This document shows positions 1-64,000 of a stretch of DNA of 64,000 nt, piece after piece. Made by a program: the position numbers and the translations under genes. Location of the stretch: contig CM034548.1 of assembly GCA_020055645.1 (NCBI GenBank), positions 48,104,296 through 48,168,295 of the forward strand. Direction: 5' to 3'. The notes below the pieces were generated by a model. The model worked only from the letters and a program-made list of their open reading frames with translations, was not told the origin of the DNA and made no database searches. Position 1 is the stretch's first letter. Every line of letters begins with the position of its first letter. The DNA comes from Tomocerus qinae. Taxonomy: Eukaryota > Arthropoda > Collembola > Entomobryomorpha > Tomoceridae.

Positions 1-576
1 CGCCAAAATTTTTGTTAATGGCTTGCTCGGCTCGTCTCGCCAAAAATTTTTTTGAGGGTCTGGCTCGGCTCTGACCTAAACTAGCATGTGTGGTTGGAGT
101 TCGATTCTCTGGCAAAGCTGTTTATTATAATCTCAGTACGGAAGCGTACTAAGAGTTGTATTATAATGTACTTGACTTGAGTACGTTTGCGCTAACGTCA
201 AATACGCAAATTTATATCAATAAAATGGGAATGTAGCGATATTGTTCAATACGCATGCTGTACTCAATATAAATGGGGAATGCACTAGTCCCAAAATTAA
301 ATACATACTATACGTATTCACTATTGAATACATTAGTGTACGCATTTTTCTGTGTGAGTCAAAATGCACAGGAGGCAATGTAATCCATGTGACATAAAAC
401 AATGAACTTTTTGACGCGTAATTCTTCTGAACTTCAATAGCATCTTTAGTTTAATTATCAACACTAAGTACTTACTTTTTTAACTGTACAATACTACAGT
501 TTAAATTGTTTTTCAAATAGGTAAATTATTAGAAATCTAAACGTTAAGATAAATATTATGTATGAACGGAACATTA
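1..576. other. Intergenic, no gene seen
   Basis: AT-rich sequence with a few short self-similar motifs at the extreme left, where a GGCTCG-rich motif occurs twice within the first 80 bases. The open frames here are short and have no recognisable protein features. I see no RNA gene. Confidence 0.5.
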
Positions 577-1430
577 ATTGGCATACGCTCTGTAGCATAA
601 AATGAAAAATCCTCTTGTTGGCATAAAAATCCCCACATTGGCATAAAGTTTTCTCCCCATAAAGGCATAAAATTATGTTTCGCTATTTTGCATATAAACT
701 ATATATAGCAAGTGAGACCAAGGTGAGTGACTAGATTAGGAATTCTATGCTATAAATGAATTTACATTTTTGAAATATGAATATCATGCTAATCGCTACA
801 AAGTTCTAGTTACTTCTTTGAAAAGAATGTTCCGTTACTTCTCTAGTCGTTAGTTCTATTCCAACAATGGTCGAATATTTTTTTCTCAAATTAAAAATAA
901 AATTACTGAACAGTTAGCCAGGAGTGGTTACGTGTATCAAGCACGTATTTAGTAGGGGGCGCAGCGCCCCCCTAAATCTGAGAAAAAAAGATTTTTTTTC
1001 TCAAAAATGGCCTAAAATTGCAAAAATTTTTCGCGTTTCGCGAGAATATGTCTCCTTTTTGCTTCCGCCCCCTTTGAACAAATTTCTAGATACGTGCCTG
1101 ACGTGTATACTAAGCGTTATATTTACAAGGGTTCCAACTATATTGGGTCAGAAACATCTACTATTTGACAAAATACACTCATAAAAGTTGTTAAAATCCG
1201 TTCAAGATTGAGCTATTCCAAGTGGATTTATACTCAAGCAGATAAGATTTGAATTATGATAATTACTATACTTCAATAGTTTATAATTGACATTGCCATA
1301 CACATTCCATTCACATATTACTCATTTTATGCCTAAAATAATTATTTGACTAAGTAAAATTTATGCCAATAAATTCTGCCAATAAGGGTGTCTGAAAAAA
1401 ATTATTTTATGCCACAGAGCGCATGCCAAT
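577..1430. mobile_element. Non-autonomous TIR element with a nested hAT MITE
   Basis: The two ends are inverted repeats: ATTGGCATACGCTCTGTAGC at the left and its imperfect complement ending ATGCCAAT at the right. TA lies on both outer sides, so the target duplication could be TA. Several further TTGGCATAAA motifs form a subterminal cluster inside each end. No transposase frame is visible. A separate hAT-type MITE with its own target duplication sits inside at 938-1100, so this element is the older of the two. Confidence 0.6.
938..1100. mobile_element. hAT-type MITE, CAGGCACGTATCCAG family, copy 1
   Basis: The element starts CAAGCACGTATTTAG and ends CTAGATACGTGCCTG. It is flanked by a perfect 8-bp duplication, ACGTGTAT, at 930-937 and 1101-1108. 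Terminal CA(A/G)G and an 8-bp duplication are hallmarks of the hAT superfamily. At 163 bp it is non-autonomous. It carries G- and C-runs just inside the ends, as do the other copies in this window. Confidence 0.85.
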
Positions 1431-1759
1431 TAGGGGGTGATTCGAATGAACATGTCCAAATCACTGTGACATTTCTTCAAAATTCATAGAGCACAGCCGT
1501 AACAGTAACATATTATATGCAATTCTACACCCATTCTTCCACAAACAGTATAAAAAGGGGCGATGTCGTTAGTGTCGTTAGTCTAATCAACATTCATCAA
1601 ATCATTGGCTAGTGTTGATTAACACTTATTATTATTAGCTCAATATATTATGCCAGTCTAATGGGACTAGATGTGACAACAGGATTGTAAGAAGACAAAA
1701 GGGGCAATATTATAAAGATGTATTAGTACTTGTCACTTACTAGTGCTTAATGAATTTGC

Positions 1760-2047
1760 ATCGAAAAATTAGAATGCCAATGTGTTCTTAATCTATGTCA
1801 TGCAATTGTTTATCATAACTGTCCTGATTATTTCTATGATTATGTGCAAAAGAAAGACAACGTAACGCAATATGCTTTAAGAAATAAAAGCTCTATTTTC
1901 TACAGTTCTATTCCAAAGAATAGGTATGGATTCCGATCCTTCCAGGAGTCAGCATCCAAATTGTGGAATGAATTACCAGAATTCATGCAAACAATTGAAA
2001 ATGCGGACTCTTTCAAGAGGGAGCTGAAGACATATCTACTTAGGTAG
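1760..2047 (+). pseudogene. LINE (non-LTR retrotransposon) C-terminal remnant
   Basis: An open frame ending at 2047 encodes the C-terminal tail typical of non-LTR retrotransposon reverse-transcriptase proteins. The key signature is RSFQESASKLWNELPEF followed by SFKRELKTYLLR and a stop. The same frame stays open upstream to about 1760 without an ATG. The RT catalytic core is absent, so this is a 5'-truncated dead copy. The clade (CR1- or jockey-like) cannot be fixed from the tail alone. Confidence 0.65.
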
Positions 2048-2649
2048 TACTATGTAATGAAGAAAGAAAAGCAAATACATGTAATTTATCATGCATTGAA
2101 TCTGCTGTCCACACTAAGGAATAATGATTATAACTATCTATCTAATAAAAAGTTAAGGAAGAAGTTTGCATTTGGGTGATGTCCCTAAAATGAGCAACGC
2201 GCAAGTGCGTGTATCCTATGTATTTACCAACTTCAAGTTTCAAAATAAAACTTCTTCTGTGTTAAGATGTGTTACGAAATATGTATTTCAATTTCCACGA
2301 TTCTCGAATGTGCGAGGTGCTACGTGTTCGGCGGTTCTGCTATATGGTGTATGAGTACGTATTCCTCATTTGAGCCGGGCTCTGTACTCATGGTTTTAGA
2401 ATAGATGCAAAAGGAGCAGAAAGCATGTCCAAAAAGCAACAAAAATTAAGTCCAAAAAAATCCCTAAATCCATGGGTCGTTTCTACAGGCTGGGGGGCTT
2501 TCAACTTTGGATGCAGATTACAGCCGAACCCTTTGAGCTACGAAGTCGAATTTTTTTCAAAAATAAGAGAAAATAAATCCTGACACCGGCAAGAAACAAA
2601 TTTAAAAATGTGGTATTTCATTGTTCCCTGTATTTGATAATACGATCTA
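2048..2649. other. Non-coding, probable LINE 3' flank
   Basis: No coding signal was found. The stretch directly after the LINE tail may include its 3' untranslated region, but no poly-A or simple 3' repeat terminus was recognised. Confidence 0.35.
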
Positions 2650-3286
2650 CTGTTATTATTTTGGTTTAGGAAAATATCAGAAAGCTAAATGGTGATTGAA
2701 TAGAAATGATTGGCGAAAGGGGAAATTCCGTAATGTGCGTATTAAATAGCGTTTCAAAATTTCTAATCCAAATTGGTTCTGCTATACCTACAAACTTATT
2801 CAACATTTTTTAGTAGAGCTGGGTTTACTTTTTACTACCCGCTTGATTCCTTTGTTCCAGTTGGGACATCTTTTTGTAGAATTAAATAACAGTACTGGGT
2901 ATTTATTCTTTAAAAATATTTATTCGTAAGTTGTACTCATGAAATTTGTACGTTTTTCCAAAATCCCACGGGGAATCTTATTTTTTCTGATTTTAAAAGG
3001 GAGCTTTATGGTAACTTTTTTCGAAAATAGAGTCTTTCATTGTTCCCTCTATTTGATGATACGATCTACAGTTATTATTTTGGTGTAGGTAATTCCTTTT
3101 GATAAGGAAGTTGGGGCTGTTGTTAATTTTTCCCACCACTGTAGAAAATAAAAGTATATTAATTTAAATATATTTTGTATTTACAAAGTTAACTACCCTA
3201 ATGGGATGTTTTTGAAATTGTTTTTATTACTGTGATGCTGAAATTCTCTTGAGTGCTAGATTTGCCCCTTAGCTGGGTTCACTAGT
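2650..3286 (+). repeat. Dispersed repeat R1, copy 1
   Basis: This copy shares long stretches with 22520-23014 and with the reverse complements of 27285-27690 and 45272-45895. Shared landmarks are ATACGATCTACAGTTATTAT, a TTATTCGTAAGTTGTACTCA stretch and a common terminus TTAGCTGGGTTCACTAGT. There are no obvious terminal inverted repeats and no coding capacity. The fixed 3' end with CTAGT could fit a Helitron-like element, but no diagnostic hairpin was found. Confidence 0.6.
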
Positions 3287-6200
3287 TAATTAATAAGTAA
3301 TCTGTAACGATGTTAAAAATTAAATATGTAATGCACTGCATTGTAATACTTTGTAAAATTGTATATCAACATAAAAGCTCAATTGGATTGTAAATATCGT
3401 TTGTTTTATAATCTGCAGATGTTGACGAATAAAATATTATTATTATTATTAATGCCAATATGAGTAATGAGACCGAATGAGAAACGGTGGTGGGTGGATA
3501 TGGACATCATGGCATCCTCACTGGCTCTGTATGCACTACTTGGCTGAGACATCGCTAAGATACTATTATATAGGCAGTTGTCAATCGAGGTACAGAACTG
3601 AATCGGATTGCTATGTTACATGACCTGGATTGGTTGATTGGTTTCGGAAGCTTTAGCTAATTATGGCCACTTTTTGTGTGCCGTGCAGGGCTTCAAATGT
3701 GAACAAATGCGAGGATCGACTTAATACTAAATTGTAACAAAACTGTACTTTACTATATTGTAAATAATGGGGTTGATATAGGGGATTCGACATCGAAATG
3801 TATTCCACCGCATCCATTTGATTACAAGGCGAGTAACTACCCGTAAAACCAAACAATCAAGAAAGACTAACCACATAACGGAGGAAGTATTTTCTTGCCG
3901 CAGCACGATTTTGTTGCTTAATTTAAAGAGAACAAAAAAACAAATGCCACGGAAAGTCTTACTGTATTAGTTATCTGACAGGAACTGCTATTATCATATC
4001 TTTTAAATAAATAGCTTGGAAAACAAAACCGTGGCCAAAGACAATGCAAGATATTTTACACCAAAAGAGATATTCGAAAATAAAATAATGTTATGTAGAT
4101 AAGGAATTTCATACTCAGGTACTCAGTACTTGTCCAGGATAGTATAAGTAAGCAATCCAACAAAATATTTAATTAACACCTTTCACAGAATTTTCATTTT
4201 TGCCTTACATTGACCACAGAATACATAACATCCTCCACCGTTTTTGCGCGGCATTTACACTGTACTCGATATTCTGTGCAGGATATATCCTGATATTTTC
4301 CTGTATTGACATTTTCAGTGTTGTATTTTAGCCGGTTAAAATGACTGAAATGACTTAATTATGGCTACAATAACTAAAAACTCGTGATTTTTGAATTTCC
4401 CGCCGAATCGAGAATGCTTTTCTTTTTCAGAGTCTCTTTTGACCATTTAAACCATGCTAACCATTTTAGCCACTGGCTAACAAAAATTTTAATTAGCCGG
4501 GTAGAAATTTAACCGGCCATTTTAACTCGCTCAGGCATCGAAACTCTCTTTCAACCTGGTAGCTGTGGAAATCGGCCTTCGCCCGCCCCCAAAGTAGGAG
4601 GAGTTTAGGTGTTCTCAGCCACAGGGGTGTGGCTAGTGGGCGGAGCTAAAGTGTGGAAATTAGCCAGTGGGCTGGGCTTGTTACACTGGAAATTAAAATG
4701 TTTTCGATGCCGCCGCTAGCCGAGTGGTCATCGAACACTGATTGGGCCTCAAGTCATTGGATCCGCTATCCGTCATTCGAATGAAATGAAAAGGATCTCT
4801 TAATCTTCGGGTGGGGGGAGGCTCGTCAAAACATTATAATTTGAAATTAGACTATATTAACCCGATCGATACATTTTAGCATTTTGAAACAAAAATTTCT
4901 TCGTTTCGAGAAACCCCCTGCATTGTTATAAGGACCTCTATTTCGCAGCGGAAAAGGCGGATAGATTTCCTAATTATTTGGATGTACCCAACCCATCGCT
5001 AAGCCATCTAAAATCTAGGTTTATAGTGGGAGAGTTTTTGGTCTAACACTCTGTGCGAGAGTTAATGTTATTGGTAATCTGATTCAATGAGACATATATT
5101 ATGTAGTAGGAGGCGCCAATTAATTCAAAAGCTGAACGGTAGGTTTTAATTGTATTTGGAAATGTCGCTGTTGTATCTCCATACTATCGTCGTCCCATCC
5201 ACACTATTACTCTTCCAGATTAACCTATTACCTATATCTATCTTCCTTGGATGTACCTAACTGAAAATCTCAAGGTATTGTGTATAACAAGAATTCTTCA
5301 AAATGGGATCATTGTGACAAAAGAGTCCGTAGTGTTTTGTCATGCAGAAGTCTTACATGCATACTCACAGACCCAGCAGACGCTATGTTAGTTAAGGTAA
5401 GACTACTACTTAGAGCATTCTTTCATCTGATATCCTAGTGAAATTTCCTTATGCCACAAAAGGTTGGAACGTTGGATTGGAACACCAAGACTGCCATACC
5501 GTAGCTCTAAGTTTACAGGGCATTGTGAAACTTTAATTCCTGCTGGTAGTTCATTCCATCGTTTCTGAATGTCATTAAGCTGCAGCAGAAAATTAAATGC
5601 TGAAATCAGTAATCCAGCAGGTTATATCACTTGACATTTCAAATTTTAAAGATAATAGTCTCCAAGCTTTTCAAGCTTTTGTAAAATAAAGTAATAAAAT
5701 TGATTGAATTTAAAGAAAAATTTTATTATGAGTTTAACAAGTTATTCTAGTTGATATAACAAAGTGTAAAGTGCTATTAAAGTTGCAGCATCTAGTAAGT
5801 AAGAGTAAGTAAGTTATTATAGACTACTGTCGTGCTTTATAGTAAGCTTAAAAACATTCAACCAGTTAGTCAATCAAGAACAAGAAGATAAGAAAGAAAA
5901 GACACTTTGCTGAACTGAAAAAGTTTTCAATTTTTTATGTAGGTGTTCAATCGGTTTTACTTGCTACTCCGTACATTTTAATCCGCATTTTGCGTCCTCT
6001 ACATATTGTCAGTGATAAATCAAAAATTGGACAGTCATGAACTTCTCCGTATCACATCGCGTCGCATTCGTTTTCAATTTGCTACTTCACCTTATAATAC
6101 AAATCGGTACATTTTAATTTTTGGTGAAAGCCATTCGTTATAATCTGCAAGGTGGTGCACGGCTGAGGTGGCTGAGGCCCTGTAGTGATTGAAGAACAAG

Positions 6201-7029
6201 TAGTGCAGTGTAGGCAAGTGACAAACATCATTCGAAATAGCGTTCGAAGTTACAATAAAAAAGCTAACTTCCATCATCAAATTTACATGAAGTGGTTCAA
6301 AAAATAACCCCGAAAATAAAAAGTGGAAAAACGTGTACTGCCGAGATTTAGCCCGGTAGATTGCAACCGAAAATAAGATACTCCATTTTAGTTGCCATAA
6401 TTGAGAAATGTTGGATGACAATAGATTGTAATTGAAGATAAAAATCACCATTCCTGACCACCAAAATATTTTTTTTAAATAAAAGTTTCACAACCCAATT
6501 TCAAGAACTCTTTTGGCAAATTGGTGGTTAATTTTCCAACCTTCTTCAAGTATGATGTCTAAACATTTTCCACTTTTTATTTTCGATGATTTTTTTGAAC
6601 TTCTTACTGTCAATTGAAATTAATGAAAGTTGCCTCATTAATGTAACTTTGGACGGTATTTCTAATGGTGTATCTTAGCCTACCACTGCACTACTTCCCT
6701 TATTCAGATACAGAAGGCCACCTTAGTTAGGCAAGACCATGTACATAATAATAAAGGATCGTAATTAAGAAATTCCTAAATCAGTGTACAAAATTTGCCT
6801 ATTTTCAGAGTTTCTTACCACTACAGTGGTATCAACTAATTGGTACAGAATAGTACACACAAAAAATATTAAAATGAGTTTAAATTCTCGATTTTCTCTG
6901 AAAATATTTTATATCAAATGAATATTTATACTTGAATGTTTACTGAAAGTAGTGGAAAAAATTCATTCATTCTGTAAATAAACCATGTCCAAATGGGTGT
7001 AAAAAAGTGATGTGAAATTGCATAGAATG
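3287..7029. other. Intergenic, no gene seen
   Basis: AT-rich stretch with only short open frames. The longest minus-strand frame (6092-6451) is hydrophobic, has no recognisable domain and lacks exon-like neighbours. Around 4550-4690 the sequence is more GC-rich with GGGCGGAGC-type motifs. A tRNA-like segment at 4711-4785 is listed separately. Confidence 0.4.
4711..4785 (+). other. tRNA-like A-box/B-box remnant (possible SINE head)
   Basis: TAGCCGAGTGGTC at about 4717 matches the polymerase III A-box/D-arm of Leu/Ser-type tRNAs. A weak B-box, ATTCGAATG, follows about 60 bases later. The 3' half of an acceptor stem cannot be paired to the 5' part and the T-loop is imperfect. This looks like a tRNA pseudogene or the head of a tRNA-derived SINE, not a working tRNA. 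Confidence 0.35.
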
Positions 7030-7640
7030 TTTTATCTGGTTATCTGACGTTACATGACGCTTTTGGTGAATTTTTTTAATGACTTTGACCTTTTGTCATG
7101 TGTGACTTGACCTTGACATGACCTAGCGAATAACCTTTTTGAACGAGCTATCTCATGGCGTTCTACAATGTCGATAAATAAAGTTACGCCAATTTTTAAT
7201 TTTTGGACCACGCCCACAGGCAGGGGGTGTATCCGATTTTATCCATTTTCGAACTCGACCTCTCTTTTCATCCCTACATCACGTACAGAAAGTTTGAAAA
7301 ATTATCTGATGTTAAATGACGATTTTAGTAATGTTTTAAAATGGCCTTTGACCTTTTGACACATGTGACTTGACCTTGACATGACCTAACGAATAACCTT
7401 TTGGAACGAGCTATCTCATGACGTTCTACAATGTCGATAACTAAAGTTACACCAATTTTATTTTTGGACCACGCCCACAGGCAGGGGGTGTGTCCGATTT
7501 TATCCATTTTTGAACTCGGCCTCTCTTTTCATCCCTATATCGCGTACAGAAAGTTTGAGTTGATTATCTCAAACAGTTTTTGAGTTATCGTGCTAACAGA
7601 CGGACAGACAGACAGGCAGATCGGGCATTCCTATAAAGCG
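7030..7640 (+). repeat. Dispersed repeat R2, tandem dimer
   Basis: Two successive units of about 265-280 bases begin near 7037 and 7301. They share CTTGACCTTGACATGACCTA, GAGCTATCTCATG, CCACGCCCACAGGCAGGGGG and CATCCCTA...CGTACAGAAAGTTTGA. The second unit continues into an ACAGACGGACAGACAGACAG tail. Degenerate copies lie at 19960-20270 (+) and 23505-23800 (-). No coding signal. Confidence 0.65.
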
Positions 7641-7908
7641 ATGTTGCACACCACTTAATAAGGGATAGGGATAATGGTATTTTGTTCACTGTCCTAAATA
7701 TGTAAAGTAGCCAATACAACTAGAAAGAGAGATGAATCATACAAATAGGTTTGTTATGATGTTAAATATTAACCCCAATGAACAAAATTTACCACTTTTA
7801 GATTTTTAAACATCACCGTGATAAGAAATTAGCTTATATGGTGAAAATGAGTGCAATGGTAATTGTATTTTGTACACTGATTAACCAACAAAGATTAACA
7901 TTAATAGT

Positions 7909-8089
7909 CAAGCACGTATCCAGTAGGGGGCAGGTGGTCGCAGCGTCCCCCCTGTATGTGAGAAAAAGAGAAGTCTTTTCCCAAAAAGGGTCAAAAGTCG
8001 AAGAAAGTTTTTGCACTTCGCGCGTGACGATATTGAGTTTTTGACCATAATTATTTGTCCCCCTTGACCAATTTCTGGATACGTGCCTG
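7909..8089. mobile_element. hAT-type MITE, CAGGCACGTATCCAG family, copy 2
   Basis: The element begins CAAGCACGTATCCAG and ends CTGGATACGTGCCTG, a clear inverted repeat. Flanks TTAATAGT and TTAGTATT match at 6 of 8 positions, so they are a decayed 8-bp target duplication. It lies 131 bases before the predicted catalase exon, so any upstream catalase exon must be to its left, or the promoter region was disturbed by this insertion. Confidence 0.8.
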
Positions 8090-8220
8090 TTAGTATTTAA
8101 TACAATTAACTTACACCTGTTCATGTAATTTTTTTCTTTTTATGTGCATTGTAAAGAAATTCTAAAGGCTCTTTGAATAGCATGTACATGTGTATTATTT
8201 ATTCCACCAATCCACCATAG

Positions 8221-9737
8221 AAGTGATTGAACTGACTACTACTCGGGCTGAAGATCAATTACCATTCTGGCGGTTAAACAATAAGAACTTTGGGGAGCGG
8301 GCCACAAATCAGAATGGTTGTCCAGTTCCCAGTTTGACATCGACACTTCGTGTCGGGCGACGAGGACCTCTCCTTCTGCAAGACTCGAACTATTTGGACC
8401 ATTTGGCCCACTTTGACCGTGAGAGAATTCCGGAGCGAGTTGTGCACGCGAAGGGAGCGGGGGCTTTTGGTTATTTTGAAGTAACGCACGACATTCGCCA
8501 TTTGACACGAGCCAGAGTTTTTGAAGCTGTGGGGAAGACGACGTCGGTTGTGGTGAGGATGTCGACTTCTATCGGGGAAAGCGGATCTGCAGACACTGTC
8601 CGGGACGTGCGGGGCTTCTCCGTTAAATTTTACACTGAAGATGGCAACTGGGATTTGGTAGGGTTCAATATCGAAAATTTTGCCATTCGCGATCCCATCC
8701 TATTTCCCAGTTTCATCCACACACGGAAACGGAACCCAGTAACACACTTGCGAGATCCAAATATGTTTTGGGACTTTTTAAGTCTCCGTCCCGAGTCAAC
8801 TCTGAACACATTGTTTACCTTCTCGGATCGTGGGATCCCGGACGGATTTCGTCACATGCATGGTTTCGGAATTCATGCATTCAAATTAGTGAGCCAAGAG
8901 GGAATTCCCACATTTGTGAAATTTCAATGGCTCACCGACCAAGGACTCAAAGTTTTGTTTCAAGACGAAGCGGATCAGATCGCGGGGACTGACCCGGATT
9001 ACGCCGTGAGAGATCTCTTCAACGCAATAGCAGACGGAAATTTTCCGTCGTGGACTTTGGCTGTGCAAGTGATGAGTGCAGAGGAGGCTGAGAATCTCCC
9101 TTACGATCCATTTGACTTAACCAGAGTCTGGTTGTTAAGCGACTACCCTTTGCTCAAAGTCGGCAAGCTTGTTCTCAATCGGAATCCCAGTGATTATTTT
9201 ACGGAGGTGGAACAGGCTATCTTCCACCCAGGTAATCTCGTTCCAGGAATTGAGCCTTCTCCAGACCTGGTTTTACAAGGCAGAATATTTTCATACTCCG
9301 ACACTCAGCGCTATCGTCTAGGAGCTAATTTCCAGCAACTACCTGTCAACAAACCACTGGCAAGAGTAGCCACATACGAGCGAGATGGGTCGAATTGTTT
9401 CTCGGACAACGGAGCTGGGAGTCCAAACTACTTCCCCAACAGTTTCGGTGGCCCAGTTGAAGATTTTGAGGCCAGACAATTGTCCTTCAAAGCAGGAGGC
9501 ATGGTTAAGCGTTTCCAAGACCATGATGACGATTTTTATTCCCAAGCGACGCTTTACTGGGAGAAGGCTTTAACTGACGATGAACGCAGTCGTCTTGTAC
9601 AGAACATTGCCTTAGATCTAAGTGCTGTAATAGAGGAAATCAGACTCAGAGCTCTGGAAAACCTTTTTGATCCAGTCAGCTCACAGCTGGGCAACATGCT
9701 TAGGGAATCCATACAAAATATGCTAACCAAAAAATAA
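8221..9737 (+). CDS. Catalase-like heme protein with altered distal Asn (5' exon missing)
   Basis: The frame aligns without gaps to animal catalases from about human residue 20 to beyond the heme Tyr. Residue numbers here count from 8190. Present: distal His86 in RVVHAKGAGAFGYFEV, the SGSADTVRD and DGNWDLVG blocks, FPSFIH, SDRGIPDG, and the proximal RxxxY (Tyr369, codon 9294-9296) in GRIFSYSDTQRYRLG. Altered: the residue equal to human Asn148 is Phe (codon 8664-8666). NADPH-site positions His194, Asn213, Lys237 and His305 are Leu, His, Leu and Leu. The C-terminus ends LTKK, with no obvious peroxisomal signal. The frame opens after a stop at 8178-8180 and its first in-frame ATG lies beyond the catalytic His. 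An upstream exon spliced to the AG at 8219-8220 is therefore likely. The exon has no introns and looks GC-richer than its flanks. Family assignment is secure; enzyme activity is doubtful. Confidence 0.93.
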
Positions 9738-9738
9738 A
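9733..9738 (+). promoter_or_regulatory. Possible poly(A) signal AATAAA
   Basis: A canonical AATAAA overlaps the stop codon of the catalase-like frame. If used, the 3' UTR would be only some tens of bases long. Confidence 0.35.
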
Positions 9739-10508
9739 TATTTTCATCGCATCCAAAATTATTTGTAAGAGTGATTGACTCTGGCTGGTTTTGGCCAATT
9801 TATCATTTGTGTTGAATGCACAAGACTACACTTCTTATTACATTGCAATGTTTTCTCAGAGTCGGGTGGACCACCATTTTGAGGGGTCTACCTCCACAGC
9901 CTAACCGAATTTTTCCACACCGACCAACTCACCCTGTTGAAAATGATTGTGCATGTACAAATTATTATAACATAGGTACATATTACGAGAGCTCACACCA
10001 TAATAAGGCTAGACTCCAATGGGGTCAAAGAGTCAGAGTGTGATATAGCCAACCATTATCAAACATCGCATACTATGTCAAAAGTTTTCGGCGTCCGGGC
10101 AACCAACAACGTTACTTGTGTAATATTTAGGCAACATGGTGTACAAAATTAGGGAATAAACCTCGAATATTCGGTTTATTTGTAAAAACGTAGGAAATAA
10201 GCCGAATAAAAACCAAGCAGTTTTATAGGTTCACGCTGTGACTGAATTGAAACCAGTTTTTCGGTTATTTTCAACTTTAAATCGAAAATTCGAGTATTAT
10301 TCCTTAATTGTGTGTATCATGTTGTCCGCCAAAAAACTAAAAATTACACAGTTAACGTAGTTGGTTGCCAGGGTAGCAATGATGCTTCATCCTCTGAAAA
10401 CTAATGACATTGCATGCGATGTTTGTGAATGGTCGGCTATATCACACTCCATGACTGTTGGGCCTCGTTGGAGTACAGGGTACATAAGCTTGAGGTCTCG
10501 TGGTACGT
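9739..10508. other. Intergenic, no gene seen
   Basis: Only short open frames with no domain signature. The region includes a pair of loosely inverted TCGGTTTATT/AATAACCGAA-type motifs around 10170-10300 and ends at the left end of the foldback element. Confidence 0.4.
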
Positions 10509-10672
10509 ACGTACATATATGTCGTAGACTGGGAGGGAAAGGTGACTGGGAGGGATATAATGTCCCTCTCCGGCTAGACTGGGTGGGATAGCTCTGTACC
10601 GCTAGCGGTACCGAACCATGAGGTTTCCGACTGGGAGGGATAGGTTGTAAAGGATTGATGTGAATGATTCTG

Positions 10673-11482
10673 TGTGTATAAGTGCCACAACTATCGCAGA
10701 TTTTAGGTTACTCTTACATGTTTTATTCATTGTAATCATTATTTTCTATGATATTCATAAATATTAAGTATGTTGGACATTTTGCGTCAGTCTTAATTAA
10801 ATCATAAACTATTATTACCGCAGATTTTAGGTTACTCTTACATTTTTTATTCATTGTAATCATTATTTTCAATAATATTTATAAATATTCAGTGTATTGC
10901 CCTTTTTGTATCATAGATAATTAAATCATAAATTATTAAGTCAAGATTGGAATTCAAATGGTTAAGTAGATTACGCTGCTATTGCGGAAATTCCATTTTG
11001 TCTTATTAAAAAAGTAAATTAAATGAAACTCACTTCCCTAACTTCCCACTTCCCACAAAACAGCAACCTCTATGTAATTCAGCTTATAGCTCTTCATAGT
11101 AAATGTAAACCTTGCTGAAAGTGATACTTCCCCACGGTTTTTAGACTTACTTTACTGCCAACAAGCGTAGCATGGCAGTGTAACATACTTAACCATTTGA
11201 ATTCCAATCTTGACTTAATAAATTATGATTTAATTATGACTGATACAAAAAATGCAATATTATAATTAATATTTATGAATATTATTGAAAATAAGGATTA
11301 CAATAAATAAAAAATGTAAGAGTAACCTAAAATCTGCGATAATAATAAATTATGATTTAATTATGACATACAAAGAGTGCATTATACTTAATATTTATGA
11401 ATATTATAGAAAATAATGATTACAGTGAATAAAACATGTAAGAGTAACCTAAAATCTGCGATAGTTGTGGCACTTATACACA
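10673..11482. repeat. Palindrome B inside the foldback element
   Basis: TGTGTATAAGTG at 10673-10684 is mirrored by CACTTATACACA at 11471-11482, and the complementarity continues inward for roughly 300 bases. Each arm contains two direct copies of a segment with CGCAGATTTTAGGTTACTC. A unique spacer of about 200 bases lies around 10985-11170. A half-copy of this arm is also present between the ends of the small element at 26433-26855. Confidence 0.75.
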
Positions 11483-11505
11483 TAGCAGGGCTCCTACTTC
11501 CATTT

Positions 11506-13785
11506 TCACCGAAAGTGTCACCGACCCCCTCCGATTACGACCAAAATCGCTGAGCATATGTCTAAAATAGAGTAATTAACGAAATGGACCTTCAAAATTT
11601 TTTAAAAAATAAGAGGGGGCGTGGGGGGTAAGGGGAAGCTTTTCCATTGGGAAGAAAGATTGTGACCAAACGGTAAGTCATAAAATTCTCTAGTTTTTTT
11701 CTAAAATAGCATAGATAGGTGCTTCATCCTGGCAAGGTATAAATTTTATTCAATTCGAATATTTTGGCGCGAAAAAAAATCGGTGAGCCTGAAATTAGCA
11801 ATAATTCAAACATTGCGGGTTGAAAATGGCACATATCGACTAAATATTGAATATACAAGATGCTAGATCATCTAAAATCTCTTTTCTAAGCAAGAACAAG
11901 GTTGCATATCCAAAATTTATTTACCCCTGTACGGGGAAGCGGGGGCGATATAAGTTTGGATATTTAATTTCTCAAAACCTATTACGCCTAGAACATTTAA
12001 ACCACCGCCAAACAACTCAGCATCATGTAATACATCATGGCATGGTGGTATATTGTGTGTCGCCCCACCCCCTTGTGGGGGTGTAGGTGAGGCTTAAGTT
12101 TGGAAACCCAATATGTCCAAAACTACTCAACGTACGGACTTGAAACTACCGCCAATCAACTCAGCATCATGTAATGCATCATGGCATGGTAGTATATTGT
12201 GTGTCGCCCAACCCCCTGAGGGGGGTGTCGGGGAGGCTTAAGTTTGGAAACCCAATATCTCCAAAACTACTCAACGTACGGACTTGAAACTACCGCCAAT
12301 CAACTCAGTATCATGTAATACATCATGGCATGGTAGTATATTGTGTGTTGCCCCACCCCCTGAGGGGGGTGTCGGGGAGGCTTAAGTTTGGAAACCCAAT
12401 ATCTCCAAAACTACTCAACGTAGGGACTTGAAACTACCGCCAATCAACTCAACATCATGTGATGCATCGTGGCATGGTAGTAGATTGTGTGCTTCCTCAC
12501 CCCCTTGTGGGGGTGTAGGGGAGGCTTAAGTTTGGAAACCCAATATCTCCAAAACTACTCAACATAGGGACTTGAAACTACCGCCAATCAACTCAAAATC
12601 ATGTAATGCATCATGACATGGTTGCAGGGTAGCCCTCAAGGGGTGTGGTGACACACAATATGCTACCATGCCACGATGCATCACATGATGTTGAGTTGAT
12701 TGGCAATAATCAAGTCCCTACGTTGAGTAGTTTTGGAGATATTGGGTTTCCAAACTTAAGCCTCCCTACACCCCCACAAGGGGAGTGAAGCACACAATCT
12801 ACTACCATGCCACGCCCATCACATGATGTTGAGTTGATTGGCGACCGAGTTTCAAGTCCCTACGTTGAGTAGTTTTGGAGATATTGGGTTTCCAAACTTA
12901 AGCCTCCCTACACCCCCACAAGGGGGTGAGGAAGCACACAGTATGCTACCATGCCATGATGTATTACATGATACTGAGTTGATTGGCGGTAGTTTCAAGG
13001 TCCGTACGTTGAGTAGTTTTGGAGATATTGGGTTTCCAAACTTAAGCCTCCCCGACACCCCCCTCAGGGGGTTGGGCGACACACAATATACTACCATGCC
13101 ATGATGCATTACATGATGCTGAGTTGATTGGCGGTAGTTTCAAGTCCGTACGTTGAGTAGTTTTGGACATATTGGGTTTCCAAACTTAAGCCTCCTCTCT
13201 AGGCCCCCTCAGGGGGTGGGGCGACACACAATATACCACCATGCCATGATGTATTACATGATGCTGAGTTATTTGGCAGTGATGTTTAATGGTTCTAGGC
13301 GTAATAGGGAATTTTGAGAAATTAAATATCAAACTTATATCGCCCCCTTCGCCCATGCGTACAGAGGTAAATAAATTTTGGATATGCAACCTTGTTCTTG
13401 CTTAGAAAAGAGATTTTAGATGATCTAGCATCTTGTATATTCAATATTTAGTCGATATGTGCCATTTTCAACCCGCAATGTTTGAATTATTGCTAATTTC
13501 AGGCTCACCGATTTTTTTTCGCGCCAAAATATTCGAATTGAATAAAATTTATACCTTGCCAGGATGAAGCACCTATCTATGCTATTTTAGAAAAAAACTA
13601 GAGAATTTTATGACTTACCGTTTGGTCACAATCTTTCTTCCCAATGGAAAAGCTTCCCCTTACCCCCCACGCCCCCTCTTATTTTTTAAAAAATTTTGAA
13701 GGTCCATTTCGTTAATTACTCTATTTTAGACATATGCTCAGCGATTTTGGTCGTAATCGGAGGGGGTCGGTGACACTTTCGGTGA
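11506..13785. repeat. Giant palindrome C, about 1.13 kb arms
   Basis: The left arm starts TCACCGAAAGTGTCACCGAC and the right arm ends with its exact complement at 13785. The centre is near 12645. Each arm carries four to five tandem units of about 144 bases containing CTACTCAACGTA, GGCTTAAGTTTGGAAACCCA and AACTCAGCATCATG. Arms differ by scattered substitutions and small indels, so they are old or only partly homogenised. Short open frames here are shadows of the repeat. Confidence 0.85.
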
Positions 13786-13970
13786 TAACGAATACACGGG
13801 CTCAGCATCATTCATATCAATCCTTTACAACCTATCCCTCCCAGTCGGAAACCTCATGGTTCGGTACCGCTAGCGGTACAGAGCTATCCCACCCAGTCTA
13901 GCCGGAGAGGGACATTATATCCCTCCCAGTCACCTTTCCCTCCCAGTCTACGACATATATACGTTATAGG

Positions 13971-14087
13971 CAGGTATCCAGAAATTTGGTAAAAGGGGGC
14001 CTGTAATTTTTGGCCTTGTTTTGGAAGAAAACCTCTTTTTCTCAGATTTAAGGGGCGCTCCCCCACCCCCTACTGAATACGTGCTTG
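13971..14087. mobile_element. hAT-type MITE, CAGGCACGTATCCAG family, copy 3
   Basis: Left end CAGGTATCCAGAAATTTGG has lost a few bases of the family terminus; the right end is GAATACGTGCTTG. Flanks GTTATAGG and ATAATAGG match at 6 of 8 positions, consistent with an 8-bp duplication. It abuts the right end of the foldback element. Confidence 0.65.
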
Positions 14088-14429
14088 ATAATAGGGATTA
14101 TAATTATAATCTAGGTAAATTTATTCAAGACTGTGATTATAATTGTAAATAGAGATTATGGTGATTGGTTTTTATAAAACTTTTTTGACCATTTCCATGT
14201 ATTCATTGATCATTTTCGTAAAAAGTGGCATTAGAAAAATTGCGTGATTTGAAATTCAACCCCATGGTTACAATAAATTATTTTTTACTTTAAAATTGAG
14301 TCAAACTTTACTTCACTCTTACTCTTACTGAGTTTACTGATTGTTAACTGTTGCATCCTGTGTCAAACCTTTTAGTACAAGATTCGAATAAAAACTGTTT
14401 TCAACAAAAACACAATACTGCTCTCGCCC

Positions 14430-14545
14430 TGCTAACACAATACTAACTTAGAAAACCTACTCACAAATACTTAGACATTAATTTATCATGGTTAAGCATT
14501 TTCACATTTAAATATGAGAGCAAATTCTAAGACAACTTTTAAGAT
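14430..14545 (+). repeat. Dispersed direct repeat R3, copy 1
   Basis: Shares ACTAACTTAGAAA, AATACTTA, TAATTTATCATGG and GAGAGCAAATT in the same order and spacing as 16510-16620. No ends or coding features are visible. Confidence 0.5.
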
Positions 14546-16509
14546 TAAAATAAATTCAGATAAGTAAAAGTCATTTACTAGATAATATGGATTTTCATAC
14601 AAGAACAATTATCCCCTAGATAATTGGCGGGCACTTGTTTTGAAAAAATGCATTTAACTCTTCTTTCTTCAGAAAGAAGTCTCTTTCTTTTGTATATTCC
14701 TTTCCACACCTACTCTTAAGTCCGGATTTAGTCACTTAATTCCATTTTAGTCTATACTCTTTTCATTTACTCCGCTCCGCTTTACTCTGTTTTAGTTCAC
14801 TTACACTTACACCAATTTACTAAACATTTCTCCATATCCTCTATTTAATTTACATTAAGTTAGCCCATTTTTTTCCATTTTATTCAACTTGGTCAATCAT
14901 TGTTCCATTACTTTAATTTCAATTAAATTTACTCTATTTTAACTATTATTTTACTCTATTATTTGTAAATCTACTTTACTCTGTACCAAAACCAGCGTTT
15001 ATTGATATTAATGTAAGCTTTTTAATTAATTCAGGGGATATGTAAGACATGCACCGAGTCAAAATTCCCAATTCCTAAAATATAAAAAGGTTAGGTCAGT
15101 ATCACTTCATAGGTCATACCCGTTTGCCTGCTTATGAAACTTCATTGTCGTACTGCCTTTATAGCTGATGCATTCTCATAATTTAAATACTAACCAAAAT
15201 TTGATCATGGAAGTTTTTGTAGCGTATCTTAATTACAGATGCGTGTACTTAGGGAACGGTTTACTTCGAGTATCCTTACATAGCTCGTGTCTCATGACTA
15301 ATGCATTTATCTCAGAGCATTACTTGATATGCAAATAGGTTTATTAACTAAAAATTTCAGCATCAAAATATGTTCATGAAAAGCACTAAAGACTAGATCG
15401 TATTTTACTGAGTAGAGCTAAAAGGCGGGGGAAACCACCGTTCATCACTGCTGATACTGCTTAATTTTATGCCGGGCTCTGTTGAAATCCTCGCCGCTGC
15501 ATACAAGAGAGAATTGGGATGGCTTTTCCCTAGTGTGACTCTTATAGAATAAATTCAACCCTTTGGTTAATGGTATTAAAGAACTTCTCGCTTGAACTCG
15601 AATAAGTCAACGACTATTCCCTGTTGAGGTTGGTCTTACAGTACCAAGCATAAGGTAATCCCATAGTATCACAAAATTTAGCCTTTTATAAATGGTTCCA
15701 TGCTAACCGTGACATGAAATGTCTTGGCTCAGATAAGTTTCTATACTAGCATTTCCGCACTACACTCAGGCCCTACAAATTTAATCAATAGTCAAACAAA
15801 CGAATAGTGTATAAGATTATATTATTATTATTGTTTTTGCTGTCCAATTTAATCCACCTGGATAGTTGAGGATTTTTTTTCGTTGCGAAGGAAATTTACC
15901 CGAAGAGAAAATTGTGATCCAAATAAAAAGGTAATTATTTCTCAGAATTTTAATTTAAACATTAAAAAATTTACTTTGCTTGTTATTGGATGTATTGTTA
16001 ATTTCCTTCGGCAAACATGGGTAGCCAAACAAAAGTTAGTTTGAAAGAATTCACAGCCAACAAACAGAGTCCACAGAATTATTTTGTATGGGTAAAATTT
16101 ATCCGTGGATTTATTTTTTAAGCTTGAAACTAAAAAGAAAAAATTTCCTATTTCATGCCCAATTTGTTGGAAATTGATGTATGCAACTACAAATGAAACG
16201 CTTAACAAAGCGTTGAATTTTTTATTTTAAATTAATTAATTTGCACCTTAGATTTAAATTCCCTTATATCCGTTTTTGCCCAACTCCTCAACTACAAATC
16301 CAAACATCATTTGCTCAATTAATTGATTCTGAGAGGTAAAAATTTACGTGAAGTCTGCAAATGAATAATTTGGGATTTAAGTGGGTTTGAATCTAAGGTC
16401 AAAGGTAATGTTAAGGAAATATAGTTGCAAATAAAACACTGAGAAATCACTCAACCATACAAATAAGTAGAAGTAATAGTAGTATCATTTACACTTAATA
16501 CTTTGACAC

Positions 16510-16620
16510 ACTGCTAACGCATTACTAACTTAGAAAGCCTATTCACGAATACTTAAACAGTAATTTATCATGGATAAGCATTTCCATATTTAAATAATGA
16601 GAGCAAATTATACGAAAGTT
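16510..16620 (+). repeat. Dispersed direct repeat R3, copy 2
   Basis: Second copy of the segment at 14430-14545, diverged by several substitutions and one small indel. Confidence 0.5.
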
Positions 16621-17108
16621 TAAATACATGAAATTAATTTTCTTTCATTTTACAAGCTATTTCTCAGCTCCTTAAGTTAACCCCATGTAAAACATCACCT
16701 ACAAAATAAAATTTTCCGTTTCAAAAATTAAGTATATTTTAAGTTACTTTTCACTGCACTTTTACTTCGGTAAAAATGCGACTTAAATTAAAAGTATTTT
16801 TTGTGAAAATGGCAATTTAAGTTTGTATTTCACAAAGAGTTACAATTAGTTAAGTTCAGAGGAAGAATTTTATCTCTAACTTGATCGTACTGTAAAAATA
16901 ATAAATAGTTTTAAAAAAAGTACTTAAAAGAAAACTTGGGATAAAAAATACGATGTGAAGCTTTCACAGAGATTCTTTGGAGAGATGTTGCGATGTAGGT
17001 TGTATATATATGCTACTAATAATATAAACCAACTGGGCTTTTTCGGTGTTTTCTACTAAAAGAAATCAAACCTTGATACAAAAAGGATTACGCCCAAAAT
17101 TAACAAAA

Positions 17109-38623
<21,515 letters not shown>

Positions 38624-41600
38624 TGACTGCCTCCTACGTAGAGTTGCGTGCTTACGAGTTATATGCCGTCCGCATAGGTCGTAAATATAAAAAAAAATTA
38701 TTTTTGCAGGCAGATTAGACATACTGTGCAGTACCAAGCTGTTGTTTAGCGTATTTGCATTTGGGCACTTCAAAATTTCCTAAAATATTTTTCCATCTAA
38801 ATTCAAAATGTTGTAAAGAAACTCATTGAATTTTATTCCGACGGATGTTGCTGGATATAATTTAAATTTTTTACATCTTAAAATCTTAAACAAATTTATT
38901 CTTTGGCTTATAAAATGACCTTTTGGATGATTTCAAAATATTTGAGTTTCCAAATCGGCTAGTCAATATTGATACTGCATAACTTGTCTAATTAACTTGC
39001 AAAATATCTAATACAGTACAATGAACATAATCAATTCCCAGATCAATTTTTCTATTCTCGTTAGTAATGTTAACTTCTATATTTCGCCTTATATTATGTA
39101 TGACATAAGTAGTAGTGTGTACTGATTTGATGAGAGCCTCCTCATTTTTGTATTTTAGTTTTCAACCTTTCGGTTACGAACTATTGTCGAATGTTTGGCT
39201 AATGCCTTTCATTACAAAAAACGTTTTGTAAATTTAATCTGTTTGAAGATTTCAAAGTGGACATGCTGATTTTTACTTAGAGTGGCAGACAATACTGTTG
39301 GACATGTCTATAAAATTAGTTCAAGGCAGCCTTATTACTATAGACGTTACTGTATTGCTGAAAGAAGGATTTAATTCAATTGAATACTTACAAATTTCAA
39401 TTTTGACCCAAACTTAGATACAAAGGTCAAAATGGGTTGATGGGTACAATAATATCAATTTTCCACCTTGATATCGCATTCATAAGGTATTTGATTTAGA
39501 AGAGTAGTCAAATTGTTTTCATTTACTTTCTGAGACTTTTAAAACTTACTTTTCAAATGGTTATAATTAGTTATCGTCTATTTTTCAATTTTTTGAATCA
39601 TTTTCCTCTAATTTTGGTCAACCAGCGTACGAAGTTCAAAGCGTGCTAAGTAAATAATGTGTTTCCCACTTTTTACTAAATATTGAGCTACCACCAGTAC
39701 GAGACTGAGCGACAGGCATCTGTGAACTCTTTTACATTCTTTTCCTCTGTTTAGGTAACTGCCCCAAAGTACAGCTTTTAGCCAGAAACCTTAAAAGGGA
39801 ATTTTAAAAAATGCCATGAGGAATCAAATTGCAGAATACGTACTGTACAGACTCAATTAAACATGCAGCCAACCAAGCAATTAGAGTTTGACCCATGCAA
39901 ATTGGCGCATTAGACCTCAAGTTATTAATTCTGCAAAACTCCATCCGTGATTTACCCGTTAACCCAGCCTTAAAGTCTAAGCCTAAGCAATGGACAGATT
40001 TTCATCAATGCAAAATCGTTCCAGTGATAAATGCTAGAAAAGTAAATGGTCGCTAGTTGCGAATGGGCAACAGCAGTTTGTTTTACTGCTTAGCTAATAT
40101 TTCAGTGAGAAATTAATAAAATTTGAATTTTACTGTCAAAGAAAGTTAGAAAATCTTTAGCTATCCTAATAAATAAGTATCGTTTTAGTAAAAGTGGGGA
40201 TCACATTGAGATAATTAAACTTAACAAATAAGGTAGCAATGTAGCGTTAAATTATGCTTGCATTTGTATAATGCTAAATACGATGAATGGAGGCCTTCAA
40301 ATAATCAGGGAAACGAAACAAAGACTTTTCTTTACTTTGGTCTCTCTGTCTCTACTCAGAAACAATTAATTTCAATAGCGGCCTTACCATTGCCATGATC
40401 CCTCTTCAAACGAGAACAGACAAATTAATATGGTATGGTAATCTGTGGAAAGCAATACGTAAATACTACTTGATACCTTTAACTTCAAAAAACAATTACT
40501 AACGTAAGGTAATTGTTGTGTACACGTACACAATTGTTGTGTGTGTGTGGTAAGATTCCCATTGGTTGCTGAATGTTGCAGGTTCTGCATTGTGCACTTA
40601 GAACAAAACAATCTAATGATATTCTAATGATATGAGAGACTGTTTCTGGTGTGATTCACTCTCGGGTGTGAATATGAAGTTGCAACCTGGCTACTCGAAG
40701 CAAATATTATGATGTTTGACTATGCGTCCCGCATTTCTATACATGCGGATATCATTTATATATTTGGAGTAGCCTCGTTCATTTCAAAATTGTAATGCAG
40801 GAGTTGAACTGTTGTCATATTAACGTCCAGGCTATTGTAGGTACCTATGTATTGTAGGCGGAACAGCTTCAAATTTTGACCACATATTGCATAAAAGACA
40901 AATGGAGGATATCTTTGCCATTAAGAGAGCTGTTGCATTTCGTTCACTCTAATAGATAGGCATGGGCTTCCAATCAGAGTTGTTTTGAAGGTGGGGCTGC
41001 CTATAATTTTGGTCCCTTACCTCTTTAAACACTGCTGCATCTGCCTGTAATATCTTAGTGAAAAGTGCATCTTATTAAAGACAGAGCAATAGTAGGTGCC
41101 TTGCCTTTCGGGTGGTGGAATGTTTCGAATGTTATTCAGATGTTCCATTCTCGCTATGTCAATCACGTGAGGTGTCTTTCAACAGCTAATTCAGCCCTGT
41201 ATATTTCACAATATTATTTTTACCCATCAATAAGAAACTGTGAGCTTGGTTTGCAATTTATTATTATAGAATTGGTACGTCCGAGTTAGTTTATCGGATT
41301 CTCAGTTCAAAAACTCTTTCGGCAACGTCATCATACATGATTGTTATTGAACATGGCTACCTGCGACTCAAATGGACAAGTTATTTTGCCTGCATATAAC
41401 TGAGCACATGATATGATATCTATATTTTCTTTTTGAGAGCATTTGTTTATGCAGTCAGATTGTATATTTCAATAGGTTTTTTCTCAACAAAATGTGTTAT
41501 AAAGGTACAATCTTAATCTTGGGTAATCTTCAGTAGAATATACGAATCCATCAGTGTATACTAAATCAGCGCAGTATAACCGATTATATAACCATAAATT

Positions 41601-41799
41601 ATAAGCAACGTTGTAAGAACTTCGTTCGCACTTAATACTATAAAAGATTCCTTCTCAATCTTTTTTAACCAGAATTTACATTTACCATGGTGCATCAGTA
41701 AATAAATAAATAATAATAGTACTTTCTACATTATTCAACTTAAGTCAAACCTTTCCCAGTGCAAATATAAGTTGACATTATGTTCTATTTATATATACG
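38624..41799. other. MIER 3' flank and intergenic DNA
   Basis: The first part is presumably the MIER 3' UTR. A plain AATAAA occurs only at 40115-40120 in what I checked, so the transcript end is uncertain. A TGTGTG-rich stretch lies near 40510-40550. No coding exon recognised. Confidence 0.45.
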
Positions 41800-42486
41800 A
41801 TTGTGAGCCTGAGATTCACAGCGAGGTTTCCAAAATGATTTTTCCTTTGTACTTTGTTAAACTTTAGATGGTTATTTAAAATTTAATAAACAATCCATTT
41901 GAAAAATGAAATTCTGTCACGAGCAGAAAATACTTTATCCTCAAATGGCTTAAAGTAATTGTCACGATGGTATTCTGCAATGGAATTTTAACAGGATATG
42001 TATTTTCTCACTTATTATACACTATATACAGGACCTTAGATGAGGGGTGGGATTTTTGCATGGACCTACTAATCTAATTAAAACCAGTTGCCAGAGGCTC
42101 TACAAATTTCCGTTGCAGATTTGATCCATAAAACATTTTGCTTCTTACTAACTTTCTTCGCCTGCGAATCAGATTTGCCTAAACTTTTTGGACTGCATTC
42201 TAGATCTAAATTGTTGTATGACTAGACTAAAAGACTAAAACATTGAGGAAGACACCGTTCTGAGCATTGGTTTGATAATTAATAACATGCGCATATTATT
42301 ATTTAGTTTTAACCCAGATGAAACCCTCGGGGAAATAAAATTGGATGACCATATAATATTTGCTATGATGAAAACATGAATTGTAATGTTTGTGTTTCTC
42401 AATATTGACGGAAACTTGGAACTATTCATATGGTTATTAACTATTCGTCCTCCTATAAGTACCGAAATGTACCTCAGGCTCACAAT
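41800..42486. mobile_element. Possible TIR element, ATTGTGAGCCTGAG ends
   Basis: A 14-bp perfect inverted repeat, ATTGTGAGCCTGAG (41800-41813), and its complement (42473-42486) bound 687 bases without coding features. No target duplication could be defined, so the call rests on the inverted repeat alone. Confidence 0.45.
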
Positions 42487-45271
42487 TTTCTTCTCCTAGG
42501 TACGTAGGTGGTATTACTTATTCAAGATCTGACTAAATTGGCTGCCACGGATCTATAGATATCTATTTATTATTATTTTGTCTAACGATTCACACTCCAT
42601 TAATACATTCCCCACGGTCTTTAATAGCATTAAATTAACTACGCCGTGGCTGTGGCTCTGATCCGAGTTGTCCACTCCGAGAACAGTTTAGCACTTTACA
42701 GTTAATAATTACAATTAAACAGTTCTTGTTTTATTTAGGCTATACTGCTCCTTTATTCGACTTCATCTTTACATGAAATAATACTTACATTATTTGTTTA
42801 GTAGAGAATTGTTTTTGTTTTTGTGGGGATTTTCGTACCTTGCATCGTTTAGCATATATTTTAATCTTACCAATTACTTTCCCCACCATGCACTATGACA
42901 ATTTTATGCAATTTGCTGACTATTCAGTGTTGGGTCTACGCTAATTGTTGCAAAGGAAACAGTTTAAAATATAAAACTGTTTTTTATGCAAAATTTCCAA
43001 CAGTACTTTATGAATCACATTGCAATTTCCTACGAAAATTACTTTCTCAATGTTTTTTCCTGCTAATAGCCCAAGTAGTTGTCGTGTCGACTAAACTAGC
43101 CTGAAACCATGAAGTACAACTTTGTATTGATTAAATAGTAACGCATGACAAGATTATGCTTTTTATTGAATGAAAAGTCAAAAATGTTTTCCCTCCATAT
43201 GTCCTTCATGTTTCTAGTTGGAAACATTTCGTGCAGCTAACTTTTCACAATTGATCAAAATAATAATAAAGGTCTCCACATTTGATATTGAAGGTACGAG
43301 AAGGATCGTAAAGTTTACAATTCAAATTAATTAATATTTGGTCTAGTTCAGTACACATCTGGGCAGAATAATGTTGTCCATTTGGCTGGTCTGTCTAGAG
43401 TCTAGTTTTGCCATTCTGTCCACACCAGAGAAAGATAATCAGCACACCCAAGAGAAAATAATTCTACTAGATCTTTCATTCCATAACAACCATATGTTGC
43501 AATAAGTAAAGTCAGTATCCATAAAGTTAGTAGATGCCTATAAAGTCTGCAAAATATAAGGAAGGGTTTGGTAAATAAGAACGTCCCTTTTCTCCTAACG
43601 AGCCGAATAAGTTGAGAACGTGCAAAGCGATAATTTCGAGCATAATTTGGAAATTGTTTCACTGAATAGAATTTAGCAGAAATTCATTTTCAGGATCACA
43701 TTGACTCGCTTATTGCAACATTGCAATAAAGTATAGCAAAATACCTTTCTAGGTTTTAAATGTTGACAAACCGTTATTGTGTAAAGAAGTATTGTTTAAC
43801 GGGTAAATTTGAATCAGCTAAAAATGATGAATAACTTCAGGCCTGGGATATTTATAAAAAGATACAGCACTAGGTAGACGCATCAATATTTCCTTATGGA
43901 CTTTTTTGTTTCGCAGGAAATCAACAATGAGATGAATATCATCGTGGGTTTTGAGTAAACATTTTTAGCTATTTCAATAATGTAAGAAAAATATGTTCCT
44001 TTATTTTTTTTAATGCGCCTCCATTTAACTGGATAATGATATAGCAAATTCGAAATGCAGTGCAAGATAAAACTACAATAGACAGATGCCCTTTCATTGC
44101 TCTATCGGCCTTTTATACTTTCTCACAACTATATACTTCTGAATTAACTCTGCATCTTTATCCGGTAACTGTCGCGTAAGCGGGGAGTTATAATATATGA
44201 AATGCAACCGCTATACAATCTTGATATTAAAATTCCAAAATGCGATTATTTTTGGCAATTTATATTATATGATATCTAGGTAAATATTTTGACCATTGTA
44301 AAATAACCAAATGTCCTAGGCCTGTAGTGTAGTAGATTAGATAGTTGTAAAATCATTAAGATGTTTGACAGTCTCCGTTTGCTATTTAGTAACCCGTTAA
44401 TTTGATATGCTAACTACTGCAGTTGACTTTTGTATATAAATTATATTTGTATTTAAGGACTTCTCAAGTCACGGGAGAGAAAAACGACTAAGAAACAATA
44501 GATAAAGGTATAAAAATAAGTTTAATAATAAAGAACGGCACATCATTGTTTATTATTACTGCTTTGTCTAAAATTTACAAAACCAAATACGCGTGTGGTT
44601 TAAATTGTAATAATTGATGTGTGTTTAGATAAAAATACAAATGGATTACATGATTATAATTAAAAGTATTAATTGTGTTTATTATTTACGCACTAAAATA
44701 TATGATTACTATACAGTATATACCATATAATCAGTACAATTTTACACTCTCTCTTTTCACTCTTAGAAATTTGTTTAAAATCCAACTAGATATCATAAGG
44801 TGTATGCACTGCGTGTTTCGCTTTCTGAATCTAAATCGTTATGTTCCGGTAGCCGAAACATAATTAATGAAAGGAACTAACTACGGAAATAAAAATACAT
44901 TTGTGTCGAAATACAGTGTGATGTCACTTGACCTGATCCACTTAATGTTCAAAGGCATATTGATATAACATGTAGATAAATGAAAAAAATTAGTTGAAAG
45001 CATAGTTTTTTCTCATGTACTTGATCAGGTATAATATGTCGTGAGAGTCGTGACCTGTACAAATCAATGCAAGAAAATAGTAAAAACTGTCATGCAACAC
45101 ACGAAAGCTGTGACTATTGGACTTTTTAACCTGACCTTCCCTATGGGCTATCTACCAATTTTCTACGATACACATAACTAAGGAAAACTTGTAATTTCTG
45201 AACCACTTCCTAGGGTACTTATGAGTTTGTCTATTTTTGAACTGAACTGATTAATGGATCATATATATCAA
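42487..45271. other. Intergenic, no gene seen
   Basis: AT-rich. The minus-strand frame 43402-43662 encodes a hydrophobic stretch after a basic segment but matches no family I recognise and has no exon partners. Nothing else stands out. Confidence 0.4.
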
Positions 45272-45895
45272 CTAGTGAACCCAGGTAAGGGGCAAATCTA
45301 CCACTCAAGGGAAATTCAGCAGGCCACCCTTCACAGTAATAAAAACAATTTCAAAAACATCCCAATAGGTAACTTTGTAAATAAAAAGTATATTTAAATT
45401 AAAATACTTTAATGTCTATAGTGGTGGATAAATTAGCTGCAGCCCCAACTTCCTGATGAAAATGAATTTCCTGAACCAAATTAATAACTGTAGATCGTAG
45501 CTTCAAATGCAGATGAAAGACTCCATTTTTGAAACAAAATCCCACAAAGTCACCAAAAAGTTCCCTTTTAAATCAGGATTTTGGAAAAACGTACAAATTC
45601 TATGAGTACAACTTACGAATAAATATTTTTTGAGAAAAGTTAGTTACTCAGCACTGTTATTTAATTCTACAAAAAGGTGCGCCAACTGCCAAAAGAATCA
45701 AGAGGGTAGTGAAAAAGAAAACCCAGCTCTACTAAAAAATATTAAGTTTGTTGATATAGCATAACCAATTTGTATTAGAAAGTTTTCAAATGCTATGTAA
45801 TAAGCCACATTACGATCATTACGACATGTCCCCTTTCGCTAATCATTTCCATCCAATCACGACTCACCACCATTCAACTTTCTTAGTTAATTTCT
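45272..45895 (-). repeat. Dispersed repeat R1, copy 4 (reverse)
   Basis: Begins ACTAGTGAACCCAGGTAAGG and is nearly identical to copy 3 for about 250 bases. It extends further, through CCCAGCTCTACTAAAAAATA, to match the 5' part of copy 1. It is the most complete reverse copy. Confidence 0.65.
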
Positions 45896-46001
45896 ATTAT
45901 TATGAAACATTTCTATTCACTTTGCCTAGGTAGTTGGAAATATTATGAAACATTAGTATTTCCCTTTTGGTATTAACCTTACCCTGGCTTTATAGTTCGC
46001 C

Positions 46002-46091
46002 CAGGCACGTATCCAGAAATTTGACTCCCCTTGAGAGGTGATTTGGGGGGCGGCAGCTCCCCCAAATCACCTCTTTGTATATACGCGCCTG
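46002..46091. mobile_element. hAT-type MITE, CAGGCACGTATCCAG family, copy 5 (90 bp)
   Basis: Starts CAGGCACGTATCCAGAAATT and ends TATACGCGCCTG. Internally GAGGTGATTTGGGGG pairs with CCCCCAAATCACCTC, so it folds into a strong hairpin. Flanks AGTTCGCC and GATTTGCC match at 5 of 8 positions. Confidence 0.7.
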
Positions 46092-46132
46092 GATTTGCCC
46101 TACCACACATAGATCACTACTCACTACATACA

Positions 46133-46252
46133 TATTGTGTAGCCATTAAATATTTAGACGAAAAAAAATGCTGCGCCTCATTTTAGCTTAGTTTAACATG
46201 GAGCCTGGGGCGCAGCATTTTTTTCGTCCAGTTTTAAAAAAACGCGAGAGTA
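46133..46252. mobile_element. Hairpin MITE (GACGAAAAAAAATGCTGCGCC), copy 1
   Basis: Near-identical to 61889-62004. The stem ACGAAAAAAAATGCTGCGCC pairs with GGCGCAGCATTTTTTTTCGT, with a loop of about 30 bases. TA lies near both outer borders. Shares the GACGAAAAA core with the mariner-type element at 34927-35039. Confidence 0.7.
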
Positions 46253-46303
46253 GGTAGGTTTTATTGCTTTATCTAAAACGGTGGTTATAATATAGTGAGG
46301 ATT

Positions 46304-47180
46304 CACCCCCGAATTGTCAACCCTTTTTTGTCAACACACGAAAATTTTTTTATCAACACCAAGTTTCTTTTTTTTTCAACATAACCAAAGTCATTTTGTC
46401 CTTTTTTGTCAACAGCAATTTTTATTCAATACAATAAATTAAAATAAACAAAAACGTTAGATAATCAGTCACATAATGAATGTAATTATGAAAATCAATG
46501 ATGAAATGTACAAGAAAAAATTAAGGTACAAACTGTAAAAGGTAAAAAACTTGGATAACTTTAAACGTTTGGTATACAGGACAGCATGTGGACATTTCTT
46601 GTTAGGAAACTTATTTCGCTCAACAATCTTAGCCAATTTTCGCTGTTATGTTGTTCTTTCTAAAGTACATTAAGAAATTTTCACATCTATGCACAGAACG
46701 ATCAACTCGACTGGTAGCAATTTAAGGGTCATTTTCACAAATTTTATTTAAACTCAGAAATGGTTTTAAAAAATTCTTAGCGATGTTTGAGGATGATTCT
46801 CTTAATTTCAAATTTTTAACATGTTGAAGCATAAAAATTAATTGTCCAAATTTTGGCCAATGTTAAAATTCGTACTCTTTTACATGTATATTATATTACA
46901 GATATTGGACTTTCATTTGCATTTTTTTCCAGCTGCTCATACATGCCCCCATTTCGAGAAAACTTTTTTTCAAAAAATTATTATTTCTATTAGTGTACCA
47001 GCACTGTGGTGCTCCAACCAAAAAATGAATTGTGATATAATATGAATCATGGAAAAGAGATGCTAAGCTTGTGTTGACAAAAAGTCTAAATGGGTTGACA
47101 AAAAGGTGTTGACGACCAAAGGAGTCAAAATTGTGTTGACAATTCGGTGTTGACAAAAAGGTGTTGACAATTTGGGGTGG
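46304..47180. mobile_element. TIR element with TTGTCAACA tandem ends, about 0.88 kb
   Basis: The left end has AATTGTCAACCC, TTTTTGTCAACAC and further TCAACA motifs. The right end has the mirror set, ending GTGTTGACAATTTGGGGTGG. Each terminus is therefore an inverted repeat made of short tandem motifs. The interior is AT-rich and non-coding; frames on both strands are short and unrecognised. No target duplication could be fixed. Confidence 0.6.
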
Positions 47181-48274
47181 TTCATTCTTGAATGAGATAA
47201 TTCCCAGAGATAACGCCAATGCACTCAATTCAAATTACTCTAACGAGTCTAGATTTACAATATTTTATCACTTAGAGAATTCACTGCCCTCAAAGGAAGA
47301 GTAAAAAAGAAATAATAGTAAAATCCACAGCATATATATAATGCTATATTTGATTTGACTTGCCATTATGCAGAATAGCAAGACAAATGTCAAATGGATT
47401 GATGATATTTTAAGACTGAGGAACCTAGATTTAGATAAGTGAGAAGACGACAACGTAAGATTAAGATAAATATAACTTGTAAATATCAGTAATCTTGCAT
47501 CCTATCATGCTGGTGAAGTCTAAATTTTTATTTAGACTACTTGCGTGATAAAATTATAAATATTATAAATTATAAATAACTACAAATAATAATAGTAACT
47601 ATTTTAGTTTAATGGAGGTGAAATATTTATGATACTGCAACCAGCTGAACCTGAACTGAACCCCAGCTGCTTAAGCTGAAAGCTGGACACATTTTTACAG
47701 CATATCTTAATTTTGATTTTACAGTAAAATGTTGAAACGATTCTTCATTTTTTACAAATAGTAACATAAACATTTTTATTAGCAAGGTTTTTGCCATCTA
47801 ATACATTCATAACTAATACACCATCAAAGAAAATAAATGTCAATGAAACACTACGTATTTAAGTATCTGGTAAACAGAAATTATGTTTTCAGGAAAAATA
47901 AATGTTCATAAATCGATGATCTCCTACTTTATAATGTATTTAAAGGCGTCTGCAATAACCGTTCCCCAACAACAGCTGACGTTATTTCGTGCTATGACGG
48001 TTGGCGCTTCAGATTAAACTTCCCTCCGCTGCATTTGACGTGTTTAAGGAATTTGGCTGGCTGTGGTGCTCCACTGCTGACTGCTGACGGACTGCTCGGC
48101 TCATCGACTCGTTCTAGTCTTAACAAAATCGTGTTCGTGCTCGGTTGCTGTTTTAAGTTTGTTCTTTGAAGTAGTAAAAATCTTTCAATCATAAATGTTG
48201 TGAAATTATTGAACACAACAGATATTACAACAAACATATTATATAATAGTTTGAAATCAGACCTGGTGGAGCAA
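47181..48274 (+). other. Intergenic and probable 5' UTR of the TRIM-like gene
   Basis: No exon identified before the first usable ATG at 48275. A nearer ATG at 48195 runs into a stop after one codon. From about 47945 the sequence becomes more GC-balanced, consistent with promoter or 5' UTR, but no core element can be named. Confidence 0.4.
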
Positions 48275-48836
48275 ATGACTTCGCCAAAGAGATCTGATTT
48301 GGAAGCGGAGATGAACTCATCCGAGGAATCTGACCAGGAGACAGGAGTGACTTTGTCCGAGGAATCTGACCAGGAGACAGGAGTGACTTTGTCCGAGGAG
48401 TCTGAGCTGGAGATGGAGGTGACGTTGGCCGAAGAGTGTGAGTTGGAGATGGAGATGACTTCGGCCGAGAAGTCTGAGCTGGCGACTGACATGACGGCGT
48501 CATCTGACCTGGAGACGGGTGTGACTTTGGCCGAAGAGCCTGAACTGGGGACGGAAACGGTTTCGTCGAAAATATCTGACTCAGAGTCTTCGTTGAATGA
48601 CAACTCGACAAGAGCACTTAAATCGCCGACTGAATTGGAAGAAGATGAAGAAGATGAAGAAGATGAGACTGATATGGACCTTACTGAGGTTATTGTAACT
48701 GTGGACGATTCCCGTGAAGATTGGTTCAAGTGCTCGTGTTGCCAGGAAACTATAACTGACTCATCAATTCGACTACCATGCTACCACTTTCTCTGTGGTC
48801 AACCGTGTTACACTACCATAATAAAACAACAAAAAC
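48275..48836 (+). CDS. TRIM-like exon 1 (acidic repeats and RING first half)
   Basis: Starts at the first in-frame ATG. Encodes two exact 12-residue units EESDQETGVTLS and several degenerate ones, an EEDEEDEEDE run, then the RING part CSCCQETITDSSIRLPCYHF up to IIKQQK. The last base forms a Pro codon with exon 2. Donor GTAAGC. Confidence 0.82.
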
Positions 48837-51800
48837 GTAAGCCAACATATTTTATTCTATTTTCATTGATTTGTACGGTCAAATGTCCGTTTTGTTTTGT
48901 ATTAGACGATTCTGATTTCCAATACTAAATACCAACCGGCCCGCATATGACAATAATTCTTCTAAATTTTTATAATCTGTCAAAGTGTAAAATTACAATG
49001 AAGAATTGGGGTTCTTCTAAATTATTATTTCTTTTGTGTATTAAACAGCTGCATGCCCTAGATGTACCATAAAGTTTAGAAAAGACAATGTTGGCAGAGT
49101 GGATAAAGAACTTGAACTTCTAAAACCGGAAAGTCAACTTCGAAAGGAATATAATAGATCTTCGAAGAAGTGCACACATTGCGTTCGTGGCAACAAGTCC
49201 GAATATTGGTGTAAAGAGTGCGAAGACTACCTGTGCAACCCCTGCTTTGAGGTAATTTGTATATATGAATATCATCTAGTAGCCCCAGTAAGAGTGACTC
49301 AATTCGAAAGGTAGCCATCTAGCATAGTCATGCGTATTGGATATTGTGGCGCTCAGGCATGTATCTAGGAAATTGATTGACGGAGAGAGGGACATTTATC
49401 CCGTTTGGAAAATTTAGATGTATTTATCAGATTTAGAGTACGCTGCGTCCCCCCTCTCGCCCGGATAATATATGCCTGCCTGCTGGCGGGTCCACAGTTC
49501 ACACGACAAACAAACAAACAACATAAGTAAACTTTTTGATTACATATTTTATATACCGTATTAATCGAATTAATTCTCCGGGTTGTTATTGTTTCATTGG
49601 CCTTTTTTTAGCTCCTGAAAACGATGAAAATCGAAATAGTTAACCAGGTGGTGAATTATTTCGATACGGAGAATTATTTTCCAAACAGTCAATTTTTGCT
49701 AAGTTATTACTTTTTGAAAATTAAAAAATGAGAAAGAGTTTAAAAATTCAATTGTTGTGCAAATGTCCATGGGTTCAGCGAGGTCTATAGGCATTTCTTC
49801 GTCGTCTGAGGGCAATAGTTTGTCACCCTCATCAATTATTCGCTGACCAGTTTCTGAATATTGGGTGCTTAGTAGCAGAAGCTCCCCCTACCTTAACTAG
49901 TCTTTTCCAACTTAGATTTGCATGGTGAATTATTTCGATACGGAGAATTATATTTCAAATGCTATTATTTTTCTATGGAAAACGAAAATAATCGAAATAG
50001 TTACCCGGGGGGAGAACTATTTCAATACGGAGAATTAATTCGATTAATACGGTATTTTATATAATATTATAATATTTTTATTATAATAAACGAGCCCGTC
50101 AATATACCCAAGCCGTCACTATACTTAGGCCTTAACAAAAATGCGAATAAATTCGCACGACAGGATTCTAGAGGGATTTGCCTGGAATTGAATGTGATAA
50201 GGCCATCATCACACTGGTCATTGCTTTTTAATTGTTTGAGACATGCTAGTAAGAGGGCCCTAAGAGGGGGCGGAGCATAGCGTCCAAAGTACCTACCATA
50301 TCTATGTTAAATATGCGAATTTCAATTAGCTATAACGGGAGCATCTCTGGTCGTCTCCTCTTCTAACTTACATATATGTTGTCAATTTCGACGTGACGAT
50401 TCTAAATATGTATATATCATTGCTCTGCCGCGAATTGACATACATCAAAAACCTTAAGGTCAGGCAGTAGTACTTGGTTTTCAATGTAATTTCCTACTCC
50501 AGGAAATCATGGATAAGTCGCCTAATTTTCAAGCAATCTGGGCGTAGTTGATCTCAAAATTTAGGATGAAGATCCTGGAGGGTCACAAGTTTCAGATATG
50601 TTACAAATTTGACCTGTAAAGGTCACACTGGCCATTCTACCAAAAAGTTTTTTATTTTTTTTGGCGGGATAGGTTTATGAATTTTTTATAAAATAACCAA
50701 AAGTCTTTTTGAACAAAACGCAAACTTGTGACCCTCCACGACCCTGTAAGAATTTTAGGTAAAAAAATCAAAATTGAAAACGGAAGAGTTTTTGAGTTTT
50801 CCTTGATTTCCTAAAAAAATAAAATTTGAATGGTTTTGTACTCAACTCAATGTAAATAGATCGAGTTCATGCCAAATTCCGGTAGATACCTCGACGGAGG
50901 GGTGGCTCCCCTTAAGTAGGGAATTGCGTTGTTAAGCTCGAGCGGGAGTGTAAATGGCTGCTGTGTAGTGTAAATGTCCCTACCTCCCTACTTCGAATTT
51001 CCTATGTGCGAGTGTGATGTTGACATGTAGCGGAGCGAAGGTAATGCCAATGCCTAGCATAAACACACAAACAAACTATTCTCTCCTATCGTTCTGCAGC
51101 ACGCATTGCACATGTATGCTACAAACAGGCATCGCGTAAAACTCTATTAGTAGTATAACAGAGATGTTAATTGTGTAGCGATCTAGAATACTGAATGAAC
51201 TCTACTAGATCTAGTAAGCGAGATATAAGCTTCTAAAGTCATCGCATACCATTTAACCTTTCAGAATTAAACCACAGCAAACAATCATGTACACTCATGT
51301 AGTGAATAATGATATCTTTAAAGATACAATGAAGATTAAAATAATTTCCAAAAATCGCAGGAATTTTTTAAAAATGCCATGTTACCGCCAGATTGTAGAT
51401 TTTAAAGTGCTCTTTTTAATAGAGTTATAAACTGAAATTTCGTTTTTTTTGGAGTTCATTCAGTATTCAAAGTCGCTACACAATTAGTATTGAGAGTGTA
51501 AATAGGCGTATGACATCACTCTTTCCTGTAACCCTAGATTTTTGGCAGCATTTAGCTGCATATTTGTTTCTAGTTTGTTTGATCATAATATTATTAATAT
51601 GCAAACAAGTAACATGCTCCACACAAAATACACCGCCCTTAATGAATTTTAGCAACATCGAATGATGAAGCTCACTTTATCACACGTGCCGGTTAAGCTC
51701 CAAGTTGAGGATTTGTGCGAAGAATGCCACACAAATGAGGCCAAATTTGTTGGTATAGAAACTAACAAACCGATTTGTGACGATTGTGCCAACCGCGACG

Positions 51801-54800
51801 ATACGGAGACGGTAGTCGACTGGGAAGAAAATTTAAAACATATCCAGGCAGATGCTAAAGATCTGATCAAACAATTGAGGTATTCTTTTATTTATGTATT
51901 GCAAGTATGTTTGATCATCGTGACACAAATTGTATTCCACACCTGGACCTGGCTACCAAGTGGGTGGGAAAAAGTAGTATAATGTAGCAACTACACTGTA
52001 TCTTTTTGATACTTTGATAGTTTATTAATAGCCTTTCTTATGCAAATTGCAGTTCACTTAAAACCAATTCTTCTTATGCTGCACATAAGTTGATTCAAGA
52101 TAGAAATAGACACTTGTTCCAAACGAAAGTCGAACTAGACCAGCAAATTGACGATTTGCAAATGCGGTAAGTGAATCTAAGTCTTTCTTCACCAAGAATA
52201 ACTAAGTGATAATGCCATAACCCTTCACATTGTGTCATGAATTAATACTGTTTATTGTTGTCAAATTAGTTAGCAACTAGTATCTATACAAAAAAGCTAT
52301 AATCGAGGGAGACGACATTTTATCTAGATGTAATAATGGTATTTTTATTTATAAAACAGAATTTGCGCTGAAGTTCAAAAACGGTGTCTACAATTAAAAA
52401 TGACAATACGTAGAGAGGTCAGATGTGCTGCCAAAACAAGCAATTTACAAAGTGAACGCGCCTGTTCAATTGCGTTGAGAGCCTCTCAGGTGTCAAAAAT
52501 TCTGTCTGATTTAATAGACTCTAGCACTAACGCGGATCTGGTCAAAACATTTGAGTATGATTTTTAAATACTAATTTAAAAAAATTATTGCATTCTTTCA
52601 TCTGAACGTCTTTTAAAATTGGTAAATTGACTCATAAACTTTGTGTTGGATACAGTCGTTACAGAGATTGGGCTAATTGCGTAATATACTGCGCCATCGG
52701 TTGGAAATTAGATGGTAATCCTGACGTGTTCACCAATCTCGAAAAAGTTGACTTGAAATTGGAGGAAGCTAGTCCTGATAAATTAATCAATGGTACGAAT
52801 ATTTTTAGTGGCATTTACTCAGACTATGTAAAAGTGAACTAATTGACAACGTTTCTGTGCAGATGTGAGAACGCTTGGTAAACTCACAAAAGTTTTCCAC
52901 GATCCTGATAAACAAAAGCCATCTACCAGTGAAAGTGGTGATAAGACTTCTAATTCAATGACAGTAACTCTCGTAGAAATGGTAGAAGGTCTCACGGAAG
53001 CTATTATAAAGTCAATAAAAGAAACTAAACTAGTAAAAAGGCGGACAGTAACTATAAGACATGTTGAAACATCAACTAACGACGAAGTAGAAATGGTGGA
53101 TACCCAAACAGTGGCTCAATCAGCTACTCAATCCGATTCTGCAACGGTTTTGACCACGGAAAATCCTGAAGCGTGTTCCACAGAAAAAGAACACGTGGAA
53201 GTGAAGGGTGGAGTGGAGGTCTTACAAGAAGTACCAAACGAAGTAGAAATGGTCGAATCCCCTGATACCCAAGCAGCGGCTCATTCAGCTAGTCAAACCG
53301 ATTCTGCAACGGTTTTGACCACGGAAAATCCTGAAGCGTGTTCCACAGAAAAAGAATTCGTGGAAGTGAAGGGTGGAGTGGATGTCTTACAAGAATTACC
53401 AAACGAAGTAGAAATGGTCGAATCTCCTGATACCCAAACAGTGGCTCAATCAGCTACTCAATCCGATTCTGCAACGGTTTTGACCACAGAAAATCCTGAA
53501 GCGTTTTCCACAGAAAAAGAACACGTGGAAGTGAAGGGTGGAGTGGAGGTCTTACAAGAAGTACCAAAGGAAGTAGAAATGGTCAAATCCCCTGATACCC
53601 AAGCAGCTACTCAATCAGCTACTCAATCCGATTCTGCAACGGTTTTGACCACGGAAAATCCTGAAGCGTGTTCCACAGAAAAAGAACTCGTGGAAGTGAA
53701 GGGTGGAGTGGATGTCTTACAAGAAGTACCAAACGAAGTAGAAATGGTCGAATCCCCTGATACCAAAACAGTGGCTCAATCAGCTAGTCGCACCGATTCT
53801 GCAACGGTTTTGACCACAGAAAATCCTGAAGCTTGTTCCACAGAAAAAGAACACGTGGAAGTGAAGGGTGGAGTGGAGGTCTTACAAGAAGTACCAAACG
53901 AAGTAGAAATGGTCAAATCCCCTGATACCCAAGCAGCGGCTCAATCAGGTACTCACACCGGAAATCCTCAAGCGTGTTCCACTGAAATAGAACACGTGGA
54001 AGTGAAGGGTGGAGTGGAGGTCTTACAAGAAGTACCAAAGGAAGTAGAAATGGTCAAACCCCATGATACCCAAACAGCGGCTCAATCAGCTACTCAATCC
54101 GATTCTGCAACGGTTTTGACCACGGAAAATCCTGAAGCGTGTTCCACTGAAATAGAACACGTTGAAGTGAAGGGTGGAGTGGAGGTCTTACAAGAAGTAC
54201 CAAACGAAGTAGAAATGGTCAAATTCCCTGACACCCAAACAGCGGCTCAATCAGCTACTCAATCCGATTCTGCAACGGTTTTGACCACCGAAAATCCTGA
54301 AGCGTGTTCCACAGAAAAAGAACACGTGGAAGTGAAGGGTGGATTGGAGGTCTTACAAGAAGTACCAAACGAAGTAGAAATGGTCAAATCCCCTGATACC
54401 CAAGCAGCGGCTCAATCAGCTACTCAATACGATTCTGCAACGGTTTTGACCACCGAAAATCCTGAAGCATGTTCCACTGAAAAAGAACACGTGGAAGTGA
54501 AGGGTGGAATGGAGGTCTTACAAGAAGTACCAGAAGCACACAGAAGCGAGGTTGAAGATACCAGCGCTAACATTATTCCCATTACTTCAAGCTTGAATGC
54601 CAGTGCATTGATATTAATAACACATGCATCATCAAGCTCGAATAACAGTGGAGTAGTTGGATCTGTAACACCTAAGTCAAATTTGAGTACCAAACGACTT
54701 TACGGTACACCAGAGACTCCAAGCCAGAAAAAAGTACACTTTTCTGACAAAATTGACGTATCCGTATTTCAAAGCGAACCTGCAGAACCTCGAGAAAATA

Positions 54801-57800
54801 ATGAAACTACCGCAGAAACTGAAGAAACAGATTCTCAAAGTGACGACGAAGTAGAGGTATCCCCAGATACAAATTTCATTGCCACTGTAAGCCGTGTTAA
54901 AACCCCAACGGCCACCAAACGACCTTCTGAAGGAACAAATTCTTCGGACTGTGCACAAAAAAAGGCACATATTGAGGAAAGGCCTGAACTTACCTCAGTT
55001 CCTAAAACACCGGCTAAAAAGCCTGTAGAAGTTCTTAATAACCAATCCAAAACTACAGAAAAGGTATCTACACCATCTGCATCAACAACCACTGTCTGCC
55101 CAACAAGTCATTTTATTGATACTACAGCACAGGTCAAAAGCAATTCTCCCGAAGCCGGGTCTTCAAAGTCTTTACAAAAGATTGCAAATGTACAGAAATC
55201 ATGTGACGTTTTGTCCCTTCCGAAAACACCAGAAAACAAGGATAGCAATATTGTTGAAAAAGTGTCCGAAAGTACAGAAGATAATCTTAAATTTGTGTCC
55301 TCACTTCAAGCCCCAGAAATCGGCGTTAAAGGACTGGAAAACAACAGCACAGAGCAAAGTAAAAAGGATTCAATTCTGGTTGGTGGAGATGGAGGCAAAG
55401 AAACTATCGAATCAGTATCTGAAGCAAGCAAAATGCTTAACGAAACCTTCGACGGGGATCATTCAAAGGATATCTCTAAGAGTACTGACATGAAAGACTG
55501 TTCCCACAAGGAAAGTAGCTCTGAAGCGGACACTAGTCTATGTAGTCCGTCGCATGATCACTCCTACGTTTTGACTCCTGTCAGCAACAGGTCCCGTTTT
55601 TTATTATTTAGATATCTATAAATCCCACATATTTACTTAGTTACGCCAACTTTCAGGTTTCGGTATGCCTTCTGCAGTTGATTTTTATTGATCTTAAATC
55701 AAGATTCTTAATATGGCAATTTCATTCCTACTGTTAGAAAAAAGCCCCAAAACAATACAGTACAAATATTTATGTTAATTGAATACAAACGGTATAAAAA
55801 GTAAATATGTGGCTTCATATTTCTCCTAAAGATTCATGGTTATTCGTGCGATAAATAATTTTGTAATATTTTTGCAGGAGGCGAAAACAATCTCTGTCAG
55901 AAGTGAGAGAAGGTTGTGTTGATGATGTATATATAGATATAGGAGAAATTGAAGAGCCCAGAACTCCAGTAAGCACTGTGAGCAGTGATCCTGAAAAGCG
56001 AAAGAGAGGTCGCCCTCGTGGAAAATCTGTGCTGCAAATATCTTCGTCGAAGAGAGGACGTCCTCGAAGGAGCTCCCGTGGTACTGGCTGTTCTTCTACT
56101 GAAGCGTCGTTTGTTGAATCTATTCCTGTGACCGTAGATGAAGAGAAAAGTGCGGAGGCGGAGAGCGTTGATGTTGAACATGAAGAACCGGTTGCATCAA
56201 CATCATTTGCGGTCGTTACGCCCACGCTTAGACTGGAAGCCTCACCACAACCACCTCTTGAAAAGAGTCTGCAAGCTCAATCCAAAGCGAAGACTGAAGT
56301 CATTCCATATCGTAGTAAAAGATTGAGTCTCAAAAAACAAGGGGCGAAAGAGGACAAGAAGGATGGAAATATGTCACGTTAGTTGTTTTTTACTCTTTAA
56401 ATTATTTTGGCATGGAGGCATTGTAATAGAATTCCTCCCGCTGTGATTTTCAGAATCACCCCTGAATGAACAAATGGCCATTGAACTGACAAACTATGCT
56501 TCATTGGAGATTCTTGAAGCTAAAATGAGAATAACAGGCGACGCACAAAATGAAGATTATTGTACGATATGCTTGGATGGTGGATCACGATTAGTCTGCT
56601 GTGACCAATGTCCCAAAGTATTTCACGCTGGTTGTCACATTCCGAAACTAAAAAGAATTCCTACTGGAGCATGGAAATGTTTTATGTGTGTAAGCAAGGA
56701 GGACATGGTTGACGAATCATTGCTACCGAAGTTCAAGGATTTGTACGTCTTCAATGAGCTTTCTCCCTACTCAGATCTTAACGAGAAAACCTACTTGCTC
56801 CTCTGCAAATTCCTATGCGAATTATTCACGCAGAAAGAAAGTCTGGTGGTCAGAGCGGTTTTGGTAAAACTTTACAAGGTAATTTTATGTACTCTAAACT
56901 ATTCTTAAATTGAACGAATTATTGAATATAGGTATTTTCTTCCATAACTTTCTCAACTTCAGTAAGGAATAACTAATGAGCTATTTGTTATTTAAAAGAT
57001 GCTACAAAATTGTTATAATTTGCCATTTTTTGATTTGGCAAACATGTCAGATTTTAATTAATTAGTTAATTGGAATTTGATTATTTTACTTGCTTTTTGA
57101 CTGCAACAAGGCTCGTGGAGGTCATTTTATATTACGATATTTTATGTCGATGTATTCCTGTGGCTTTGGCCGTAAACTTTATCGTTTTCAAAGTTTGTTG
57201 CAATACGGCCAATAACTTAAAGTACAAAAATGACAGATTTCCACAAAGAATAAATACTTAATCAATGATAATATTATAATGGAAAGACTTGATCCTGAGT
57301 CATGTATCAGTAGGTTGAGCTGAGCAGAGTGAATTCAAGGACTTTTCAAGCCTCGAATGTTCTTAATTTCCATGTCGGTAATTCATGACAATTTAGTTTA
57401 TACAATTCTTAAATTTTAGGAAAAAGTTGGACGAGATCCTGTGAGTCTCTTTTTTGTGCGGGATCGTTTGATTTTGAAGAGTAATTATCCGTACGAGTCA
57501 ATCAAGGAGATGATTTTAAATCTTGAATTTATGATGTACCAAGCGAATCGACTCTTCTCTCCTATGGTAAGCAAATGCTTGTTACATAACTTGTACCAAC
57601 TAACTTTCACTGATCTAAAATATGTACCAACTAAATGTTAACTTTGTGCAGCAAGGAGATGAGCTGAAGCACTTTAAAGTCATTCAAGCATTTTATAAGC
57701 AGAAACTGATCGAGTATTTTCCTTTCACCAAGGATAAGAAACGTTACAACTACAGTAGTCATAGCGACATGGAATACAGAGCGGAGTACCGTTTCTGGCC

Positions 57801-57831
57801 CACTGGTGTAAACCAAGAGATCTTTCTCTAA
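48275..57831 (+). CDS. TIF1/TRIM24-33-like protein: RING, B-box, coiled coil, 55-aa repeats, AT-hooks, PHD, bromodomain
   Basis: Eleven exons with GT-AG borders and agreeing phases give 5418 nt (1805 residues): 48275-48836, 49049-49251, 51653-51879, 52053-52166, 52360-52554, 52656-52792, 52863-55590, 55878-56377, 56454-56878, 57420-57566 and 57652-57831. Domain order: acidic repeats (1-150); RING 153-193 (CSCC, PCYHFLC, CPRC); B-box 229-266 (CTHC...WCKECEDYLCNPC...H); a second CxxC pair (CEEC...CDDC) 277-300; coiled coil about 306-435; nine repeats of about 55 residues (554-1036); AT-hooks RKRGRPRGK (1430) and KRGRPRR (1447); PHD 1592-1634 (CTIC, CCDQCPKVFHAGC, WKCFMC); bromodomain-like 1655-1790. 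RING to PHD-bromo order defines C-VI TRIM proteins (TIF1 family, fly Bonus), nuclear chromatin corepressors and E3 ligases. That role is inferred. The repeat block and AT-hooks are unusual for the family. Confidence 0.86.
49049..49251 (+). CDS. TRIM-like exon 2 (RING end, B-box start)
   Basis: Completes RING with ACPRCTIKF, then a linker and the B-box zinc ligands CTHC and WCKECEDYLCNPC. Acceptor AAACAG, donor GTAATT, phase 0 at the end. Confidence 0.85.
49354..49482. mobile_element. hAT-type MITE, CAGGCACGTATCCAG family, copy 6
   Basis: Starts CAGGCATGTATCTAGGAAATT and ends with a partly duplicated GCCTGCCTG. Flanks share TGGCG at matching positions of an 8-bp window (GTGGCGCT, CTGGCGGG). 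Diverged from the family consensus. Confidence 0.6.
49555..50053. mobile_element. TIR element with 9-bp duplication (MULE-like), 499 bp
   Basis: A 26-bp perfect inverted repeat begins ACCGTATTAATCGAATTAAT at 49555 and mirrors at 50028-50053. A perfect 9-bp duplication, ATTTTATAT, flanks it (49546-49554 and 50054-50062). Nine-base duplications are typical of Mutator-like elements. Interior copies of GAATTATTTCGATACGGAGA form additional inverted repeats. Non-coding. Confidence 0.8.
51170..51484. mobile_element. TIR element, ATTGTGTAGCG ends, 315 bp
   Basis: Imperfect inverted repeats of about 33 bases: ATTGTGTAGCGATCTAGAAT at the left and, at the right, the complement of ATTGTGTAGCGACTTTGAAT. 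Both continue into a shared ACTGAATGAACTC. TA flanks both ends. Non-coding, lying shortly before TRIM exon 3. Confidence 0.7.
51653..51879 (+). CDS. TRIM-like exon 3 (B-box end, second zinc pair, coiled-coil start)
   Basis: Encodes QHRMMKLTLSH, giving the two His ligands that close the B-box, then CEECHTNEAKFVGIETNKPI and CDDC, and a helical WEENLKHIQADAKDLIKQL. Acceptor TTTTAG, donor GTATTC. Confidence 0.84.
52053..52166 (+). CDS. TRIM-like exon 4 (coiled coil)
   Basis: Encodes a helical segment with HKLIQDRNRHLFQTKVELDQ and QIDDLQM, consistent with the TRIM coiled coil. Acceptor TTGCAG, donor GTAAGT. Confidence 0.83.
52360..52554 (+). CDS. TRIM-like exon 5 (coiled coil)
   Basis: Encodes ICAEVQKRCLQLKMTIRREV and SIALRASQVSKILSDLIDSS, continuing the coiled-coil region. 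Acceptor AAACAG, donor GTATGA; the split codon becomes Asp. Confidence 0.8.
52656..52792 (+). CDS. TRIM-like exon 6
   Basis: Encodes RYRDWANCVIYCAIGWKLDG and a Glu/Lys-rich tail to DKLIN. No named domain. Acceptor TACAG, donor GTACGA, phases agree with both neighbours. Confidence 0.78.
52863..55590 (+). CDS. TRIM-like exon 7 (tandem repeat exon)
   Basis: A 2.7 kb exon, acceptor TGTGCAG. Nine near-identical units of about 165 bases start at 53084, 53240, 53405, 53570, 53735, 53900, 54035, 54200 and 54365; the unit at 53900 is shortened to 135 bases. Unit core: EVEMVESPDTQ, DSATVLTTENPEACSTEKE, VEVKGGVEVLQEVP. The remainder is Ser/Thr/Lys/Glu-rich with recurring TP motifs (ETPSQKK, VKTPTATKRP, PKTPAKKP, PKTPENK). 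The donor, AG|GTCCCG, is weak but phase-correct. Confidence 0.85.
55878..56377 (+). CDS. TRIM-like exon 8 (AT-hooks)
   Basis: Encodes RKQSLSEVREG, then AT-hook cores RKRGRPRGK and KRGRPRRSS. AT-hooks bind the minor groove of AT-rich DNA. A basic, low-complexity tail ends SLKKQGAKEDKKDGN. Acceptor TTGCAG, donor GTTAGT. Confidence 0.85.
56454..56878 (+). CDS. TRIM-like exon 9 (PHD finger)
   Basis: Encodes a full C4HC3 PHD finger: CTIC, LVCCDQCPKVFHAGC, WKCFMC. Its CCxxCPKVFH core is typical of TIF1 proteins. It continues into the first bromodomain helix, NEKTYLLLCKFLCELF. Donor GTAATT. Confidence 0.9.
57420..57566 (+). CDS. TRIM-like exon 10 (bromodomain middle)
   Basis: 49 codons: EKVGRDPVSLFFVRDRLIL through YESIKEMILNLEFMMYQANR to LFSPM. 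Aligns to the ZA loop and helices A-B of TIF1 bromodomains. The usual YY is FF and the acetyl-lysine Asn position appears to be Ser1744. Confidence 0.8.
57652..57831 (+). CDS. TRIM-like exon 11 (bromodomain end, stop)
   Basis: Encodes QGDELKHFKVIQAFYKQKLI, the last bromodomain helix, then a short tail ending NQEIFL and TAA (57829-57831). Acceptor GTGCAG. Confidence 0.82.
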   Translation, partial: QGDELKHFKVIQAFYKQKLIEYFPFTKDKKRYNYSSHSDMEYRAEYRFWPTGVNQEIFL

Positions 57832-60626
57832 TAATCTATCCTATGAAACTGAAATTTATATTTAGTACTATATAGAGCAGTCAATGATAAATTTTGTTCA
57901 TCAATTAAGTTGATTTAATTCCTTAGTTTTTTCTCATAGTAGTCTTAGATAAAATAATGTTTATGCAAATATGTATTCATATATTAGTGCTTTATTATTT
58001 TCCAAGTTTTGTATAAAATAATCTCTTTATCATAGATCTCTTCAACTAGATGTTCTATAACTACTCGTAAGCCCCATAAACTAAGATCTGATATTTTTAT
58101 GATGTTATTTTGTTGCGTTAGAATGGCTTTAACTTTAAACAATGGACAATGGATGTATTTGTGGCTAAGACCTCATATCAGAAATGCAATTAATGTATTT
58201 CTGATATATTTATATCCCTAAATTCGGCTAATGAGATATTTGAGAATTTAGCAGCTATCTTCAGACATGACTGACGGCTTACGAATTAGTAATTAGACAC
58301 TATATTGTATTACATGTATTTAGACTGTTAGCCAACATAGTGGAGATTGGACATAAAAGTTGTGACGTCATAGACTTCTATTCTATGCTCCTACAAGCAC
58401 TTGTCACATAATATATTATTGGTTGGATGTTGGAACCATTTCTGTCAAACAAATGTGTACTGAATTGTCTGCGTATGCTAAAAATAATCCGTTTTGGTCG
58501 AAGTTTTTCTGCAGATTTGGTTTCATCTATATTGTGGGAAAGTATTTGTCAAGATAAATTACGGAGAAATGAATCAACTGGATGAAAATCGTAACATTTT
58601 GAGCAAGAACCCAGCGTGCCCATTCTGTTGCAGTAAGTATAAGTGTGTGTTGTATGACTATGGCCAATACCTTTTATTGAATATTTACCCAGTTGGTTTA
58701 GATAAATGTTTTGTTGTATCTATTATGCTTGATCGTATGTACATTGTGTGTACTGTATTATACTGAGTAATGTGGGTAATAATCATGATTAATAAACATT
58801 TAGCCTGCTTGTACTTGTTGAAGCAAAATAAATCTTCATTGTCGTTAAGGTTTTTATTTCACACCTTATGCATTAAAATAAAAGATATTCAAACCATAGA
58901 AATACCTCCTTATCAAAAAATTTGCAGTTGAGCATATTATTCATTTTACGGTTAAACACGTACTATCTTTTTTATTACTTTTTAATGTACAGAAACCAAA
59001 ATGCATACTAAGGCACCTGTCGTATCCAAATCTGCTGTGATGAAAATTAATTGTAAACGCAAATTAAAAGTTATTCATTTGCTGTAAAATGAGGCTGCAA
59101 TGCATTCTCGTTTAACTCTATAAACTGATAACCTAATCGGCAGGATAATTGATAGCATGTTCTGGTTCCTCACAATAGTAGCCAATTCTTATCTCGTCTT
59201 TCTGTCTAGAAAAGATATACAAATGGTCTTCAGGGCCCACCACTTATTATAATAAAGTCTCGGTTCCATGATCGCAACGATGTTCCTAGTTCAGCAGATC
59301 TGGATGAATGGTCGTCATTTTCCAATAGTTCTTTCCTTTAGTACAATTAATTATTGACCAAGCAAACTTTGTGTCAGCTCTGATTCTCCGTCGCCGTCAC
59401 ATGAATGTATTTTTCGCTGATCTCTTAATGCCAGCCATTAATGGCATAAACAGTAATTCCCTGCTTGACATGATATCAGTAAGATAAAGAGAAAATGTGT
59501 TTATAAAATGCAATATATAATGTATTTATTTCAGCTTAAATGTCCCGTACAGATTTTAGCAACCGGAATTAGCACAAGAAAACTAACAGCTTCTCCCGAA
59601 CACCATACCATGAAATACCCTGTACTATGCTACCATTTTTGAAATATACGAAGAACAGCACTGCATAGAAATGCTCTTCTAATATTTTAAGGTACTCGGT
59701 TAACATATTCTGAATTATAATACTTATTTACAGACAGGATTAGTATTTATTTCGACCAGATGATTCACAAAAGGCCATAAATTGACAACTCTCTCTTTTC
59801 TGAATCGGCAAAGCATTATAAAATTACTTGAGGAAGCCAATCCTATTGTGCTTCTTAATAAGTTAATTCATTGGAGTCATTACATGGAAAGTTTAAGTAC
59901 CAGTGGAATGTAAAATTGACTTCTTGTGATATACCATTTACCATAATATTGACATTTAATCACTTTACAGGCGAGAAATGCCAATCCAATAAGTAAGGCC
60001 TCCAACAAGATACTATTCATGACCTGTTCTGAGGAATGGAGACACAATAGGTAGATGTTAAAGCTGGGATTCCACTCACCCCTTGAATCATACCGAGTTA
60101 TCATGATGAATGTAATGGTACATGTTCTATTTCCTATTTTCTAAAACAAATGTGTGGGTTGAAGTGGAGGTATCTCCAAAGTGAATGGCATATTAGTGAC
60201 TTATTCAGTGGCATCTTTTAAAAGTGCTGCATGTGAATTACATCGGCTTGAACGTACTACGGTTTAAACAGTTAAATAATCAATTATTGTATATTGGGAC
60301 AAAGTTCTACATTTTATCATAATATTATTTACTAGTAAAGGATAATTCAGTCCACTTGCAGTCCGTTAGACCCCACAAACTGTGGCATATTTCTGATTTT
60401 AATGGGTAAATGAGAAACTACATAGCAACGCATAGCACAACAAAATGCTTGAGATTCCACATGCAACTTCTTAAAAGACGAAGGTCTGTAAAAGATAACC
60501 ATAAGGTAGGAAAGGTTCTACTTGTACATTGTACATACAGCGTACAGACAGTACATACCCAGCATGAAGGTAAAGCTAAAAGTGTGACAATACGAAATTG
60601 TTATTGTTAGTTGTTGCCTAATTCCT
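57832..60626. other. 3' flanks of two convergent genes
   Basis: The left part is probably TRIM-like 3' UTR; an AATAAA lies at 58791-58796. A RING-like exon candidate at 58514-58634 is listed separately. The right part is the presumed 3' side of the minus-strand ion-channel gene. No other coding signal. Confidence 0.45.
58514..58634 (+). pseudogene. Orphan RING-half-like exon
   Basis: Bordered by a good acceptor (TTTCTGCAG) and donor (GTAAGT). Encodes FHLYCGKVFVKINYGEMNQL and NPACPFCC, which resembles the second half of a RING finger (H, C, then CPxC) as in exons 1-2 of the TRIM-like gene. Splicing to an AG at about 58994 would give a short tail, KPKCILRHL..., and a stop. No first RING half was found upstream. 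It may be a relic of a duplicated TRIM, or simply part of the 3' UTR. Confidence 0.3.
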
Positions 60627-60980
60627 TCAGCTTGCAGTTGCTGAGTTGTAGAGGTAGGAGTACCAGTAGAAAACGTTAATGCCCAGAAAGGAGAAGGGGA
60701 AGAATACCCTGGCAAAACGGTCAACTTTAGACACAGAGTTGACACTTTCGCACTCGACCTTTTGGTGCATTCGTTTTTTGCCTGTCCGCTTCCCACAAAA
60801 TGCCCAATTAGAGCCCCTCCTCTTGCAAGCACGATTATTTTCCTCCGCTTCGATAACTGAACCGCAGGACTTCATCCCGCCATTATTGAGTTTCGTGTCC
60901 ACCGATCCCAGTGCCGGAATTCCGATTACTGACATCTCAAGACTTCTCTCCACCTTCTCACTCCGTTTCCTCATGGATTC
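60627..60980 (-). CDS. Channel last exon (M3-M4 loop, M4, stop)
   Basis: 118 codons including TGA. Starts ESMRKRSEKVERS, ends YNSATAS. The M4 helix is FARVFFPFSFLGINVFYWYS. Acceptor GTGTAG. Confidence 0.9.
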   Translation of the reverse strand, partial: ESMRKRSEKVERSLEMSVIGIPALGSVDTKLNNGGMKSCGSVIEAEENNRACKRRGSNWAFCGKRTGKKRMHQKVECESVNSVSKVDRFARVFFPFSFLGINVFYWYSYLYNSATAS

Positions 60981-62603
60981 CTACACAACAGACATCATGT
61001 CACTCAATGTTACAACCAATACTACGTGTCTTTGCATTCCAACCCGATGAATTATAATTTAAATTCATCGCAAATTTAATGCTGCTTTTTATTGGTTGGT
61101 AATGAAGATTACACCGCAAAATACACAATACTAATAGTCATGGCATATTTTTGTAGAGCATTCCGACAAAAATCTTCGAAATGTCTTAGTGCCATTTTGA
61201 CCTCAGACCGAAGTCCCAAAGCATGTATAATTATTATAATATTAGCATAGTATTTAGAACATAAATATGCACAGCCATTTTAAATATTATCACCTCAGCA
61301 TTTTTGCCAGACTCGTCCAAGTCGCTATCATCATCGTCGGATGACGTTTCATCGTTAAAGTAAACTTCTCCCGAGCCATATTTTGTGAAGTAATGAACGA
61401 TTGCAAACTGAAACAAAATATCATAAAGTTGACAAAATGAACATGTAGGCAATTCTAGAATGTTTTCGAATTCTTCAAATCCATCAAAATCAAAACAAAT
61501 ACAGCTTATACACCTAGCGTACTCACCTGGGTATGTAACCCAAGCATTTGTATCAAAATTCATGTATATATTACAGCCTCAATTATTATCGTAGCTCTCT
61601 TACACCTTTTTCCATTAAATTTCCTTCTATGAGCCATGTAATGATTACAATATTAACTTGTTGAATACCCCTTTCGATCTCCCAACACAAAAATGTCGAA
61701 ACTTGGGAAATTGAGAAGTGAGACTTAGAAATTAGAATTGTTAATATATTCATTTTACTATAATAAGAGATGAATGACCATCCTAGACTAGGATGGCTGT
61801 TTGCCTAATATTACTAGACTAACAGCCAAATAAATTTTACAGTAAAAAATGGTTGATTATAAAACATATAAATAACATTAAAAGTACGTATTGTGTAGCC
61901 ATTAAATATTTAGACGAAAAAAATGCATTTATTTTAGCCTAGTTTAACATGGAGCCTGGGGCGCAGCATTTTTTTTCGTCCAGTTTTAAAAAAACGCGAG
62001 AGTACAATATATCTATTTTAGCTTCTCAGAATTTTCTAGCTTTTACCAAAAATCTTCTCTCTCAGCAACCCTTCTTTTAGTTCATTTAACAATAGATAAT
62101 GTAATGATGACAGTCAGTAACTTTCGTAGCAGAGCAGAACATTTTTGGGATTTTGCTGGCTTATTTTGGGAGGAATTTATAAAAGTCGACGTTCTAACGA
62201 AATGCAACATTACCAATTAAATACTTGGATGTTTAACAATCATAAAGCGTTGAAAATGTAATACAATGTCCACCTATTTGTAATCTATTTATATTTATTA
62301 CTATCCACAATGAGTAAAGGAGGAAACGGTTCTCAGTTCTCATCATAAAGCAAAGGCCCAATAAGACCAGAATAAACAGACACCTAATAATTGATTATGT
62401 TCAAAGTGTAGCCAAAAGGAAATTTTCATATAATATCCAAACTGTGATTGTTTTAAATTATCTACACACCTGTATAATCGTCGCAAAAATGAATGCAAAA
62501 GATAAAAACACGAAGAAATCCAGCGCAGTCGGATAAGGTACTTTTGGTAAGTCTGTCCTTGCTTCAAGACCTAAAAATGTCATCGTCAGCACTGTTGTAA
62601 CAC
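60627..62603 (-). CDS. Cys-loop ligand-gated chloride channel, C-terminal half (GRD/CG8916-like)
   Basis: Three minus-strand exons: 62470-62603, 61294-61407 and 60627-60980, joined in phase. They encode M2 (GVTTVLTMTFLGLEARTDLP), M3 (TALDFFVFLSFAFIFATIIQ / FAIVHYFTKYGSGE), an acidic then basic intracellular loop, and M4 (DRFARVFFPFSFLGINVFYW), ending YNSATAS and a stop. GVTTVLTMT in M2 and KVPYPTALD before M3 place it among arthropod GABA-A alpha-like subunits; I favour GRD/CG8916 over RDL, whose M2-M3 differs. Such subunits form pentameric anion channels in neuronal membranes. The ligand-binding domain and M1 are not in the window: the exon at 62603 starts within a Gly codon, so the gene continues to the right beyond 64000. 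It converges on the TRIM-like gene. Confidence 0.9.
61294..61407 (-). CDS. Channel exon with M3 end and acidic loop
   Basis: 38 codons: FAIVHYFTKYGSGEVYF then ETSSDDDDSDLDESGKNAE. Acceptor TTTCAG, donor GTGATA, both phase 0. Confidence 0.9.
61889..62004. mobile_element. Hairpin MITE (GACGAAAAAAAATGCTGCGCC), copy 2
   Basis: Near-identical to 46133-46252, including the flanking TTGTGTAGCCATTAAATATT and the AACGCGAGAGTA end. The left stem arm has a small deletion (lost CTGCGCC). Inside the intron between M3 exons of the channel gene. Confidence 0.7.
62470..62603 (-). CDS. Channel exon with M2 and M3 start
   Basis: Begins within a Gly codon, as in other Cys-loop genes at this M2 position. Encodes VTTVLTMTFLGLEARTDLPK and the M3 body to ATIIQ. 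Acceptor TTTCAG, donor GTGTGT. Confidence 0.92.
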
Positions 62604-64000
62604 CTGAAATCAAACAATTATGCGGTAACTTGACACTATCCAATTATATTGATAAAAGATTAGCAATGAAGCAAGAACGTCAAATCACAAGGCTCAAACA
62701 ATACTTTGACTTTATAAGCTAGTATCTAGGTACCTATAAATATATTATATACCCATTGTAAATATATATTACGATTTGTAAGTTTTATGTCAAATCAATG
62801 TGCAAAGAAAAGTGTGAAATATTATCGGAACGTTGACAGTTGAATGTACACTGTAACTAACCTATATATCCTATAACGTTAATCTTTATGATTTTCTTAA
62901 ACTTAAGATTTTTTTCTCCAATCCACCCTGACATTTGTTACTGTCAAAAAATCTTTTCCAAACGCGATGACCTGTAATTGCAGACATTCTATCTAACGTA
63001 CAGTAACTCAGCTTGGTCATCATAATAATTTATTTCAGTGGCTTATGTAGGTTAGGTTTCTCGGAAAAACGAGCCACACTTACGTGAAATGACAATATAA
63101 TATAACCGCAGGGTATTACTGTCCCTCAGCTAATCGAGATTTGCCAATTCACCCCTTTTCAACGATAATAGAATGACGTGTTTAAACACTTTAAAACCCT
63201 CTATACAAATTGACTTGTGGGGGCATAATCCCATTTGACAGTTAAATGATGATTTATAAACTAAAATATAATGACCCTGTTAACTAATACAATGTCGAAT
63301 GTAACATGGTTTCAAGTAGGAAATGAAAGAAATGGGAAGTAGGAAACCAAATTTGGATTAGTTAGACGGGAGCCTCTAATTTCTCCTATAAGTATCATTG
63401 AGAAAGGTGCATCTAATATTTGAAACATGTGGAGGAAGCTATCGTATGGGTCTTTTGGAAGGGGCAGGAAGGCAATGTGAGTCTTAAGTCCAAAGGCAGA
63501 ATCAATTCTTTGACATTTCTACGGTTTCCAAAAAAATGGGAAGTGAGAAAGCAAAACCCGAAACATTGATTAATGTAGATGTGGTCCTTTGGTAAGGGTA
63601 CTGTTACGCAAAAGATGTAGGGTGGTTATTTTCTAAAACAAAATAGGTAAAATGCCGGATCCATGTTTTAGCATTTGCATCTATGGAAAAAAGACACCAC
63701 AAATATTCTTTTTGCACTTGATCGAACAAACTATGAACTATCGAACAAACTGATCCCGTTCCAGCGTCTCCTTTTCAGCAACTGCTTAAATGTCAGTTCA
63801 AAGCCCTTCAAAAGGCATTTAAATTTCAAACGCTCGTTCACGCATTACTCAAAAATAACTTTAGGCATAATTCTTGGGTAGGGCTCTTTCAAAGCTCTGA
63901 TTGTATACTTAAAACAGCTGTTAGAAAAGTTTCGAATAAGCCCTACCAATAAAGTATTTGTTGAGTTATGCATGAGCTTTTGACACAAAAACTGATGGAA
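62604..64000 (-). other. Upstream intron of the channel gene (to window edge)
   Basis: I looked on the minus strand for the M1 exon or ligand-binding exons and found none, so this is probably intron. Only short frames on both strands. Confidence 0.5.

Follow-up and report, generated by a model that had tools for sequence, protein, structure and literature searches.

A divergent, stop-free catalase paralog in a springtail carries phenylalanine at the position of the distal asparagine

Asn148 (human numbering is used throughout) is counted among the catalytic residues of heme catalases. The clade 3 small-subunit catalases, such as the bovine and human enzymes, are monofunctional heme catalases marked by two Pfam domains, Tyr358 with Arg354, His75, Ser114, Asn148, Arg203 with His or Gln at 305, a small residue at 217, and fast H2O2 dismutation. 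Section 8 of PMC9687031 assigns the NADPH site to Arg203 with His or Gln305 and describes how a small residue 217 goes together with the His-III orientation of the heme and a bulky one with the flipped, His-IV orientation. In section 10 of the same source, the gate valve of the fungal catalase CAT-1 is formed by two phenylalanines opposite a Val and a Leu. Catalase-related enzymes with a different substrate are found in corals, where, according to the excerpted parts of PMC5617202, they turn over fatty-acid hydroperoxides; its introduction states that the coral enzyme cAOS cannot scavenge H2O2, and its results report that wild-type cAOS of Capnella evolves oxygen. As for gene number, the survey of 19 animals in section 5 of PMC9925728 assigns one full-length catalase to most of them.

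We analyzed a stretch of 64,000 nucleotides from the genome of Tomocerus qinae (referred to as the window here), which contains a divergent, stop-free animal catalase paralog in which Asn148 is replaced by Phe and the channel, the NADPH site, and the residue linked to heme orientation are also changed, while the catalytic core is kept. The features on which the comparison is based are the following (positions in the window).

7909..8089, no strand assigned: copy of an interspersed repeat of ∼180 bases, directly upstream of the catalase exon
8221..9737, + strand: catalase coding exon, 505 codons up to the stop codon at 9735-9737
8445..8447, + strand: distal His75 (CAC), kept
8562..8564, + strand: Ser114 (TCG), kept
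8568..8570, + strand: Ser116 (V116S), seen only in the three loci without Asn148
8664..8666, + strand: Phe (TTC) at the position of human Asn148, from an in-frame, gap-free alignment
8682..8684, + strand: Ala (GCC) from F154A, by which the second gate-valve phenylalanine is gone (role from section 10 of PMC9687031)
8871..8873, + strand: Ile (ATT) from S217I (rule from section 8 of PMC9687031)
9135..9137, + strand: Leu (TTA) from H305L (rule from section 8 of PMC9687031)
9294..9296, + strand: proximal heme ligand Tyr358 (TAC), kept

The open frame around this exon runs from 8181 to 9737 (518 codons) without a stop codon, and the splice acceptor is probably at 8219-8220, a call read from the sequence and from the N termini of the paralogs L014 and L015, not from a transcript. 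The frame matches the Pfam models Catalase (PF00199; 1.2e-175, residues 35-416) and Catalase-rel (PF06628; 2.8e-12), its protein is 57% identical to bovine catalase over human positions 8 to 484, and its best sequence matches in the PDB are mammalian catalases. There is no Met in the exon before residue 113, and a strict scan of window positions 1-8205 for a start exon yielded four phase-1 candidates, none of them convincing. A further candidate from a relaxed scan, at 7838-7922, was not adopted, as its donor end lies inside the interspersed repeat. The repeat copy itself probably sits within the first intron of the gene; sequence similar to about this stretch recurs at 39 or more further genomic sites (40 of 1,294 candidates were scored), and further repeats upstream occupy 7083-7558.

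Elsewhere in the window, a perfect inverted repeat of 431 bases (11503-11933 and 13358-13788) flanks arrays of a tandem repeat of ∼144 bases; this structure, which follows closely on the catalase gene, is probably a mobile element. A tandem array of more than 1 kb with a 12-base unit (30255-31534) has multiple open frames, on both strands. Two other segments (37303-37692 and 56447-56905) hold exons encoding an ELM2 domain and a PHD finger and belong to ordinary animal chromatin genes, and an open frame of 924 codons (52847-55618) has no Pfam match and contains a repeated motif of the type VEMVxSPDTQxxAQSATQSDSATVLTTENPEACSTEKEHVEVKGGVEVLQEVPNE.

The first-pass annotation of this DNA had placed Phe at the position of human Asn148, and the alignment of frame 8181-9737, which reaches TTC at 8664-8666 opposite Asn148 without gaps, agrees with this. 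The block that it had equated with human 144-158 is one residue shorter than stated, since DLVGFNIENFAIRD has 14 residues and covers human 144-157. The register can be followed gap-free from bovine catalase (VGNNTPIFFIRD) through the paralogs L020 (VGNNIPNFPIRD) and L011 (VGNNIVNFPIRD) to the window protein (VGFNIENFAIRD), which retains the neighboring Asn149 and Phe153; Phe thus replaces Asn148, and the two bridging paralogs rule out a shift by an insertion or deletion. Among the other 11 catalase loci of the genome, codon 148 is AAC or AAT in nine and CTA in two, so that TTC is at least two base changes away from Asn. Asn148 is also found in bovine catalase, in L001, and in 80/80 prokaryotic loci (the best 80 of 573 relatives, a sample that favors close relatives and was drawn with two scan patterns, one of them placed a few residues ahead of 148). 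Viral contigs gave no match to the pattern Trp-Asp-Leu-Val-Gly-Phe-Asn-Ile, and a protein scan of them gave a single relative, bacterial-looking and with Asn148. Among the papers listed by literature searches that covered few subscription journals, we recognized no description of either an animal catalase without the distal Asn or an expansion of springtail catalases.

Around the replaced residue, the catalytic core is kept. As annotated earlier, His75, Ser114, and Tyr358 are retained in the alignment with bovine catalase and the paralogs, and R72, V74, R112, R354, and R365 are retained with them. The window protein thereby shares with clade 3 catalases both Pfam domains, the distal His, Ser114, the heme arginines, and Tyr358 with Arg354, but lacks Asn148, His or Gln305 (Arg203 is kept), and the small residue 217; it further differs from them in F154A, V116S, P151E, and its C terminus. 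The earlier description of an otherwise intact catalase fold is not supported for the pocket, where the last part of the substrate channel, the NADPH site, and the heme-orientation residue are altered: substitutions include V116S, A117I, P129V, T150I, P151E, F154A, Q168R, L199T, S217I, H305L, and M350V. Several of these fall on residues that do not vary in the best 80 of 573 prokaryotic relatives, where V116, P151, F153, F154, and Q168 are each found in 80/80 sequences, and the window protein departs from such residues at 116, 148, 154, and 168. Ser116 occurs in 3/3 loci without Asn148 and in 0/9 loci with it (eight Val, one Ala), an association that amounts to at most two independent cases, given that the loci are related.

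When the CAT-1 gate is mapped onto F153, F154, V116, and residue 117 by the constant offset between His92/Asn165 and human His75/Asn148, three of the four gate-valve positions are changed in the window gene, which has an extra Phe at 148. PMC9687031, in the part excerpted, reports for yeast catalase A that V111A (mapped here to V116) gives a wider channel and higher peroxidatic activity and that F149V (mapped here to F154) lowers both peroxidatic and catalatic activity, and the direction of any shift in activity is therefore unsettled. At the NADPH site, Leu305 is shared with KatA of Helicobacter pylori, for which section 8 of PMC9687031 gives no NADPH binding, and NADPH binding is predicted to be abolished in the window protein. 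Ile217 predicts a flipped (His-IV) heme, the orientation of clades 1 and 2 and unlike that of clade 3.

We searched the whole genome (334 Mb, 115 contigs) with two queries, the catalase family and the window protein, which gave 33 and 37 exon matches, respectively, both of them lower bounds. These group into at least 12 catalase loci (L010 to L021, the window gene being L010), not all of which may be intact, with L021 and some exon joins provisional; several of the matches contain stops that appear to come from reading through introns. Such a number of catalase loci, at least 12 in one genome, is unusual. The genome is arthropod-looking, with 114 Chitin_bind_4 matches versus none in 14 control genomes. 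Nine loci (L011 and L014 to L021) have Asn at residue 148, and the window gene has Phe. The remaining two, L012 and L013, have Leu; they are widely separated on contig C1, a different contig from that of the window gene. Divergence was scored on 149 columns with at least 95% conservation in the prokaryotic sample (the best 80 of 573) that are also shared by the bovine enzyme. The window protein is changed in 21 of them, compared with 2 in L016, 3 in L017, 5 in L021, 9 in L018, 15 in L020, 20 in L011, 26 in L015, 27 in L014, 28 in L019, 31 in L013, and 32 in L012. L016 and L017 look canonical and have the NADPH residues 203 and 305 intact. L019 (C1, 51049500-51056000) keeps Asn148 and carries F153H at a gate phenylalanine, F161Y at the heme-stacking phenylalanine, V73L, D128N, and P129F.

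The window gene has no near paralog; the best is L020, with 63% identity. The Leu148 loci L012 (136.75 Mb on C1) and L013 (3.29 Mb), 52 to 53% identical to the window protein, resemble it in the loss of Asn148, in Ser116, and in belonging to the same weakly supported paralog group, but they differ in having Leu instead of Phe, in keeping F154, and in having one core intron, and they carry V146T, G147T, H218N, and R203D besides Leu148.

A tree calculated without the columns around 148 joins L010, L011, L012/L013, L014/L015, and L020 in one group with a support of 93/95, and the same group has 93/93 when eight prokaryotic rows are added and columns 116-118 are also removed; both values are below the mark of the tree tool, and the inner order and deep branches of the group are unsettled. 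A split with a support of 100/100 sets bovine catalase and the 12 loci apart from the eight prokaryotic rows, which indicates an animal expansion; a bacterial origin of the window gene by horizontal transfer is unsupported, since the gene groups with the other animal catalases. Counted on the best trees, residue 148 changes twice, but a tree constrained to unite the window gene with the Leu pair, which corresponds to a single loss of Asn148, is not rejected (AU P values of 0.17 and 0.146). Phe148 does not define a clade, a point that the first-pass annotation had put forward for checking: Phe occurs in 1 of the 12 loci, and Asn is lost twice on the best trees.

The Leu148 pair has a dN of 0.067 and a dS of 0.673 over 375 codons and a dN of 0.031 and a dS of 0.523 over 115 codons, i.e., a dN/dS of about 0.06 to 0.10, which corresponds to strong purifying selection and means that a protein of the catalase type is maintained although it lacks the distal Asn. 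The window gene, compared at sites where four other loci agree, differs at 29/236 first, 32/294 second, and 30/60 third codon positions, equal to substitution rates of 0.123, 0.109, and 0.500 on its lineage, much like those of the other paralogs tested. This pattern fits coding constraint over most of the history of the gene, but expression lost only recently would leave no trace in it. Third-position GC content (0.477 for the window gene, 0.32 for L011, and 0.30 for L014) does not discriminate and was set aside as a sign of constraint. Given purifying selection on the Leu pair and codon-position constraint on the window gene, the loss of the distal Asn is not simply decay. The frame is also intact, with 505 stop-free codons and neither the disruption nor the lost constraint of a pseudogene.

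The window protein ends in -NMLTKK, which is not among the peroxisomal signals as generally known. This is weak evidence about its location, because L017 and L018 also seem to be without such a signal; L016 ends in -SNL. Candidate first exons that resemble signal-peptide exons and have a phase-1 donor precede the core of L012, L014, L015, and L020, which are four of the six other loci in the group of the window gene, suggesting that this group is probably secreted. The candidate exon of L012 was found once versus 0.11 times expected from 100 plain shuffles, and those of L014 and L015 are similar to each other; the scan found no convincing signal-peptide exon for the window gene, L011, or L013. 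In L013, the stretch that matches the signal-peptide exon of L012 lies about 300 bases before the second exon and reads ATGAGT in place of the donor GTGAGT; this copy may splice from a different donor, or its first exon may be damaged.

The reading that we consider most likely, though we hold it tentatively and at a little under even, is that the gene, a member of a probably secreted paralog group, encodes a heme enzyme with slow catalase activity whose chemistry has moved toward peroxidatic or organic-hydroperoxide turnover. Such a protein would bind heme, and peroxide would still react through His75 and the Tyr358-ligated iron to give compound I. Dismutation of H2O2 would be slow, because the Asn that positions the peroxide is missing and the Phe gate is rebuilt, with F148 in, F154 out, and Ser116 and Ile117 opposite. 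A reshaped, NADPH-free channel could then favor peroxidatic turnover or a bulkier hydroperoxide, and the enzyme would probably act outside the peroxisome, perhaps outside the cell, since some paralogs of its group have signal-peptide-like first exons. The weaker or changed dismutation suggested in the first-pass annotation is what would be expected from a loss at a catalytic Asn. By analogy, yeast F149V, which lowers both activities, speaks against a simple shift to a peroxidase. The soft-coral enzymes cAOS and cHPL offer a parallel, since their heme pocket is of the catalase type and has been modified for a different peroxide chemistry, but in the excerpts of PMC5617202 they keep the distal Asn (N137) and have Thr for the distal Val, whereas the window protein keeps Val74 and loses the Asn. 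Going by these excerpts, loss of the Asn is therefore not needed for hydroperoxide chemistry. The coral proteins are also fused to a lipoxygenase, and Pfam found no lipoxygenase domain in the window frame.

An ordinary catalase that tolerates Phe148 at a cost in rate, under demand relaxed by other copies that do the main work, would account for the retained catalytic His, Ser, and Tyr and for the presence of the canonical paralogs L016 and L017. It would also suit the work of Gao et al. 2008, which, by its title, reportedly found that mutating the distal Asn changes the rate and not the chemistry; the same title counts against the shifted chemistry of the preferred reading. We nevertheless regard it as unlikely in view of the invariance of Asn148 in the best 80 of 573 prokaryotic loci, the joint change of several channel residues, the NADPH site, and residue 217, and the purifying selection on the Leu148 pair. 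Improbable as well is a pseudoenzyme in which Phe148 fills the space above the heme and excludes peroxide, leaving a heme carrier, a sensor, or a structural partner: large hydrophobic side chains at 148 (Phe in one locus, Leu in two) and the additional loss of H218, G147, and V146 in the Leu pair would fit it, but all three loci retain His75 and Ser114, which is unexpected for an idle distal site, and F154A and V116S take away bulk nearby. Of the two options in the earlier phrase "sealed or repurposed," the second is plausible, given Leu148 paralogs under purifying selection, and the first is possible but weakened by F154A, which removes a gate Phe close to the one added at 148.

A silent or 5′-truncated gene, whose first exon was taken by transposons and whose frame was only recently freed from selection, would explain the missing start exon in window 1-8205, the repeats at 7083-7558 and 7909-8089, and the late first Met. 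We think it distinctly improbable, as 505 codons are free of stops, most catalytic residues are retained, and third positions have changed at more than four times the per-site rate of first and second positions on the window lineage, a measure that would miss a recent loss of expression. An assembly or sequencing error at 8664-8666 is scarcely credible: it would have to involve two or more substitutions whichever Asn codon was the original, the neighboring residues differ coherently (I150, E151, and A154), and parts of the pattern recur in related loci.

Taken at its strongest, the preferred reading would extend to an arthropod catalase family of secreted heme enzymes in which the Asn has been replaced in at least one and perhaps two lineages and is dispensable, and in which a hydrophobic residue 148 with a polar Ser116 serves an Asn-independent peroxide chemistry undescribed for catalases; we see this as possible but rather unlikely. 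The new functional class that had been proposed for the window gene exceeds the evidence; the catalase may have been retuned to another peroxide chemistry. Natural paralogs that have lost Asn148, of which two or more are clearly under purifying selection, would reveal further capacities of the catalase fold and offer natural material for testing separately the contributions of this Asn, of the gate phenylalanines, and of the NADPH site. With at least 12 catalase loci in one genome, neofunctionalization becomes testable within a single species.
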